Of a DNA stretch of 64,000 nucleotides, positions 1 through 64,000 are shown one piece after another (within the stretch, counting starts at the first letter, position 1; each line of letters begins with the position of its first letter). This stretch comes from an uncultured Coriobacteriaceae bacterium (GTDB taxonomy: Bacteria > Actinomycetota > Coriobacteriia > Coriobacteriales > Atopobiaceae), in contig CACZFB010000002.1 of the NCBI GenBank assembly GCA_902780305.1, positions 124,001 through 188,000 on the forward strand, in the 5' to 3' direction. The position numbers and the translations under genes were made by a program. A model generated the notes under the pieces. That model saw only the letters and a list, made by a program, of their open reading frames with translations, did not search any database and was not told the DNA's origin.

Positions 1-1050
<1,050 letters not shown>

Positions 1051-1058
1051 CGATTTTT

Positions 1059-1089
1059 GCCCCGCCTCTTCCCAAGCGGACGGCGGGGC
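1059..1089 (+). terminator. GC hairpin after serS
   Basis: GCCCCGCC (1059-1066) pairs perfectly with GGCGGGGC (1082-1089) across a 15-base loop. No T-run follows, so termination efficiency is uncertain. The loop contains CTCTTCCCAAGCGGA, a short sequence that recurs elsewhere in the window (about 3911, 8830, 8880 and 10840). Confidence 0.5.
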
Positions 1090-1108
1090 CAACCAAGTTC
1101 AAAAATAA

Positions 1109-1146
1109 GAACATATGTTCCATTTTTGCAAAGTCTGTGCTATACT
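1109..1146 (+). promoter_or_regulatory. LexA-type box with promoter
   Basis: GAACATATGTTC (1109-1120) is a perfect 12-bp palindrome matching the Gram-positive/actinobacterial LexA core (GAAC-N4-GTTC). A TATACT -10 hexamer lies at 1141-1146, so the box would overlap the -35 region. It is upstream of the small gene at 1183 and points to SOS control. Confidence 0.55.
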
Positions 1147-1182
1147 TCTCGATAAGCAAACAAACGTTCGATTGGAGTAGGC

Positions 1183-1566
1183 ATGGTGGCAACGTATCCG
1201 TTGGAGTCCGTAGGAACAACACTACTCGACGAAGTCGAGGGAGAAGACCGTAGGCGCATGTACGTGCGCATGCGGCGGGGAACCACGGAGGTGGGCGAGC
1301 AGTCGTGTGGTCCGCTTACGCAGATGGTGTTCGACGCGGAGGAGCAGCATCACAGCGTGTACCTCTCGCTCGAGTCGCGAGCAAAGCTGGCGGCAAGTCT
1401 GGGTGAGACGAGCGCGGATCTGGAGAAGGCCCTCGCTCTGCGTGTGTCGAACGAGGGCCTGTTCTTAACCGACCTTATGGACGAGCTGGATGGTCGGGGG
1501 ATACCCTATGGGTATCTAAACAGCGTGTCGGGAAAGTACGTGTGGTGTCGTCCCGAGTATGCATGA
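1183..1566 (+). CDS. Hypothetical protein, possible SOS-controlled gene
   Basis: A 127-residue acidic, soluble protein with no signal peptide or membrane segment and no domain I recognise. ATG 1183 is preceded by GGAGTAGG at good spacing. It sits alone behind a LexA-like palindrome and TATACT box, and converges on the flotillin gene. It carries two Cys (QSCGPL, VWCRPEYA). The frame is convincing because codon use matches the neighbours and the upstream signals fit. Function is unknown; DNA-damage induction is inference from the box only. Confidence 0.7.
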   Translation: MVATYPLESVGTTLLDEVEGEDRRRMYVRMRRGTTEVGEQSCGPLTQMVFDAEEQHHSVYLSLESRAKLAASLGETSADLEKALALRVSNEGLFLTDLMDELDGRGIPYGYLNSVSGKYVWCRPEYA

Positions 1567-1582
1567 ACCTGCGACGAAGGTG

Positions 1583-3064
1583 CTACTCCTGTTCTGCGGT
1601 CTCGTCACCTGCGACGCGCTCGCTACCAGCGGCACGCTCGGCGATACCCGCGAGGTCGCCCTCAACGCGGATGTTGCGCTGCGTGGCGGCGTCGATGGTT
1701 CCGGCGCGCAGCACGTCTCGCATGTCCACGCCGGTTGCGTCGCTCATGGTGTCGAACACCTGCTTGATAACCGCTGGCATGGCGCCCGAGATCTGGCTGA
1801 TGCCCGAGCCTCCCTCGGCCCCGCCATAAATGGACACGTGGTCGATGGACGAGAGCGGACTGGCGACGGCTGCGGCCATGTCGGGCAGGATCTTGATCAT
1901 CATCTCGGCCATGCCCGCCTGGTTCATCTTTTGCAGCGCCTCGGCGCGCTTCTCGAGCGCGGCCGCCTCGGCCTCGCCCTTGGCGCGGGCCGCCTCTGCC
2001 TCTGCCAGACCGCGGGCGCGGGCCGCCTCGGCCTCGGCCTCGCCGCGCAGGCGAATGGCCTTCGCCTCCTGCTCGGCGGCGTATACCTGTGCCTCGGCCT
2101 CGCGCTTTTGGGCCTCCATGCGCGCCTCGGCGTTCTGGATCTCCCTGTACTTGTCGGCCTCGGCCTGCTTGCGTACCTCGGCGTCGAGTTCCTGCTCGCG
2201 CACGCGCACCGACTCTGCCTTGGCACGCGTCTCGGCCTCGAGCACCGTGCGGCGCTGCTCCTGCTCCTGGATGTGGTAGGCGGCGTCGGCCTTGGCGCGC
2301 TCGGTGTCCTCCACGGCCTTGAGCTGAGCCTGCTTAATGGCGAGCTCGTTCTGGCGCTGGGCAATCTGCTGGTCGGCGGCAACGCGGGCCTCGTTGGCCT
2401 CGCGGTCGGCCTCGGCTTGTGCCACGGCCACTTCCTTCTCGGCCTTCGCCTTGGCAATGCTGGCGTCCTTCTTGATCTTGGACGTGTTGTCCATGCCGAG
2501 GTCGTTAATCAGGCCGTGCTCGTCGGTAACGTTCTGGATGTTGCACGACAGGATCTCGATGCCAAGCTTCTCCATGTCGCGGCTGGCCTTGGCCATAACT
2601 TGGTCCGAGAACGAGTCGCGGTCGGTATTAATAGACTTGAGGTCGAGCGTGCCGATTATCTCGCGCATGTTGCCCTGCAGGGAGTCCTGCAGGCTGGCGG
2701 CGATGTCGGCCTCGCGCATGTTGAGGAAGTTGCGCTCGGCAAGCAGCATGCCGTCGGGATCCTCGGTAACGCGCACCTTTGCGACGGCATCAACGCGCAC
2801 GTTAATGAAGTCGTTGGTGGGAATAAACTGATCGGTCTTGATGTCCACCGATATCTGCTTGAGGCACAAGCGGTCCACGCGCTCGAAGAACGGGATCTTG
2901 AACCCCGCCCGCCCAATGAGAACGCGCGGCTTGGCATGCAGGCCCGAGAGGATAAGCGCCTCGTCGGGGGATGCCTTTACGTAACCGGACAACATAAAGA
3001 CGAGAAGGGCCACCACGATTGCAGCGATGATGGGAACCAGCCAAATGGGTATGAAGCCAAACAT
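1583..3064 (-). CDS. Flotillin-like SPFH/band-7 membrane scaffold
   Basis: 493 residues. One N-terminal membrane segment (about 5-28) is followed by an SPFH domain (about 30-200), then a long Ala/Glu/Lys-rich coiled coil (about 200-375, with repeats such as GEAEAEAARARGLAEAEA) and a flexible tail. This is the order of bacterial flotillins (YuaG/FloT type), which scaffold membrane microdomains. ATG 3064 is chosen because AAAGGAG sits six bases upstream; the TTG at 3079 would put that ribosome site inside the gene. No NfeD-type partner lies beside it, which is unusual. Confidence 0.92.
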   Translation of the reverse strand: MFGFIPIWLVPIIAAIVVALLVFMLSGYVKASPDEALILSGLHAKPRVLIGRAGFKIPFFERVDRLCLKQISVDIKTDQFIPTNDFINVRVDAVAKVRVTEDPDGMLLAERNFLNMREADIAASLQDSLQGNMREIIGTLDLKSINTDRDSFSDQVMAKASRDMEKLGIEILSCNIQNVTDEHGLINDLGMDNTSKIKKDASIAKAKAEKEVAVAQAEADREANEARVAADQQIAQRQNELAIKQAQLKAVEDTERAKADAAYHIQEQEQRRTVLEAETRAKAESVRVREQELDAEVRKQAEADKYREIQNAEARMEAQKREAEAQVYAAEQEAKAIRLRGEAEAEAARARGLAEAEAARAKGEAEAAALEKRAEALQKMNQAGMAEMMIKILPDMAAAVASPLSSIDHVSIYGGAEGGSGISQISGAMPAVIKQVFDTMSDATGVDMRDVLRAGTIDAATQRNIRVEGDLAGIAERAAGSERVAGDETAEQE

Positions 3065-3276
3065 GATAACTCCTTTCAAAGGAACCCAAACGACCCTTGA
3101 GCAGGGATTTTATCAAATCGGGAATCGGCCACTATCGAGTTTCGCCGCAGTCGCCCCGGACTCGGTCCCGCGAATAAAAGTGCTGGTAGGCGATTTGATT
3201 TATATGGAGAAACTATGGAGTTATGCTATGAGGGTTGCATCTGAGCGTTGCGCCCGTTTGCTCGAGGCCATGTTGA

Positions 3277-3307
3277 TTGATAGGCCACGGGCCAGTCCGC
3301 GAACGGC
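3277..3307. repeat. Left 31-bp direct repeat flanking BrnTA remnant
   Basis: TTGATAGGCCACGGGCCAGT and following bases to 3307 recur at 3879-3909 with three mismatches, in the same orientation. The 290-base stretch 3080-3370 otherwise holds no gene I can support. A TATAAT box (3381-3386) lies just before the toxin remnant. Confidence 0.7.
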
Positions 3308-3416
3308 GACCGAACAGTAACTGTTTTTCGCCTGTCGCGGGCGATGAATGCCAAGCCTTTTTAAGTATAGTCTCAAATGGTATAATAAAGGTATAAGTGG
3401 CATATAGGAGGTGTAT

Positions 3417-3617
3417 ATGCACTTTGAATATGACCCGAAGAAGAACGATGCAAACCAAGCGAAGCGCCATGTGAGCTTCGAGGAGGCGATTGGCAAGACG
3501 TTTTCCGTTTTGTGTTCGGTCATACATACGAGACGCGGGGATGCAATACGGGTCATTTCGGCTCGGCGTGCAACCAAGGGGGAGAGGAGGACCTATGAGT
3601 GCCATAAGGGATACTGA
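3417..3617 (+). pseudogene. brnT: BrnT-type toxin with internal deletion
   Basis: The start MHFEYDPKKNDANQAKRHVS matches the BrnT (DUF497) RNase-toxin N-terminus, and the end (RGDAIRVISARRATKGERR) matches its C-terminus. Only about 66 residues remain instead of about 90: the central strands between FEEAIG and the RGD segment are missing, so the toxin is probably inactive. AGGAGG (3406-3411) precedes ATG 3417 and TATAAT at 3381 gives a promoter. The antitoxin gene overlaps its 3' end, as usual for brnTA. Confidence 0.75.
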
Positions 3618-3852
3618 GGACAAGCTGCTCGATCGCTTCGATGCTGGCGAGGAGGTGCTTGACATGTTTGATCTTGAGCGTGCGGAGCACCCCAACCGCG
3701 AGCTGAAGCGCGTGAACGTTGACTTTCCCGTGTGGATGGTCGATGCCCTCGACGATGAGGCGGGGAGGCTGGGAATAAACCGGCAGGCCGTCATCAAGAC
3801 GTGGATTGCCGAACGCCTGGACCGCATGCATAAGGTTGCGGCGACGTTGTAG
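3595..3852 (+). CDS. brnA: BrnA-type antitoxin (ribbon-helix-helix)
   Basis: 85 residues. The C-terminal half (VNVDFPVWMVDALDDEAGRL then GINRQAVIKTWIAERL) is a typical BrnA/CopG ribbon-helix-helix DNA-binding domain; the acidic N-terminal part would wrap the toxin. ATG 3595 follows GGAGAGGAGG and overlaps the brnT remnant by 23 bases. In the family the antitoxin represses its own operon. Here the toxin is deleted, so the gene may be an orphan antitoxin or repressor. Confidence 0.82.
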   Translation: MSAIRDTEDKLLDRFDAGEEVLDMFDLERAEHPNRELKRVNVDFPVWMVDALDDEAGRLGINRQAVIKTWIAERLDRMHKVAATL

Positions 3853-3854
3853 CC

Positions 3855-3909
3855 GGCCTATCAATGGGGGCACCCCCGTTGATAGGCCACGGGCCAGCCT
3901 GTGAACGGC
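3855..3909. repeat. Hairpin plus right 31-bp direct repeat
   Basis: GGCCTATCAATGGGGG (3855-3870) pairs with 3873-3888 with one wobble and a 2-base loop, immediately after the brnA stop. The right arm runs into the 31-bp direct repeat 3879-3909. The same CCTATCAA...TTGATAGG arms occur in the 72-bp palindrome at 62638. Confidence 0.8.
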
Positions 3910-3966
3910 ACCTCTTCCCAAACGGATATCACTGCCACGCGGTATACTGACGAGGGAGGTAACGCT

Positions 3967-5346
3967 ATGGATTACGACGTGATTATTATTGGGGCGGGGC
4001 CAGGAGGCATCTATGCGGCGTACGAGCTCACGCGCATTGCGCCGAGCCTGCGCGTGGCCGTGTTCGAGGCGGGCAACCGGCTCGACAAGCGCAAGTGTCC
4101 CATCGACGGCAAGCGCATAAAGACGTGCATTCGCTGCAAGAGCTGTTCCATTATGAGCGGCTTTGGCGGCGCGGGGGCCTTCTCGGACGGCAAGTACAAC
4201 ATTACCAACGACTTTGGTGGCAACCTCTTTGAATACCTTGGCAAGGAGCAGGCCATCGAGCTGATGGAATACGTGGACCGCATTAACCTCGCGCATGGCG
4301 GTGAGGGCACCCGGCTGTACTCGACGGCCAACACCACGCTAAAGAAGACCTGCCTGCAGCACAAACTCCAGCTGCTCGACGCCTCGGTACGCCATTTGGG
4401 CACCGATAAAAACCACGTGGTGCTGGAAAACCTGTATGCCGAGCTCGAGCGTCTCGTGGACTTCTACTTCCTCACGCCCGTGGAGCGTCTGGAGGTGGTG
4501 GAGGGCGCATATCGTGTGCACACCAAGCGTGGCGAGTACACCTGCTCGTCGTGCATCGTGTCGGTTGGCCGCAGCGGCAGCAAGTGGATGGAGGAGGTGT
4601 GCCACGACATTGGCATACCTACCGAGTCCAACCGCGTGGACATCGGTGTGCGCGTGGAGCTGCCCGCAGAGCTCTTTAGCCACCTTACCGACGAGCTCTA
4701 CGAGAGCAAGATCGTGTATCGCACCAAGAAGTTCGAGGACCGCGTGCGCACGTTTTGCATGAACCCGCGCGGCAGCGTGGTGAGCGAGAACACCAACGGA
4801 ATCGTAACGGTAAACGGCCACAGCTACGAAGACCCCGAACGGCAAACCGAGTACACCAACTTTGCCCTGCTCGTGTCCAAGCACTTCTCGGAGCCGTTTA
4901 AGGACAGCAACGGGTACGGCGAGAGCATCGCGCGGCTGTCCAACATGCTGGGCGGTGGCGTTATTGTGCAGCGCTTTGGCGACCTCATTCGCGGGCGCAG
5001 GAGCACGCACGAGCGCATTGCCGAGAGCTTTGTGGTGCCCACGCTCAAGGCTGAGCCGGGCGACCTGAGCCTGGTGCTGCCCAAGCGCATTATGGACGGC
5101 GTCATCGAGATGATTTATGCGCTCGACCAGATTGCTCCCGGCACAGCCAACGACGACACGCTGCTGTACGGTGTGGAGGTCAAGTTCTACAACGTGCACG
5201 TGCGGCTCAACAACAACTTGGAGACCGACTACAAGGGACTCTACGTTATTGGTGACGGCAGTGGCGTTACGCACTCGCTCTCGCATGCCTCCGCCAGTGG
5301 CGTGTTTGTGGCGCGTGACATCCTGGCTCAGACCGAGTGCCGCTAG
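3967..5346 (+). CDS. FAD-dependent dehydrogenase (COG2509-like)
   Basis: 459 residues. The N-terminal Rossmann motif VIIIGAGPGGIYAAYEL binds the FAD ADP moiety, and the C-terminal GLYVIGDGSGVTHSLSHASA is the second FAD-binding segment of this two-dinucleotide-binding fold. CIRCKSCSIMSGFGGAGAFS is the conserved Cys-rich stretch of the uncharacterised NAD(FAD)-utilising dehydrogenases (COG2509). The substrate is unknown. ATG 3967 follows GAGGGAGG; the longer frame back to 3901 lacks such a site. The next gene begins 42 bases downstream. Confidence 0.9.
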   Translation: MDYDVIIIGAGPGGIYAAYELTRIAPSLRVAVFEAGNRLDKRKCPIDGKRIKTCIRCKSCSIMSGFGGAGAFSDGKYNITNDFGGNLFEYLGKEQAIELMEYVDRINLAHGGEGTRLYSTANTTLKKTCLQHKLQLLDASVRHLGTDKNHVVLENLYAELERLVDFYFLTPVERLEVVEGAYRVHTKRGEYTCSSCIVSVGRSGSKWMEEVCHDIGIPTESNRVDIGVRVELPAELFSHLTDELYESKIVYRTKKFEDRVRTFCMNPRGSVVSENTNGIVTVNGHSYEDPERQTEYTNFALLVSKHFSEPFKDSNGYGESIARLSNMLGGGVIVQRFGDLIRGRRSTHERIAESFVVPTLKAEPGDLSLVLPKRIMDGVIEMIYALDQIAPGTANDDTLLYGVEVKFYNVHVRLNNNLETDYKGLYVIGDGSGVTHSLSHASASGVFVARDILAQTECR

Positions 5347-5388
5347 AATAGAGGTAGGGCACGACAACCGCACAGAAGGGGGACGAAC

Positions 5389-5853
5389 ATGAACTCGCAG
5401 GCAGAAATCGCGTTGGTCGACTTCCAAAAGGACTTCGAGGCGTTTATTGTCTCGTGCAACGAGCTCGAGGAGTCGGATCGCTGGGACGTGGACGAGCTCG
5501 GACCCACCGCGGCATACTTCGAGTCCGACCTGTTTGGTGCGGTCTTGCAGGTGATGTCAGCCGATGGCGTGTTCGAGCGGCCCGAGGCCGAGGTGCTCAA
5601 CGCCATGTTCGATACGAGCTATACCCCGCGCCAGCTCAGCGACCTGTATCACTCCGTGGGGCCAGTGCTTAAGGCCTACCTCAACGACGACTCCGACGAC
5701 GCGCTCACGATTTTGTCGAGCACAGACCCCAGCTTGGCGGAGTCCTACCGCAGCCTGCTGCTGGAGGCATGCCGCATCGTCTCACTCAGTGATGGCGTTG
5801 CCGAGAAGAGCGAGCGCATGCTCATCGCCCAGCTGCGCGAGGCGCTGGCATAG
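5389..5853 (+). CDS. TerB-like hypothetical protein
   Basis: 154 residues, acidic, no membrane segment. Two similar helical halves carry the TerB-fold signatures VMSADGVFERPEAEVL (about 53-68) and VSLSDGVAEKSER (about 132-144), with acidic residues that can bind metal. ATG 5389 follows AAGGGGG. The gene ends three bases before the phosphopantetheinyl transferase start, so the two are probably co-transcribed. The role is unknown; TerB-fold proteins are often stress- or membrane-associated. Confidence 0.75.
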   Translation: MNSQAEIALVDFQKDFEAFIVSCNELEESDRWDVDELGPTAAYFESDLFGAVLQVMSADGVFERPEAEVLNAMFDTSYTPRQLSDLYHSVGPVLKAYLNDDSDDALTILSSTDPSLAESYRSLLLEACRIVSLSDGVAEKSERMLIAQLREALA

Positions 5854-5856
5854 GGG

Positions 5857-6519
5857 ATGGGCGAGGACTGGACCTTCTCTGCAACCTCAATGACGGCCGA
5901 GGACGCAGGCGTCCCCGACGAGCTGCAGTGCTGGGTCTACGACGTCTCGGAACTCCAGCGCGCTTCGGCGTTTGGTGCGGCCATGGCCCAGCTGCCGTGG
6001 CCCGAGCGTCGCGCCAAGGTGGGGCGGTTCGTCTTTGCCAAGGACCAGTGTCTGTGTCTGGGTGCGGGCCTGCTGTGCGCGCATGCCCTGCGTGCGGTGG
6101 GCGTGAGCGACCTGACCATGGACTACGGTGAGTTCGGCAAGCCCCGCCTAAAGAACGATTCCCGCGTGCACTTTAACGTGTCGCACAGCGGGACCATGGC
6201 CGCCTGCGCCGTGTGGAGCGCACCGGTGGGCATCGACGTCGAGGAGCGCCAGCCGTACGACGAGGGCGTGGCGCGGCTCTGCTTTACGGACGCCGAGCTG
6301 GCCTGGCTTGGCCGACAGGACGACACGGACCAGGCCTTCACGCGCCTGTGGACCCGAAAAGAGAGCTACCTCAAGCTGCTGGGAACCGGCCTCAGCAAGC
6401 CGGCCAACTCGTTTGAGGCCATGCCCGGCGCGTACCCCGAGTCAGGCATTCGCTTTTGCGAATACGTGCTGCCGGGGTACGCGCTCTGCGCATGTGTGAG
6501 GGCTACAGGCCAAACGTAA
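5857..6519 (+). CDS. 4'-phosphopantetheinyl transferase (Sfp type)
   Basis: 220 residues. It transfers phosphopantetheine from CoA to a carrier-protein serine. The family core is clear: VGIDVEERQPY supplies the Mg-binding Asp/Glu, FTDAELAWL follows, and FTRLWTRKESYLKLLGTGL is the KEA/KES-type helix. FNVSHSG is the upstream CoA-binding piece. No carrier or synthase gene is adjacent, so the target may be fatty-acid ACP. The last 17 bases overlap the convergent phosphatase gene. Confidence 0.9.
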   Translation: MGEDWTFSATSMTAEDAGVPDELQCWVYDVSELQRASAFGAAMAQLPWPERRAKVGRFVFAKDQCLCLGAGLLCAHALRAVGVSDLTMDYGEFGKPRLKNDSRVHFNVSHSGTMAACAVWSAPVGIDVEERQPYDEGVARLCFTDAELAWLGRQDDTDQAFTRLWTRKESYLKLLGTGLSKPANSFEAMPGAYPESGIRFCEYVLPGYALCACVRATGQT

Positions 6520-8449
6520 GGGTGAGGACGTTCTTGTTGTCCTGGCGCTCGTACGCAGCATCCTTGCTCGTTTCGCGCATGAGCATGATGCCCATGCCGC
6601 CCATGTCCATGTCCTCGAACTCCCGCTCCTCCGCGTTGTGGGAAAGCGGGTCGAACGGCGTTCCGTCGTCTGCGATGCGCACCACGAGCGTGTCGCCCGC
6701 CTTGCGTACCGCAACCTCCACGGCGGTCGCTCCGGAGTAGTACACCACGTTGGCAAAGGCCTCGTCGCAGGCTAGGATGGCCTGCTTCGCCTCTGGGGTT
6801 GCGCCGCACAGCTCGACGACGTGCTCGCGTACCGTCTGGAAGGAAGAGAGCTCCGGCTCGAGCGTTGCCTGCCAGTCCGCGTCGTCTTCGCCCGTCGCGA
6901 ACAGGGCGAGCAGCGTGACGTCGTCGAACTGCTCCCGCTCTCCCGCAAAGGCGTCCACCGCATTCACCGCGGCCTGCACGGCACCCTGAGCGTCACGCGC
7001 GTCTTTTACCGCCTCCATGAGTCGCTCCTCTCCAAAGAACTCGCTGTGGGGGTTTACCGCCTCGGTCGTGCCGTCGGTGTAAAGCAGCACGCCCTCGCCG
7101 GGCCGCAGGACCAGCGTCTCGTTTACGATGCCAGCGTCCTCGAACAGACCCAGAGCGATGCCGGGATCGGGGTTCAGGTACGTGCCACCCACCATAAGCG
7201 GGGGCGTGTGGCCTGCGTTGGCATAGGTGAGCACGCGCGTCGCGGGGTCGTAGACGCCGGCGACCAGCGTAACAAACATGTTCTCGGGATTGTTGTGCAT
7301 TACCAGGTCATTTGCCTCGTTGAGGGCGCGCGCGGGGTCCAGGTGTGACTGGAGCTTGTTGTGCAGCAACGTGAGGAACATGGCCATAAAGAGCGCCGCG
7401 CTCACGCCCTTGCCCGAGACGTCGGCAATCACCAGCAGCAGCTTGCCGTCGTCGAGCGCGGTAAGGTCGTAGAAGTCGCCGCCCACGGCCCGCGCGGCCC
7501 GCTCGAACGCGTAGGCATCGAAGCCGTCGCCCACGCACTGCGTAGTGGGGGGTACCAGACCAAGCTGAATGCGACGCGCCACCCCCAGCTCGGTGTCGGC
7601 CGCCACGCGCTCCTCGCACATTTGGGCGATGCGTCCCACGTAGTCGTCGATGTCGTCGGTCATCTGCTCGAACGAGCCCTGTATCTCGACGATCTCCTTG
7701 GTCTTGCTCGAGACGACGTGCTCCTGGCTGTGGGCGCCGTCCTGCACGAAGCTGCGCATGCGGGCCGAGAGCAAACGCAGGGGGTCCGAGACGCTCTTCT
7801 TGAGCATAACAATCTCGACCGCGGCGATAATGGCAATGCCAACAAGGAGGGGGACGGCAAACGCGAGGGTGTACTCCCAGATTTCCCGTTGCTCCTCCTC
7901 CGCGTCGAAGTCGGCTCCAAAAACGATGGGCTTCGTAGCGCCGTCAATGGTGAGCGGGCAGTACCAGCACAGGTCGTAACCGTACTCGTTGTGGGTAATC
8001 TCGGCGACATCGCTCGGCGTTCCATTGGCCGCCTGCACCTCGAGTTGGGAGAGTGGCACGCTTGACTGTGCGCCAAGGCCTCGCTGGCTCCGCACTACCT
8101 GGTCCTCGCGATCGTCCTGGGCAACGCAAAACAGGTAGGTGCGTGTTCCGCTGCTGACGTCAGCCTCGTACACATAGAGGTATTCGGCCTGAAAGGTAAC
8201 GCTGAGCTCGCGAAGCGCCTTACGAACGCGCTCATACGCGGCGTTGGAATCCGCGCCAAAGAGCTGGTCGTAGGAGAGGTTGTCGAAGATTGCCTGCGTC
8301 TCCTCCGTGACCATGGAGGCAACGTAGCAATAGCTCTCGGTGATCTCGTTGGAGCTGTGCCAGTTGCCCACCGCCAAAGAGACGCATATGGCCACGGCAA
8401 AGGCCGCGGCGTTAAAGAGTGCGAATCGATGGAGGATGGAGCGCGTCAT
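6503..8449 (-). CDS. Membrane SpoIIE phosphatase fused to anti-sigma-type kinase domain
   Basis: 648 residues. A membrane segment (about 10-28) leads to an extracytoplasmic sensor (about 30-185), a second membrane segment (about 190-212) and a HAMP/coiled-coil linker. A PP2C/SpoIIE phosphatase follows (about 290-485: GGDFYDL, DVSGKG, YTDGTTEA, FDDVTLL), then a C-terminal HATPase (about 510-640: DEAFANVV, IADDGTPFDP). RsbU-like phosphatase and RsbW/SpoIIAB-like kinase modules are therefore in one protein. Its likely substrate is the STAS protein encoded 14 bases upstream in the same operon. The external signal is unknown. Confidence 0.92.
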   Translation of the reverse strand: MTRSILHRFALFNAAAFAVAICVSLAVGNWHSSNEITESYCYVASMVTEETQAIFDNLSYDQLFGADSNAAYERVRKALRELSVTFQAEYLYVYEADVSSGTRTYLFCVAQDDREDQVVRSQRGLGAQSSVPLSQLEVQAANGTPSDVAEITHNEYGYDLCWYCPLTIDGATKPIVFGADFDAEEEQREIWEYTLAFAVPLLVGIAIIAAVEIVMLKKSVSDPLRLLSARMRSFVQDGAHSQEHVVSSKTKEIVEIQGSFEQMTDDIDDYVGRIAQMCEERVAADTELGVARRIQLGLVPPTTQCVGDGFDAYAFERAARAVGGDFYDLTALDDGKLLLVIADVSGKGVSAALFMAMFLTLLHNKLQSHLDPARALNEANDLVMHNNPENMFVTLVAGVYDPATRVLTYANAGHTPPLMVGGTYLNPDPGIALGLFEDAGIVNETLVLRPGEGVLLYTDGTTEAVNPHSEFFGEERLMEAVKDARDAQGAVQAAVNAVDAFAGEREQFDDVTLLALFATGEDDADWQATLEPELSSFQTVREHVVELCGATPEAKQAILACDEAFANVVYYSGATAVEVAVRKAGDTLVVRIADDGTPFDPLSHNAEEREFEDMDMGGMGIMLMRETSKDAAYERQDNKNVLTLTFGL

Positions 8450-8463
8450 GTGGGATGCGATTG

Positions 8464-8754
8464 CTATGCGAGGTTCAGGCGCTTGTCGAAGCCGGTCATG
8501 TGCAGCACCTGCATGACCTCGGGCGACGCGTTTTTAATCGTGAGGTTGCCCGACACCTTTTTGTGCGCGACAACAAGCGAGCGGAGGCCGGCTGAGGAGA
8601 TGTACTCCAGCTCGGTAAAGTCCAGGACGAGCGCCTCGCAGGCGGGGTCGAGCTTTTCGAGCTCGGCCGAGAAGCTCGGTGCGCTGTTTGTGTCGAGCCA
8701 GCCGTTGAGCGCGATGGTGGTGGTCGTGCCGTTGGTAGTGGAGGTGATTTCCAT
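8464..8754 (-). CDS. STAS-domain anti-sigma factor antagonist
   Basis: 96 residues, a single STAS domain of the SpoIIAA/RsbV type. The segment LDFTELEYISSAGLRSLVVA holds the conserved serine (S55/S56) that the cognate kinase phosphorylates. ATG 8754 is preceded by GAAAGGGGC. It is the first gene of a two-gene operon with the phosphatase/kinase fusion, so both reactions of the partner switch could be supplied by the neighbour. No sigma factor is encoded nearby. Confidence 0.93.
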   Translation of the reverse strand: MEITSTTNGTTTTIALNGWLDTNSAPSFSAELEKLDPACEALVLDFTELEYISSAGLRSLVVAHKKVSGNLTIKNASPEVMQVLHMTGFDKRLNLA

Positions 8755-8818
8755 AAGAGCCCCTTTCTTCGAATGTCTCTTATTGTAGGGCTTTTTGGCG
8801 CGAGGACCTATTAAAGCT

Positions 8819-8896
8819 GCGGTGTCCGTTTGGGAAGAGGCGCCTTTTGGCCATCGCCCGATGGCCAAAAGGCGCCTCTTCCCAAACGGACACCGC
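8819..8896. repeat. 78-bp perfect palindrome
   Basis: Arms 8819-8856 and 8859-8896 (38 bases each) are exact reverse complements around a 2-base centre. The arms contain the window-wide sequence CCTCTTCCCAAACGGA. It stands between the glgB stop and the STAS gene, with no T-run on either strand. As RNA it would be a very stable hairpin; a terminator or REP-like mobile palindrome are the likely options. Confidence 0.9.
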
Positions 8897-8935
8897 CACC
8901 CGTGGCAGCCAATGGGGGACAGCCTGCAAAATGAC

Positions 8936-10726
8936 CTACTCCATAAGGTAGAGCTGTCCCGAGAAGGGCGCGAGCGTGCAGGCGAGCTGGGAGTTGGCGA
9001 GCTTGAACCAGCGGCAGTCGTCCTCGTACGTCGCGCCGCTAAATCGCTGCCAGTCGGTGTTGAGCAGCATCTGCGCGCGGCGCACGTCCTCAAGGCTCAC
9101 CACATAGCCGGGCAGCTCCTTGTTGGAGAGGTTGAGCACGCACAGCATGCGCTCGCTCGTGCTGCGTCTCTCGAAGGCGTACACCACGTTGGTGGGGTCC
9201 GACACCTGGCGCCACGCGAAGCCGTTGCCGTCGTAGTCGTTTGCCCACAGCGCCGGATGGTTGGCGTGGAGCTCGTTGAGCTCGACGCAAAAGCGGTAGA
9301 AGGAGTCGTGCAGGGGGTACTGGCGCAGCGACCAGTCCTGCTCGCGCCGCTCGTCCCACTCGCGCAGCTGTGCCAGCTCGCAGCCCATAAAGTTCAGCTT
9401 CTTGCCGGGATGGGCGTACATGTACAGGGCGAGGGTCCTGGCCTGTGGAAACTTGAGGTCGTAGTCGCCCCACATCTTTTGGACGATGGTGGCCTTCTCG
9501 TGCACGACCTCGTCGTGCGAGAGCGAGAGCATGTAGCGCTCGCTCGGGTAGTACATCATGGAGAAGGACAGCTTGTGGTAGTTGTCGCTGCGCTCCTCGG
9601 GAGGCGTGCGAAAGAGGTTGAGCGTGTCGTTCATCCAACCCATGTCCCACTTGTAGTCGAAGCCCAAGCCACCCTGCTCGGTTGGGGCCGTGATGCCGGG
9701 ATAGTCGGTGGAGTCCTCGGCAATGAGCATGGCCTTGGGATGGAGGTAGTGCAGGCCGCCGTTCATGTTGCGCACGAACTCGACAGCGGGGGCGTTGACG
9801 CCCTTGGCCTTGTCTCCCTGGCGATATACGATGCGGCTGATGGCATCCATGCGCAGGCCGTCAAAGTGATAGGCGCCGAGCCAGTAGTTGGCGGCGCTTT
9901 GCAAAAACGAGCGGACCTCGCCACGATCGTGGGCAAAGTTGTAGCTGCCCCACTCGCTCTTTGCCTCCTTGGGATCCGTGGGCTCGAAGAGCGGCGTGCC
10001 GTCGAAGCGCCCCAGGCCGTAGTCATCCGTGGCAAAGTGCACGGGAACGAAGTCCAGGATTGCCCCGATGCCCGCCCCGTGGAGCATGTCCACGAGCTCC
10101 ATCAGCTGGTGTGCCGTGCCGTAGCGGCTGGTAGGCGAGAAGAACCCCGTGGGCTGATATCCCCAGGAACCGTCGAAGGGATGCTCCAGCAGCGGCAGGA
10201 ACTCGACGTGCGTGTAGCCCGTCTCCTTGAGGTAGGGGATGAGCTGATAGGCGATCTCGGCGTAGGTAAACCAGTCGCCCACCTCCAGGCTCTGCTGCGT
10301 GCCGCTGCGCTTGCGCCAGCTACCCAGGTGCAGTTCGTATATGTTGAGCGGCTCGTCGTAGCAGGCGGAGCGATGGGCCATCCAGCCCTCGTCGTGCCAG
10401 TCGAACGAGAGGTCGCGCACGATGGAGCGGTGAGCGGGACGCAGGTCCATGCCGTAGCCGTAGGGGTCGCAGTGCTCGTGGGCCTCGCCGTCGTGATGCA
10501 CCACGTAGGTGTAGGGGTCGCCCGGACCCATGCCGTCCACGTGGGTTTCCCAAAAGTTGCCGTCGGCGACTTGGTGCATGGGCACGTCGCCAAAGTTCGT
10601 GCGAACGTCGATGTGCTGCGCGGCCGGGGCGTACGTGCGAAACGTCACACCGCCATCCTCGAGGTGCGCGCCCAGCCAGGTGTGGGCAAAAAACTCTGCC
10701 CCCGCATAGAATTCCTCGATGTTCAT
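8936..10726 (-). CDS. glgB: 1,4-alpha-glucan branching enzyme
   Basis: 596 residues, GH13 family. It makes alpha-1,6 branches in glycogen. A CBM48-like N-terminal domain (about 20-110) precedes the TIM barrel. Catalytic motifs are visible: DFVPVHF, FDGLRMDAIS (nucleophile Asp), LIAEDST (acid/base Glu) and LSHDEVVH (transition-state Asp). It lacks the extra N-terminal domain of long GlgB forms. ATG 10726 is chosen over upstream starts because GGGAGG sits seven bases before it. No other glycogen gene is adjacent. Confidence 0.95.
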   Translation of the reverse strand: MNIEEFYAGAEFFAHTWLGAHLEDGGVTFRTYAPAAQHIDVRTNFGDVPMHQVADGNFWETHVDGMGPGDPYTYVVHHDGEAHEHCDPYGYGMDLRPAHRSIVRDLSFDWHDEGWMAHRSACYDEPLNIYELHLGSWRKRSGTQQSLEVGDWFTYAEIAYQLIPYLKETGYTHVEFLPLLEHPFDGSWGYQPTGFFSPTSRYGTAHQLMELVDMLHGAGIGAILDFVPVHFATDDYGLGRFDGTPLFEPTDPKEAKSEWGSYNFAHDRGEVRSFLQSAANYWLGAYHFDGLRMDAISRIVYRQGDKAKGVNAPAVEFVRNMNGGLHYLHPKAMLIAEDSTDYPGITAPTEQGGLGFDYKWDMGWMNDTLNLFRTPPEERSDNYHKLSFSMMYYPSERYMLSLSHDEVVHEKATIVQKMWGDYDLKFPQARTLALYMYAHPGKKLNFMGCELAQLREWDERREQDWSLRQYPLHDSFYRFCVELNELHANHPALWANDYDGNGFAWRQVSDPTNVVYAFERRSTSERMLCVLNLSNKELPGYVVSLEDVRRAQMLLNTDWQRFSGATYEDDCRWFKLANSQLACTLAPFSGQLYLME

Positions 10727-10902
10727 GCTGCCTCCCACCTGTTGAATGTAGCCGAAGCATGGTACTCCAAACGACGGAGAAGAACAACACGAGGTGTGGA
10801 GGGTGTGCGTCGGGCGCGCCGGGTGCCGCCGTTGTCCGCTTGGGAAGAGGTTTATAAAAGCGCTGTCCCATTGTTGCAACGTCTGCTATACTGTGTTTTC
10901 GC

Positions 10903-10977
10903 GTCCCCATCGTCTATCGGCTAGGACGGCACCCTTTCAAGGTGCAGAGGCGGGTTCGACTCCCGCTGGGGGCACCA
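10903..10977 (+). tRNA. tRNA-Glu (TTC), CCA encoded
   Basis: The acceptor stem GTCCCCA/TGGGGGC, anticodon stem GCACC/GGTGC around loop CTTTCAA (anticodon TTC), T-arm GCGGG-TTCGACT-CCCGC and encoded CCA (10975-10977) form a complete cloverleaf. TATACT (10887-10892) is the likely -10 box. The 3' end is the attachment site for the downstream island. Confidence 0.96.
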
Positions 10978-11076
10978 GACCGCGAAGAGTCGAACTCGGT
11001 TTCAACCGATATCAGTTCGCTCTGAGAATATGGATGGAGTAGGGCAACACGCTCTGCTCCATTTTTTTGCAGGTAG
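10957..11076 (+). repeat. Left copy of ~119-bp island-flanking direct repeat (attL-like)
   Basis: Starting in the tRNA-Glu T-arm and running through its 3' end and terminator to GCAGGTAG, this segment recurs at 23405-23523 with only a few changes, in the same orientation. This is the signature of integration at a tRNA gene with the 3' end duplicated. The copies enclose about 12.3 kb. Confidence 0.88.
11034..11068 (+). terminator. tRNA-Glu intrinsic terminator
   Basis: ATGGAGTAGGGC (11034-11045) pairs with GCTCTGCTCCAT (11051-11062) with two wobbles, followed by seven Ts. It is repeated at 23482-23515 within the island-flanking repeat. Confidence 0.92.
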
Positions 11077-11218
11077 GCCACCCACCGTCCCAACGTGGTC
11101 ACCTCACAGACGAGGAATCGCGCCCACCTCCGACGGCCAAGAAACAACAAGCTCGCCAAGTAGCGCTGGGCTTCGACGGATAATGCATGTGTCACGCCGA
11201 ACCTTGAGGAGGCCTCGA

Positions 11219-12463
11219 ATGTCCATGAGCGAGCTCGAAGTCCTGGCGCACATCGACCGCGAGATGCTCTACTCCTTCGTGTGGGGCATACCTGCGGAGA
11301 TCCTCGCGGAGCGCATGCGGGTCTCGGTCGTATCGATCGAGAGAAGCTGCGCGAACAGGGGAATACCCTTCCCCGGCGAGGGCTACTGGATGAAGGTGGC
11401 CGCGGGCGTGAAGCCGGCGATTCCGCCGCTGACAAAGCACAGGCCCGGCCCGCGAGGAACCACCGGAACGGTTGAGGGTGCAGTCAGCAACGCGAAGGCC
11501 AAGGAAGAGGACCCTTTCAGAGTCATCAACGAACTGCTCGGTGCGGGAACCGTAGACCTCATCGTAAGTGCTGCCAAGGCCATAGTCATCGACCCGAACG
11601 CCGAGCTCAGGCCCCACCTCAGTTGGCAGAGGGACGTATGCAGCAGCGAACGCGCCCTCCAGAGATGGCTCTCGGAGAACGAGCTGTCATGCCGTCACCT
11701 CTGGTACTACCCGTCTCCCGGCTCCGTCGCGAGGATGTGCGCGATCCTCGAGGCGATGGGAAGGGCCGCCGAGAGCCTCGGGGGGTCCTACGACGAAGGC
11801 GGGTTCGACATCTTCGGCGAAAGGGTGCACGTCGGCTTCTCCGAGCACCTCGGCAAGTACCGGAAGGGGCAGACGCCGAGCCGCGCCTACAATGGTCTGC
11901 TGACCATGTACATTGGGACGGACGTCTACAAGGACTTCCGGAAGAAGACCCTCGAGCGGGACATCCCGAGAGCGTTCGTGAACCTCTGCGTCAATGCGGC
12001 CTACCAAGCGAAGGACAGGAGGGATGCGCTCGAGGCGCTCATAGAGACAAGAGCACGCTACGCCTCGAGGCAGGCGTCAATCGCCGCCGAGAACGAGCGC
12101 CGCAAGTCGTTCAACAGGGAGGCCGACCGCTACGCGGAGGCCCTTCGGCTCGCCAATGCCCACGACCGCGCCGAGAGCCTGAGGAGGTACGCCCGCGCGC
12201 TCGAGGGCGCCGGGCGGAGCGACGAGGCCGCCTGGGTGCTGGCGAAGGCGGACTGGGCGGACCCGGTCACGCACTCCCATGACATGGTGTTCGGTGACGA
12301 TCACACCTCGGACGGCTCGGCACCGGCGAGGAAGCCGCAAATCCCATACGAGTCAAAGGGCATGGAGGCAGACGGGTATTTCGGACAACCGATTGGCGAT
12401 CCCTCGCCAACGCTTGAGGCCTTCAGAAATATTCTTCGGGAGCATCGAAATTTGGAGGGATGA
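11219..12463 (+). CDS. Island protein with N-terminal HTH-like domain, function unknown
   Basis: 414 residues. The first ~70 residues (LYSFVWGIPAEILAERMRVS, then RGIPFPGEGYWMK) resemble a helix-turn-helix domain seen at the start of many plasmid and island proteins with the GYW(A/M)K signature. The rest is mixed with a basic C-terminal helical region (about 290-350). AGGAGG ends six bases before ATG 11219, which rules out the longer frame from 11030. It is the first gene after the tRNA. A DNA-binding or mobility role is only inference. Confidence 0.7.
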   Translation: MSMSELEVLAHIDREMLYSFVWGIPAEILAERMRVSVVSIERSCANRGIPFPGEGYWMKVAAGVKPAIPPLTKHRPGPRGTTGTVEGAVSNAKAKEEDPFRVINELLGAGTVDLIVSAAKAIVIDPNAELRPHLSWQRDVCSSERALQRWLSENELSCRHLWYYPSPGSVARMCAILEAMGRAAESLGGSYDEGGFDIFGERVHVGFSEHLGKYRKGQTPSRAYNGLLTMYIGTDVYKDFRKKTLERDIPRAFVNLCVNAAYQAKDRRDALEALIETRARYASRQASIAAENERRKSFNREADRYAEALRLANAHDRAESLRRYARALEGAGRSDEAAWVLAKADWADPVTHSHDMVFGDDHTSDGSAPARKPQIPYESKGMEADGYFGQPIGDPSPTLEAFRNILREHRNLEG

Positions 12464-12535
12464 GCAGCGCGTTGCTGTCTCTGTATCACGCATTGCGAAC
12501 CATAAATACACGGCCACAAGAAACTTCATTACCCT

Positions 12536-12586
12536 CGGTGGCACCACCCTGGCACAGGCTTCGGGCGGGAGCAGGCACCCCTAGCG
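12536..12586 (+). repeat. Dispersed ~50-bp repeat, copy 1
   Basis: CGGTGGCACCACCCTGGCAC and the following ~30 bases recur at 45145-45195 and 62827-62877, each time ending near CACCYCTRGCG. The copy lies in the gap after the HTH-like gene. It could encode a short shared tail (GTTLAQA), but no gene leads into it. Confidence 0.7.
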
Positions 12587-12729
12587 CTCCCGCCCTCCAC
12601 CAGACGCGGATCCGCCACGTGCCGCCGCGCCATGCCCGCACCATGGCGGCACGTGGCGGATTCGCTTGCCCTCAGGGCGCCACCGAGGGGGTGAAGGGCA
12701 TCCCCTCACGAGTCCGAGAGGGGACGAAC

Positions 12730-13179
12730 ATGAACGATACGACCACCACCGCGCGCGAGGGCATCCAGACGCTTGGCACCGTGGGCGCCGAGCCCGTGGG
12801 CTGGGACGCGGCCGAGGACATGCCCGAAGAGTACGAGAGGGCGTGCATGGAGCTCACCGCAGAGGCGCTCACCCGCGCGGGCATGCTCGTGCTGGGCGTG
12901 CCGGGAGACACCGACCTCGTGTACGTGGAGGGCGACGAGGTCTGCGTGGGTCGCGTCGCCCCGCTGCCCTCGCAACTCATCGACACCACCAAGGAGGACC
13001 TCGAGGAGACCGTCTCCGACGCATGCGAGGAGCTGCCCACCGCATACCTCGCCGCCGCCATGGCCGCCCACGCCGTCACGGGCGCCGAGAGCGTGCGCTG
13101 CGACGCCCTCACGTTCTGCATGGAGCCATCGCAGAGGCGCATGCGGGTGTGCCACGTGCGCGGGGTCTGCCGCATGTAG
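12730..13179 (+). CDS. Hypothetical acidic accessory protein
   Basis: 149 residues, acidic, no membrane segment and no domain I recognise. It begins MNDTTTTAREGIQTLGTVGA and ends with a Cys-containing basic tail (VCHVRGVCRM). ATG 12730 follows GAGAGGGGACG. Codon use is GC-rich like the ArdC-type gene downstream, and both look like plasmid or ICE accessory genes. The frame is supported by length, start signal and composition only. Confidence 0.6.
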   Translation: MNDTTTTAREGIQTLGTVGAEPVGWDAAEDMPEEYERACMELTAEALTRAGMLVLGVPGDTDLVYVEGDEVCVGRVAPLPSQLIDTTKEDLEETVSDACEELPTAYLAAAMAAHAVTGAESVRCDALTFCMEPSQRRMRVCHVRGVCRM

Positions 13180-13409
13180 CCATGCGACGACACAAGCCCG
13201 AGCGCCAGCGCCCGCCACCACCGGCGGGCGCCTTTCTTTTGTGTGGAGTTTGTGCAGGTCAGAACGCCGGCCGGAGGCCGCCGCCACGGCGCGTGCCGAG
13301 CCCACGCGTTCGCCCGTCCAGATCTCGCAGGCACCCCTACCGCTCGATTGGACGGGATTGTGCGTACGACGCGAGCGTCGCACGCGGGGCCGTTCGCACG
13401 GGCCCGCGC

Positions 13410-13519
13410 AAGGGGCCACACGAAGCCCGGCACAAATCCCTGCGGCATTGGTGCAGGCTGTCGTGAGGCCTCCCGTGCGCGCCCCTACCACGAAGGCAAA
13501 GACCCTTGGCATCCAAGGG
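13410..13519 (+). repeat. Conserved leader element, copy 1 (upstream of ArdC-like gene)
   Basis: The stretch from AAGGGGCCACACGAAGCCCG to CCCTTGGCATCCAAGG has relatives at 28265-28330 and 39367-39478. Copies 1 and 3 end 55 bases before the start codon of a plasmid-type gene, so this looks like a shared promoter/leader or a recombination site. The 395-base gap 13180-13574 holds no other gene I can support. Confidence 0.65.
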
Positions 13520-13574
13520 TTGTGAAGCAAGCGCAGGCAGTGCGCGCAACCACCACCCGAGAGGAGACAAGGAC

Positions 13575-14393
13575 ATGAAGAGCAACAAGGCATACAAGGA
13601 CATGACGCGCGAGGAGCGAAAGGCCGCAGCGCAGGCCAAGGCCCAGGCGGCGATCGACCGCATTGGCGACGGCATCCGCGACGTGTGGAGCAGCGAGAGC
13701 TGGGCCAGGTGGCTCGACACACTCGCCACGTTCCATGACTACAGCCTCAACAACAGCGTGCTCATCGCCATGCAGATGCCCGAGGCGACGCGCGTTGCGT
13801 CATACCGCAGCTGGCAGCGCGACTTCAACCGTCACGTACGCAAGGGGGAGCACGGCATCGAGGTGCTCGTGCCCATGGTCGTGAAGAGCAAGAACGATGA
13901 GGACGAGGCCGCCGAGGAGGACGCGCCCGAGCGCAGGAAGCTCGTGGGCTTCAAGGTCGGCCACGTCTTCGACGTCTCGCAGACCGAGGGCGAGCCCCTG
14001 CCAGAGATCGCGTGCCATGTCAGCGCGGACGTCTCCGACTTCGACTCCCTGATGGAGGCCATAATGACCGTTAGCTCGTATCCCATAGAGGTCATGGACG
14101 GACTGCCGTCCGAGACGAACGGGCTCTTCTCCCGCCGCATGGGCTACATCGTCGTGCGCAAGGGCATGCCCGATGGCCAGACCGTGAAGACGTCGCTGCA
14201 CGAGCTCGCGCACTCCGTGATGCACGACGCGGACGCGGAGGGGTTCCCCGGCCACCTCGCACGGGGGCCGGGGCGCACGCAAACGATGCATAAGCACGCG
14301 TTTATGCATCGTTTGCACATCCGTTCGCAAGGGCACGAACGAGAACCAAAACTCACATTAGGGAGTGTGATGGCCTATGGGAAGACCGCCTAG
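13575..14393 (+). pseudogene. ArdC-like antirestriction protein, truncated in its zincin domain
   Basis: The N-terminal ~130 residues match the ArdC-like ssDNA-binding domain (LNNSVLIAMQMPEAT, then RKGEHGIEVLVP). The protein then enters the C-terminal metallopeptidase domain with SLHELAHSVMHD (HExxH). After residue ~222 homology stops, and the reading frame continues into repeat DNA (14281 onward) shared with 32378-32538. The usual downstream helix with the third metal ligand is lost. ATG 13575 follows GAGGAGACAAGG. Family members are carried by plasmids and ICEs to protect incoming DNA. Confidence 0.75.
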
Positions 14394-14454
14394 GAGGTGC
14401 CCCATGTGCGGCTCTAGGTCCGAATGGAGGAGGGTCGAGGTCTCCAGGGGCGGC
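14281..14454. repeat. Perfect inverted repeat plus 159-bp dispersed repeat
   Basis: AAACGATGCATAA (14281-14293) pairs exactly with 14302-14314 around an 8-base loop. From 14296 to 14454 the sequence is repeated at 32378-32538 (same orientation, roughly 75-80% by eye). Both copies contain a short frame beginning MCG(S/T)RS with SRGG downstream; here it stops after 27 codons. The ArdC-like frame was broken by joining to this element. Confidence 0.75.
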
Positions 14455-14476
14455 ATCACTTTTTACATAAGGGGTA

Positions 14477-14521
14477 CTCCCGTTTGAACAAAAGGGGTAC
14501 TCCCATTTGTTCAAACGGGAG
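14477..14521. repeat. 16-bp-arm palindrome with nested direct repeat
   Basis: CTCCCGTTTGAACAAA (14477-14492) is exactly complementary to 14506-14521. The 13-base loop repeats the preceding AGGGGTACTCCC, giving a tandem repeat inside a hairpin. It lies just beyond the 3' end of the lipoprotein gene. Confidence 0.85.
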
Positions 14522-14542
14522 ACACCCCCACGCGCAAAACCC

Positions 14543-16438
14543 TTACTTCGCGTAGAACTCGTTCACGTGCTGGCTGATCACGGCGAGGTCGAAGTACTGC
14601 GAGTAGTCCTTCTTGCCGTCCTTCTCCTGCGTGAGGACGTAGTCGGGCTCCACGCCGAAGTCAACGTGCTGGTTGTTCTTGTCCATCAGCTTGTAGCGGG
14701 CGGACAGGTTGAACGAGAGCCCCTCCGACTCGGGGGTGACCTGAGGCGAGTTGGCACCGCCGCCCGAGGTCTCGCCGAGCAGGCACACGCCGTTGTCCTT
14801 GGCCATGTTGGCGAGGTAGTTCGCAGCGGAATACGAGTACGACGAAGCCACGACCGCAAAGTTGAACGGATAGCTCACCTCGTTGTCCTTCTCGTCGAAC
14901 ACGCGGTCGAAGTTGGCGTCCACGTCGTAGTGGATGACCTCGTCCTGACCGGAGAGCTCGTTGAACTGGTGACGGTAGGTCTGCCCGCTGATGATCTTCG
15001 AGATGGTGGTTGAGATGCCGCTCTCGCCGCCCGGGCACAGCGCGACGTTCACGACAAAGTTCTTGATTGCGGGATTGGCCTTGGCCTTGTCGAGCGCCTG
15101 CATGAACATGCCCATGGAGTCCTGCGGCTTCTCGTTCGTCTCGCCGTTCTCGTAGGCCGTCCAGCCCGCGCGGTCGATGACGTAGTTGGCCGTGACGACG
15201 AACATCGCGGTGTCGCCCTGCTCCATGTAGATCGCGACGCCGGAGCCATCTGCGTACCGCAACGGCTCGACAGGGAGGCTCTTATCGTCAATTCCCTTGC
15301 TGATCACGGCCGCAATCCCCGCGGAAGACTCGGCGCTCCTCAGTGAGTTCGTGTTCTTGCTCAATCCGAGCTCGTCCATCCTCTGTCCCCACTTGCCGAC
15401 CTCTTCCTGCGACATCCAGGTCATCATGTCCCGGTACGCCGTATGGCCGCCGTCGTCGAGGGCGCTGTTGATCAGGCAGTTCAGACCGAAGGCGTATTCC
15501 TTCATGTCCGTGGACTTCAGGGCCTCCTTCACGCCGGAGAGCTTCATGCCGTCGATGGTCTTGTCGAGCGTCTTGTCGAGCCCGTCGGCCTTGATGCTCT
15601 CCGAGATGCGGCTGCTCGCGGGGTGCCCGTAGAAGGTGTCCACGTAGAAGCACAGGTTGTTGTAGTCGAAGGCGGCGCGCTCGGCGGAACGATTCTCCTT
15701 GGTGAAGGCGTAGTAGTTCTCGTCCGTGTCCATGGCGTTTTTCGTCTGCAGCACTTCCATGCCGTCGCTTATGTAGACGCCCTTGCCGTTGTAGAACACC
15801 TCGTAGACGAACGGGCAGCTGAAGATGTCCGCGAGCGTGGGCAGGGGAACCCACAGGCTGTCGCCGTCGGCCACGAGGTCGATCCCGTACTTCTTGAAGT
15901 CGACGGTCCTGGGGGTCGCGTCGCCCGTGCGGTCGGTGCCGGAAACGCGCACGAACGGGGCGGCGGGGTCGGCCTGCTCTGCCAGGAACAGCGAGTAGTA
16001 GGGTACCATGGTGTAGGCGTCCAGGTTCTCGCAGGAGAAGGTGTCGGCGTCAGCGTCGAACGTGGCCTCCGTGCCGTCGTAGGCGGGCGCCTCGAACACG
16101 CTGCCGTTGTGCGTGACCGTCATCTGCTTGGCCTTCTCGGGGTACTTGTCGGCGCCGGTGAAGTAGAGCTTGTTGTAGAACTCGTCGATCTTCATGTAGG
16201 GGATGCCGGCGATCGTGCGCACCGTGACGCTCTCGGTGGAGTTCATGGTGTCGCGGTAGACGGGGACGGACTGGTCTCCGTCCGGTGCCGGTGTGGCGGC
16301 GGTGGTGGTGCTCGCGTTGCTCGAGCTGTCGGAACTCGCGTTGCCGCCGGAGTTGGCGGGGCTGCCGCCGCATGCCGCGAGCGTGATCGCGAGGGCGGCC
16401 GTCGCCGAGAGGGACAACAACTTGGATATGGCCTTCAT
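14543..16438 (-). CDS. Lipoprotein with S41-peptidase-like C-terminal domain
   Basis: 631 residues. A lipobox signal (ATAALAITLAACGG, Cys about 22) predicts secretion and lipid anchoring, followed by a Ser/Thr/Ala linker to ~50. The last ~170 residues resemble the tail-specific/S41 serine protease core: a beta strand FAVVASSYSYSAANYLA with a candidate nucleophile Ser (535 or 537) and GETSGGGANSPQ. No PDZ domain is obvious and the Lys of CtpA-type enzymes cannot be assigned. ATG 16438 is chosen as the signal-peptide start. The substrate is unknown. Confidence 0.8.
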   Translation of the reverse strand: MKAISKLLSLSATAALAITLAACGGSPANSGGNASSDSSSNASTTTAATPAPDGDQSVPVYRDTMNSTESVTVRTIAGIPYMKIDEFYNKLYFTGADKYPEKAKQMTVTHNGSVFEAPAYDGTEATFDADADTFSCENLDAYTMVPYYSLFLAEQADPAAPFVRVSGTDRTGDATPRTVDFKKYGIDLVADGDSLWVPLPTLADIFSCPFVYEVFYNGKGVYISDGMEVLQTKNAMDTDENYYAFTKENRSAERAAFDYNNLCFYVDTFYGHPASSRISESIKADGLDKTLDKTIDGMKLSGVKEALKSTDMKEYAFGLNCLINSALDDGGHTAYRDMMTWMSQEEVGKWGQRMDELGLSKNTNSLRSAESSAGIAAVISKGIDDKSLPVEPLRYADGSGVAIYMEQGDTAMFVVTANYVIDRAGWTAYENGETNEKPQDSMGMFMQALDKAKANPAIKNFVVNVALCPGGESGISTTISKIISGQTYRHQFNELSGQDEVIHYDVDANFDRVFDEKDNEVSYPFNFAVVASSYSYSAANYLANMAKDNGVCLLGETSGGGANSPQVTPESEGLSFNLSARYKLMDKNNQHVDFGVEPDYVLTQEKDGKKDYSQYFDLAVISQHVNEFYAK

Positions 16439-16873
16439 CTTCTTCCCGTTTTCCTTTCCTTCGAATCGGTTGGCGCAGGTAGGACCCGCATCCATCGCGA
16501 GTCCGATTTTAGTGGGGGGAGGTCGTCTAAGGCAAGGGGCGACAGGGGGCAGGGCTGCAAGTTGCGGGGCCATCTGCGGTCGCGCCACCCCGGACTTTTC
16601 CCAAACCGCACACGCTCGGCTCGACTGTGTGCGGAGACGGAACCATGCGGGGCGTTATGGTTCCCGTTTCGCACACGGTGGGCAAACCGGAGGCGCAGGT
16701 CGGCCGACCAGATTCTCTCGTTGCACGGCGAGGGTTGTGGTAGTTTCGCTTGCCAAGGCGTCTTTTCCCCTTTTCGGGGCTCATCCGACGCGAGAGACTC
16801 AGCGACGGTTATCAACCACCCTTTCCCCTCCATGGGGATTATCCGAGTGATGTGTCCCTCTTAGCGAGACACG
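16439..16873. other. Intergenic region, no gene supported
   Basis: About 435 bases between the divergent lipoprotein and rhamnosidase remnant. It contains CGGACTTTTCCCAAACCGCA, similar to the short CTCTTCCCAAACGGA family, and a probable promoter region for the lipoprotein. No frame here looks coding. Confidence 0.5.
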
Positions 16874-17334
16874 GATGGCACCGCCCCAGGAGAAGGACCG
16901 CTGCTGTGGCAGCTGGCCTACCCGCACCTGGTACTCCGTGCCTACCAGTTCTATGGCGCGCGCGACCTCGTGGAGTCCGAGTGGCCGACCTCGGTCTTGG
17001 CGACGAAAATCAACTCGCCGCACTTCTTGCGAAAAAGATCGAGGAGGAGGGCGGCGTCCTTGCCACGGGCATCTTTGGCACGACGATCGCCTTCGAACTG
17101 TTGCACCGCACGGGCCATTCGGACGTCGTGGAGCGCTGGCTCACGCGTGAGGAGGCGCCCAGCTTTAAGGCCATGCTCGCGAGCGGCAATGGCGCCTTGG
17201 CCGAACAGTTCGAGACGTTTCTCTCGTCGTACAACCACGCCATGTTCTCCAGCTACCTGCAGTGGTTCTACCAGGGACTTGTGGTCGCTTGGTTCACGGC
17301 ACTCACGCCCGCCCAGATGGAGGGCAAGGAGTAG
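16874..17334 (+). pseudogene. Alpha-L-rhamnosidase C-terminal remnant
   Basis: Two pieces in different frames resemble the catalytic and C-terminal part of GH78 alpha-L-rhamnosidase. GEGPLLWQLAYPHLVLRAYQ and FYGARDLVESEWP cover the PW-LY-FYGD region. After a frame change near 16975, TGIFGTTIAFELLHRTGHSD, then MFSSYLQWFYQGL, match the region of the sugar-binding end. Most of the enzyme is gone. With the rhamnulokinase and AraC pieces downstream this marks a decayed rhamnose-use locus. Confidence 0.7.
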
Positions 17335-17369
17335 GCCGCAGGGACAACAACTAAGCCCTTCCTTTCCTC

Positions 17370-17401
17370 GCGCCGCCCTGTTCACGGAGGGCGGCGCTTT
17401 T
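17370..17401 (+). terminator. Intrinsic terminator
   Basis: GCGCCGCCCT (17370-17379) pairs exactly with AGGGCGGCGC (17388-17397), followed by TTTT. It ends the old rhamnosidase transcription unit. Confidence 0.88.
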
Positions 17402-17645
17402 CTGGCATCATGGGGACGATGCTTTACAGGCTCGTGCCTTATCAACTACAAGGAGAGTACGAATGCATTACGAAGAGGTCTTTTTGAGCGAAGGCGGAGC
17501 AGCATGGCAAGTCGGGAGGACCTGCTAAACGACGAGGCGGCAACCTGGGCTGGGCTTTGCGCGAACTGGCTTGCCCTCGACGACAAAGGAGAGCTGAGCC
17601 ACTGCTAATTATAAAATACGCATAACGTGAGAACGTATGAGTAAA

Positions 17646-17721
17646 TTGGTCGCAAACCATGGCGAAAAAACCAAGAAATTGGTCGCAAGCAACTATCTAG
17701 AATTGCTAAAATTGGTCGCAA
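17646..17721 (+). promoter_or_regulatory. Three 33-bp-spaced iterons TTGGTCGCAA
   Basis: TTGGTCGCAA occurs exactly at 17646, 17679 and 17712, a strict 33-bp period. The spacers differ from each other. The last copy ends 33 bases before the ATPase start at 17755. The same core TGGTCGCA, with the same 33-bp period, precedes the near-identical ATPase at 57814. The spacing, about three helical turns, suits binding of a protein to one DNA face. Confidence 0.9.
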
Positions 17722-17754
17722 GTCATACCTCGCAACACGAAGGCGGTGGTTTTC

Positions 17755-19089
17755 ATGTCGCTTTGTCGCAGCATCGAAGACGAGCTGACCCGTTGGTACG
17801 AAGACCCCTCCCACAAGGCGCTCCTCGTTACCGGTGCCAGACAGGTTGGCAAGACCTTTGCCGTCCGCGAGTTCATGAAGGAGCACTACGATACGGCGCT
17901 CGAAATCAACTTTGTAGAGACGCCACGGGCAAAGGCCATCTTTGAGGGCAATCTTGATGCCAATACGCTGATCGCCAGCATCACGGCCTTTTCTGGTGTG
18001 CCACTTGAAAAGGGAAAATCCCTCGTCTTCTTCGATGAGATACAGGAGTGCCCGCGCGCGCGAACGGCCATCAAGTTCCTTGTCGACGATGGCAGGTTTG
18101 ACTACATCGAGTCGGGATCGCTCCTGGGTGTCCTCTATCACGATGTGCCGTCGCTTCCCGTGGGGTACGAAAACGTCGTGCGCATGTACCCGTTGAGTCT
18201 GAGGGAGTTCTTCGTGGCCTTGGGCGCGCAGGTAGAGACTTTTGATCTGCTTGAGGACTGCTACAGGCGAAGAAAGACGGTTCCGACCGCCATTCACGAG
18301 CGCATGCTTCAGCTGACTCGGCTCTATCTGGCCTGCGGTGGCATGCCCGCTGCCGTCGACCGGCTGGTACAGACGCAGGATCTAGCCAGTGTCCTTGCTG
18401 TGCAGCGCGATATAGTGGAGTTGTACCGGCTGGATATAGCCCGCTACGCATCGAACAAGCCTCATGTTAAGTCCATTTTTGACGCGATGCCGAGCGAGAT
18501 CATTGGTACCAACAAGCGATTCACGCTTCGCGACCTTGCACCGTCGGCGCGTATGGAGCGGTATGCGTCGGACTTTATGTGGCTGGTTGACGCAGGGGTG
18601 GCTCTGCCTTGCTATAACATCCGGGCACCTCAGGTACCGCTTGCGCTCAACGAGCAACACAGTCTCTTTAAGCTCTATCCCTGCGACGTGGGTCTACTGG
18701 GGGCGATGCTCGAACAGTCCGTGCAGTTCGACCTGGTTCAGGGCGACCCGGGAATAAATAACGGCGCTTTGCTTGAGACGCTGGCCGCGCAGGAGCTCGT
18801 CGTAAACGGTTATAGCCTGCGTTACTTTGACAAGTCGAGGTATGGTGAGGTCGACTTCGTTTTGCAGAACGGATCGCATGCCCTGCCTGTTGAGATTAAG
18901 TCGGGAGCGTCTTATCGGCGACACAAGGCTTTGGATAACGTGCTGGGCGTGCGCGAGTGGGGTTTGGAAGAAGCGCTCGTATTCTGTCCGGACAACGTAC
19001 AAGTTGACGGATCCATTTGCTACCTTCCCTGGTATCTGCTCATGTTCTGTCGGGCCGTAGAGGAGACGCCGTTGCTGGTGTCGTGGTAA
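17755..19089 (+). CDS. P-loop ATPase with DUF4143 nuclease-like domain (copy A)
   Basis: 444 residues. Walker A is GARQVGKT (27-34) and Walker B is VFFDEIQE (91-98), of the AAA_14 type. An arginine-sensor region, a middle helical part and a C-terminal DUF4143 domain follow, with GEVDFVLQNG...PVEIKSG (about 364-384), the D...ExK layout of PD-(D/E)XK nucleases. By eye about four in five residues match copy F at 56480. It follows three TTGGTCGCAA iterons. Function is unknown in the family; ATP-dependent DNA handling is plausible. ATG 17755 or GTG 17746 could start it. Confidence 0.9.
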   Translation: MSLCRSIEDELTRWYEDPSHKALLVTGARQVGKTFAVREFMKEHYDTALEINFVETPRAKAIFEGNLDANTLIASITAFSGVPLEKGKSLVFFDEIQECPRARTAIKFLVDDGRFDYIESGSLLGVLYHDVPSLPVGYENVVRMYPLSLREFFVALGAQVETFDLLEDCYRRRKTVPTAIHERMLQLTRLYLACGGMPAAVDRLVQTQDLASVLAVQRDIVELYRLDIARYASNKPHVKSIFDAMPSEIIGTNKRFTLRDLAPSARMERYASDFMWLVDAGVALPCYNIRAPQVPLALNEQHSLFKLYPCDVGLLGAMLEQSVQFDLVQGDPGINNGALLETLAAQELVVNGYSLRYFDKSRYGEVDFVLQNGSHALPVEIKSGASYRRHKALDNVLGVREWGLEEALVFCPDNVQVDGSICYLPWYLLMFCRAVEETPLLVSW

Positions 19090-19153
19090 AGCGAAGAGCC
19101 AAGGATGACGAAGCCGGGCCTGCGTCCGTGGTGCCGTGCGCTCTGCGGGACTG

Positions 19154-19400
19154 ATGGCATATTATCTGGCAGTCGACATCGGGGCGTCGAGCGGGCGCCA
19201 CATAGTGGGGCAGGTGGCGGACGGCCGCATGGAGCTCACGGAGGTCTACCGGTTCGAGAACGGACTCACGCGCAAGGATGGCCACCTCTGCTGGGATATC
19301 GACGCGCTGGCTCAGAGCGTGATCGCCGGCCTCGCCGCGGCAAAGGAAGCAGGCTTACGCCCACGACCATCGGCATTTGCCGTTTAGGAACAAGCGGGTA
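19154..19400 (+). pseudogene. rhaB: Rhamnulokinase N-terminal remnant
   Basis: MAYYLAVDIGASSGRHIVG with the phosphate-binding Gly/Ser motif, then LCWDIDALAQSVIAGLAAA, is the start of a FGGY sugar kinase of the rhamnulokinase type. A frameshift near 19360 puts the next conserved piece (PTTIGI) in another frame, and everything after ~19400 is missing. About 80 of ~490 residues remain. Confidence 0.75.
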
Positions 19401-19542
19401 ATTGCCAGGTGCCAAACCATGGCCCAACGCGCGTCTGCCATTGCAATTTCCTTCCAACTGTGGCTGAGGGGAACGTCCCCCAGTCGCCTCGGGTCTTAGC
19501 CTACCGTGCGCGCAAGTATACGTTGAGCAGGCCAAACATTAT

Positions 19543-19770
19543 TTGGTAACACACCTAACGCAGGAGATTCGCAACGAGGACATTGCGCGTCACGTGGGCC
19601 TTAGCCCCTCGTATCTGGCGCGCCTGTTCAAGGCGCACACGGGGCGAACCATGCGAGACTACCTTACCAACGAGCGCGTGCAAATGGCTAAGCACCTGCT
19701 GGCGGCAAACGAGCTCCCACTGTCTCGCATTGCCTCCATGCTGGGGTTTTGCGACCAGAGCTACTCTGCT
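19543..19770 (+). pseudogene. AraC-family regulator C-terminal remnant
   Basis: IRNEDIARHVGLSPSYLARL, then FKAHTGRTMRDYL and LSRIASMLGFCDQSY, form the two helix-turn-helix motifs of an AraC/XylS DNA-binding domain. The N-terminal sensor half is missing and the end runs into the hipBA operator. With the rhamnosidase and rhamnulokinase pieces it was probably a rhamnose regulator. Confidence 0.75.
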
Positions 19771-19771
19771 G

Positions 19772-19818
19772 AATATTGCAGCATGCTGCAATATTTGCTA
19801 GTCTTGCAGCATGCTGCA
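19772..19818 (+). promoter_or_regulatory. Twin palindromic operators of hipBA
   Basis: AATATTGCAGCATGCTGCAATATT spans 19772-19795 as a perfect 24-bp palindrome (core TGCAGCATGCTGCA). The same 14-bp core recurs at 19805-19818, with centres 28 bp apart. Both lie directly before hipB, as expected for autorepression by a HipB dimer. Confidence 0.85.
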
Positions 19819-19837
19819 TATCGAGAAAGGACTCAAC

Positions 19838-20143
19838 GTGCAGATAACATCGTCCGCCGAAGCTGGGATCCTCGTCCAATCGCTCAGAGAGTCCCGAGGG
19901 CTCAGCCGCAAGGAGCTCTCTGACAACTCGGGCATACCGTTGAGAACCGTCTATGCAGTAGAGAAAGGCGAGCTCAACAACCTGAGTGTGGACAGACTCG
20001 TAGCGCTCCTCACGGCGTTGAATGCTTGTCTGGACGTTCACGTCGCAAAGCCTGAGGCAGCAGAAGAAGCTGAGGCGAATCGTCTGGTAAAGATAGCCGC
20101 AACAGGAACCCTCGATGCGGACAGGTGGAGGCTCCTGCTATGA
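19838..20143 (+). CDS. hipB: HipB-type antitoxin, XRE repressor
   Basis: 101 residues from GTG 19838 (preceded by GAAAGGA). The helix-turn-helix is LVQSLRESRGLSRKELSDNS then GIPLRTVYAVEKGE, typical of HipB. Its stop overlaps the hipA start as ATGA. In known pairs HipB binds palindromic operators, neutralises HipA and represses the operon; the twin palindromes just upstream fit this. ATG 19811 would lie inside the second palindrome and is less likely. Confidence 0.88.
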   Translation: MQITSSAEAGILVQSLRESRGLSRKELSDNSGIPLRTVYAVEKGELNNLSVDRLVALLTALNACLDVHVAKPEAAEEAEANRLVKIAATGTLDADRWRLLL

Positions 20144-21441
20144 GCGACCACCATCGTACGCTCCTGCTCTATATTGCTGGCTCGCTTGCAGGACATGTCC
20201 TGCAAGACGAGGATGGAGCGATGAGCTTCACGTACGAGCCCTCCCACTCGGGTTCGCCCGTGTCCCTATCCATGCCTATCGCGCCTGCTACATACCCGCA
20301 GCGCATCATACGTCCCTACCTGCAGGGGCTCCTTCCAGACGACCCGTCGGTGCGCGCGAACATCGCGGACCGTTACAACTGCTCGGGCGAGAACCCCTTT
20401 GCTCTCTTAACCCACATCGGCCTTGATTGCCCGGGCGCTGTCCAACTCGTACCAGATTGCGCAGCCCCTCTGGTTGAGAGTGGGTCCGGCAGCCTCATTG
20501 AGCTGTCGGACTCAGACCTTGAGGAGCGTCTGCGCCTTTTGCGAGAACGTGCCTCCAGCCCTTGGGAGGCGGGCCGTACGGGACGATGGTCGCTCGGTGG
20601 CGCCCAGTCAAAGATGGCTCTCCGATACCAAGACGGACGATGGTATGACTGCGAGGGATCCGAGCCCACGACACATATCCTTAAGCCAGGCGTCATCGGA
20701 TACGACAACCAAGCCCTCGATGAGTATCTCTGCCAAAAAGTGGCATTGGCAATGGGGCTGCCTGCGGCACAGGTTGAATACCTTGCCTTTGGCTCCGAGC
20801 ATGCGGTCTCCATCAAAAGATATGACCGCGCCTCAAATGAGGATGGGACCGTCGTCAGGGTGCACCAAGAAGACCTTTGTCAGGCTCTCGGCGTCGACCC
20901 CAGTCGTAAGTATGCCGAACAGGGTGGACCCTCCTCTCCCGACGTGCTGGCGCTGCTCGGCAATACCGGTGCCGATGGGCCCCGCAATCTGCAGCTTTTT
21001 GTCCTGTATTTGCTGTTCAACTACTTTATGGGCGCCACCGACGCGCATGCCAAGAATTACTCCGTTCTTCTTGGAGTTGGAGGCACGGCCCTCCTCGCAC
21101 CTCTGTACGACGTCGCTTCCATAGCGCCGTATCAGTCGCTTTCTCCAAGGCGTAGAAAACCGCTTAGAGCGGCCATGTCCATAGGTGGCGAGAATCGTTT
21201 TGGCATGCTCGACAGCAAGCATCTTGAGCAGCTCTCGCATAACAAGGGCCTCGCAGCCGCTGGCATAACGCGCGAATGGATCATGGCGTCTGCCGAACGT
21301 ATGGCTACGGAAGTTCCTCAGGCACTGCAGGCAGTCTTGGACGAAGCAAGCGAAGCTTGTTTGGTTGGAATAAAGAAGGTCGGTCCAGCTCTCATACATG
21401 AGGTAAGTGCAAACTGCAGGCGGTTTCTCGAACGCCTCTGA
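20140..21441 (+). CDS. hipA: HipA-type Ser/Thr kinase toxin
   Basis: 433 residues. An N-terminal subdomain (YIAGSLAGHVL, then PYLQGLLPDD) leads to the kinase core: WSLGGAQSKMAL (P-loop-like Gly/Ser segment), THILKPG, NYFMGATDAHAKNYSVLL (catalytic Asp and Asn) and LAPLYDVAS (metal-binding Asp). HipA kinases inactivate glutamyl-tRNA synthetase in E. coli; the target here is unknown. The insertion stands beside tRNA-Glu-like repeats. All key residues are present, so it is probably active. The start overlaps hipB by four bases. Confidence 0.92.
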   Translation: MSDHHRTLLLYIAGSLAGHVLQDEDGAMSFTYEPSHSGSPVSLSMPIAPATYPQRIIRPYLQGLLPDDPSVRANIADRYNCSGENPFALLTHIGLDCPGAVQLVPDCAAPLVESGSGSLIELSDSDLEERLRLLRERASSPWEAGRTGRWSLGGAQSKMALRYQDGRWYDCEGSEPTTHILKPGVIGYDNQALDEYLCQKVALAMGLPAAQVEYLAFGSEHAVSIKRYDRASNEDGTVVRVHQEDLCQALGVDPSRKYAEQGGPSSPDVLALLGNTGADGPRNLQLFVLYLLFNYFMGATDAHAKNYSVLLGVGGTALLAPLYDVASIAPYQSLSPRRRKPLRAAMSIGGENRFGMLDSKHLEQLSHNKGLAAAGITREWIMASAERMATEVPQALQAVLDEASEACLVGIKKVGPALIHEVSANCRRFLERL

Positions 21442-21705
21442 GGGTTCGACTGCTTCGCGGACGGGGGCACCATGTTAATGAGGCTCTCCCTCCCAGGAGA
21501 GCTTTCTTGTTAGGTCAACCTCTGGGGAGTCGAACCCGTGAGGGCGCAAGGCGCCAGTGGCGCCTTGCGGGCTGAGGCCGAAGGCCGAAGCCTCGGAGCC
21601 TTGCCGAAGGCAAGGCGGGACTCCCGCTGGGGGCACCATCGCAAACGAGCTTCCCACAACGGGGAGCTTTTTTGTTTGGTTAACTCTAGGGAGTCGAACC
21701 CTACG
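21442..21705 (+). repeat. tRNA-Glu 3'-end-like element with hairpins, left of ATPase B
   Basis: GGGTTCGACT...GGGGGCACCA (21443-21472) resembles the tRNA-Glu T-arm and acceptor end. Hairpin GCTCTCC/GGAGAGC with T-rich tail, CTTGTTAGGTCAACC and AGTCGAACCC follow, the last pairing with the opening GGGTTCGACT. A 12-bp stem CGCAAGGCGCCA/TGGCGCCTTGCG comes next, then a second GGGGGCACCA (to 21639) with its own terminator AGCTTCCC/GGGGAGCT-TTTTTT. The first ~200 bp recur at 23236-23426, bracketing the ATPase. Confidence 0.8.
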
Positions 21706-21820
21706 CCCCGTTCCCGTGACACGCTCCACCCGAGGTCGTGTGCCGAGGCGCTACTTTCGCACCTGGGACAAATACCCTCTTGCCTCGTCCCTATGGCGCC
21801 ATAACACTTTCAGCTTGTAT

Positions 21821-21900
21821 CGCAATAATCCTCGGCTTCATACCGCAATATCCCTTGGAAAACTGGCGCAATTATACTCGATTGTATAGCGCAAAATCCA
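21821..21900 (+). promoter_or_regulatory. Four 23-bp-spaced iterons CGCAAt
   Basis: CGCAATAATCC, CGCAATATCCC, CGCAATTATAC and CGCAAAATCC begin at 21821, 21844, 21867 and 21890, exactly 23 bp apart. A TATACT hexamer (21873-21878) falls within the third unit, so a protein bound here would cover the promoter. The gene starts at 21942. Confidence 0.88.
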
Positions 21901-21941
21901 TCGGCGTGAGTTACACTTGAATTAATGGAGGAGGGGGACAC

Positions 21942-23222
21942 ATGCAGTATCTGCCAAGGATTGCAGACAGTTTGCTTGCACGTAAGCTGCAGGCGTTTGG
22001 TGCGGTCAACATTACCGGCCCCAAGGGTTGTGGTAAGACTACGACAGCTCGACAGCAGGCAAGGAGCGTCGTAGAGTTTCAGGACGAGGATACGCGTGAG
22101 GGCTTGCTGCAAGTCGCCGAAACTCAGCCGTCTCGCCTGCTCATCGGCGATAATCCGCGACTCTTGGACGAGTGGCAGGACGCCCCCAAGATGTGGGGTG
22201 CCGTGCGCAAGTCCGTTGACGACCGTGGTGAGAAGGGCCTTTATATTCTTACCGGGTCATCGTCAACAGATGTTGAAACACCGCACACGGGCACTCTGCG
22301 CATATCCACACTCCAGATGTTGCCCATGAGCCTCTGGGAGACGCGGGAGTCTAACGGCGAGGTGTCCCTAACCGACCTGTTCTCCCACCCTGGCGGCTTT
22401 GATGGATGTCACTCGGACCTCACAGTCGATGGCATCATCTACGCAATCTGTCGAGGAGGATGGCCAGGCACGCTTTCGATTGATGATGTCGATATACGGT
22501 TGGATATCGCACGTGACCTCTTTTGGCAGACCACACACGTGGACATCTCGCATGTCGATTCCACACGCCGTAGTCCTCAGCTGGCCGAGGCAATTCTCCG
22601 ATCGTATGCACGTAACATATGCACCCCCGCTAAGACGGGAACCATGCTTGCAGACGTGCAGGCAAACCACGATGTAGGTGAAACGGCATTCAGAGAATAC
22701 GTCAGTGCGCTCGAAAAGCTTGGTATAGTCGACGATCTGCCAGCATGGTCACCCGCCATACGCTCAAAGACCGCAATCCGCACTGCGAGAAAACGAAATC
22801 TGATTGACCCCTCGCTGGCAGTCGCGGCGCTTGGCATCACCCCCGAATACTTCAACACGGACTTTAAGACACTTGGTTTCCTGTTCGAGTCACTGTGCAT
22901 ACGGGATCTTAAAGCGTACTCATCGGAACTCGGTGGCCAGATGTCCTTCTATCGAGATCGATACAACCTTGAAGCCGATGGCGTTCTGCACCTTTCGGAT
23001 GGCCGCTATGCACTCATTGAATTCAAGCTCGGATCGAACGAAATCGAAGACGGCGCCGCCCACCTGTGCAAAATAGAGAAGCTGGTGCGTCAGCACAACG
23101 AACAAGAGCGGCAGGTACCACTGCGCCTGCCCGATCTTAAGCTCGTGGTAACCGGAACAGAGTATGGATATAAGCGCGATGACGGTGTTATTGTCGTTCC
23201 CATAGGGTGCCTTGCGCCGTGA
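21942..23222 (+). CDS. P-loop ATPase with D...ExK domain (copy B)
   Basis: 426 residues. Walker A GPKGCGKT (26-33), Walker B-like RLLDEWQD (about 73-80), then a Ser/Thr sensor-1 region (YILTGSS). The C-terminal domain has LEADGVLHLSDGRYALIEFK, a PD-(D/E)XK-like D...ExK core. It belongs with copies D (28548) and G (58320) in a subfamily beginning YLPRIAD-LL--KL--GAV. ATG 21942 follows GGAGGAGGGGG. It sits between ~190-bp direct repeats and behind four 23-bp iterons. No function is known. Confidence 0.88.
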   Translation: MQYLPRIADSLLARKLQAFGAVNITGPKGCGKTTTARQQARSVVEFQDEDTREGLLQVAETQPSRLLIGDNPRLLDEWQDAPKMWGAVRKSVDDRGEKGLYILTGSSSTDVETPHTGTLRISTLQMLPMSLWETRESNGEVSLTDLFSHPGGFDGCHSDLTVDGIIYAICRGGWPGTLSIDDVDIRLDIARDLFWQTTHVDISHVDSTRRSPQLAEAILRSYARNICTPAKTGTMLADVQANHDVGETAFREYVSALEKLGIVDDLPAWSPAIRSKTAIRTARKRNLIDPSLAVAALGITPEYFNTDFKTLGFLFESLCIRDLKAYSSELGGQMSFYRDRYNLEADGVLHLSDGRYALIEFKLGSNEIEDGAAHLCKIEKLVRQHNEQERQVPLRLPDLKLVVTGTEYGYKRDDGVIVVPIGCLAP

Positions 23223-23235
23223 GTCCGCTCGCGGG

Positions 23236-23426
23236 GTTCGACTCCCGCTGGGGCACCATGTTAATGAAGCTCTCCCTCCCAGGAGAGCTTTCTTGTTAGG
23301 TCAACCATTGGGGAGTCGAACCCGTGAGGGCGCAAGCGTCCAGTGGACGCTTGCGGGGTGAGCGCGGAGCGCGAACCCCACGAGCCTTGCCGAAGGCAAG
23401 GCGGCGACTCCCGCTGGGGGCACCAG
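23236..23426 (+). repeat. tRNA-Glu 3'-end-like element, right of ATPase B
   Basis: This repeats 21442-21643: GGGTTCGACTCCC pairs with GGGAGTCGAACCC around hairpin GCTCTCC/GGAGAGC and its T-rich tail. A second stem CGCAAGCGTCCA/TGGACGCTTGCG is a compensated version of the left copy's stem. GCCTTGCC/GGCAAGGC and a final CTCCCGCTGGGGGCACCA follow. The two copies bracket ATPase B; the right end merges into the island-flanking repeat. Confidence 0.85.
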
Positions 23427-23523
23427 ACCGCGAAGAGTCGAACTCGGTTTCAACCGTTATCAGTTCGCTCTGAGAATATGGATGGAGTAGGGCAAAGCGC
23501 CCTGCTCCATTTTTTGCAGGTAG
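23405..23523 (+). repeat. Right copy of island-flanking direct repeat (attR-like) with terminator
   Basis: Matches 10957-11076: tRNA-Glu 3' end, GACCGCGAAGAGTCGAACTC, the ATGGAGTAGGGC hairpin (23482-23510) with six Ts, and GCAGGTAG. The tRNA body is absent, so this is the duplicated end of an integration event. Bases 23509-23555 also resemble 45034-45083. Confidence 0.85.
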
Positions 23524-23632
23524 AACACCCGTGACCCATTCGACGTTCCCACGGGAAACTCGACTGCCCCGGCACCCCACAAGAAAACAAGGCCTAAGAT
23601 CATCGTTAGGCCTCCTCCGTGGCACGACAACC

Positions 23633-24036
23633 CTAAATTGTCAACACGCACTTCTCGCCATATCCGACAAGCAGGCTATCGTGGGTAATCAACATCATGT
23701 CCTCTGTTTTGGCCTGCGCAATCAAGATTCTGTCAAATGGGTCGTTGTGCGGCGGCTCTCCTTTTTTCCGCTTCAGGCCGCTGACCGCAAGTACATGCCT
23801 GTTTTCTATTACCAGCGGCATAAAGCCTGCTTGAGCACACCCGCTTACAAACGAGTTACCATCCACGGGCATCGCGGCTGGATTCTTGCTGTGTTTGATC
23901 ACGATTTCCCACACGGAAGCGCTGCTAAAGTAAACCTCATTCGCCGGGTCATTGATCCAGGACAGAATATGCTGGGGTAACCTGTCTTCCATGCACATGG
24001 ACCAAACAGCATATGCGTATCCAGCAGAATTCTCAT
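23633..24036 (-). pseudogene. vapC: VapC-type PIN toxin with one-base frameshift
   Basis: From ATG 24036 the frame reads MRILLDTHML, the start of a PIN-domain RNase with its first catalytic Asp. The rest (SASVWEIVIK, HNDPFDRILIAQA, MMLITHDSLL) continues in another frame from about 24010. One missing base at the run CTGTTTGG explains this. The remaining catalytic Asp/Glu residues are present. ATG overlaps the antitoxin stop as ATGA. It is either inactivated or needs frameshifting. Confidence 0.8.
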
Positions 24037-24275
24037 AGGCTCTCACCCATAAACATTGCCGCGATTTCGGCATTTAAATCGTCGAAGTGCTCGTCAAAAT
24101 CAGCCGGAAGTGAAAAATCAGATTTCCCTGTTCTCTTAAATCCAGTCTCGTGGGCATCCGGCACAACGGTGGATTCAGAAATACCGCTCAACATTTTTAA
24201 TAGATCCACTACTATTTGCTGGCTTCTAACCGGCAGCTTCTCCATCATAATCGCCGCTTGCTGCACCAACGTCAT
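24033..24275 (-). CDS. vapB: VapB-type antitoxin
   Basis: 80 residues from ATG 24275 (preceded by GGGGGTG). MTLVQQAAIMMEKLPVRSQQ is an amphipathic helix seen in small antitoxins of the DUF2281/VapB style. The acidic C-terminal part (DFSLPADFDEHFDDLNAE) would contact the PIN toxin. It overlaps vapC by four bases. The upstream start at 24311 lacks a ribosome site. GC is lower than the neighbours, consistent with transfer. Confidence 0.78.
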   Translation of the reverse strand: MTLVQQAAIMMEKLPVRSQQIVVDLLKMLSGISESTVVPDAHETGFKRTGKSDFSLPADFDEHFDDLNAEIAAMFMGESL

Positions 24276-24324
24276 AATATCACCCCCGATTTGCTCACTG
24301 ACTTCCGACAAATCTGACAGTCTG

Positions 24325-24475
24325 TGCCAACCCCGTCAAGTCCGACGACTATCCATCGCGAATGCTGCATTCAGTTTCAAGCGCCCCGCAGTCGCAAGGC
24401 AAAAAAGGCGCAGCTATCAACTATGCTGGGCTTTGCCGTACTGTGCGGAGCGTGCGCCTATCCCGCATGCATGCC
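24325..24475 (-). repeat. Conserved leader element, decayed copy
   Basis: Read on the minus strand it shares CACGCTCC, GCGGGGCGC, AACTGAATGCAGCATTCG and GGATAGTCGTCGGACTTGAC with 30653-30805, in the same order, and ends with the same leader sequence as 38896-39030. Here no signal-peptide gene follows. The 450 bases to 24720 hold no gene I can support. Confidence 0.55.
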
Positions 24476-24769
24476 AAGTCCCCCTTCCAAAGTATCTTGT
24501 CTCACCTACGCGGTCGACTAGCTCCCAAATGCACTAATGCGCATACACCAAATAGAATATATCACTCGGGATGGCGTGTCACGGGGACGGAGGGACTGAC
24601 ACATACACCTGCTGGCGAGAAGGGCAGTGTCGAGTTGCATTTTGCGCTACCCCCCACTCTACCGAAAGCTTACATTGTTTATGATACGCAAATACCAAGC
24701 AAAGTGGATACTCCCCATTGCCTGATGTTATAATGCGCGTACCAGGCCTTACGGGAAAGAGAGAACAGC

Positions 24770-25321
24770 ATGAAAGTGGTTGGGAAGATCGCAGCGACCG
24801 GCATGACGTACGCGAACGAGTTCTTTGGCATCAAGTTCACGCTGCCCGAGGGCTTCTTTTTCTACGACGAAGGACAGATGGCCGAGTTGAACCAAAGCGT
24901 CGGCGAGCTGCAAACCGACGAGGACATAATCGAGGCGCTCGAAAGCGGCCAGGCGTTCTTCGACATGGCGGCCGCCACCACAAGCGGTTCGACCGTCAAC
25001 GCCGTTATCGCACATGCCAGCACGCCCGACGTGCAGGCCATGGATGCCGCCGCGTACCTTGAGTACGCAAAGGCAAGCCTTGGGGCTCAGCTCTCCTCGG
25101 CCGGCGCCGAGCTGAGGGACGCCCAGGTCCGCACATACAAGAACGATAAGACCGGAGACGAGTTTGTTTCCATGGAGGTTCGGTTCGAGATGCAGGGCGC
25201 TCCGATGTGCGAAGAGCTCGTTTGCCTGAAAGCGGGCGACTACTTTATTACCATCTCGGCCACAGCGCAGGATCCGGCCGAACTCAACGCGATTCTTCAG
25301 AACCTCGCGCTCGTAAAGTAG
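24770..25321 (+). CDS. Hypothetical protein, signal-less relative of a secreted lipoprotein family
   Basis: 183 residues. The start MTYANEFFGIKFTLPEGFFF followed by alternating strands and YLEYAKASLGAQLSS is like the mature part of small lipoproteins common in this class, but no signal peptide or lipobox is present. ATG 24770 follows GAAAGAGAG. It may be cytoplasmic, or the secretion signal was lost. A B3/B4-domain gene follows 33 bases later, so the two could be co-transcribed. Confidence 0.72.
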   Translation: MKVVGKIAATGMTYANEFFGIKFTLPEGFFFYDEGQMAELNQSVGELQTDEDIIEALESGQAFFDMAAATTSGSTVNAVIAHASTPDVQAMDAAAYLEYAKASLGAQLSSAGAELRDAQVRTYKNDKTGDEFVSMEVRFEMQGAPMCEELVCLKAGDYFITISATAQDPAELNAILQNLALVK

Positions 25322-25353
25322 CAGGCAAAGGGGATGCCCCTAAGCCATATTAC

Positions 25354-26064
25354 GTGGAACAAGCAGTGCTCGACCTTGGGGTGAAAATCGTCTTTGCTGA
25401 GGTCGAGGATTTTGACAACAGCACAGACAGTCCTGAGTGGGAGGCCCAGCGAGAGGAGCGGCTTTCCAAGCTGATCGATTGCTGGACTGGCAAGGACCTG
25501 CACGCAGACCCCATGCTCGAGGGCTTCCACATACTGCACGACCACGCGCACGTTCGGCGCAAGCATAACGTGCCCGCCCCTGTGACGCTGATAAAACTGC
25601 TGGTCAAACGCGGCGACGCCCCCTACATCAACAAGGTGGTAGACATCTACAACACCCTTTCCATGGAGACGCGTCTCGCGCTTGGCGCGCATGACCTCGA
25701 TCACGTGGAGGGCGACGTCACGTTGCGCGTCACCGACGGCTCGGAGCTCTATGTCCCGCTGGGGGAGTACCTGCCCGTACCCGTGGCTGCCGGCGAGTAC
25801 TCGTACTGCGACGACTCCAACGAGGTGCTCTGCCGCCTTGAGGTCCGCCAGGTGAACAAGACTGCAACCACGCCCAGGACCACAAGGGCCTTCTTCATCG
25901 TACAGGGCAACGAGGCAACGCCCGACAGCTACGTGGTGGACGCCGCGCAGCGTTTGGTCGAAGAGATCACGCGTTATGCGGATGCATTTCGTGGGCCGCA
26001 AAGGGTACGTTTTGCACGCCGCGAAATGCAGGACGTATCGAACCCCTGGCAAAGTCGCAGGTAG
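25354..26064 (+). CDS. B3/B4 tRNA-editing-domain protein
   Basis: About 236 residues. LGVKIVFAEVEDFDNS, then PVTLIKLLVKRGDAPYINKV, VDIYNTLSMETRLALGAHDL and FFIVQGNEATPD are the B3/B4 domain found in the beta chain of PheRS and in free-standing proteins thought to clear mischarged tRNA. The start is uncertain: GTG 25354 is in frame but has no strong ribosome site, and GTG 25366 is an alternative. The 3' end overlaps the first of two 46-bp hairpins. Confidence 0.82.
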   Translation: MEQAVLDLGVKIVFAEVEDFDNSTDSPEWEAQREERLSKLIDCWTGKDLHADPMLEGFHILHDHAHVRRKHNVPAPVTLIKLLVKRGDAPYINKVVDIYNTLSMETRLALGAHDLDHVEGDVTLRVTDGSELYVPLGEYLPVPVAAGEYSYCDDSNEVLCRLEVRQVNKTATTPRTTRAFFIVQGNEATPDSYVVDAAQRLVEEITRYADAFRGPQRVRFARREMQDVSNPWQSRR

Positions 26065-26132
26065 AGGGCCTGTCGGAAAAACGAGTGCATTCCGCGTGGC
26101 GCAAAACGCACGTTTCGCACGCCGCGAAATGC
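25984..26132. repeat. Two related 46-bp imperfect palindromes
   Basis: 25984-26029 and 26087-26132 are both 46 bp and begin GCATT(T/C)CG. Both contain GCAAA near the centre and end CGCCGCGAAATGC. Each folds on itself and the two are direct repeats 103 bp apart. They lie at the end of the B3/B4 gene and before the convergent ATPase. Confidence 0.75.
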
Positions 26133-26174
26133 GGCGCGGCCAGGTCTTCTCGCGAGGGTGGCCCAGCCCATAGG

Positions 26175-27509
26175 CTACCCGAGCCATCCCGCGGCGTAGA
26201 TGGGCAGGTACGTGCGGTCCCCCTCCCGCTCCACGTTGCCGTTGCACAGAACGATGGCCTCCGCAATCTGGTAATCCCCCACGGCCAGAAGATTGCTAAG
26301 AGCAACGTGCCGCTTGTACGACTTGCCCGACTTCACCTCCACGAGCGACACGTTGCCGGACGCCTTGTCCTCGATCACGAAGTCGACCTCGCCGCGCTTG
26401 GAGTTTGCATAGTAGAACAGCCCGTGTCCGCTCGCGAGCAGTTCCTGCGCGACAAAGTTCTCGTACGGGCTCCCGTAGTTAACGTCGCTCCTGCCAGCAA
26501 GCACTTTCAGGCTTGCCTCCCCCGAAAGGCGGGACATAAGCAGTCCGACGTCGTTGAGGTAGAGCTTGAACGACGCCCTGTTCTCGTACAGGCCGAGCGG
26601 GAACCTTGGCTCGTCCAGGCGCAATGTTGGGAGTGCCACCCCTGCGGCCCCGAGCCAGTCGAAGGAGCTCTCCATGCGCGAGAAGCGAAGGTCGCCCTTA
26701 TGCACGCGGCCGTCACGGGCGAGCCCGCTGTACTTAAACCTCTTGTTCTCCTTGTTCAGCTGACCAGGTATCGACTCGTACACGGCCTGGGTGAATCGAA
26801 TCCCCTCGTTGTCCCTCATGTGCCGCACGATGTCGTGCTCGTAGAGGTCAAACACACCCTTGTGCGCCCTGCGCAGCGCGACCATGTCGTTCGTGTCTAA
26901 GTAGCGCTGCAGCGGTTCGGGAAGTCCACCCACCAACAGGTAGCGTGCGTGCAGATCCATGAGCTTCTTGTGGACGAAGTCGGGAACGGCCTCGCGCCGC
27001 TCGATGGACTCGCGCGCGATGTCCACGACCGACGTGGCGGTGCCGCACGCGCGGGCAAACTCCTCGAACGTGAGGGGAAACATCGTCAGCTCGTCAAGAA
27101 AGCCCACGGGCCACGATCGGATGCCAAAGAGGTCGACGCCAAGCAGCGAGCCAGAGAAGACGTAGTCGTAGTCGGACCTCTCCTCCAGGAACTTCGCCCA
27201 CGTGAGTATGTCCCCAAACTCCTGGATTTCGTCGAAGAACACAAGAGTCCGCCCTGGCACGAGCTCCTTGTCCGACAGGGCCGAGATGCGCAGAAGGAGG
27301 TCACTGGTGTTCCATGCGCCAGATATTACGTCCACGGCAGACGGGTTCTCCAAGAAGTTGATCTCCACGAACGTATCGTACCGGCCCCTTGCAAACTCCC
27401 TTACCGTGGTGGTCTTTCCCACCTGCCGCGCTCCCGTAACTAGGAGCCCTTGGCTCGTCTTTGTGCTCGCCCACTTGGCAATCCGATCGGCTGCCGTTCT
27501 TGCCAACAT
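26175..27509 (-). CDS. P-loop ATPase with DUF4143 domain (copy C)
   Basis: 444 residues. Walker A GARQVGKT (about 25-32), Walker B LVFFDEIQEF (about 89-98), and a C-terminal nuclease-like core GEVDFVIEDK...LVEVKSG. It is of the same subfamily as copies A and F but clearly diverged (for example NYGSPYENFVAQELLASGHG). ATG 27509 follows AGGGAGG; the TTG-type start at 27530 lies upstream of that site. Weak 32-bp-spaced repeats precede it. It stands alone between repeat-rich gaps. Confidence 0.9.
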   Translation of the reverse strand: MLARTAADRIAKWASTKTSQGLLVTGARQVGKTTTVREFARGRYDTFVEINFLENPSAVDVISGAWNTSDLLLRISALSDKELVPGRTLVFFDEIQEFGDILTWAKFLEERSDYDYVFSGSLLGVDLFGIRSWPVGFLDELTMFPLTFEEFARACGTATSVVDIARESIERREAVPDFVHKKLMDLHARYLLVGGLPEPLQRYLDTNDMVALRRAHKGVFDLYEHDIVRHMRDNEGIRFTQAVYESIPGQLNKENKRFKYSGLARDGRVHKGDLRFSRMESSFDWLGAAGVALPTLRLDEPRFPLGLYENRASFKLYLNDVGLLMSRLSGEASLKVLAGRSDVNYGSPYENFVAQELLASGHGLFYYANSKRGEVDFVIEDKASGNVSLVEVKSGKSYKRHVALSNLLAVGDYQIAEAIVLCNGNVEREGDRTYLPIYAAGWLG

Positions 27510-27528
27510 GCCGGCACCTCCCTTGCTC

Positions 27529-27600
27529 ACAAATTCAAAGACGGATATGCGAGTATTTTTACAATTTTAGAGCTTTCTTTACGTGAATATTTACAATAAC
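27529..27600 (-). promoter_or_regulatory. Three weak 32-bp-spaced repeats before ATPase C
   Basis: On the plus strand ACAAATT (27529), ACAATTT (27561) and ACAATAA (27593) are spaced 32 and 32 bp, preceded by TTT/TCA. The motif is short and AT-rich, so this array is less certain than the others. It matches their position (just upstream of the start) and the near-33 period of copies A and F. Confidence 0.5.
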
Positions 27601-27946
27601 AGAACCACACGACCAGCGGACAGTTTTCCACAGTGGGACAGGGAACAAATTGTTCCCGGGGCTGAACGATAAACGCCCCTTTCTTGCCTCCTTCACGGTT
27701 ACGTCCCCAGCGTAACGGGTAACCCAACACAGCGCCGTTTTTCTCTGCAGCAGAATGCGGGGCAAAAAAGGCCAGTTGACGCGGCCGCTTTGCTTTCTTG
27801 GGGAGAAGCGCTGCGCTAACTGTTTATGTGAAGAGACCAGCCGGTATGGTTAAGGCGAAGCCGCGGCATGGCGATCTGGCCCACAAGCAACCCCGCTTCG
27901 CGGGCAGGCGCGCAGCGTTGAGGCCCAGATGGCATCGGGGGCTATC
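27601..27946. other. Intergenic region, no gene supported
   Basis: About 350 bases upstream of ATPase C. Frames on both strands look non-coding. GGGAACAAATTGTTCCC (near 27651) is a short perfect palindrome. Confidence 0.5.
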
Positions 27947-28083
27947 AGGGGCTATCCCTCCGCAAAGAAGTCGCGCTTTTTGAAGCCGGCGGTGAGGAAA
28001 CGCGAGAACGCACGGGCGTTGGTGAGCCAAACGACGTCGGCGTCGTTCTTCGTGTTGGCGAGCGCGGGTATTCCGTACTGTCA
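27947..28083 (-). pseudogene. Short C-terminal gene remnant
   Basis: On the minus strand the frame reads YGIPALANTKNDADVVWLTN, then ARAFSRFLTAGFKKRDFFAE and stops. Composition and hydrophobic pattern look like real protein, but it has no start: a stop codon lies just upstream at the junction with the repeat at 28084. Family unknown. Confidence 0.4.
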
Positions 28084-28330
28084 TACCCGAGGACTCCCGA
28101 CGGCCCGCGAGCGGCAGGAATCCGGGGGCTAGCGGCGGAACGGAGGGCAGGCGCAGCCTGCCCCGCACACCGCGCTGCCGCGCCTACCCGTGCCGCAGAC
28201 GAGAAGGCCAATGCCGCCCGAAATCCCCGGCACCCCATCCCTGGCGCCGCCGCACGGCACGGCTCAAGGGCCGCACGAAAGCAGGCACAAATCCCTCGCG
28301 GCATTGGGTGCAGCTTGTCGTGGCAGCTCC
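28065..28330 (+). repeat. Conserved leader element, copy 2 (long form)
   Basis: The segment from TCATACCCGAGGACTCCCGA to GTCGTGGCAGC matches 39170-39430 over about 250 bp. Its last 65 bases match 13410-13475. No plasmid-type gene follows here; an ATPase promoter region does. Confidence 0.65.
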
Positions 28331-28370
28331 TGGACCCCGTCGTCCTCGGAAACGACGACTTTAGAGCCCG

Positions 28371-28418
28371 GGGACTGTCCCCAACCTTGGGCTGAAGCCC
28401 AAGCTAGGGGACAGTCCC
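28371..28418. repeat. Two-tier hairpin upstream of ATPase D
   Basis: GGGACTGTCCCC (28371-28382) pairs exactly with 28407-28418. Inside, TTGGGCT pairs with AGCCCAA around a 2-base loop, separated by a symmetric 4-base bulge. No T-run. Confidence 0.78.
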
Positions 28419-28467
28419 TTGGCTTTGGCCCTCGCCAAGCGTGTCAGATCCCCCGTCCCCATGACAC

Positions 28468-28530
28468 ACAATCTGCATGTCGTTTTTGCTACAATTTGAC
28501 CGCCAATAATACTACAATCTGCCTGTCACA
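28468..28530 (+). promoter_or_regulatory. Three 23-bp-spaced iterons ACAATCTG
   Basis: ACAATCTGCATGTC, ACAATTTGACCGCC and ACAATCTGCCTGTC begin at 28468, 28491 and 28514, exactly 23 bp apart. The ATPase starts at 28548, 34 bases after the start of the last unit. TACAAT within the units could also act as a -10 box. Confidence 0.87.
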
Positions 28531-28547
28531 GTCGAAAGGAAGGCCCA

Positions 28548-29807
28548 ATGGCCGCCGAATATCTTCCACGGATCGCGGACGAGCTCCTTGAGAAACGACT
28601 GAGCTACGCCGGCGCCGTGCTTATCCGGGGCGCAAAATGGTGCGGTAAGACACGCACCGCCGAGCAACAGGCAAAAAGCGCCCTCTACCTCCAAGACCCC
28701 GACACACGCGCCAGCAACCTCGAGCTCGCCGAGGCGAAGCCGTCGATACTCCTACGGGGCGACAAGCCCCGACTCATCGACGAGTGGCAGGACGCGCCGC
28801 AGCTGTGGGACGCCGCACGCTTTGCCATCGACCGCGCGTCCGGCCACGGCCACTACATCTTTACCGGGTCGGCAACCCCGGGCAAAAGGCCGTCGCATTC
28901 TGGCACGGGCCGCTTCTCGTTCCTCACCATGTATCCCATGGCGCTGTCCGAGTCGAGGGAGTCCACGGGCGAGGTCTCCCTCTCCAAGCTGTTCGACGCC
29001 CCCGCCGACATCGAGGGCATGGCCATGGGAGACGTAGAGACGGTGGCCCAGCAAATCTGCCGAGGCGGGTGGCCCGAGGCCGTTGCGTCAGGCGCGGGCG
29101 TCGCAAGCAGCATTCCGAGGGACTACCTAATGGCCGTCTCGGAAGAGGACATCTCGGCTGTCGACGGGGTGAGGCGTAGCCCACGAGACGCCATGCTCAT
29201 CATGCGCGCCTTTGCGCGCTGCGTAGGCACCATGTCCGACCTCAAGCGCGTGCGCCTGAGCATCACGCAGCGCAAGGACGAGCTGAGCCGCACCACGTTC
29301 AGCGAGTACGTAGGCGCTCTGCGACGGCTCTACGTCTTTGACGACCTCGAGGCTTGGAGGCCGTCCTTGCGAGCGCGATCCCGCGTCTCGGCGACCCCCA
29401 CGAGGCACTTCGTGGACCCGTCCCTCGCCGTCGCCGCGCTTGGGGCCACGCCCGACATGCTCCTTTCGGACATGCCCACCCTCGGCCTTCTCTTCGAATC
29501 CCTGTGCGTTCGCGACCTAAGGGCCTACCTGAGCGCGATGGACGGCGAGCTCTACCATTATCACGACATGACCGGCTTGGAGGCCGATGCGGTCGCCGTC
29601 GCGCCGGACGGCCGCTGGGGCGCCTTCGAGGTAAAGACAAGCCCGCGTGCGGTCGACGATGGCGCTACGTCCCTGCTAAAGCTGGCCTCCAAGGTGGACG
29701 AGTCGGTGGGGAGGATGGCGTTCCTCGCCGTCATCACCGCATCCGGCTACGCCTATCGCCGAGGCGACGGCGTCTACGTAATTCCCATCTCGTGCCTTGC
29801 CCCGTAA
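28548..29807 (+). CDS. P-loop ATPase with D...ExK domain (copy D)
   Basis: 419 residues. It starts YLPRIADELLEKRLSYAGAV, with a Walker A-like GAKWCGKT (about 27-34), LIDEWQDAPQLWD as Walker B region and YIFTGSATPG as sensor. The C-terminal core is LEADAVAVAPDGRWGAFEVK. It is GC-richer and diverged from copy B but has the same order. ATG 28548 follows GGAAGG. It is behind three 23-bp iterons and followed by a long hairpin. An intact catalytic set suggests it is functional. Confidence 0.88.
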   Translation: MAAEYLPRIADELLEKRLSYAGAVLIRGAKWCGKTRTAEQQAKSALYLQDPDTRASNLELAEAKPSILLRGDKPRLIDEWQDAPQLWDAARFAIDRASGHGHYIFTGSATPGKRPSHSGTGRFSFLTMYPMALSESRESTGEVSLSKLFDAPADIEGMAMGDVETVAQQICRGGWPEAVASGAGVASSIPRDYLMAVSEEDISAVDGVRRSPRDAMLIMRAFARCVGTMSDLKRVRLSITQRKDELSRTTFSEYVGALRRLYVFDDLEAWRPSLRARSRVSATPTRHFVDPSLAVAALGATPDMLLSDMPTLGLLFESLCVRDLRAYLSAMDGELYHYHDMTGLEADAVAVAPDGRWGAFEVKTSPRAVDDGATSLLKLASKVDESVGRMAFLAVITASGYAYRRGDGVYVIPISCLAP

Positions 29808-29941
29808 CAAACGTGGGTATCGGACAATAAGCCGAGCAATCCCTCGGACCGAAACGAACAAGCGCAGCGGCTACGCATGTCGAGGGACAGGCAAAGGAAA
29901 CGACTTGACAGTCCGAAACCAAGGGGCAGCCCCCCATCTTG

Positions 29942-30008
29942 GGCAAAAACCAAGGGAAACCCCGAGTTTTCGCGAAGCCGAAACTCGGGGTTTCCCTTGG
30001 TTTTTGCC
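29942..30008. repeat. 30-bp-arm hairpin between ATPase D and ChW remnant
   Basis: Left arm 29942-29972 and right arm 29979-30008 are complementary except for one extra T; both carry AACCAAGGGAAACCCCGAG or its complement. The loop is six bases. T-runs flank the arms internally (GGTTTTTGCC), so it may stop transcription from either side. Confidence 0.85.
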
Positions 30009-30020
30009 GCCAGGCCCGCG

Positions 30021-30299
30021 CTAGCCGTTGACGCACGCCGCCCTGCTGGCGTCGTAGCCGCGGGGCACCTGGCCCTGCGGGAGGACCTGCACGTCGATGG
30101 CCTCGGCGCGCTTGGAGAGGCCCGTGGTGCCGGCGGGCTCGCCGTCGTGGGCCCATCCGAGCCAGCCGTGGGTCTGTGAGTGCACGCGGTACCACACGCT
30201 GTAGGAGTCGGCCATGTCGCCGGCGAGCTCGCCGTCGGAGGCGGCGGGCAACCAGCCGATGCCACGCGCGTGGACCTCGTAGGTGATGCCGCCCGCCAT
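30021..30299 (-). pseudogene. ChW-repeat surface protein C-terminal remnant
   Basis: 92 residues with two ChW repeats (GITYEVHARGIGWLPAASDG and YSVWYRVHSQTHGWLGWAHD) and the tail VLPQGQVPRGYDASRAAC. The tail is almost identical to the C-terminus of the gene at 62881, but one repeat in between is deleted. No signal peptide or upstream frame remains, so this is a broken copy left by recombination. Confidence 0.75.
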
Positions 30300-30310
30300 G
30301 CGCTATGTGG

Positions 30311-30587
30311 CTACTTCTTGGCGAAGGCCTTGGCGTAGGCTTGCGTCGCGCCCTGGAAGTCGGTCGCGGGCGCGGGAGCGTCCTTCTCGACGAGGACCAC
30401 CTGGACCGCCTCGACGCGGCGGCTCATGCCCTGCGTGCCGGCCTCCTCGCCGTTCTTGGCCCACGCCATCCAGCCGTAGCGCTGGGAGTGGACGCGGTAG
30501 TACACGTCGTACTTCTCGGCCATGTCGCCCCAGCGCCAGCACGAGACCGACCAGGGTGCCGAGCAATAGTCTCATCTTTCTACTCAT
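30311..30587 (-). pseudogene. Signal peptide joined out of frame to a ChW tail
   Basis: ATG 30587 (after GAAAGGATCTT) begins MSRKMRLLLGTLVGLVLAL, a secretion signal. The frame then shifts near 30525 to YDVYYRVHSQRYGWMAWAKN and a tail ending YAKAFAKK, like the C-termini of the genes at 36424 and 55312. All middle domains are gone. The leader and terminator upstream (30653-30805) are kept. Confidence 0.75.
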
Positions 30588-30652
30588 AAGATCCTTTCTC
30601 CTTTCACATTCGCGGCTGCCTTGGCCGCCGCATTGCCTTGTAGTACAAACGC

Positions 30653-30805
30653 AAAAAAACCGCCGACCCGACGGGGCGTCATCACCCCGCCAGGTCCGGC
30701 GGCTATCCGTCTCGAATGCGGCATGCGGTTCCAGGCGCCCCGCTGCCACAGGGCGCGAAACGGGCGCGGCTACGTCTTACTGCTCTGCTCTGCTCTGAGG
30801 AGCGT
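30653..30805 (-). promoter_or_regulatory. Structured leader ending in a terminator, before surface-protein start
   Basis: On the minus strand a conserved ~100-base leader (AACCGCATGCCGCATTCGAG, GGATAGCCGCCGGACCTGG) ends in hairpin CCGCCGGACCTGGCGGGG/CCCCGTCGGGTCGGCGG followed by seven Ts (30653-30702). It lies 66 bases before the start codon at 30587. A terminator inside a leader suggests attenuation or a riboswitch. Relatives are at 24325 and 38896. Confidence 0.6.
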
Positions 30806-30814
30806 GGCGCAAAA

Positions 30815-31453
30815 CTACCTGCCGCCCAACGGGATGAACATGTGCTCTGCGGAGCCATCCCACTCGTCCTTTGCGCGTAGGATGGCGTCGTGCAGCATCT
30901 TGGCGCGCGGCGTGATGAACTGTACGGCAAACCCAACCTGTTTGCGCATGTCAGCGACCAAAAACGACGGCTTGTCGGCATTCGCGCGGACGGCGTTCTC
31001 GTCGGCACCCGTCGCTCGGGCTTTCTCGAGCGCGTTCTCCAGGTCGGGATAGCCCACCGTGATCGCGGGAATATTGTAAAAGTCACAGGCCTCGCGGGTC
31101 TCCTCAAGGCTATCAACGAACATGTGAATGTGGTTTAGCCCCGGCTTGTCCTGCTCGTTGAGCTCGGTAAACATGGTTGGGATCGACCAGTCGTTCTGCG
31201 TGACCACCTCAATCGAGTGGCTCCCCCAGGCACCATAGCTCGCATGGAATTCCAGTCCGGCGCAGTTGACCTCCTCGTCGTGATAGAGCAGCCTGCCGAA
31301 CGTGTTCGTCGTGTAGAAGAACGGGCCAGATCCAAACAGTTGGTTGTGCTCGGCCATAAACGCTCGCCAGTCGGGCGCGCAGAATCCCAGTTGGTGAACC
31401 CAATCCTTGCCCTTGAAGTAGCCCTCTAAATTCTTCGTCGCTATCTCAACCAT
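30815..31453 (-). CDS. VOC-superfamily (glyoxalase-fold) protein
   Basis: 212 residues. WVHQLGFCAPDWRAFMAEHN opens the first VOC half and GLNHIHMFVDSLEETREAC the second; the paired beta-alpha-beta-beta-beta modules with His/Glu metal positions are typical of glyoxalase, dioxygenase or isomerase relatives. GGAGGAGG precedes ATG 31453. It follows the SDR gene by 42 bases on the same strand, so the two may share a substrate pathway. The reaction is unknown. Confidence 0.82.
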   Translation of the reverse strand: MVEIATKNLEGYFKGKDWVHQLGFCAPDWRAFMAEHNQLFGSGPFFYTTNTFGRLLYHDEEVNCAGLEFHASYGAWGSHSIEVVTQNDWSIPTMFTELNEQDKPGLNHIHMFVDSLEETREACDFYNIPAITVGYPDLENALEKARATGADENAVRANADKPSFLVADMRKQVGFAVQFITPRAKMLHDAILRAKDEWDGSAEHMFIPLGGR

Positions 31454-31495
31454 CTTGCGTACCCTCCTCCAATCTCGTGGCCTTCGCCAGTGAGC

Positions 31496-32272
31496 CTAGC
31501 AAAGCTCGCCGCCGTCAACAACAAGGTGCTGGCCAGTCATGAACCTCGATGCGTCGGAGGCCAGGTACAGCACGCCGTAAGCACAGTCATCGACATCGCC
31601 GAACCTTCCCATCGGGATGTTTGGGAGCTTTGACTTCACAAAGGGCTCGTACTCGGTCGCGGCATGCGTCATGTCCGTGTCGATGAAGCCTGGGTAGAAC
31701 GTGTTGAACCGCACGCCGTGAGGCGCGAGCAGCTTCGCGATGCAAGGCGTCATCGACCTAATGGCACCCTTCGTTGCCGTGTAGGCCACCGAGCCCGCCG
31801 CCTTCCATGCAGCCAGCGAGGCAATGGGAATGATGGAGCCCGCCCCGTTCTTGGCGCACTCCTCCCAGCCGTACTTCACCATGTAGAACACGCCGTCGAG
31901 GTTGATCGACTGTACGTTCTTCCAGTTATCGATGTCGAAGGCTGTGTCGGTACCGCCCGAAATGGAGAGTCCCGATATGCCTGCGGAAAGCACCATGATG
32001 TCGAGCCGCCCGAACTCGGCGACGCATGCCTCTACGGCCGCCTTGCACTCGTTGGGGTCGGCCACGTTGCACGTCTTGTAGGCCGCGGTCCCACCAGCGG
32101 CTTCAATCTCGGCCACTGTCTCCTGCAGCTTGTCCTCGCGTCGCGCTGTGAGAAACACCTTGGCGCCATACCGTGCAAGGACCTTTGCCGACTGGTTGCC
32201 AATGCCGCGCGAGCTTGCGCCCGTAATGAGCGCCACCCTGTCGCTCAGATCGAAGAAGTCCTTCTCTTCCAT
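31496..32272 (-). CDS. Short-chain dehydrogenase/reductase
   Basis: 258 residues, NAD(P)-dependent Rossmann enzyme. TGASSRGIG (cofactor glycine motif, about 18-26), NVADP, LSAGISG (NAG-like), SLAAW with the active-site Ser and YTATKGA with the YxxxK pair are all present. ATG 32272 (MEEKDFFDLSDRVALITG) follows AGGAATAGGAAC. It is upstream of the VOC gene in an apparent two-gene operon. The substrate could be a sterol or bile acid, a sugar or a fatty intermediate; nothing here decides. Confidence 0.9.
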   Translation of the reverse strand: MEEKDFFDLSDRVALITGASSRGIGNQSAKVLARYGAKVFLTARREDKLQETVAEIEAAGGTAAYKTCNVADPNECKAAVEACVAEFGRLDIMVLSAGISGLSISGGTDTAFDIDNWKNVQSINLDGVFYMVKYGWEECAKNGAGSIIPIASLAAWKAAGSVAYTATKGAIRSMTPCIAKLLAPHGVRFNTFYPGFIDTDMTHAATEYEPFVKSKLPNIPMGRFGDVDDCAYGVLYLASDASRFMTGQHLVVDGGELC

Positions 32273-32377
32273 GTTCCTATTCCTTCCGAAGTGACGTGTC
32301 TGGCGAATGCGCCCCAGAGATTCAACACGCGCTATATTACACCCGCTTTGCAAGTTGTCGCTCGAGTACGATCGACC

Positions 32378-32538
32378 ACGCGTTTATGCATCGTCTGCCC
32401 AACCGTTCGCAAGAGACGCGAACGCGTTCTGACAACCCACATTGAGGAGTGTGATGGCGTATGGGAAGGCCACCGAGGAGGTGTCCCATGTGTGGCACGA
32501 GGTCCGGATGGGTCAGGATCGACGTCTCCAGGGGCGGC
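32378..32538 (+). repeat. Second copy of the 14.3-kb dispersed repeat
   Basis: Matches 14296-14454, beginning ACGCGTTTATGCATCGT and ending CTCCAGGGGCGGC. Only the right arm of the inverted repeat is kept. A 43-codon frame from ATG 32488 (MCGTRSGWVRIDVSRGGFSP) to TGA about 32619 is the longer version of the short frame in copy 1 and may be a small real gene. Confidence 0.65.
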
Positions 32539-32669
32539 TTCAGCCCGACGCGCGCCCTGGTCGCACGCGCCCTGCTCGGGCCACGGGAGTGCGGATTCGG
32601 GCACACCTACCGTCTGTGATAGACGACATCGGGAAACGACGCGTACGGGCAGCGCGACGGGTCCGTTAC

Positions 32670-33030
32670 CCGTTACCGATGAAAACGGCATTTCCACGCC
32701 CCCAATACCTTCATCCCGTGACCTCTTTTCACACCCCCATATCCACTGTTTTTTCGGTAACGGGTAACAGGGGCGGCAAACACGCTGATAGGACCGCACA
32801 TTGGCGTGTTACCCATCCCTTTCAAGCGCTTGTGGACGGGTAACACGCATGTGGCCCCGTTACGGCGTTACGGACGGCTAGCAGTCACTTACATACTGTT
32901 TCTCCTTCATTCTTCACTTTTGAGTGAGAGATACCCGTAACACCGTAACAGTGGGACGGATAATGCCCTCCCACCCGCACGTTTCCGTGTGATGGCCTTC
33001 TTTGCGTGTTACGGCAATCCGTAACACGTG
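32670..33030. repeat. GTTAC-rich iteron-like element, left of surface-protein block
   Basis: At least ten GTTACSS/SSGTAAC words (GTTACCCGTTACC, CGGGTAACA, GTTACGGCGTTACGG, CCGTAACACCGTAAC) alternate in both orientations. CCCAATACCTTCATCCCGTG aligns with CCCAATACCTTCGTCCCGTG in the second copy (40425-40800). No gene is present between 32620 and 33134. It resembles an origin or a protein-binding centre. Confidence 0.75.
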
Positions 33031-33134
33031 CGTGCGCACATGGGCGCGGCCCCGTTCCCGGGAAACGTCTCCGCGGGGAGCGGGGCCACCATCCGTCGTC
33101 GCATGCGGGTCCTGGCGCCTGGGCGCCCCCCGGC

Positions 33135-36100
33135 CTACTTCTTGCCCTTCTGCTTGAACGGCGCTGAGAAGCGCTGGGTGATGCCGTTGAGGGTGGGGCC
33201 TGGGCCCGGACGACCCTTCTTCACCAGCACGATCTGGATGCCCTCCAGGCGCCTCGAGTAGCCGGCCGAGCCGGAGCGCTGGCCGTTCTTCGCCCAGCCC
33301 ATCCAGCCGAACTTCTGGCAGTGGACCCGGTAGTACACGTCGTAGTACTGCTCCACCTCGCCGTAGAGCTTTATCTCGATTGCCTCGAGGCGGAGAGACT
33401 TGCCCGAGGTGCCGGCCATCCTGCCGTACTTGCGCCATCCCTGCCAGCCTATGCGCTGCACGTGCGTGCGGTACTGGATGCCGCCGCTGTACGGGAGGCG
33501 GTTCAGGTAAATGTTGATGCCCTCCAGGCGCAGCGACTTGCCGGACGTTCCGCTCATGGCGCCGTCGGCCACATACCTCTGCCAACCCTTACGCTGCACG
33601 TGGGTACGATACTCGACGCGTGGGGCCTCGCTGATGGAAAAATGTGAGGTAGCACTGCCCGTGTAGTTTCCCCTGCCCGTGACGGTGACGGTGGCGGTGC
33701 CGACGTTAACGTTGTTGGCATACGACACGGTGTAGCCCGACGCGGGGACGGTCATCGAGTAGTCCGCTTCCACCCTCTCTATGTCGGGCGTTTGTTCGTA
33801 TCCGTCGTAGATGTGGCGACCGCCTTTGACGCTGACGTAGTTGATCGTGGCGGGGTCGATGCGGAAGGTGGCCGACTTGGACCCGGAATAGTACCCCTTC
33901 CCAACCACGGTGACCGTGGCCGTGCCCGCGTCGGTGTTGTTGGAGTACCTGACCTCGTAGTCGGTGCCGTTGCGCAATGTCTGGGCGCCTAGAGTGACGG
34001 TTACCTCGGGCTTCTTCTGCGTGCCGTCGTAAGTGTACGTCTCGTAGCTTGGTAGCGTGACGCGCGTCGAGGACATGGGGATCTCGCCCCTCCCGAAGCG
34101 CCTCAGGTACACGTCGGCGACCCCCTGCCGGTTCTGGAGATCGTTGAATGAGAGGAACCTACCGAGAGCCTTCGAGTACCAGTACCTCGTGCCGTTTAAT
34201 TCGTTGTTCGGAAGAGAACTGACCTGCAGCCTGTGGTTCTTCCCAACCCTGACCTCCGAGAGTGACGCGCAGTTGGAAAAAATACTATAGCTGAACTCCA
34301 CGGAAGAGGTGTCCCATCTCGAGAGGTCGAGGGATGTGAGACGCGTGCAACCGGAGAACATCTCGTGCATGTTCTCCACCTTCGACGTGTCCCAACCATA
34401 TAGGAAACCCACTGAGGCCAGCGACGAGCAGCCGGAGAACATCTCGTGCATGTCCTTCACCTTCGACGTATCCCATCCCGAGAGGTCGCCCACGGAGGTG
34501 AGCTGCGAGCAGCCCGAGAACATGCCGTCCATGTGCGTCACCTGGGACATGTCCCAGGTCGAGAGGTCGCCCACGGAGGTGAGCTGCGAGCAGCCCGAGA
34601 ACACGCCACTTGTTTGCCCTATGGGCGAAATGTCCCATTTGGATAGGTCCCCCACGGAGGTGAGCGACGAGCAGCCGGAGAACAGACCCATGATGCATGT
34701 CACCGATCCCATGTCCCATCTCGAGAGGTCCCCCACGGAGGCCAGCGACGAGCATCCGTAGAAAAGGTCATACATGCTTGTCACCTTCGACACGTCCCAT
34801 CCCGAGAGGTCGCCCACGGAGGCGAGCTGCGAGCAGCCCGAGAACATGTCGCCCATGTGCGTCACCTGGGACATGTCCCAAGTCGAGAGGTCCCCCACGG
34901 AGGCCAGCGACGAGCAGCCGTAGAACGCCTCATCCATGCTTGTCACCTTCGACACGTCCCAGCCCGAGAGGTCGAGAGAGGTGAGTGAGCTGCAACCGTA
35001 GAACATTGAGCCCATGCTCCCCAATGACCCCGTTTGCCAACCTGAGACGTTAAGGGACGATAGCTTTCTCATCCCAGCGAACGAGGGCGCTGTGTTCCCG
35101 AGATTCCAGCCGGATAGGTCCATGGTCTCGAGCCTTGGGCATTCGTCGAAGAGACTATACATGTCGGTCACGTTGGAGACGTCCCATCCAGGCATCCTGA
35201 TCGTCTTGAGAAGCGTGCAGCCTTCGAACATGCCTCGCATGTCAGTCACGTTCGACGCGTCCGCACCCGACAGGTCCATCGAGGTCGCCTTGTCGAGGCC
35301 GCTGAGCAGGTGACTGCAGTCGGACGGGAGTATGACGGACGACTCGCCCTCCCTGGCGAAGACGACGGAGGCGACCGAACCCTTGTGGTCCTCCCAAGGC
35401 GAAGGGGTGGAATAGTTCTGGCTGGCCCCCTCGCCCGGGTGCACCGTGAGCGTGCCGTTCGCGTCGATCTCCCACTGGCAGGTGCCCCATGTGCCGGAAG
35501 GCCGCTCTCCGCTCGCCTGCGCCCTCATCGTCACGGGCTCCGCGACGGTCATCGTCCCAGCCGCAAAAGACACCTCGTAGTCGCCCTGCACCGCCTCGCC
35601 CGAGGGCGTGATGTCGTACCCGCCGGGCTCCTCGCCGGCGTCACGGGTGAGCTCATACGCGACCTTGTCGTCGCCCACGAGGCCCTCGATGGTGGCGGTG
35701 AGCTCGGGGTCCGCCTCGCCCTTGGCCTTGGACTTGTCGTCGGCCGTCACGGTCGCGCCCCTGCGCGCGATCGACCAGCGCAGCTCCACGGCGCCCGACG
35801 TGCCGTCCTCCCACACGTGTCCCTCGGCAGGCGTCGCCGTGGCGACGTAGTCGCCCGCGTGCGTGGCGGCAACGTCGCCAGCGAGCTCGTAGCCGTCGCC
35901 GGCGGTCACGCCGACCTGCTCGGTGCCGTCGTAGGAGAGCCCCTCGGCCACACTGGGCACCGCGACGCGCGACGCCTCTGTGGCGACGCCCGCTGGCTCG
36001 CCCTGTGACTGGGACTCTGGGGTGCCTCCGGCCTCCCCCTGCGCCGCTGGGGCGGGCTCGGCAGACTGGGCCGTGACCGTCGCCTCCTCGACCATCTGGG

Positions 36101-36197
36101 CCAGGGCCGGCGCGGGCACCGACCCCCAGACCATGAGGTACGTGAGCGCGAGCGCCATCGCCGCGCGGAGCGTGGGGTGCCTTCGGGTGAGTGCCAT
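33135..36197 (-). CDS. BspA-like repeat surface protein with ChW repeats
   Basis: About 1020 residues. Signal peptide (LTYLMVWGSVPAPALAQ), an acidic Ala/Glu region and MBG-like Ig domains to ~250. About 18 BspA-type (DUF285) leucine-rich units follow (about 300-640; VTDMRGMFEGC-L, LSGWDVSKVTSM). Then come two MBG-like domains (YTYDGTQKKPEVTV) and three C-terminal ChW repeats (GWQRYVADGAMSGTSGKSLR). No LPXTG motif. ATG 36197 follows GAGGTGG. Probable adhesin or host-binding protein held at the wall by ChW repeats. Repeat units near 34500 are nearly identical, so copy number may vary. Confidence 0.9.
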   Translation of the reverse strand: MALTRRHPTLRAAMALALTYLMVWGSVPAPALAQMVEEATVTAQSAEPAPAAQGEAGGTPESQSQGEPAGVATEASRVAVPSVAEGLSYDGTEQVGVTAGDGYELAGDVAATHAGDYVATATPAEGHVWEDGTSGAVELRWSIARRGATVTADDKSKAKGEADPELTATIEGLVGDDKVAYELTRDAGEEPGGYDITPSGEAVQGDYEVSFAAGTMTVAEPVTMRAQASGERPSGTWGTCQWEIDANGTLTVHPGEGASQNYSTPSPWEDHKGSVASVVFAREGESSVILPSDCSHLLSGLDKATSMDLSGADASNVTDMRGMFEGCTLLKTIRMPGWDVSNVTDMYSLFDECPRLETMDLSGWNLGNTAPSFAGMRKLSSLNVSGWQTGSLGSMGSMFYGCSSLTSLDLSGWDVSKVTSMDEAFYGCSSLASVGDLSTWDMSQVTHMGDMFSGCSQLASVGDLSGWDVSKVTSMYDLFYGCSSLASVGDLSRWDMGSVTCIMGLFSGCSSLTSVGDLSKWDISPIGQTSGVFSGCSQLTSVGDLSTWDMSQVTHMDGMFSGCSQLTSVGDLSGWDTSKVKDMHEMFSGCSSLASVGFLYGWDTSKVENMHEMFSGCTRLTSLDLSRWDTSSVEFSYSIFSNCASLSEVRVGKNHRLQVSSLPNNELNGTRYWYSKALGRFLSFNDLQNRQGVADVYLRRFGRGEIPMSSTRVTLPSYETYTYDGTQKKPEVTVTLGAQTLRNGTDYEVRYSNNTDAGTATVTVVGKGYYSGSKSATFRIDPATINYVSVKGGRHIYDGYEQTPDIERVEADYSMTVPASGYTVSYANNVNVGTATVTVTGRGNYTGSATSHFSISEAPRVEYRTHVQRKGWQRYVADGAMSGTSGKSLRLEGINIYLNRLPYSGGIQYRTHVQRIGWQGWRKYGRMAGTSGKSLRLEAIEIKLYGEVEQYYDVYYRVHCQKFGWMGWAKNGQRSGSAGYSRRLEGIQIVLVKKGRPGPGPTLNGITQRFSAPFKQKGKK

Positions 36198-36293
36198 GCC
36201 GACCACCTCGCCATATGGGTTTTAATGTGTGGATGGCATCATTGTAACATCCTTAAAGGCACCTTGGGACAGTCGTTCCGCCGAAAAGAGGAG

Positions 36294-36387
36294 GTGCGCG
36301 GCGTTGGTGTTGGGCCCCAGGGAGGACGACCCACGCCTCCAACGCCGCGCACAAAGAGGGGGACCCGCCCTCGCGGACGGGTCCCCC
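36294..36387 (-). terminator. Tandem hairpins between surface-protein genes
   Basis: GTGCGCGGCGTTGG (36294-36307) pairs with 36339-36352, and GGGGGACCCG (36358-36367) with 36378-36387, both perfect. They lie between the end of the 36424 gene and the start of the 33135 gene, separating the two transcripts. Confidence 0.75.
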
Positions 36388-36423
36388 TGAGTTCGCTTCC
36401 TGGCCGTGGCCGTTGCGTCGGGC

Positions 36424-38835
36424 CTACTTCTTAACGAAAGCCTTCGCGTACTGCTGGGTTACTCCCTTGTACGTGGAGTCGGGCGCGGGAGCGTCCTTCT
36501 TGACCAGGACCACCTGGATCGCCTCGGCGCGGCGGCTCATGCCCTGGGTGCCGGCCTGCTCGCCGTTCTTGGCCCAGCCCATCCAGCCGTAGCGCTGCAC
36601 GTGCACGCGGTAGTACACGTCGTAGGCGTCCTTCGCCTTGCCGGTGAGCTGGATCTGGACTGCCTCCACGCGGCGGGACTTGCCCGTGGTGCCGGCCACA
36701 TTGCCGTCTGCCGCCCACGTCTTCTCCCATCCGGAGCGCTGCACGTGGCCGCGGTACTCGATGCCGCCCGAGACGCCCTCGGGGAGCTTGAGCGCGAGCG
36801 CCTCCATGCGGCGCGACTTGCCCGTGGTGCCCGCGGCCGTTCCGTCGGTGACGGGGTCCATCCAGCCGATGCGCTGCACGTGGGCGGTGACGGAGGCGTC
36901 GGGGACGACCTCTGGGGTGGGCGTGGCGTCCTTCACGGCGTCGGGGACGGTGATCTCCACGTTGGCCGTCGGCTTGCCGGAGACGACGACCTTGCCGCCC
37001 TCGAGCTTCGCGGTGACGCCGCTCTTGGTCTCGCCAGCGTAGCTCTCGAAGTGGTAGCCGTCCTTGGCCGCGTAGGTCACGGTAGCCATGGCCTCGCCCT
37101 CGCTGACGGCCTGCTCGGTGGTGCCGCCGGTCGCCGACGCGTTCGCTCCGCCCTTGAGCTTGACGGTGAACTCGGTGACCTCCTCCGGGAACTTGACCAT
37201 CTTGTATACGCTCAGGTCCTGGCCCGGGTCGGCGTTCTTCGCGATCTTCGTCTTGCCCTTGGTGCCCTTCGCGTCCGACCAGCCGGCGCCGGGGACGGCG
37301 TTCCTCACCAACACATCGAATTCCTCGGGATCCTCGCCCTTTGACCAGGCACCGCCCGCGCCCGAGGCGGTGAAGGAGGCGACGCCATCCCCGACGAAGA
37401 GGCCTTTTTCTATGGTGACAACGCCGTAGCCCTCCGCACCCGTGGCCGTGGCCACGACCGTGCCGCCGGTGACTGCGAGGTCGGCGTCCGCATCAGAGAA
37501 CGTATAGCATCTCACGCCGTTCTTTGAGCCCGTCGCGCTGAGCTTGCCCCCGCTGACGACCATGGCCCCGCCTAGCGCGGCTATGCCGACGGAACCTCCG
37601 CTCGTGGCCGCGCCAGTGGCGGTGACCTCACCGCCCTCGATGGTGATGCCCTGGCTCTGGATGCCATAGGATGCGCCGCTGGCGTTGACCGTGCCGCCCT
37701 TGACGGTCAGGTTAGCGTTGGCGAGGATTCCAATTGGATAATCGTCTTGGCCGCCTGTGCCCTCCGAGGTGACGCTGCCGCCGGAGATGGTGACGCCGGG
37801 GGCATTGATTCCATAGCTGACGCCACTGGCGTCGATGCTGCCCTTGCCGCCGATGGCGACGCCGGCGATCTGCGAGTAGATTCCGGCGGTCGTGGCCTTG
37901 ACGCTGTTCTCGCCTGCTAGATTGATGACCAGCTCCGTGTCACCCTCGTAATCGATCCCGTATTGGGTCTGGGTATCGCCCTGCGTGCCGTCGAAGATGT
38001 AGCCGTTGAGCGTGAGGGTCTTGCTTTCCGCGTCGTAGCTCGCGGTGACGGTGTCGCCGCCGGTGATGTTCGACGCATTCGCGGGCGACACCCGCACGCC
38101 GCCGACCCAGAGGGGGTAGGGGGCGGGGAACTGGACGCGGCAGAATTTATGCAGCTCTTCCATATCGTGAGAACTGGAGCCCTCGAGATCAACGGCATTG
38201 ATGGCCGCCTCGCCCTGGGTCCCTTCCGCGTCCGTCCAGCCGGCGCCGGCAACGGCGTTCTGCACGTTGCCCATTACCGCGAATATATCCCCCCGCGCGG
38301 TGACGGAGGCGCCCTCCATTATGCCGATGTTGCCCGCGCTAACGCCAATATATCCCCCCGTCGCATTCACCGTCCCGTCGGTGACGGAGACCTGCTGCGC
38401 GTATATGCCGTAGGTCCCTCCCGCCATGTCAAGCGAGCCCCCTCCGGAAATGGAGAGGCTTGCGTATGGGCAACCGATGCCATAGGCATTGCCATTCACG
38501 CTGATTGAGTTGGTAGTATCCGGCGCCAGGCAGATCTCCAGGGGCTGAGTTCCACCGTAGGCGATTCCGTACGTGTAGTCACCGTCATTGTATCCTTCAG
38601 TGATGGTGGCCCCGCTCAGCGTGAGGGTGGCGGGGGTATCGGTTTGGTGGTCCGCGGGCGTGAAGCTCCAGCCGTCGCCGCTGTCGGTTTCGCTCGTATT
38701 CACGCGTGCTCCGCCGACATAAAGGCCGTCGATAATATCCGCCATCGCCACTCTCGGCGCGGCCCCCAGCACCGCCACCATCGCCAGCGCGACGCCGAGC
38801 AGCACGGCCAGCAGGCCTCTCGTCCTTGTTGTCAT
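36424..38835 (-). CDS. Secreted beta-helix-like surface protein with ChW repeats
   Basis: 803 residues. Signal peptide (LLAVLLGVALAMVAVLGAAP) and two long sections of short Gly-rich turns (for example TLSGATITEGYNDG, ISGGGSLDMAGG, ITIEGGEVTATGAATSGG) with the pattern of right-handed beta-helix/carbohydrate-binding repeat proteins. A beta-rich domain near 620-690 (YAAKDGYHFESYAGETKSGV) and three ChW repeats close it (GWMDPVTDGTAAGTTGKSRR). The tail YAKAFVKK matches the remnants at 30311 and 55312. ATG 38835 follows AGAAAGGG. A structured leader lies upstream. Confidence 0.88.
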   Translation of the reverse strand: MTTRTRGLLAVLLGVALAMVAVLGAAPRVAMADIIDGLYVGGARVNTSETDSGDGWSFTPADHQTDTPATLTLSGATITEGYNDGDYTYGIAYGGTQPLEICLAPDTTNSISVNGNAYGIGCPYASLSISGGGSLDMAGGTYGIYAQQVSVTDGTVNATGGYIGVSAGNIGIMEGASVTARGDIFAVMGNVQNAVAGAGWTDAEGTQGEAAINAVDLEGSSSHDMEELHKFCRVQFPAPYPLWVGGVRVSPANASNITGGDTVTASYDAESKTLTLNGYIFDGTQGDTQTQYGIDYEGDTELVINLAGENSVKATTAGIYSQIAGVAIGGKGSIDASGVSYGINAPGVTISGGSVTSEGTGGQDDYPIGILANANLTVKGGTVNASGASYGIQSQGITIEGGEVTATGAATSGGSVGIAALGGAMVVSGGKLSATGSKNGVRCYTFSDADADLAVTGGTVVATATGAEGYGVVTIEKGLFVGDGVASFTASGAGGAWSKGEDPEEFDVLVRNAVPGAGWSDAKGTKGKTKIAKNADPGQDLSVYKMVKFPEEVTEFTVKLKGGANASATGGTTEQAVSEGEAMATVTYAAKDGYHFESYAGETKSGVTAKLEGGKVVVSGKPTANVEITVPDAVKDATPTPEVVPDASVTAHVQRIGWMDPVTDGTAAGTTGKSRRMEALALKLPEGVSGGIEYRGHVQRSGWEKTWAADGNVAGTTGKSRRVEAVQIQLTGKAKDAYDVYYRVHVQRYGWMGWAKNGEQAGTQGMSRRAEAIQVVLVKKDAPAPDSTYKGVTQQYAKAFVKK

Positions 38836-38895
38836 GTCCCTTTCTTCCTTTCTCTCATTCCAGCGCGGCCGCCGCGGCCGCGCATATTCCACATC

Positions 38896-39030
38896 AAAAA
38901 GACCGCAGGACGGGCGAGGCTCACCTGCCCCGCCAGTCCCGGCGGTCATCCGTCCCGTATGTGGTTGTGGTCTTCTATCGGGTGAGCTATCCGGCCGTGC
39001 CGTGCCGTGCCGTGCCGTGAGGAGCGTGCC
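38896..39030 (-). promoter_or_regulatory. Structured leader with terminator before surface-protein gene
   Basis: On the minus strand GACCGCCGGGACTGGCGGGG pairs with GCCTCGCCCGTCCTGCGGTC and five Ts follow (38896-38947). Upstream lies CACGCTCC and GGACGGATGACCGCC, shared with the leaders at 30653 and 24325. The start codon at 38835 is 61 bases past the T-run, as at 30587. Putative attenuator; ligand unknown. Confidence 0.6.
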
Positions 39031-39169
39031 TGCGTGCCGCATGGCCGTCAAGCCCCCTTCCTTGGCGTCCGGTACCGCCCTCGATGGGCGGCCCTCCTTC
39101 GATTCCCACATATAAAGATTCCCACATATAAAAATAGCACTCCCCGGCGCCGCCACGGCTTGCAAATTC

Positions 39170-39478
39170 GCGGGCATTCCGCACTGTCATACCCGAGGAC
39201 TCCCGACGGCCCGCGAGCGGTAGGGATCCGGGGGCGAGCGGCGGGACGGAGGGAAGGCGCCCACCTGTCCCGAACGTCGCACTGGCCCCGCGCCGCGGGC
39301 TAGGCCAGAAGACCCAGCCGCCCATATGATTCCCGGCACCCCACCCATGCCGCCGCACGCGCCCGTCAAGGGCGCCCCACGAAACCCCGCACAAGTCCCT
39401 TTCGGCACTGGTGGGGGTTGTCGCGGAGTCCCCCGACGCGCGCTACCACGGCGGCCAAGGCCCTTGGCATCCAAGGAT
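39170..39478 (+). repeat. Conserved leader element, copy 3 (long form)
   Basis: 39170-39430 matches 28065-28330; 39367-39478 matches 13410-13519 including CCCTTGGCATCCAAGG. It lies 53 bases upstream of the start at 39531. The opposite end touches the leader of the surface-protein gene. Confidence 0.68.
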
Positions 39479-39530
39479 GCATGACGCGCACCGAGACGTG
39501 CGAGACACGCAACCCGAGAGAAGAACCAAG

Positions 39531-39881
39531 ATGAAGACCTTCGAGTACAAGGACCAGTACGGCGGCACCATGCGCGTGCGCTTCGTGCGCGGCGCCTACG
39601 CCGACGGCTCGCTCGCCGTGCAGGCGCTCCGCGAGGGCGACGGGTACTGGGGGCCCTACGCCACCCTCACCGTGAACCCCTGCGACGCGCGCGACCAGAA
39701 CGCGTCGTTCGCCTACGTGGACACGAACAACCTGCCCACGGCGCCCGAGTTCCTCGTCGAGAACGGCCTCGCCGCCTACACGGGCTTGACCCGCCCCAGC
39801 GGCTTCTGCGCGTACCCGCTCTACGCGTTCACCTCGAAGTTCTTCGAGACCTGCGCGGACGGTGACGGGGAGGTGCGGTGA
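39531..39881 (+). CDS. DUF4313-like plasmid accessory protein
   Basis: 116 residues. Beta-rich start YKDQYGGTMRVRFVRGAYAD, then ALREGDGYWGPYATLTVNP and AFVDTNN-like AYVDTNNLPTAPEFLVENGL, as in small DUF4313 proteins of conjugative plasmids. ATG 39531 follows GAGAGAAG. Its stop overlaps the next start as TGATG, so the two genes are translationally coupled. It is preceded by the same leader as the ArdC-like gene. Role unknown. Confidence 0.78.
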   Translation: MKTFEYKDQYGGTMRVRFVRGAYADGSLAVQALREGDGYWGPYATLTVNPCDARDQNASFAYVDTNNLPTAPEFLVENGLAAYTGLTRPSGFCAYPLYAFTSKFFETCADGDGEVR

Positions 39882-40246
39882 TGGCACGCGTCAACCTCGC
39901 CAGCGGGCACCACGGCACCGTCTGGGCGTGCCAGACCGCCACCTTCGACGAGGGCGAGGAGCGCGAGTGGGACTCGTTCGCCACCCACGCGGCCTTCGCC
40001 ACCCACGCCGAGGCGATGATGTGGGCGTCTCGGCTCGCCCACGACTACGCCAGCGTGCTCTCGCTCCTCCTCGCCGTTGACGGCTCCGACGGCGTCAGCG
40101 TGGACGTGCAGCCGCGCGTGTACCACGGGCGCGACTACGAGCCGTACGCGATCACGGACAGCTGGGAGGTGGTGCCGGGAAGGCCCGTCACCGAGTGGCA
40201 CGGCGACGAGTGCCACGACGTCGGGTGCCCCGCGCTTGCGGAGTAG
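39881..40246 (+). CDS. Hypothetical plasmid-type protein
   Basis: 121 residues from ATG 39881, which overlaps the previous stop (TGATG) behind GGGGAGG. It is Trp/His-rich and acidic, with GHHGTVWACQTATFDEGEER near the start, and has no membrane segment. The C-terminus CHDVGCP could bind a metal. No family is recognised with confidence; coupling to the DUF4313-like gene suggests mobile-element housekeeping. Confidence 0.68.
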   Translation: MARVNLASGHHGTVWACQTATFDEGEEREWDSFATHAAFATHAEAMMWASRLAHDYASVLSLLLAVDGSDGVSVDVQPRVYHGRDYEPYAITDSWEVVPGRPVTEWHGDECHDVGCPALAE

Positions 40247-40424
40247 GCGGACGGACAGACAGGAAACCCCTATATGTTTCCAGTCCGTCCGTCCGGACAC
40301 GCCAAGGACGGCCCACGGACAGAGGGACAGGGCCCGAAAGCCCCTGTCCCCCTGTCCGCGGGCGACCACGCTCCCCGCGCCGCGGGACCGCCACGGCTGG
40401 TCGAGGCCCTGCGCGGCACAGGCG

Positions 40425-40800
40425 TTGCCCGTTACCGAACAGCACGGCACTCGGCGCACCCAATACCTTCGTCCCGTGACCGTTGTCGCACTCCTTCATG
40501 TGCCGGTTTTCCGGTATCGGGTAACAGGGACGGCGAACACGCAGGTAAAGATGCATGTTTACGTGTCACCCGTCTGCGGCGCGGCCTCGTGGGCGGGTAA
40601 CGCGGGCGTGGTCTGTTACGGTGTTACGGTGTTACGGCGTTGCGGCGCCGTCACGTCGCGTGTGCCACGCACGTACACACGCTCTTTTCTCTAGTAGGAA
40701 AATGGCCGTAACACCGCAACAGGCTATCCGGAAAGGGCCGTCCACCACGCCTTTCCCCGTGTTACGGGGTTCCCGTCCCGTTACGGCCGCCCGTAACAGC
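40425..40800. repeat. GTTAC-rich iteron-like element, right of surface-protein block
   Basis: Second copy of the element at 32670, same orientation. It contains CCCGTTACCG, GGGTAACAGGGACGG, a run of GTTACGGTGTTACGGTGTTA, CCGTAACACCG, GTTACGGG and CCGTAACAG. Together the copies bracket 33.1-40.2 kb. No gene is supported from 40247 to 41177. A direct repeat of 40835-40900 (ACCTGTCTGCATCCCCGCAC) is seen near 42430-42475. Confidence 0.75.
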
Positions 40801-41107
40801 CGCGCGATCACACCGGATCGCGGCGCGCCTCGGCGTGCCACCGCGCGCCTGGAAAGACCTGTCTGCATCCCCGCACGCGCAAGCCCAGACCCGCGCCGAC
40901 CTTCGAGCGCGCCCTCGTGGACGGGGCGGACCGCGCACTCCGCCGCGGGTGCGGCGCCAAGCCCGGGCCGCTCGTGCTGCCCGCCACGCGGGGGCAGGTG
41001 CCCGCGGCACTCCGAACGCATGGGGGGTAAGCTCCGCTGGGAGTGGGACCGATGCGCAGAAGGCGCCGTTTCCGCGTCAGCCGAAGCCCCGGCGCCTGTA
41101 ATTTGGC

Positions 41108-41113
41108 TATAAT
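41108..41113 (+). promoter_or_regulatory. -10 box of GGDEF gene
   Basis: TATAAT, 64 bases before ATG 41178, in a short AT-rich patch of otherwise GC-rich DNA. No clear -35 box is seen. Confidence 0.5.
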
Positions 41114-41177
41114 ACTTTGTTGAATCGTTTACTGCGTTTTCGCAAGACTTCAGCATGTGGCGAAGGAGTGGTCGCCG

Positions 41178-42173
41178 ATGAGGAACAACGCCGGTGCGAG
41201 CCCGGTGGAGGAGCGCTACGAGCCCAACGGCGCCCTGAGGCTTCGCAGGCTGAACCTGCCCATCGCGTTGCGCGTGGCCCTGTCCGCCGCCATCATGGGG
41301 CTGCTCGTCGTCATCGTCGGCTCCTTCTCCCTCCCCAACCCCAACATGATCCTCATCGCAGGCCTGGTTGTCTGCTCCGCCATATTCGGCGTTCCGGGAG
41401 GAACCGTGTCGGCGGCGGCCATGATGGGCTACACCGTCTACTTCTTTTCGACCGACCACAGCCTGGTGTCGTTCACGCCCCAGAACTTCACGAAGGTCGC
41501 GGTGACCGCAACCGGAGTCGCCGTGGTGGGCATATTCGTGTGCGTCCTCAAGAGCGACGAGGACCGCGCCCTGGCCGACGCCACGGCGATGGCGGCCCTG
41601 CTCAGGGAGGACAATCTGCTGCTGCAGGAGGCCTCGCTGTCCGACGTCCTCACTGGCCTGAGGAACCGCCTCGCGCTGCGAAGGGACTACTCCGGCTACG
41701 CCGAGGGCGGGGCGTCGCTCCGTGTGATGATGGTGGACCTGGACAACTTCAAGGGGATAAACGATGCGTACGGGCACGAGACGGGCGACCTCGTCCTGAG
41801 GGACGTCGGCACGGTTCTCCTTGGCGCGTTTGGCCCGGAGCGCTCGTACCGCTACGGCGGGGACGAGTTCTTGGTCATCGTCTCCGACTGGACGGATGGC
41901 GAGTTCGACGCGGCGTGCGAGAAGATACGCGGGCAGATGGAGTCGCTGTCCTTAGGTGCGGATGGCAAGCCGGTCCTCTTTTCGGGCGGGTACGTCTGTG
42001 GCGTGCCTCGCCTCCAGTCCGACCTCAGGCTCATGATGCGTCAGGCGGACGACAACCTCTACAAGGCCAAGCGCGAGGGCAGGGATATGGTAGTCGGGAG
42101 CAAGTTCGACCGCGCCACGGCCCAGACGTTGGTGTGCGAAGGCCGGTCCGTGCGGTTTGGCGACCACGCATGA
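41178..42173 (+). CDS. Membrane diguanylate cyclase (GGDEF)
   Basis: 331 residues. Three or four N-terminal membrane segments (about 28-145; ALSAAIMGLLVVIVGSFSL, LIAGLVVCSAIFGV, ATGVAVVGIFVCVL), a short coiled coil and a GGDEF domain (about 165-320) with MMVDLDNFKGINDAYGHETG and the intact active site YRYGGDEFLVI. It should make c-di-GMP from GTP. No RxxD inhibitory site precedes the motif. ATG 41178 follows GAAGGAG. An HD-GYP protein that could degrade c-di-GMP is encoded at 50407. Confidence 0.92.
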   Translation: MRNNAGASPVEERYEPNGALRLRRLNLPIALRVALSAAIMGLLVVIVGSFSLPNPNMILIAGLVVCSAIFGVPGGTVSAAAMMGYTVYFFSTDHSLVSFTPQNFTKVAVTATGVAVVGIFVCVLKSDEDRALADATAMAALLREDNLLLQEASLSDVLTGLRNRLALRRDYSGYAEGGASLRVMMVDLDNFKGINDAYGHETGDLVLRDVGTVLLGAFGPERSYRYGGDEFLVIVSDWTDGEFDAACEKIRGQMESLSLGADGKPVLFSGGYVCGVPRLQSDLRLMMRQADDNLYKAKREGRDMVVGSKFDRATAQTLVCEGRSVRFGDHA

Positions 42174-42479
42174 CCGAGTCGTAGCCGACGCATCGGCAAC
42201 AAAGACAGCCGCCTGCCTCGAATGGCCTTGGGATACCCCAGGCTCTATCGGCGTCCGTCATAACGGCCCCTTTCCATGGCGCCGTGCCTCCGTAGGAGAT
42301 CGATCGTCTTGGGAGGCAACCATGAGAAACCAAGTCATGAGCCTTGAGCTGCCGCGGCTCGCGCTCCCAACCGCGCCCGTGCTTGCGCCTTGGGACGCGA
42401 CATGCCGCCTCGAGATGCCACGGCGTGCCTGAAAAGACCTGTCCCGGGACGCATCCCCGCGCGCGCGGCCCAGGATGAG

Positions 42480-42740
42480 AGCAGCACCAAGGCGTTCTTC
42501 GAGAAATACGCCAACGCCGACTTCGACGACCCGGAAACGCGTGACACGGCACTGAGCTACTCCATCGACAAGATTTACCTGTACGACGACGGGCACTTCA
42601 AAGTAACGGGCCGGTACTGGGATTTCGAGCACGAGATTAAGTCCGACCTGTTCGAAGACCTCCCAGAAAGGGCTTCGGGGTTTGAATACTCCCTAGATTT
42701 AGACCCCGAGGGGTTCGCCTGCTTCGCGGACGGGGGCACC
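42480..42740 (+). pseudogene. Serine-recombinase C-terminal remnant
   Basis: The frame reads STKAFFEKYANADFDDPETR, then SYSIDKIYLYDDGHFKVTGR, which resembles the tail of large serine recombinases, where (F/V)--(V/I)YLYDD precedes the last strands. No catalytic domain remains. It runs straight into a tRNA-Glu-3'-end-like element (42708), the place expected for an integrase next to its attachment site. Confidence 0.6.
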
Positions 42741-42800
42741 ATCGATGATAAGGCCTCCCTTTGCGGGAGGCCTTCTTGTTTGGTTGACTCAAGGGAGTCG
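42708..42800 (+). repeat. tRNA-Glu 3'-end-like element with terminator
   Basis: GGGTTCGCCT...CGGGGGCACCA is followed by hairpin GGCCTCCC/GGGAGGCC with TTCTTGTTT tail and GGTTGACTCAAGGGAGTCG. It has the same order as 21442, 23236 and 44297, but with a different, still perfectly paired, hairpin stem. Confidence 0.75.
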
Positions 42801-42831
42801 TGCCCATGATGCTTTAGTGGCAGTAAGCGTT

Positions 42832-42886
42832 ACTCGAACTCGAACCTAAGAACTTCCTTAGTTCCACAGTACACTTCCTAAGTAGA
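42832..42886. repeat. 55-bp direct repeat, left of Schlafen-type regulator
   Basis: ACTCGAACTCGAACCTAAGA and the rest to CTTCCTAAGTAGA recurs at 44173-44227 with a single mismatch in 55 bases. Here it lies beyond the 3' end of the gene; the other copy is at its 5' end. Confidence 0.9.
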
Positions 42887-42961
42887 ACCAAGATGTGCTC
42901 TCCCCTTGAGGATTATGATGCTGAAGCAAAATTGCCGTGTGCGGCCGCATGACATTTCCCG

Positions 42962-44137
42962 TTACCTGTTGATTCGATATCTGCGACGCGGGCTGTTCAG
43001 CGTCCCAATTGCCTCGATGGTCCCCGCATTGATGAGCCGGTTTATATAGCCGCGAGCGGTCTTGGCGCTCACTCCCGCCGCACGAGCAACCTCAGAAGCA
43101 CTAGCGCTTTCGCGGCCAGATATATACGAGAGGATTGCCTCCTCAACGTTCTTGCTGGAGTATCCTTTTCCCTCCTCATCAGTCATCTTTCTATGACGGA
43201 ACATTATGCCGAACTGATCGAGGCTGCTGTGGATGATGGGCTTGTCCATCAACGCTCGCTCTAGCTCGTAATTGATGGTCGGGTACCCGGAACCTCTGTT
43301 CTCGACGACTCGCCCGACACGTCCATCAAAGTCGGTGTAGGGGACGTCCTCTAGGATTCGCGCCAGGAATTGGTTTCTCGAAGCCGTTGCACCACGCTGG
43401 CCAAGCACGTCCACGGTAAGCACGCCGAAGAGTCCACCGGGATTGGTTATCTCAAGGCGATCTGGGTAGAGGTCCACAAGGACAGGCGTTCCATGTCCGT
43501 CAAGTGAGTAGTCGCGGTGCATGAGTGCGTTCGCGACCGCCTCGCGAATGGCGGGCAGCGGGTAGTCGGGAATATCCTCGCGCAAGGCGCCCTTGACGAT
43601 GGCGCCATGGAGCATGTTCCGCGAAACCGCTCGCACTGCATCCACGACCATGGCGGGAATGGGTCCGTCGATGTTCTCCGAATCGGAGAAGCGAACACCC
43701 CCTTTTCCAGGTATGCCGTCTTTCGTGGTTGGATGACTGGTGAATACGACGTCGAGGCGCGGGAAGAACTTCTGTGGGTACGATCCAAGCGCCATGATAC
43801 CCGCCACGGTGGGCCGCAGGATGCCGTTGTCGTCGGGAGAAGCAACCCGACGATTAGCCATGAGGTCCTCGTCCGAAAGGTTATCCGTGCGCCCAAGCGA
43901 AGTAGAGCGAACCCGAGAGAGCCACCCAGACAAAATCGTTGAGTCGAGGTCATCAAGTGTGGCGTCGGGAATCACGACCACGTCATTGCGAGCAGTGCGA
44001 TGCTGGTTCTCGATAAAGCGGTCGATTTCGTACAGCGACATCTTGTGGTCGCCGTCGCCCGTGCGGATGTACGATCCGTTTATCTGCCCCAGGCGTTTGA
44101 CGTAACAAGGCTTCTGGCGTGCGTTTGCCTCGGGCAC
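42962..44137 (-). pseudogene. Schlafen/AlbA-type ATP-binding regulator, 5'-truncated
   Basis: 391 residues remain of a COG2865-type protein. It opens in the end of the AlbA_2 domain (RQKPCYVKRLGQINGSYIRT). A GHKL ATPase-like section follows (AIREAVANALMHRDYS, then VLVDLYPDRLEITNPGGLFG) and a C-terminal winged helix (ASEVARAAGVSAKTARGYIN). The frame upstream is stopped inside a 55-bp repeat, removing the first ~100 residues. It may still make protein from GTG 44137. Such proteins are often autoregulators in defence-like loci. Confidence 0.72.
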
Positions 44138-44172
44138 GTTAACGACGACAACGGGACGTTCCTCGAACTCAT

Positions 44173-44227
44173 ACTCGAACTCGAACCTAAGAACTTCCTA
44201 AGTTCCACAGTACACTTCCTAAGTAGA
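44173..44227 (-). promoter_or_regulatory. 55-bp repeat with three CTTAGG units, upstream of regulator
   Basis: The 5'-side copy of the 42832 repeat. Read on the minus strand it has CTTAGGAAGT, CTTAGGAAGT and CTTAGG spaced 21 and 11 bp, two and one helical turns. This looks like an operator for a winged-helix protein such as the gene product itself. Confidence 0.65.
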
Positions 44228-44296
44228 GAATAGAGTATCGAGTAAAAGCGCGTCAACTGTGGTCTTTGCAACGGCGTGAGTCCAATGAGGACGCCT

Positions 44297-44390
44297 TGGG
44301 TTCGCCTGTTTCGCAGACGGGGGCACCATGTGAGAAGAACGCCACCCTTGAGGTGGCGTTACTTGTTAGGTCAACCTTTGCGAAGCGACA
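44297..44390 (+). repeat. tRNA-Glu 3'-end-like element with terminator
   Basis: GGGTTCGCCTGTTTCGCAGA-CGGGGGCACCA is followed by AACGCCACC/GGTGGCGTT with ACTTGTTAGGTCAACC. Same order as the three other elements, again with a different, fully paired stem. With 42708 it brackets the Schlafen-type gene. Confidence 0.75.
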
Positions 44391-44656
44391 AGCTTACGAG
44401 CGTTGCGCAATTTGTCTATCACTCCTCATCAAATTCAGGGGTGCGCGAGGGGACGCACGTCCCTCACCTGCGGAAACGCGCGACGGCTTGCACGAACTTG
44501 TCTATCATGTGTCTATCAAGTCTGCTACACAAAGAACAGGGGGCGCCTACTTGCGCCGATTCTGTTGTAAAGTAGGTCGGGCTGTTGTCCCAGCATTTAG
44601 GGAGACCCTTTCTTGCACGGGTGTCTCCCGTATGGCGCGCCGTGAAGGAGGCAAAG

Positions 44657-44997
44657 ATGAGCCAGGAGCCCGCACAACGTCCGTCGCTCTTGCGCGACTT
44701 GCCCATGCTCGCGATGCAGATTGCGGCCATAGCGCTGGGCGTTGTGGTGATCTTCTCGTTCGTCTTCGGCGTGATGCGCGTGACCGACCCGAGTATGGAA
44801 CCGCGCTTCCAGGACGGTGACCTCGTGCTGTTCTATCGCATGGGCAAACAGTATGACGCACGTGACGTGGTGGTGTTCAAGCGGGACGGCCTCTTAACAT
44901 CGGGACGCGCGACAACACCATCGTATGGGCTGCCATCATTGCGGGGAGCGTCTTCCTCATGGCGCTTGTCTGGCGCAGTTGTCGCTTCGTACGCTGA
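44657..44997 (+). pseudogene. Type I signal peptidase with internal deletion
   Basis: From ATG 44657 (after GAAGGAGG) a membrane segment (MQIAAIALGVVVIFSFVFG) leads to VTDPSMEPRFQDGDLVLFYR with the catalytic Ser, and RDVVVFKRDG near where the Lys region begins. The frame then jumps: NIGTRDNTIVWAAIIAGSVF and LMALVWRS, the C-terminal membrane anchor of a SipW-type enzyme, continue in another frame. The catalytic Lys strand and the middle are deleted, so it is inactive. Confidence 0.75.
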
Positions 44998-45029
44998 TGT
45001 GGCGTGCGTTATACAAGGCGGAATGCCCC

Positions 45030-45195
45030 AGCTCATTTTTTCGCAGGTAGAACGCCCGTCGCCCCATTTGGCGTTCCCAGGGGGAACCCTCATGCCTCGG
45101 TGCTCCTCCCAACTAGAGCAGCGCAAGACACACTTTCGGCTCCTCGGTGGCACCACCCTGGCACAGGCTGCGCGGGAGGGCAGGCACCCCTAGCG
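45030..45195 (+). repeat. Two dispersed repeats in tandem
   Basis: 45034-45083 (CATTTTTTCGCAGGTAGAAC and on) resembles 23509-23555 at the end of the island-flanking repeat. 45145-45195 is the ~50-bp CGGTGGCACCACCCTGGCAC family also at 12536 and 62827. Confidence 0.65.
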
Positions 45196-45224
45196 ATGCG
45201 TGGTACAGTTTTGTCTCGAGGCGT

Positions 45225-45332
45225 CTGGTGCGGAGCACCTATCTCATCGACGAGCAAGGCATCATCGTTCGCGCCTTCGGCAAGGTGAAGGCCAAGGACA
45301 ACGCACGGCAGATGCTCAACGAGCTTGTGTAG
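45225..45332 (+). pseudogene. Peroxiredoxin (Bcp-type) C-terminal remnant
   Basis: VRSTYLIDEQGIIVRAFGKV then KAKDNARQMLNELV matches the last ~35 residues of Bcp-like thiol peroxidases (RSTF-ID--G-I---). The catalytic cysteines are missing and repeat DNA replaces the upstream part. Confidence 0.7.
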
Positions 45333-45346
45333 GGTTTCCTCTACGC

Positions 45347-45408
45347 GGCACAGAACTCCCCGGGAACTTTGTTCCACGTGATACAAAGTTCCCGGGGAGT
45401 TCTGTGCC
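45347..45408. repeat. 26-bp-arm perfect hairpin
   Basis: Arms 45347-45372 and 45383-45408 are exactly complementary (AACTCCCCGGGAACTTTGT and reverse) around a 10-base loop. It lies between the peroxiredoxin remnant and the convergent acyltransferase gene. No T-run. Confidence 0.88.
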
Positions 45409-45426
45409 AAGTCGACCAAACAAAAA

Positions 45427-46224
45427 CTACCAGGTGCGGATAACCTCTGGCTCAGCGAAAATCTGCTCCAAGCGGTCAATGAAGGGCACGACGTCATAGA
45501 AGCCCATGGCACGATGGTCGAAGGCGATGGTGATGGGCATGACGCTACGCGGCAGAATCCGCTCCTCGCCGTCCACAACGCACACGCGCGGCTGGCGCTG
45601 CATGGCCGAGATACCAATCGCAGTGGTCTGCGGGGCGATGACGACCAGCATGTCGAACTTGCCAGGAGCGCTGCAGATGGACCCGATGTTGGACACCGTA
45701 ATGGATCCATCGAGCATGTCAGCGGGGTTGAGCTGCCCATCGATGTTGATTACCTCGCCGCCCAACGTCGCTCCGATCATGCGCTCGTATAGGCCGTCGA
45801 AATCCGTGGCCTCGGCACGCTGCTGCAGATCGGTCGCCATGGCAGCGAGCTCGGCCAGACTCTTGTTTCCGCAGTCGCGCATGTTGAGCGAGAGCGTGGC
45901 GCCGTTGGGCAGGTGCCACGGAGCCGCTACGTCGATGGACTCTCGCAGGGTGAGCGTACCGTCGTAGTTTGTGGGGTCAATGTCACGCGGCAAGTCAATG
46001 CGCGCGTTCATTCGCGGGGCAAGCTTGATGCCCTCGGCCAGTACCTTGAGCATGAGGATGTTTATGGTAAGGCGATTGCCGTGCTCGGCCAAAAATCCGT
46101 CGCGCATGTCTTCATACACTTCCATGAGGCCGGTCACGTCCGGCTCATATGAATACGACACGTGCGGAGTGGCAGGCCATCCGATAGCGGTAGAATAGGC
46201 AATCAGCCTTCGATGCACTTCCAT
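45427..46224 (-). CDS. 2-oxoacid dehydrogenase acyltransferase-like (E2/CAT fold) protein
   Basis: 265 residues, free-standing catalytic domain without lipoyl or subunit-binding domains. ITVSNIGSICSAPGKFDMLV and a C-terminal ITIAFDHRAMGFYDVVPFID correspond to the E2 core and its DHRxxxG active-site His. Such single-domain forms are common next to FeoB or in host-associated actinobacteria, but their acyl acceptor is unknown. ATG 46224 follows TTAGGAGAG. It lies 28 bases after feoB on the same strand, so co-transcription is likely. Confidence 0.85.
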   Translation of the reverse strand: MEVHRRLIAYSTAIGWPATPHVSYSYEPDVTGLMEVYEDMRDGFLAEHGNRLTINILMLKVLAEGIKLAPRMNARIDLPRDIDPTNYDGTLTLRESIDVAAPWHLPNGATLSLNMRDCGNKSLAELAAMATDLQQRAEATDFDGLYERMIGATLGGEVINIDGQLNPADMLDGSITVSNIGSICSAPGKFDMLVVIAPQTTAIGISAMQRQPRVCVVDGEERILPRSVMPITIAFDHRAMGFYDVVPFIDRLEQIFAEPEVIRTW

Positions 46225-46252
46225 AGACTCTCCTAACACACGTAGATACACG

Positions 46253-48619
46253 TTATGCCATGCCCATGGCCTGTCCCACGAGCCGCACTACGAACGCCAC
46301 GAGCCATGCCATGGCAAACATGCCCACGGCCACGCGCACGGCCCAACCTGTCCCCAGTTCCTGCTTGATGGCCGCCATAGCTGCCACGCACGGTGTGTAC
46401 AGCAGGGCAAACACCAGCATGCACGCAGCCTGCAAGGTGGTAAAGACCGCTGCTACACCGCCCATAGACACATAGAGCTGCTCCATAACGGCCACGACGC
46501 TCTCCTTGGCCATGAAGCCGCTGATCAGTGAGGTGCCAATGCGCCAGTCACCAAGTCCCACGGGATTGAGGATTGGCGAGAGGAGCCCCGCAATCGCGGC
46601 CAGCAAGCTGTTGCCGGCATCCTCGTCGGGAAGCAGGTTCAGGCCAGCGTCGAAGTGCGAGAGGAACCACACCACGATGGTGGCGATGAGGATGACCGAG
46701 AATGCCTTCTGCAGGAAGTCCTTGGCCTTCTCCCACATGAGCTGGCCCGTGTTCTTGGGGCTGGGGATGCGGTAGTTGGGAAGCTCTATTACGAGCGGGG
46801 TGGGATCGCCCTTAAAGATGGTGCGGTTGTAGAAGTGCGCAACCAAGATGCCGAGTCCGATGCCCAGCAGGTACAGGGCCGTCATCACCAAACCGCCCTG
46901 TCCCGGGAAGAACGCCGCCACGAAGAAGGCGTAGATGGGCAGCTTTGCCGTGCAGCTAAAGAACGGTGTGAGCAGGATGGTCATGCGGCGGTCGCGGTCG
47001 GACGGAAGCGTGCGCGTGGACATGACCGCGGGGACGGTGCAGCCAAAGCCCACGAGCATGGGAACGATGGAGCGACCCGAGAGGCCAATGCGGCGCAAGG
47101 GCTTGTCCATAAAGAAGGCCACACGAGCCAAGTAGCCGGAATCTTCCAGCAGCGAGAGGAACAGGAACATCACGAGGATGATGGGCATGAACGACAGCAC
47201 CGACCCCACGCCCGCAAAGACGCCGTCGATCACCAGACTGTGAAGCGCCTCGCTGACGCCCGCATTCGTAAGTGCCGCGTCGGCGGCGGAGGTCCCCATG
47301 TCGATAAGGACCTCGAGACGCTCCTGCAGCCAGGCGCCAATGACGTTGAAGGTGAGGACAAAGACGGCGGCCATGATGCCGATGAAGCAGGGTATGGCCG
47401 TCCACTTGCCCGTGAGAATGCGGTCGATTCGTGTGCTCTTCTTATGCTCCTTGCTCTCGTGGGGCTTTACCACGCAGTTGTCGCAAATGTGGAAGATGGT
47501 CTGGAAGCGCATGTCGGCAATGGCCGCGCTCGCATCGAGTCCACGCTCCTTCTCCATCTGGCGGATAACGGCTTCGATTGCCTGTTTCTCGTCCCCACTC
47601 AGCTTGAGCTGCTCGATGAGGGGCTCGTCGCCCTCGATGATCTTGCTTGCGGCAAACCGGACGGGCAGTTGCGCCGCTTCGGCTCGCGCGGCGATGATGT
47701 TCGAGATTGCCGTGTGGCAACGGCGCAGGTAGTCGTCGTTGTCGCCGGGAAGGTCGATGACCGGCTGCGCCGGCGCCTCACGATGCCTGGCGACGTGGAT
47801 CGCGTGACGCACGACTTCTTCCACGCCCTCGCCCGTGGCGGCGCAGATGGGCACCACGGGTACGCCGAGCATCCATTCCATGCGGTTGATGTCCACCGAG
47901 CCCCCGTTACCGGTGAGCTCGTCCATCATGTTGAGCGCGACCACGGTGGGAATCCCCATCTCGAGGCACTGCATGGTGAGGTAGAGGTTGCGCTCGATGT
48001 TGGTGGCGTCCACGATGTTGATGATGCCGAGGGGATGCTCGTTGAGCACGAACTCGCGGCTCACCAGCTCCTCGCTCGTGTACGGCGAGAACGAGTAGAT
48101 GCCGGGCAGGTCGGTGATAACGGTATTGGGATAGTCGCGTATTACGCCATCCTTGCGGTCCACCGTGACGCCGGGGAAGTTGCCCACGTGCTGGTTCGAC
48201 CCCGTGAGCTGGTTGAAGAGGGTCGTCTTGCCGCAGTTCTGGTTGCCAACGAGCGCGTACGAGAGCATCGCGTCATCGGGCAGCGGTTCTGCGGCTAGTT
48301 GGATGGGTACTCCCTCGCCGTACTCGGGACGGGGAAGCTGATCTGCCAAGGCGTCCATCGCCTGCGCCGACGTGGAGGGCTCTTGGTCGGCAGCCATTAT
48401 CGGGCGCACGTCAATCTGTTCAGCATCGGCCAATCGAAGCGTAAGCTCATAGCTGTGGATGCGCAGCTCCATGGGATCTCCCATGGGGGCGAACTTGACG
48501 AGCGTCACGCGCACCCCCGGTATGATGCCCATATCCAAGAAGTGCTGACGAAGTGAGCCCTCGCCCCCCACACGCTCCACAATACAGCTTTGGCCAATCT
48601 CCAAATCTCTAAGTGTCAT
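46253..48619 (-). CDS. feoB: FeoA-FeoB fusion, ferrous iron transporter
   Basis: 788 residues. Residues 1-75 are a FeoA SH3-like domain (LRQHFLDMGIIPGVRVTLVK). The FeoB G domain follows (about 115-290): G1 GNQNCGKTTLFNQLTGSNQH, G3 DLPG, G4 NMMD. A helical spacer leads to the membrane part with Gate-type segments (GRSIVPMLVGFGCTVPAVMS, GFMAKESVVAVMEQL) and about eight to ten helices. It imports Fe(II), typical for anaerobes. ATG 48619 follows GGGAGGAGG. FeoC is absent. Confidence 0.95.
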   Translation of the reverse strand: MTLRDLEIGQSCIVERVGGEGSLRQHFLDMGIIPGVRVTLVKFAPMGDPMELRIHSYELTLRLADAEQIDVRPIMAADQEPSTSAQAMDALADQLPRPEYGEGVPIQLAAEPLPDDAMLSYALVGNQNCGKTTLFNQLTGSNQHVGNFPGVTVDRKDGVIRDYPNTVITDLPGIYSFSPYTSEELVSREFVLNEHPLGIINIVDATNIERNLYLTMQCLEMGIPTVVALNMMDELTGNGGSVDINRMEWMLGVPVVPICAATGEGVEEVVRHAIHVARHREAPAQPVIDLPGDNDDYLRRCHTAISNIIAARAEAAQLPVRFAASKIIEGDEPLIEQLKLSGDEKQAIEAVIRQMEKERGLDASAAIADMRFQTIFHICDNCVVKPHESKEHKKSTRIDRILTGKWTAIPCFIGIMAAVFVLTFNVIGAWLQERLEVLIDMGTSAADAALTNAGVSEALHSLVIDGVFAGVGSVLSFMPIILVMFLFLSLLEDSGYLARVAFFMDKPLRRIGLSGRSIVPMLVGFGCTVPAVMSTRTLPSDRDRRMTILLTPFFSCTAKLPIYAFFVAAFFPGQGGLVMTALYLLGIGLGILVAHFYNRTIFKGDPTPLVIELPNYRIPSPKNTGQLMWEKAKDFLQKAFSVILIATIVVWFLSHFDAGLNLLPDEDAGNSLLAAIAGLLSPILNPVGLGDWRIGTSLISGFMAKESVVAVMEQLYVSMGGVAAVFTTLQAACMLVFALLYTPCVAAMAAIKQELGTGWAVRVAVGMFAMAWLVAFVVRLVGQAMGMA

Positions 48620-48821
48620 GCCGCCTCCTCCCGGTTATCTGTCTTTTGCTATTATAGATTTCCATATAGCAGTGATTCTACTCTCAATGCTCCAGGCTCT
48701 GCAATAAAGCCGGCGGGACGCGATCGTTTGTATGAGCGCCGTTACTGGCTCCTCACCGGCATCAACCCCGACTGGCTCGGACCCTTTACGACCGCGCTTG
48801 CAGGACTCGTCGCCCTACAGC

Positions 48822-50108
48822 TCATCGGTGTTCGAGTTCCTCCAGGCGGAGTTCGTCATATTCGCGCTCTCCCTTATCAACAAATGTGGTATCGGGCACC
48901 GCATGTGCGATTTCCTCGTATATGGCTCGCACGGGACCATCGCCCGCGAAGTTCTGGGTGAACACCATGCGTATGGTCCCCTTGTACTCGCACGCCTCAA
49001 TCGAGAAAGGCAGTGTGTAGGCGCTCACGCTCGTGCGCACCTCGTCCACATACGGTTCCACCTCTGCAGGAAGGCTCACCTTGCCAGGATAGGAGATCGC
49101 GTAGGTGTAGATCGAATTGCTGTCCCTGAGCACCGATTCCTCTATGGCGGCCGTGATAGCCTCCACTGGATAGGGAGTCGCCTCGCCCTCGGCCACACCG
49201 GCCATGTTGCTCGCAATCTCCGTGGCGATGTTCTCTGGCAGGGTCTGCAGGTCGAGCGCCCCGCGTAGAACCATCGCACGCTTTGGTAGGTCGTAGTGGT
49301 CGAGCTTCGCCACATAGGGAACCGAGAAGTGCGTGGCGGCGTTGCCGCCCGACTCCAGCCCAAACACGCGGCGCGTGTCGATGGACGTATACGCGACGAT
49401 GGTCCGCTCCCTCACGTCAAAGGTCTTATGCAGGGCGCGGCCAATGAGCGCCTGCAGCGTGGGTACCACGGAGCTGTCACTTCGCTTGGAAAGGCTCAGA
49501 AGCGGCATGAGCGGCACGTCGATCTCGAGCATGCGCTGCTTGGTGCCCTTGCGGGGATACCGTTCCACTGGCATGCTAAAGACGTCATGCCGCTTGGGAT
49601 CGAACTTTCCGAAGGGGGGAACTCCCTTCATCCGTTCGAGTATGCGCTCGAAGGTGGGTTGCGTGCCCGAGCTGTCCGAAGCGGGTTTATCGCAATCGAT
49701 GAGACCCTTCTCACCTAGGTAACAGCGAAGCAGCGTGCACATGAATGCCAGACCCCCTCGTCCGTCTGCGACGCTGTGGAAGTAATGGAGCGCAACCTTC
49801 TTGCCCTGCCAAGCAACGTAGAAGAGGTAGCCAAGAGTATCGGCGGTGCCCATGCGCCGCACGGCACCGTCGTCCTCAAAGAGAGGAACGTCTTCCACGT
49901 CCAAGAGTTCGTGTTGTGGCCTACCGTTCACGATGATCGGATGCGTACGGAAGTTGGCATGTGCTTGCACCGCTGTCTCGAGCGCCCGTCTAAGAGCGGC
50001 TTCGTCCACGTCCCGTGAGAGAACTACCTCCCACTCCACGATGGGTGCACGCCCACCAGGCGTGACCCAGTAGTAATAATACTTATCAGATAGATACGGT
50101 TCCTTCAT
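48822..50108 (-). CDS. Condensation/acyltransferase-fold protein
   Basis: 428 residues, two-half CoA-dependent acyltransferase fold. LHYFHSVADGRGGLAFMCTL carries the HxxxDG active site. SDKYYYYWVTPGGRAP is the substrate-side start and FSIEACEYKGTIRMVFTQNF resembles the C-terminal strands of alcohol acetyltransferase/condensation domains. No NRPS modules or carrier domains are nearby, so it probably acylates a free acceptor such as a glycolipid. ATG 50108 follows AAAGGATTG. A two-part hairpin is in its leader. Confidence 0.82.
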   Translation of the reverse strand: MKEPYLSDKYYYYWVTPGGRAPIVEWEVVLSRDVDEAALRRALETAVQAHANFRTHPIIVNGRPQHELLDVEDVPLFEDDGAVRRMGTADTLGYLFYVAWQGKKVALHYFHSVADGRGGLAFMCTLLRCYLGEKGLIDCDKPASDSSGTQPTFERILERMKGVPPFGKFDPKRHDVFSMPVERYPRKGTKQRMLEIDVPLMPLLSLSKRSDSSVVPTLQALIGRALHKTFDVRERTIVAYTSIDTRRVFGLESGGNAATHFSVPYVAKLDHYDLPKRAMVLRGALDLQTLPENIATEIASNMAGVAEGEATPYPVEAITAAIEESVLRDSNSIYTYAISYPGKVSLPAEVEPYVDEVRTSVSAYTLPFSIEACEYKGTIRMVFTQNFAGDGPVRAIYEEIAHAVPDTTFVDKGEREYDELRLEELEHR

Positions 50109-50167
50109 AATCAATCCTTTTGACGCCTTGGTGTGATTCAGACAGTATCGCTTACACTGCACCTCTT

Positions 50168-50226
50168 GGGAAGCATCCCCAGACACTACATTCGTAAGTG
50201 AAATGTTACGCCTGGGGATGCTCCCC
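50168..50226. repeat. Hairpin in leader of acyltransferase gene
   Basis: AGCATCCCCAG (about 50172-50182) pairs exactly with CTGGGGATGCT (50212-50222), extended by GGG/CCC past a bulged A, around a ~29-base loop. It lies 60 bases upstream of the start at 50108. Confidence 0.7.
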
Positions 50227-50406
50227 GAGGGATATGCAGGACTCGTTATATATGAGCGTCTACGGCGTAGTCCGATTACGAACAAGCCGAAGGTCGCGGG
50301 CGGTCGGGAGCAGGGGGCGAGCGGCGGGCGGCCTCGCTTTTGCTCGTGTACCATGTTGTAACAATACCGCGCGTCTATACGCCTTGATCTCGAGCAGGGG
50401 AGAAGC

Positions 50407-51414
50407 ATGGAAGAGCGAGTTGTTGTTGTGGACGATGACGCCATAAGCCTAAGAATAGTCAAGCGAATATTCGATCGGGCGGGTATTGAGGGCCGGTATC
50501 TTCACTCTGGAAAGGACCTCGACGCGTACCTCCGCAAAGGCATGCTTCCCGACCTCTTTTTGCTGGACATATACATGCCGGATGCGAATGGGTTCGACCT
50601 GCTGAAGCACATTCACACCGACCCCGTCTATCGCAACGTTCCCGTTATATTCCTCACGGGAGACGATGATGTGAAGACGGAGGCTGCCGGGCTTCATGCG
50701 GGGGCGGCCGACTTCATCCGCAAGCCGTTTGCCGCAGAAGTGCTCCTCAAGCGGGTGCACAACACCATTGAGCTCACCCGGCTGCACAACGACATGGCCC
50801 AAGAGATTCGCGCGAAAACAGAAAAGCTCTCGCGTGCCTATCTCCAGATCGTCGAGGCGCTGGCAGCTTCCGTGGACGCCAAGGACACCTACACGCACGG
50901 CCATTCGTCACGCGTGGCGGCCTACTCGCGCGAGATCGCCCGACGGGCTGGCTTTAGCGAGGCGGAGCAGGACTCAATATTTATGATGGGCATACTGCAC
51001 GACGTGGGAAAGATCGGTATTCAGGACGCGATCATCAACAAGGAGGGTCGCCTAACGGACGAGGAGTTCGCCGCCATCAAGACGCATCCTGCCATGGGCG
51101 CCGAGATACTGGGGCACATTGCGGACTACCCCGAGTTGGCGATTGGCGCACGGTGGCACCACGAGCGATACGACGGCCGCGGCTACCCCGACGGACTGGC
51201 TGGCGACGACATTCCCGAGGTCGCGCGCATTATTGCGGTCGCCGACTCCTACGACGCCATGACAAGCAACCGCAGCTACAGAGACGCCATGGCGCAAGAC
51301 GTGGTTCGAGCCGAGATTGCCCGGTGCAGCGGCGGCCAGTTCGACCCGCGCTTTGCCAACATCATGCTCCAGATGATTGACGAGGATGCCGAGTACACGA
51401 TGAAGGAGGTCTGA
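50407..51414 (+). CDS. Response regulator with HD-GYP output
   Basis: 335 residues. An N-terminal receiver (about 4-120; VVVDDDAISLR, LLDIYMPDANGF with phospho-Asp, FLTGDDD, RKPF) is linked by a coiled coil to an HD-GYP domain (about 150-330; HGHSSRVAAYSREIA, ILHDVGKIGI, HHERYDGRGYPDGL). HD-GYP proteins hydrolyse c-di-GMP. ATG 50407 follows CAGGGGAG. First gene of an operon with an Hpt protein and a hybrid kinase, likely a phosphorelay. It may counter the GGDEF protein at 41178. Confidence 0.93.
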   Translation: MEERVVVVDDDAISLRIVKRIFDRAGIEGRYLHSGKDLDAYLRKGMLPDLFLLDIYMPDANGFDLLKHIHTDPVYRNVPVIFLTGDDDVKTEAAGLHAGAADFIRKPFAAEVLLKRVHNTIELTRLHNDMAQEIRAKTEKLSRAYLQIVEALAASVDAKDTYTHGHSSRVAAYSREIARRAGFSEAEQDSIFMMGILHDVGKIGIQDAIINKEGRLTDEEFAAIKTHPAMGAEILGHIADYPELAIGARWHHERYDGRGYPDGLAGDDIPEVARIIAVADSYDAMTSNRSYRDAMAQDVVRAEIARCSGGQFDPRFANIMLQMIDEDAEYTMKEV

Positions 51415-51416
51415 AC

Positions 51417-51785
51417 ATGCTCGATAGAGATGCCCTGACAAGGCTGGGAATAGATGTGGAGGAGGGCGTTGCCTGCTGTGCGGGTGACCCCGAGTTCTTC
51501 GACGAGATGGTGGTGGAGTACCTGGACGAGAGCGCCGAGCGACTTGCCGAGCTGGCGCGTCTTTATAAGAGTCGCGATTGGTCGCAGTACACCCGGTGTG
51601 CTCACTCCATCAAGAGCACCTCGATGATGATAGGGGCACGCTCGCTCGCAGATCTTGCTCGCACAATGGAGTTGTTAGGCAAGGAAGCCGACGAAGCCGC
51701 GATTCTTGCCGAGCACGAGGACTTCTTGGGGCGGTACGCGGGCTTCGCGGACGAGCTGCGTGCCGTGGTCGACGCTGCGGGGTGA
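51417..51785 (+). CDS. Hpt phosphotransfer protein
   Basis: 122 residues, helical. CAHSIKSTSMMIGARSLADL holds the phospho-accepting His of Hpt domains. It begins two bases after the response regulator stop (ATGAAGGAGGTC gives its ribosome site inside that gene) and its own stop overlaps the kinase start as GTGA. It would shuttle phosphate from the hybrid kinase receiver to the HD-GYP regulator. Confidence 0.92.
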   Translation: MLDRDALTRLGIDVEEGVACCAGDPEFFDEMVVEYLDESAERLAELARLYKSRDWSQYTRCAHSIKSTSMMIGARSLADLARTMELLGKEADEAAILAEHEDFLGRYAGFADELRAVVDAAG

Positions 51786-53566
51786 TACCGGTGACCTCCA
51801 TGATGGGTCGCATCCTGAACCCAGAGAAACAGCTGAGGGAACGGCTCTTCCAGCTCCTCTCTACCATAGCCCTGGCGGAGTTCGTCATCGTGACCATCTA
51901 CCAGATTATCCAGGGCAGCAGCATGACGCAAATCGCCATCATGTGTGCTGGCACGACGCTCTTTGCCGGGACGGTTGCCTTCACCTTTCGCTCAAAGAGC
52001 ATGCGCCTGGGCTCGGCCATCTCTGCCATCCTGTACTTTTCGTTTTATCCCCTCACGTTCTTCGACTCCGGAGGCATGTACGGCGGGGCTCCCGTGGTCT
52101 TTGCCTTCGCGCTCGTCTACGTGTTTCTTGTAACCGAGAAATGGGAGCGGTTTGTGGTGTTGGGGCTCTGCGTTGCCGCGAGCGCCGCCTGCTTTGCGGT
52201 GTCCTGCACACACCCCGAGCTGCTCAAACGACATACCGTGCCGGTGGAGCACGTTGAATCGCTGCTGTCCGTCCTCTTGGTTGCCGTCCTGCTTTGCGTG
52301 CTGTTCGCCTTCGTGACGGAGGTGTACCAGGACGAGAACAAAATCGTGCAGAAGCAAAAGAGGGAGATCGAGGAGCTCAGCCAGTCGCAAAAGCGCTTCT
52401 TCTCGAGCATGAGCCACGAGATTCGCACGCCCGTAAACGCGATTATCGGCTTTAACGAGATGACACTCAGGTCCGACGTCTCCGACGAGGTGCGGGAAAA
52501 CGCGCGCAACATCGATGTCGCAAGCCGAATCCTGCTCCACACCATCAACGAGATCCTGGACATGTCCAAGCTCGAGACCGGCAGCATGGAGATTCTGGAA
52601 GTCGACTACCTCACCCCCTCGCTGCTTTCCAACATCGTGAGCATGGTATGGCAGCAGGCGCAGGAGAAGGGGCTCGACTTCCAGGTTCAGGTTGATCCCG
52701 AGTTCCCCACGAAGCTGCATGGTGACGAGGTTCGCATTCGACAGGTGCTGCTGAACATCATCAGCAACGCGATAAAGTACACGAGGGAAGGCTCGGTAGC
52801 ATTCTGCGTCGCGGGACACGCGGACGAGAGGGGTACCTTCTGGGCGGTGTTCGACGTTGCGGATACTGGCATTGGCATCCGCGAGGAAAGCATGTCGCAG
52901 CTCTTCTCGGCATTCCAGCGCGTCGACGAGCAGAACACGCATGCCATCGAGGGTACGGGGCTCGGCCTTTCCATCGTCAAGCAGCTCCTTGACCTGATGC
53001 ATGGCACGGTGAGCGTCACGAGCGAATACGGGAGGGGCTCGACCTTCCATGTTGAGATTCCACAGGGCATCGTGGATACGACTCCCGTCGGGGCAATCGA
53101 TTTGAGGAAGACGCAGGAGACCGAGGTTGCCCCGCGCGAGCATGCTGTTGTGGCGCCAGGGGTGAGGGTTCTTGCGGTGGATGACACTCGCATGAACCTC
53201 AAAGTGGTAAAGAAGCTGCTCAGCAGTACGAAGATTGACGTCGACACCGCAGAAAGCGGTAGTGAGGCGTTGCGCAAGACCCGCGAGAGCTTCTATGACG
53301 TTATTCTTATGGACCACCAGATGCCGGAGATGGATGGCGTCGAGTGCCTGCACGAGATACGGCGCCAGGAGGGGGGCATGTGCCATAGCAGCAAGGTCGT
53401 GTGCCTAACCGCCAACGCTGGCGCAGACAGCGAGGAGCTGTATCGCCAAGAAGGCTTTGACGGGTACCTCGCCAAGCCAATAAGGGGCAAGACGCTGGAA
53501 AGCGAGATTGCGCGCCTCGTGCCCGGGGCTGGCTCAAGGGGCTCCGCACCCGAAGAACGAGAATGA
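51782..53566 (+). CDS. Hybrid sensor histidine kinase
   Basis: 594 residues from GTG 51782 (overlapping the hpt stop); GTG 51791 or ATG 51800 are alternatives. Five or six membrane helices (about 20-185; LLSVLLVAVLLCVLFAFV last) form the sensor, with no large external loop. Then a HisKA box (FFSSMSHEIRTPVNAIIGFN), HATPase (NIISNAIKYT, VADTGIGI, GTGLGLSIVKQLL) and a C-terminal receiver (VDDTRMNLK, LMDHQMPEMDG, AKPI). With Hpt and the HD-GYP regulator this forms a complete His-Asp-His-Asp relay. Confidence 0.93.
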   Translation: MIPVTSMMGRILNPEKQLRERLFQLLSTIALAEFVIVTIYQIIQGSSMTQIAIMCAGTTLFAGTVAFTFRSKSMRLGSAISAILYFSFYPLTFFDSGGMYGGAPVVFAFALVYVFLVTEKWERFVVLGLCVAASAACFAVSCTHPELLKRHTVPVEHVESLLSVLLVAVLLCVLFAFVTEVYQDENKIVQKQKREIEELSQSQKRFFSSMSHEIRTPVNAIIGFNEMTLRSDVSDEVRENARNIDVASRILLHTINEILDMSKLETGSMEILEVDYLTPSLLSNIVSMVWQQAQEKGLDFQVQVDPEFPTKLHGDEVRIRQVLLNIISNAIKYTREGSVAFCVAGHADERGTFWAVFDVADTGIGIREESMSQLFSAFQRVDEQNTHAIEGTGLGLSIVKQLLDLMHGTVSVTSEYGRGSTFHVEIPQGIVDTTPVGAIDLRKTQETEVAPREHAVVAPGVRVLAVDDTRMNLKVVKKLLSSTKIDVDTAESGSEALRKTRESFYDVILMDHQMPEMDGVECLHEIRRQEGGMCHSSKVVCLTANAGADSEELYRQEGFDGYLAKPIRGKTLESEIARLVPGAGSRGSAPEERE

Positions 53567-53627
53567 CGCGGAAGGATAGTTTCACGGGTGCGTGTCACTG
53601 GGGCGTTGGCAGTGTGTTGCGGGCGTG

Positions 53628-54434
53628 TCAACGCCCCCGTCCCCGCGACACAGACGAGGAGCCGTCCTTGAGGACGTAGCTGTACTTGGCAAACCTGTAT
53701 CGCGGCTTCTTTTGCAGTGCGTTTCCATATTCGATTGCTCGTTTGGGGCAGTTTTGTATGCAGGCCATGCAGTGCATGCAATGGCTTTTGCTCCACACGG
53801 GCACGCCGCTCTCCATGCGAATCGCAGATACGGGACACACGCGCTCGCACATCCCGCATCCGATGCACGCTTGATTGGCCTCAAACTTTTTCGTGGAAAG
53901 GCCGACTCGGTTCCACATATGCACAAATGCAAGCACGAGCCCATATTCAATGGTCGGTATGTGGCGCTCCTCGCAGGACGCCTCGCGTGCAATAACATCT
54001 GCCACCTGGTCAACTCGTTCGGGCGCCGATCGTATCTTCTCCTCGATCGACTCGGTTTTCTCCGCGGGAAACACCCCCACAAGATAGTTCCTGGGCATGG
54101 CAATTTCGGCGCAGCCCTTAAACGTCATGTTTTTAGACAAAAACAGCTTTTGGGCCTGCCTTCCCGCTATGCCCGCAAACGACCCCATGGTTACGACCGC
54201 ATACCCATTGCGATTGCCCGTTAGGGGAGTGCTTGCAACATGACGCAAGATGGGCAACGGCACGCCGTCAACATGCACCGGCGTGCACAGCACGAAGGGC
54301 TTTTGCGAATGCAGGGGGCTCGTGTTGCCATGTTGCATGCGCTCCGTAAGGTCAACAACCTGGTCGTCAAGCTTCTTTGCAAGTGACGTTGCTACATAGC
54401 GAGTATTTCCAGTTGCGCTAAAGAACAGTATCAT
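53628..54434 (-). CDS. EFR1-type flavodoxin-ferredoxin protein
   Basis: 268 residues. A flavodoxin-like N-terminal half (ILFFSATGNTRYVATSLAKK, FMN phosphate loop SATGNT) and a C-terminal ferredoxin with two 4Fe-4S sites: CIGCGMCERVCP and CMHCMACIQNCP. EFR1-family proteins shuttle electrons in anaerobes; the partner is unknown. ATG 54434 follows GGGAGG. A long intergenic remnant area begins upstream. The coding end is 60 bases after the convergent kinase gene. Confidence 0.9.
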   Translation of the reverse strand: MILFFSATGNTRYVATSLAKKLDDQVVDLTERMQHGNTSPLHSQKPFVLCTPVHVDGVPLPILRHVASTPLTGNRNGYAVVTMGSFAGIAGRQAQKLFLSKNMTFKGCAEIAMPRNYLVGVFPAEKTESIEEKIRSAPERVDQVADVIAREASCEERHIPTIEYGLVLAFVHMWNRVGLSTKKFEANQACIGCGMCERVCPVSAIRMESGVPVWSKSHCMHCMACIQNCPKRAIEYGNALQKKPRYRFAKYSYVLKDGSSSVSRGRGR

Positions 54435-54639
54435 TGGCAACCTCCCAAATGGGCTGGACAAGACATCGTCAGTCGCAATTTATTATCACTCAACGCGGTG
54501 TTCTTTTGCGAATGGTTCGCGCATGTCTGTGACACCACACATACATGGAGCGCGCTTGCTACAGATGCAGCAATGCTATAAAGAAGTACTGCATGGTGTG
54601 GATCCGACGCTGGGGCTCGGCGCAGCTTCGGCCGTTGCG

Positions 54640-54870
54640 CGGGCGTACGTACGCAAGGACGTAATTCCTCATGCTGCCAGAGTAGGAGTTTTCCTTTGGG
54701 TCGTAGGGCGTAACGAACGTGACGTGAATTGAGTGTTTGGTCTTGGTGGCTAGCTGCAGGTCGCTCACCTTGTGTCAGATGCTCTCGTCAACTCTCTTCG
54801 TGATGGCGTACTCGTCTGTCGAGTACTTCATCTCGCGGAGGTTTATAGCCTGCCCCCGTAGTCGACCATG
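54640..54870 (-). pseudogene. C-terminal remnant of another ATPase/nuclease-like protein
   Basis: On the minus strand AINLREMKYSTDEYAITKRV, then after a frameshift near 54772 LQLATKTKHSIHVTFVTPYD and KENSYSGSMRNY. This matches the end of AAA ATPases of the DUF234-related kind, in which INxxEMKYS is the ExK part of a nuclease-like core and TKTKxxxxLTxxTxxGxKxNxYS follows. The P-loop half is missing. It is a further, decayed member of the window's ATPase/D...ExK set. Confidence 0.65.
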
Positions 54871-54963
54871 GGAGCTCACCTCCACGGCAATCGTCCGCGC
54901 GGCTGCAGCCCAACGTCCGAAAGCGCCCGCGTCCTCCGCTTGAGCAGCCGTTCCCAGACCGAA

Positions 54964-55121
54964 GTTGTAGATGTGAACTCGGTTCGGCACCTCGAGAGTT
55001 CACATCTACAACGACGCATCAACCTTCGTACCGGTTATCAGGCATTTCTCCGAACTTCCGCGTCGCGTTTTGTAGATGTGAACTCGTGTCGAAGCCTAGG
55101 AGTTCACATCTACAAAACGCG
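54964..55121. repeat. Tandem pair of perfect hairpins sharing one 16-base core
   Basis: Hairpin 1: arms 54964-54980 and 54996-55012 (17 bp). Hairpin 2: arms 55064-55085 and 55100-55121 (22 bp). Both arms contain TTGTAGATGTGAACTC, while the outer arm bases and loops differ. They stand in a 870-base gene-free zone (54441-55311) before a truncated surface-protein gene. Confidence 0.88.
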
Positions 55122-55311
55122 CGAGGGGCGGACTCCCGTGAGCTGGGACTATGCACGTGAGTTATCGCCCGTTCTGGAGACGTGAGCCGCCTTCGCGCGG
55201 CCCGCCCGTCCCGAGGGGGCCCGTGGCGCGGCCGAGGCGTGCGGAACGCCCTGCGCCCCTGGGCGCCGTGGTCGCCCCCGGCGCTTGGGCGAGCTCGCAC
55301 GCCCACACATC

Positions 55312-56201
55312 GTGACGCTGGCCTTACACCCAACACAGAGTACGACGTATACGCCCGAATGAAGGGCGGCGACAAGAAGGAGGCGTCTGGGCCGTCACAA
55401 GCAACGACGGTCAAGACCCCGCCTGCTCATGTGACTGGGGTGAAGCTCAATAGCGGTAGCGCCAAGAAGGCCTATAACCAAGGTGACGCTCTGGACATAG
55501 GTGGCCTTACGCTGGAGGTTACCAAGTCCGACGGCAGCAAGGAGACCATTGCCGTTACGGCGGACATGGTCTCGGGCTTCGACGGCAGCAAGGTGGGTAA
55601 GCAGACGCTTACCGTAACGTACGAGGGTTACGCCAACACCTATGAGGTTGAGGTCAAGGCCACCACACCGACCACACCGACTACACCGGCGCCCGATGAG
55701 GACAACGAGGACGTTGTTGTCCCCGCCCCCTCCGTCACCGCGCACGTGCAGCGCGTAGGCTGGATGACCCCCGTGACGGACGGCACCGTCGCCGGCACCA
55801 CCGGCAAGTCGCGCCGCATGGAGGCGCTCACCCTCAGGCTGCCCGACGGCGTGGCGGGCGGCATCGAGTACCGCGCCCACGTCCAGCGCTCAGGCTGGGA
55901 GGAGGCGTGGGCGACCAACGGTGCGCAGAGCGGCACCACCGGCAAGTCGCGCCGCGTGGAGGCAGTCCAGATCCAGCTCACCGGGGAGGCCAAGGACGCC
56001 TACGACGTCTACTACCGAGTGCACGTGCAGCGCATCGGCTGGATGGCGTGGGCCAAGAACGGCGAGGAGGCCGGCACCACCGGCATGAGCCGGCGCGCCG
56101 AGGCGATTCAGGTCGTGCTCGTGAGGAAGGACGCCCCCGCGCCCGATGCCACGTACAAGGGCGCCACGCAGCAGCACGCGAAGGCGTTCGTGAAGAAGTA
56201 G
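55312..56201 (+). pseudogene. ChW-repeat surface protein lacking its 5' part
   Basis: The frame opens in the middle of an Fn3-like domain (LTPNTEYDVYARMKGGDKKE). An Ig-like Big_3 domain (LDIGGLTLEVTKSDGSKET, then TLTVTYEGYANTYEVEV) and a Thr/Pro linker follow, then three ChW repeats closely like those of the gene at 36424, ending HAKAFVKK. There is no signal peptide or ribosome site; hairpin and GC-rich repeat DNA precede it. Probably a silent 3' cassette that could donate sequence to intact copies. Confidence 0.75.
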
Positions 56202-56212
56202 GCCTGACGTAA

Positions 56213-56243
56213 GCGAGAAAAGGGGCCAAACCCCTTTTCTCGC
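56213..56243 (+). terminator. Hairpin after ChW gene
   Basis: GCGAGAAAAGGGG (56213-56225) pairs exactly with CCCCTTTTCTCGC (56231-56243). The same GAGAAAAGGGG core ends the gene at 61028. The next 230 bases hold small unknown fragments (NMRNLARNVAFLVRATADAR, GFLDRNLLD). Confidence 0.78.
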
Positions 56244-56479
56244 CTTCCAGAACATGCGCAACCTCGCCCGCAACGTGGCGTTCCTCGTGAGGGCCACCGC
56301 CGACGCGCGCGTGAACAGGGGTCGGCTTCCTCGACAGGAACCTGCTGGACTAGGCTTGGGTCAGTTCCGCGCGGACAAAGGGGATGGGCTCAAAGGCTCC
56401 CCTCATTAGGAAAACTCAGGCACTCTGATAGGTATTTTCGCCGGCACATCCGCTCTCTGCTCTTCACGGACCCGTCGCT

Positions 56480-57814
56480 TCACCAAGACACAAGCAGTGG
56501 TGCCTCGTCGCGCGGTTTGCAAAACATGAGGAAATACCAGGGCAGGTACGTAATCGCACCTTTGACCTCAACGTTTCCTGGACAGAAGACCAGTGCCTCG
56601 CCTAGGCCCCACTCGTCGACGGCCAGGATGTTGTCGAGCGCCTTGTGCCGATAGTAGGAATCTCCCGACTTTATCTCGACGGGCAAGGCGCAGACCCCAT
56701 TCGGCACCACGAAGTCGACCTCGCCGTACCTCGACTTGTCGAAATACCTGAGGTCATAGCCGTTCGCGACGAGCTGCTGGGCCGCCAGCGTCTCGAGAAG
56801 CGCGCCGTTGTTGACGCCCGCGTCGCCCTGAACCAGCTCGAACTGGACCGTCTGCTCCAACATGGCCCCAAGCAGCCCGACGTCGCAGGGATAGAGCTTG
56901 AAGAGGCTGTGCTGCTCGTTGAGCGTCAGGGGGACCTGTGGAGACCGAACGTTATAGCAGGGCAACGTAACTCCAGCGTCCACCAGCCACATGAAATCCG
57001 ACGCGTAGCGCTCCATGCGAGCGCTCGGCGCGAGGTCCCGTAGGGTGAATCGCTTGTTGTTGCCGATAATCTCACTTGGCACGGCATCGAAAATGGCCTT
57101 GACGTGGGGCTTATTCGATGCGTAGCGAGCGATATCCTGCCGATACAGCTCCAGGATGTCGCGCTGTATGCCAAGCACCTGCGCGAGGTCCTGCGTCTGG
57201 ACAAGTCGCTCCACGGCAGCGGGCATCCCCCCGCAGGCGAGGTAGAGCCTCGTTATCCTTAGCAGGCGCTGATGGATGGCTTGCGGCACCGGAGTCCTGC
57301 TGCGATAGCAGTCCTCGAGGTACTCCAGCGTCTCTCCCTGCACGCCCAGGGCCACGCAGAACTCCCTCAAGTCCAAAGGGAACATGCGGACGACGTTTTC
57401 GTAGCCAACGGGTAGCGATGGCACGTCGCGGTAGAGGACGCCAAGCAGTGAGCCGGACTCGACGTAGTCGAACCTTCCGTCATCCACGAGAAACTTAATG
57501 GCAGACCGAGCACGTGGGCACTCCTGTACCTCGTCTAGAAACACAAGCGTGCGCCCGGGAGTCAGAGGCTGCTGGGAGAAGGCGGTCAGATTTGTTATGA
57601 GCGTGTTGGCATCGAGGCTGCCCTCAAAAATCGCCTTTGCCTGCGGGGTCTCGACGAAGTTGATTTCCAGTGTCGTTTCGTAGCGCCCGTCTGCGTACTC
57701 CCGTACCGCAAACGTCTTTCCCACTTGACGAGCCCCCGTTATCAGCAACGCCTTGCGGGCGGGGTCTTCGCCCCAGGCCTCGATTCGTTGCATGACGCTT
57801 CTTTGCAGTGACAT
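56480..57814 (-). CDS. P-loop ATPase with DUF4143 domain (copy F)
   Basis: 444 residues. Walker A GARQVGKT (about 27-34), Walker B LVFLDEVQEC, C-terminal GEVDFVVPNG...PVEIKSGDS as the D...ExK core. Nearly the twin of copy A at 17755, with long identical blocks such as RFTLRDLAPSARMERYASDF. ATG 57814 follows GGAGG; the ATG at 57850 lies inside an upstream repeat. Three TGGTCGCA iterons precede it as in copy A, so the pair probably arose by duplication of gene plus control region. Confidence 0.92.
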   Translation of the reverse strand: MSLQRSVMQRIEAWGEDPARKALLITGARQVGKTFAVREYADGRYETTLEINFVETPQAKAIFEGSLDANTLITNLTAFSQQPLTPGRTLVFLDEVQECPRARSAIKFLVDDGRFDYVESGSLLGVLYRDVPSLPVGYENVVRMFPLDLREFCVALGVQGETLEYLEDCYRSRTPVPQAIHQRLLRITRLYLACGGMPAAVERLVQTQDLAQVLGIQRDILELYRQDIARYASNKPHVKAIFDAVPSEIIGNNKRFTLRDLAPSARMERYASDFMWLVDAGVTLPCYNVRSPQVPLTLNEQHSLFKLYPCDVGLLGAMLEQTVQFELVQGDAGVNNGALLETLAAQQLVANGYDLRYFDKSRYGEVDFVVPNGVCALPVEIKSGDSYYRHKALDNILAVDEWGLGEALVFCPGNVEVKGAITYLPWYFLMFCKPRDEAPLLVSW

Positions 57815-57841
57815 GCGAGCCTCCGCGACGTGGTCTGTAAT

Positions 57842-57915
57842 TGCGACCATTTTAGCCTAATCTATTCCGCCTCATGCGACCATTTTTATCTTAAGATAGA
57901 TACAATCTGCGACCG
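57842..57915 (-). promoter_or_regulatory. Three 33-bp-spaced iterons TGGTCGCA
   Basis: On the minus strand TGGTCGCA, TGGTCGCA and CGGTCGCA occupy 57842-57849, 57875-57882 and 57908-57915, exactly 33 bp apart. The nearest unit lies 28 bases before the start at 57814. Spacer sequences differ from those of copy A, while motif and period are kept. Confidence 0.9.
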
Positions 57916-58093
57916 TTTAATCAATTTGGTTCCTCGCCAGCAATCGCGGGCTGCAAAAAGCCGAGAAGTGACGTCGGGACAGTCCCGATGTCACTTCCCT
58001 GCGCCTGTTAAGTGATAGTGGGGACGTTTGGGTGGGGACGTTTGTCTGCGCGTCCTCACTGGCGCTGCGTGACCTCCGTCACGCTCGAGCTCC

Positions 58094-58276
58094 TTGGGCT
58101 GCTGCGAGGGCGTCGTGCACAGGGGCGCGTACAAGCAGCTCGACGGCGAGGCGCTCGACCGCCTCGTGGCGCGCTACGACGACATGCGCAAGCCCGACCG
58201 CCAGGAGGACTCCACGCGCATGCTCCTGCGCGCCTACGAGGAGGTCGGCTTCCTCGACAGGAACCTGCTTGGCTAG
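58094..58276 (+). pseudogene. Fragment of unknown mobile-element gene
   Basis: A 60-codon frame ends AYKQLDGEALDRLVARYDDM, RKPDRQEDSTRMLLRAYEEV and GFLDRNLLG. The same ending GFLDRNLL occurs near 56335. The composition is protein-like but no start signal is seen. It interrupts the end of ATPase G. Family not recognised. Confidence 0.4.
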
Positions 58277-58319
58277 CGGCCTCATGGCTCACCGCACAAA
58301 GAGTCGCTAGCCCGCAAAG

Positions 58320-59078
58320 TAGTTGAACTCGGACGCCTTGCTCCCATAGGATGAAGAGCCTCCGCAAGACCGCAAGGTAGTCCGTCACGGTGTCCGGGGC
58401 GAGCGAGCGCAGCAGGAGACGAAATTTAAGGGGGTCGCGCCTGACGCCGTCTATCCTGCTGGCATCGTCTTCGACCGTGAGGTCGAGGTAGCTCCTTGCC
58501 AGCTCACGCGCAGCGTCTAACGTCGCATCCAGGCTGTCGGGCCATCCTCCACGCACCACGAGTTCGGCAATCCTCTGCAGGCTGACCTCACCTGTGGGAA
58601 TTGCCGGAAGAGGCATCTCGAAGAGGCTCCTGAGCGACACGACGCCGGAGGAGTCGCCAGATTCGAAGAGAGACATGGGTCGCATGGGCAGCATGCCGAT
58701 GCGACCCACGCCACTGTGCATGACGCCCCTGCGCTTGGGGGTCGACGATCCCGTGAGGAGATACTGCCCCTTCTCTCTCGATCGGTCGACGGAGAAGCGC
58801 ACGGCGTCCCAGATGCCGGGCACCTCCTGCCACCCGTCAATGAGGTGTGGCCTGTTCCCCGTGAGGACGAGGCTTGGATCGAGCTCCGCGAGGCGCCTGT
58901 TCTGGAAGGCGCCCGCCGGGTCGCCTATGTACGTAACGCTCTCTGCCTGATTGAGGGACGCCCAGGTCTTGCCACACCAGCGCGGCCCTTCAACGCACAC
59001 TGCCCCAAAGGCCTCAAGCATGTGGGACAGTTGCCCGTCGACAACCCTCGCGCGATACCCATGCTCGGTAAGCGACAT
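58320..59078 (-). pseudogene. P-loop ATPase of the B/D subfamily, 3'-truncated (copy G)
   Basis: About 250 residues remain. GPRWCGKT (Walker A-like), PHLIDGWQEVPGIWDAVRFS and YLLTGSSTPKRRGVMHSGVG match copies B and D. The homology ends at DYLAVLRRLFILWEQGVR, and the frame then runs into unrelated GC-rich DNA carrying the 58094 fragment. The C-terminal D...ExK domain is lost. ATG 59078 follows GAGGAGG. Its four-unit iteron array upstream is intact. Confidence 0.78.
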
Positions 59079-59116
59079 GAAAGCCTCCTCTGCCTTTAGC
59101 AGCTGTGATCTGCTGC

Positions 59117-59192
59117 TAGGACAAATTCTTCTGTATTAATAGGAGATAATCATGCTCTCTATTAGGACGTTTTCAAATCATTCATTAGGACA
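59117..59192 (-). promoter_or_regulatory. Four 23-bp-spaced iterons GTCCTA
   Basis: On the plus strand TAGGACA, TAGGAGA, TAGGACG and TAGGACA start at 59117, 59140, 59163 and 59186, exactly 23 bp apart. This equals the spacing found before copies B and D, with a different motif. They lie 39-115 bases before the copy G start. Confidence 0.87.
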
Positions 59193-59382
59193 AAAGTATC
59201 CTCGGGCGAGCCACGGGTTTGTTCCCGTCGCCTCGCTCCGCCAGTTTGTAATTGATCTTGTTTTCGCCAGACACAAGTGCAAACTCATCATCAGAGGTCG
59301 CCGTCACGGTGAGCTTCTTGGCTGTGGCAAGCGTACCCGTGGCGCTGATGCCGTCCGTGGCGTTCCAGCCGCTATCTGCCAC
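59185..59382 (-). pseudogene. Secreted-protein C-terminal remnant
   Basis: The minus-strand frame contains GWNATDGISATGTLATAKKL, TVTATSDDEFALVSGENKIN and YKLAERGD, a beta-rich extracellular pattern like WxL or pilin-type domains. It has no start or signal peptide. Identity of the family is uncertain. Confidence 0.45.
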
Positions 59383-59468
59383 CGGCCACCATTAACACGA
59401 ACGTGTCCGGTCGCCCAGAGCCATGTATCATGGAACGTGGGAATCGTCCCAACGGAGGAGGCGTCGCG

Positions 59469-61028
59469 ATGAGGGAGTTCAACACCACCGGGCTGTGTGT
59501 GCCCCGCAAGCACTACATGGTGGACATATCGGGCCGCGTGGCGCAGATGCGGGCCATGGTGGAGCGGGGCGACTACTTCTGCGTCAACCGCGCCCGCCAG
59601 TACGGCAAGACCACGACGCTGGCGGCGCTCAGGCGCGCCTTGGCGGACGACTTCGCGGTCGCGAGCCTGGACTTCCAAGGGCTCAGCCACGCGAGCTTCC
59701 GCACGGAGGGCAACTTCGTGCGCGGGCTCTCCCGCATGCTCGTGCGCATGGTATCGTTGCCTCCGCGCGCGGCCGAGGAAATCGGGGCGCTCGCCAGCGG
59801 CGACGTCGCGGACCTCGCGCTCGGCGACCTGTCCTTCGCGCTCGGAGCGTGGTGCGCGGAGAGCCCGCGGCCCGTGGTCCTCATCGTGGACGAGGTGGAC
59901 AGCGCCACCAACAACCAGGTGTTCCTCGACTTCCTGGCGCAGCTGCGCCTGCAATACCTCATGCGCGAGGACGACCCGTCCTACCCCGCCTTCCGCTCGG
60001 TCGTCCTGGCAGGTGTCACCGACGTCAAGCACCTCAAGGCCAAGATCCGCCCGGGCGAGGCGTCCAAGGTCAACAGCCCGTGGAACATCGCCGCCGACTT
60101 CGACGTGGACATGTCCTTCTCCGTCGCCGACGTCGCGGGCATGCTCGCGCAGTACGAGGCCGACCACCACGCCGGTATGGACGTAACCAGCGTAGCGGAG
60201 GAGGTCGTGGCCTGGACCGGGGGCTACCCCTTCCTCGTGAGTCGCGTGTGCCAGCTGGTGGACCGGCACGGTCTCGGCTGGGACCACGCAGGCGTGGACG
60301 CGGCCGTCAGGGAGCTGCTCAAGGACGATGACGTGAGCCTGTTCGAGTCCCTCACGGGCAAGCTCGAGGACTTCCCCACCCTCAAGGGGCAGCTCAGGTC
60401 GATGCTCATGCGGGGGGAGTCCGTGGACTTCTCTCCCTACGACGAAACGCAAAAGCTGTTGCGGATGTACGGCTTCGTGACCGAGCGACACAACAAGATG
60501 GTTGTTGCCAACCGCATCTTCGAGACGCTCCTCTACGACTATTTCCTCGCCGAGGAACAGACGGGTGCGGTGCGCAGGGCTGGCGACCTCGACTGCAGTC
60601 TCTTCGTGGAGGGCGGCCAGCTCAACATGCGCGCTGTGCTGGAGGGGTTCCGGCGCACCTACACCGAGGTGTACGGACCCCTGGAGGAGGGCGGCTGCTT
60701 CAGGGAGAAGGATGGCCGCGAGCTCTTCCTCATGTACCTCAAGCCCATAATCAACGGCACGGGGAACTACTACGTGGAGGCACAGACCCGCGACCAGACC
60801 CGCACGGACGTAATCGTGGACTACGCCGGCGAGCGGTTCGTGGTCGAGCTCAAGGTCTGGCGTGGACCGCGCTACAACGAGGACGGCGAGAAGCAGCTGC
60901 GGGGCTATCTCGAGTACTTTGGGCTTGAGGTGGGCTACATGCTGAGCTTCAACTTCAACCGTCGCAAGGAGCCAGGCCTCAAGCTCGTTGAGGTGGGCGA
61001 CAAGGTGCTCTGGGAGGAGACGGTCTAG
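59469..61028 (+). CDS. AAA-like ATPase with PD-(D/E)XK domain
   Basis: 519 residues of a different ATPase clan from copies A-G (AAA-ATPase_like/PDDEXK_9 style). Walker A region RARQYGKTTTL (about 41-51), Walker B VVLIVDEVDSATN (about 138-150), then FSVADVAGMLAQY, WTGGYPFLVSRVCQLVD, and at the C-terminus TRTDVIVDYAGERFVVELKV as nuclease-like core. ATG 59469 follows GGAGGAGG. No clear iterons are found upstream. Function unknown; often found in many copies in gut anaerobes. Confidence 0.88.
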   Translation: MREFNTTGLCVPRKHYMVDISGRVAQMRAMVERGDYFCVNRARQYGKTTTLAALRRALADDFAVASLDFQGLSHASFRTEGNFVRGLSRMLVRMVSLPPRAAEEIGALASGDVADLALGDLSFALGAWCAESPRPVVLIVDEVDSATNNQVFLDFLAQLRLQYLMREDDPSYPAFRSVVLAGVTDVKHLKAKIRPGEASKVNSPWNIAADFDVDMSFSVADVAGMLAQYEADHHAGMDVTSVAEEVVAWTGGYPFLVSRVCQLVDRHGLGWDHAGVDAAVRELLKDDDVSLFESLTGKLEDFPTLKGQLRSMLMRGESVDFSPYDETQKLLRMYGFVTERHNKMVVANRIFETLLYDYFLAEEQTGAVRRAGDLDCSLFVEGGQLNMRAVLEGFRRTYTEVYGPLEEGGCFREKDGRELFLMYLKPIINGTGNYYVEAQTRDQTRTDVIVDYAGERFVVELKVWRGPRYNEDGEKQLRGYLEYFGLEVGYMLSFNFNRRKEPGLKLVEVGDKVLWEETV

Positions 61029-61074
61029 CGCCGGACTGAGAAAAGGGGTCAGGCCCCTTTTCTCATTCCGGCGC
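61028..61074 (+). terminator. Two-tier terminator hairpin
   Basis: Outer stem GCGCCGGA/TCCGGCGC (61028-61035, 61067-61074) and inner stem TGAGAAAAGGGG/CCCCTTTTCTCA (61037-61048, 61054-61065). It begins at the stop codon of the ATPase. The core matches the hairpin at 56213. Confidence 0.8.
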
Positions 61075-61085
61075 ACGACACGCGC

Positions 61086-62474
61086 CTAATAGCTAGGTCT
61101 TGGCTCCGACCTTGCGGTGCGGGCATGAGGGGTCGCAAAACTCGTGGCATCCTCGAATGCCCAGGTCATGCCCCGTGAGGGACTGCCACACCACTTGAGC
61201 ATCGCCTGGATGCTTGCGTTATGGGTGAGTGGCGATGCGCACTGTCGCATGCGGTCTGCTGCCTTCTCGTCTTCGCCCAGCACTAACGCGCGGGTGAGGA
61301 TGAGCCGCCACGCTTGAGTGCCAAGCCCCTCGTTCATCTCGCCGCAACCACCGTCCGTATCATGCAGGCAGAGTCTTAGCCGTCCAAGCTCGGACCGCAA
61401 CTGAACGGCCTCTTTGGATAAGGGTGTGATGAACCGATAGTCATCCAGAAGACTAGAAAAGACAATTAAGGCGAGAAACGGGCTGGCGAGCGCGGTCACA
61501 GACCCATCCATAAGGACAATGGCAGTGCCTAACGCAAGCACACATGCGTACAGAATGCCCAGTACCATCAGGTGCCTTCGCTGGTTCACCGTTGCCTGGT
61601 CGTTGTCGAGGCCCTGCCTGTGGCACGTCTCACGAATGGTGGCACGTAGATTTCGAAGCTGTTCGAGGTATGTGAATGCGTGCCATACGTTTATGCGCCT
61701 CAGATCCGAGAGAAGAAATATATCGCCTTGGCCTTCGTCTATAAGCACGCGTTTTGAGGTGATGGACTCGTACCTCGCGACCGTATCGGCAAAGGTCTCG
61801 AACATGTTGAGGACTTCCCTGTCCAGAGGGTCGCTCACGAGCCCGAATCTTTCCTTGTGGAAGATGAGCATCCACTCGCCTTGGTCTGCATTGCCAGAGG
61901 AAGAGTCCAAAAAGCCCATTCCGCTGTACTGTTCTAGACTCGCAGCGCAAGCCGACGTGATTTCGACAACGCCTAGCGTCGAGAGGCGAGCAAGTGTGGA
62001 GACGATTGCGCTGTAGGCTAGGAGGCCTCCCGTAAGGGCCCATCCCAAAACAAGGGGATGGACGTCTTCGGACAACATGGTGTCACCCACAGCCTCCGCC
62101 ATTGGCTTGTCCTCGCCTTTGTATTCCGCCTGGAACCTTGCGCGCATATGCCTGTACCAGGAGGTGGTGATGTGTTCAAGATGGCTCTGGCTGTATGCGC
62201 GGCAAATGCGCCGTGCCTTGTAGATGCAGTACGCGCCCATGCCGATTGAGCTGATGAGGAAGAGAGACACCTCAACCGGGCGCCGTTGATCGCGTGCCAA
62301 TCTCTCGGCCTCGCTCTCGGCCGCCCGCAAATCGGCGGAAACGTTGTCGTATGTAATGTGCGTGGTGATGGCGTCATTCCAGGTTTTATCCCACGCCTTG
62401 GCCAGTGCAGGCACGGGCGCAAACACCGTCTGCAACGTTACGATTGCCACGATGACAAAAGCACGCAACAGCAT
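61086..62474 (-). CDS. Hypothetical secreted/membrane protein
   Basis: 462 residues. Signal peptide or first membrane helix (LLRAFVIVAIVTLQTVFAPV, then PALA), a second helix near 70-88 (SLFLISSIGMGAYCIY), a third near 145-170 (GWALTGGLLAYSAIVSTLAR) and a hairpin of two helices near 325-370 (LGILYACVLALGTAIVL). The segments resemble DUF2207-like membrane proteins but I cannot assign the family. ATG 62474 follows GGAGGAG. It is convergent with the ATPase and downstream of a 72-bp palindrome. Confidence 0.75.
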   Translation of the reverse strand: MLLRAFVIVAIVTLQTVFAPVPALAKAWDKTWNDAITTHITYDNVSADLRAAESEAERLARDQRRPVEVSLFLISSIGMGAYCIYKARRICRAYSQSHLEHITTSWYRHMRARFQAEYKGEDKPMAEAVGDTMLSEDVHPLVLGWALTGGLLAYSAIVSTLARLSTLGVVEITSACAASLEQYSGMGFLDSSSGNADQGEWMLIFHKERFGLVSDPLDREVLNMFETFADTVARYESITSKRVLIDEGQGDIFLLSDLRRINVWHAFTYLEQLRNLRATIRETCHRQGLDNDQATVNQRRHLMVLGILYACVLALGTAIVLMDGSVTALASPFLALIVFSSLLDDYRFITPLSKEAVQLRSELGRLRLCLHDTDGGCGEMNEGLGTQAWRLILTRALVLGEDEKAADRMRQCASPLTHNASIQAMLKWCGSPSRGMTWAFEDATSFATPHARTARSEPRPSY

Positions 62475-62637
62475 GGAACTCCTCCAATCACGCTTTGATG
62501 CGGGCGGCCATACAGCGCACCTCGCCACTCAACGACACTTTAGCGCTAGGGAACATGTTAGCCAAATGTCCTGCCGCTCGGTAAGTTCTTCAAGCTCGTC
62601 GAGTGTTACTATTCACGGGCAAGGCCAGGATGTGTCA

Positions 62638-62709
62638 GCCTATCAATAGGGGTTACCCCCTTTGATTGCCGCTAGCGGCAATCAAAGGGGGTAACCCCTA
62701 TTGATAGGC
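62638..62709. repeat. 72-bp perfect palindrome
   Basis: 36-base arms 62638-62673 and 62674-62709 are exact complements with no loop (centre GCTAGC). Outer bases GCCTATCAA/TTGATAGGC match the hairpin at 3855. It is followed by GGCCAC...GGCCAGCCCGTGAAC, as around brnTA. A perfect palindrome of this size would extrude or be unstable unless maintained. Confidence 0.93.
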
Positions 62710-62826
62710 CACTGCCGGCCATCGATTTACGTGGCTTGTGGCCAGCCCGTGAACCACTCCCTCAGGGAGCCCGACTGTCCCGACACCCCACCCAAAGACA
62801 AGACCCAAGATCCACGTCCGGCCTTT

Positions 62827-62877
62827 CGGTGACACCACCCTGGCACAGGCTGCACGCGAAAGCAAGCACCTCTGGCG
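62827..62877 (+). repeat. Dispersed ~50-bp repeat, copy 3
   Basis: CGGTGACACCACCCTGGCAC onward matches 12536-12586 and 45145-45195. It ends at the stop codon of the ChW gene. 62765-62815 also resembles 23555-23600 (ACACCCCACCCAAAGACAAG). Confidence 0.68.
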
Positions 62878-62880
62878 CTC

Positions 62881-64000
62881 TTACTTCGTTGCGCACGCCG
62901 CCCTGCTGGCGTCGTAGCCGCGGGGCACCTGGCCCTGCGGCAGGACCTGCACGTCGATGGCCTCGGCGCGTCTGGAGAGTCCCGTGGTGCCGGCCGGCTC
63001 GCCGTCGTGGGCCCATCCGAGCCAGCCGTAGTTCTGGGAGTGGACGCGGTACCAGACGGAGTAGCCGCCCTCCCTGGCGAGGTCGCCGGTGAGGCTTACG
63101 CGCACGGCCTCGAGGCGGCGGGACTGGCCCTCGGTGCCGGCCAGCGCCCCGTCGACCGCGGCGGGCATCCAGCCCCTGTCCTGGGCGTGCACCTCGTAGG
63201 AGATGCCGCCGGCAACGGGCTGGTTGGGCACGGAGAGCCTTATGGCCTCGAGCCTGCGGCCTTGGCCTGTGGTGCCGAACTCGAGCGCGGAGCCCGCGCC
63301 CGTCCAGCCCACGCCCGTCCAGCCCGCGCCCTGCACGTGGACGTCGGCGGTCGCGGCGCCGACGTAGGAGGCCTGGCCCTCGGCGTAGCCCTCGGGTACC
63401 TGGCCCTTGGGGAGCACCTGCACCTCTATCGCCTCGGAGCGCTTTGATTGCCCGGCCGTGCCGGCGGCCTGGCCGTCGCACGCCCAGCCGAGCCAGCCGA
63501 AGGTCTGGCAGTGCGCGCGGTACCACACGGAGTGCGTATCGGCCACCTTGCCGGTAAGCCTCATCTGGACGGCCTCGACGCGCCTGGACTGCCCGACGGT
63601 GCCGCAGGGCGCGCCGTCCCTCACCCAGTCGGTCCAGCCGGTGCCCTGCAGGTGGGCGCGGTACTCGATGCCGCCGTTGGTGTCCTTGGGCAGCGCTACG
63701 GAGAACTGCTCCAGGCGCTTGGACTCACCCGTGGTGCCGATGAGGATGCCCTTGCCCTCGGCCTTGGCGGCCACCTCGCCGATTCCCTGCTCGTGGCCGG
63801 AGCCGGTGAGGGCGACGAAGCCCTCGGGTTCGGGCGTTGGCCCGGTCTTCTTCGAAAACGTCGCCGAGACCGTTACGTTGGAGGCGGGCATGGCAAACGA
63901 GCCGCCCTTGATTTCGACCGGGTTGCCCTCTGCGTCCCTCACGGTTACGGTGTCGAGCTCGTAACCGTCTGCGGCCTTGGCAGTAATCTTTACAACCTCG
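62881..64000 (-). CDS. ChW-repeat surface protein, 5' end outside window
   Basis: At least 372 residues; the frame is open to base 64000, and the GTG at 63942 is internal. It starts in a beta-repeat of the InlB-B/MBG type (GYELDTVTVRDAEGNPVEIK, FAMPASNVTVSATF), then about six ChW repeats (for example GIEYRAHLQGTGWTDWVRDG, YSVWYRVHSQNYGWLGWAHD), some joined by VLPKGQVPEGYAEGQ linkers. The tail VPRGYDASRAACATK is shared with the remnant at 30021. ChW repeats probably hold it on the wall. The ligand is unknown. Confidence 0.9.
   Translation of the reverse strand, partial: EVVKITAKAADGYELDTVTVRDAEGNPVEIKGGSFAMPASNVTVSATFSKKTGPTPEPEGFVALTGSGHEQGIGEVAAKAEGKGILIGTTGESKRLEQFSVALPKDTNGGIEYRAHLQGTGWTDWVRDGAPCGTVGQSRRVEAVQMRLTGKVADTHSVWYRAHCQTFGWLGWACDGQAAGTAGQSKRSEAIEVQVLPKGQVPEGYAEGQASYVGAATADVHVQGAGWTGVGWTGAGSALEFGTTGQGRRLEAIRLSVPNQPVAGGISYEVHAQDRGWMPAAVDGALAGTEGQSRRLEAVRVSLTGDLAREGGYSVWYRVHSQNYGWLGWAHDGEPAGTTGLSRRAEAIDVQVLPQGQVPRGYDASRAACATK

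Follow-up and report, generated by a model that had tools for sequence, protein, structure and literature searches.

A folded, non-coding and probably mobile unit of tRNA 3' ends, found in two copies around an ATPase gene at a tRNA-Glu locus of an uncultured Coriobacteriaceae bacterium

An ATPase gene flanked by two direct repeats with tRNA-like ends raises the question of what the repeats are, and whether they and the gene form one module. tRNA genes are classic entry points for mobile DNA. The window, which is the whole 64,000-nt stretch analysed here, comes from a 3.19-Mb draft genome and carries the repeats at positions 21442–21643 and 23236–23426, with 88% identity over 155 nt in register. 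A preliminary description had interpreted this layout as a gene cassette with folded recombination sites, and its account of the repeats themselves was borne out. tRNA-Glu 3'-end-like stretches lie at about 21442–21473 and 21616–21638 in the first repeat and at 23234–23258 and 23403–23425 in the second, and each repeat also has the terminator hairpin and the stems that had been described. One stem, CGCAAGGCGCC-AGT-GGCGCCTTGCG in one copy and CGCAAGCGTCC-AGT-GGACGCTTGCG in the other, is compensated exactly, with 11 of 11 pairs formed in both. The inverted tRNA T-arm GGGGAGTCGAACCC, absent from that description, occurs at 21524–21537 and 23310–23323, ahead of the hairpins, and makes the outer stem. 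The cores of about 100 nt (units A and B) had folding energies of −65.2 and −65.9 kcal/mol, compared to shuffled means of −43.5 and −40.6; none of 200 shuffles reached the energies of the window cores, and z values were −5.8 and −7.9 for RNA and −5.8 and −6.9 for DNA. The repeats are probably two copies of a non-coding mobile unit of about 165 bp, with the 3' ends of tRNA and tmRNA genes as its insertion sites.

The sole tRNA gene in the window, tRNA-Glu(TTC) (10903–10977, +), is the target gene, and is in this genome an empty site, followed directly by its native downstream sequence with a terminator (T1; 10978–11067, +). A second copy of T1 (23426–23515, +; 96% identical) marks the distal end of an island, and since the tRNA 3' end and the native downstream sequence recur together at 23405–23515 (96%), the segment 10978–23425 is read as an island grown at the end of the tRNA-Glu gene. 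Its neighbouring cargo includes a HipA-like toxin gene (20125–21441, +) beside a HipB-like gene (19811–20143), both assigned by Pfam. Right after the HipA stop codon, and outside unit A, stands a tRNA-Glu-tail-like end of another kind (GGGTTCGACTGCTTCGCGGACGGGGGCACCAT; 21442–21473, +). Unit A (21474–21638, +; covariance model match 21526–21624, 82.6 bits; fold) comprises a terminator, the inverted T-arm, a GNRA stem (21535–21544), hairpins 1 (21545–21569), 2 (21570–21592) and 3 (21598–21616), and a direct T-arm half with the acceptor tail (21619–21638). The ATPase module (about 21639–23258) begins with a truncated third unit (21639–21700, +), consisting of a terminator and an inverted T-arm (21688–21700) with no core. 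It continues with the ATPase gene (21942–23222, +; AAA_14 and DUF4143 domains by Pfam), which appears to be the cargo of a separate insertion, and directly after it comes a copy of the tRNA-Glu tail that is one G shorter (23234–23258, +). Unit B (23259–23425, +; covariance model match 23312–23411, 93.9 bits; fold) has the same parts, with the GNRA stem at 23321–23330, hairpins 1 to 3 at 23331–23355, 23356–23378 and 23384–23402, and the T-arm half with the acceptor tail at 23405–23425. Elsewhere in the 64 kb, ATPases of similar make lie at 17746, 26175, 28548, 56480 and 58056, in addition to 21942; AAA_14/DUF4143 domains were checked with Pfam for 17746, 21942 and 28548. The window also contains seven copies of an 81-bp tandem repeat (34307–35007), within a long minus-strand reading frame, and a partly tail-like 72-nt repeat (GGTGGCACCACCCTGGCACAGGCT...) at 12515, 45124 and 62806.

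Comparison of copies from many genomes revealed a constant architecture. The unit, which as a single insert measures about 165–190 bp including its own terminator, runs from the terminator through the inverted T-arm, a CCC-GNRA-GGG turn and hairpins 1–3 to the 3' half of the T-arm, the acceptor strand and CCA. Hairpin 1 has 11 bp of highly variable sequence, hairpin 2 a tandem G-A internal loop, and hairpin 3 a GNA loop in 49 of 58 resolved cases, while the loop of the turn is GNRA in 65 of 68. With alignments fitted to the models, which somewhat inflates such figures, 98.1% of cells were paired in a Coriobacteriales-dominated set of 72 distinct copies, and 31 of 36 pairs had two-sided changes (493 two-sided cells, versus 133 after shuffling and no more than 68 after sliding); in a set of 39 copies from Bacillota and other Actinomycetota, mostly Clostridia, the values were 96.0% and 24 of 27 pairs (208 cells, versus 58 shuffled and at most 40 slid). 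The perfect folds of single sequences are independent of this fitting. Covariation of the stems is overwhelming, and the earlier proposal that selection acts on the fold rather than the sequence is supported by the 72-copy set.

The strand on which the fold works can be judged from the same copies. G.T pairs outnumbered A.C pairs by 35 to 13 in one tally and by 46 to 6 in another, and this excess, together with the GNRA loops, indicates that the working form is the tRNA-sense single strand. For the same reasons, the alternative that the reverse strand acts as a tRNA-like RNA was disfavoured. The evidence leans to RNA, with single-stranded DNA also compatible, and indicates an RNA function no less strongly than a DNA site. 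The main rival to a mobile unit is an RNA function tied to tRNA genes: the copies would be functional structured RNAs (e.g., decoys of the tRNA 3' end or antisense to it, serving maturation or stress control), and any mobility would be incidental. Beyond the loops and the G.T excess, it could draw on the tandem G-A internal loops, the perfect antisense to the T-arm and the fixed distance from the tRNA; the genomic evidence given below opposes it, and we consider it unlikely.

When the first repeat was used as a query, relatives turned up behind other tRNAs, and a covariance model (R1) then detected copies in 22 of 60 relatives. Across the Atopobiaceae, R1 matched in 47 of 140 species, and in 9 of 35 genera in a tally of more complete genomes. 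A DNA pattern search of one genome per species, covering bacteria and archaea, recovered the same layout in Clostridia, Coriobacteria, Bifidobacteriaceae and Propionibacteriaceae. A second model (R2), built without hairpin 3 and the outer stem since the Bacillota copies could not be aligned on their right-hand side, identified 19 copies in Emergencia timonensis and 14 in a Collinsella; a Clostridia-type (Firmicutes) genome had 10 and a Propionibacteriaceae genome 9. The search of related genomes with a covariance model, as suggested in the preliminary description, was in its favour: the element occurs elsewhere and its stems covary in the additional copies. An association with small gene cassettes was not supported, as most units stand directly behind a tRNA with no gene. 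Phage and plasmid collections yielded no match to the unit, and viral contigs gave pattern matches only at chance-level scores. In a covariance search with Rfam 15 only tRNA genes reached the gathering score and the unit was unmatched, and in the open-access literature, to which the search was confined, nothing similar was found. We have high confidence in the existence of the family, in its structure and in its link to tRNAs. Past the tail of the unit, at L072 and L141 and more loosely at L119, there is a conserved stretch (CCACGTCGCAGC...GCTCCGT.GCTGCTCCTTC.CCC) that recurs in different orders.

The link to tRNAs is close. Forty-eight of 73 distinct units sit 26–64 nt (median 53) downstream of a tRNA or tmRNA gene of at least 18 kinds, and the remainder mostly follow another unit in tandem or are close to the end of a contig; in E. 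timonensis, a tRNA or tmRNA was present in all 12 regions fetched. Both ends of the unit match the gene at which it resides. The direct tail has a mean of 18.6 matches to its own tRNA versus 12.4 to other tRNAs, and the inverted 13-nt T-arm has 0.46 mismatches versus 2.07, with no more than one mismatch in 64 of 67 cases. Where the 5' strand of the T-stem is GAG or AGG and not GGG, the stem of the turn loop is in several cases altered on both strands to match (seen at tRNA-Pro, tRNA-Arg and tmRNA). Units behind tmRNA 3' ends, with ends matching the tmRNA, were also observed (L097, 1101–1624; L340; L350). The matched ends imply a unit in which an inverted T-arm and a GNRA turn precede a direct T-arm that three hairpins interrupt. 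In our reading, the folded unit would rebuild the T-arm duplex, with the hairpins bulging from the T-loop.

Ends copied from the target, along with RNA-like motifs, would also suit a retroelement-like process, with an RNA copy and re-priming by reverse transcriptase at the tRNA gene. In genome G007, with 13 units, no match to the reverse transcriptase family PF00078 was found at E 1e-10, and the presence of reverse transcriptase does not track the number of units, which makes such a process hardly credible. The same genome gave no match to the Y1 transposase family PF01797 at 1e-8. Reverse transcriptase and Y1 transposase were accordingly rejected as resident movers, although units in G007 could still be mobilised from elsewhere, without a resident Y1 transposase.

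Comparison of loci with the same flanks revealed precise empty sites. At tRNA-Leu(TAA) G007 is empty and G010 occupied, at tRNA-Arg(ACG) G003 is empty and G006 occupied, and at tRNA-Glu the window is empty and G013 occupied, where (L027) the T1-type downstream sequence comes after a unit. The occupied state contains one unit with its own terminator and a doubled tRNA tail, and this polymorphism is one between species. A block of direct-repeat identity from the T-loop to CCA, combined with a precise empty site, is what is seen with tRNA-integrating elements of the tyrosine type. Cores up to 90% identical were found at different tRNAs, namely Phe (G007) and Leu (G010), and Glu (G014) and Arg (G006). 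The nearest neighbour of a core was at another tRNA in 35 of 57 cases and at the same tRNA in another genome in 22 of 57, versus 5.6 expected. Similar cores at different tRNAs, each with the ends of its own tRNA, indicate that cores spread between tRNA types and that ends are renewed. We therefore have moderate confidence, from sequence comparisons, that the unit is mobile in its own right. A functional RNA might instead be gained and lost along with tRNA neighbourhoods, for which we see little likelihood: occurrence is patchy between close relatives and the empty sites are precise, and units form tandems of two or three, the outermost often truncated, with a terminator ahead of the unit, all of which looks more like a selfish element than like a regulator that is retained. 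The preliminary description had named what would speak against it, i.e., a repeat found only here, without empty sites or covariation; the outcome was the reverse on each count.

The direct repeat from T-loop to CCA resembles class II tRNA att sites, so that the units might be CIME-like attL/attR remnants left behind by ordinary integrative elements that target tRNA genes, their hairpins being incidental. Also in keeping with this, a large serine recombinase gene in G007 ends in a tRNA-Leu tail, and similar recombinase-like ends exist at the present tRNA-Glu family. However, remnants would not be expected to share one conserved, covarying fold in two phyla and at 18 tRNA kinds, together with an inverted T-arm; given covariation in both sets of copies this explanation is disfavoured, and we regard it as very improbable. 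The G007 recombinase frame (L287, 2–1204) ends within the tRNA-Leu(TAA) 3' end in antisense, with the C-terminus ..GRGGGTRTRKPCGERF. In the window, tails of the second kind (GGGTTCG.CTGCTTCGCGGACGGGGGCACCAT) stand after the HipA gene (21442), where a serine-recombinase-like reading frame ends (42711), and after another gene region (44298); in relatives, this type of tail overlaps the last, C-terminal codons of a serine-recombinase-like gene. These three tails are probably attR ends of serine-recombinase elements; Pfam did not recognise the short recombinase-like remnants there. Between the last two, 56-nt direct repeats (98%; 42831–42886 and 44172–44227) bracket a gene with a HATPase_c_4 domain (42962–44137, minus strand). 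G005 (L025) has the 56-nt repeat once and lacks the gene, representing a clean empty site for it.

The ATPase gene itself proved separable from the unit. The closest copy (92%) is found in G001, on the contig with tRNA-Glu; behind it comes a tRNA-Glu-tail-like end of another type, GGGGCTCGCCC...GGACGGGGGCACCAT, and the vicinity has no folded unit; the ATPase was therefore rejected as an obligatory partner or cassette of the unit. G014 has two directly adjoining units before the same downstream sequence as in the window. This arrangement equals that of the window minus the ATPase module, so the bracket is best read as the product of serial insertion, with several insertions piled up at one tRNA-Glu gene. 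Two units also bracket a gene at tRNA-Arg(ACG) of G006; in larger inserts at this locus, the common repeat begins at the anticodon and not at the T-loop. The idea of a gene cassette with folded recombination sites is partly supported: selection for the fold, the copies elsewhere and the empty sites in relatives are in its favour, and the ATPase as a cassette is not supported. An integron-like system, with the T-arm as attI, the units as attC, and the ATPase and other genes as cassettes of an integron-type integrase, would account for a single-strand fold that restores the target duplex and is conserved over sequence, as in attC, and for island genes on the tRNA strand that are followed by a tail or unit. 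Against it, the integron integrase model TIGR02249 had no hit over the cut-off in 25 genomes, and none even at E 1e-20 in G006, G007 and G013; RYYYAAC (R'') and GTTRRRY (R') boxes in attC order around the fold were found in 0 of 77 copies; and in place of the cassette order of gene then site, most units are geneless, as the ATPase copy is unit-less. For the known integron family this reading is largely refuted, and overall we deem it improbable.

For the mobile unit that we favour, the following course is proposed. The three-hairpin domain interrupts a second tRNA 3'-end copy within its T-loop. Such an insertion would leave the tRNA intact, as judged from the full tail and terminator on the left and the second tail on the right. 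When the unit is single-stranded, the inverted T-arm would pair with the split direct T-arm into a duplex T-arm, i.e., the target site, from which the three hairpins bulge, and a putative mobilising factor may recognise this rebuilt fold. The unit would be non-autonomous and moved in trans by a putative recombinase, although our confidence as regards the enzyme is low. Since a unit derived from one tRNA should spoil the acceptor stem of another, matched ends call for an extra copying step, and a target-templated step may renew them. In the window, successive insertions at a single tRNA-Glu gene would have left the ATPase between two units. We tentatively suggest, while leaning slightly against so broad a claim, that these foldback units of Bacillota and Actinomycetota, which would enter nearly every kind of tRNA or tmRNA gene at the T-loop, have their ends renewed from the target and rebuild its duplex when single-stranded, are a new class of mobile nucleic acid. 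If so, a folded element that matches each tRNA at both ends and doubles its 3' end would represent a novel lifestyle at tRNA sites, and may also shape the insertion sites of larger elements. The 19 copies in the cultured E. timonensis offer concrete loci for testing the mechanism.

Among known systems, the att sites of large serine recombinases at tRNA genes correspond to the tails at 21442, 42711 and 44298; unlike the unit, these have only the acceptor end in common with the tRNA and no folded core. REP/REPIN sequences with their RAYT transposases are, like the unit, short, non-coding, hairpin-rich and present in many copies per genome, but the unit sits at tRNA 3' ends and is matched to its target, and G007, one of the two genomes of its genus that are richest in units, has no Y1 match. 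Integron attC sites (CALIN arrays) resemble it as imperfect palindromes that, once folded as single strands, restore a duplex recombination site with bulges, and in forming tandem arrays. The unit differs from them in lacking RYYYAAC/GTTRRRY boxes and an integron integrase over the cut-off, in being mostly geneless, in having the tRNA T-arm as its target, and in ends that vary with the tRNA. The tRNA-targeting integrative elements and CIMEs of the T-loop class share with it the T-loop target, the direct repeat from T-loop to CCA and the restored tRNA; compared to these, the unit is only about 165 bp long and non-coding, and combines one core found at many tRNA types with an inverted T-arm.
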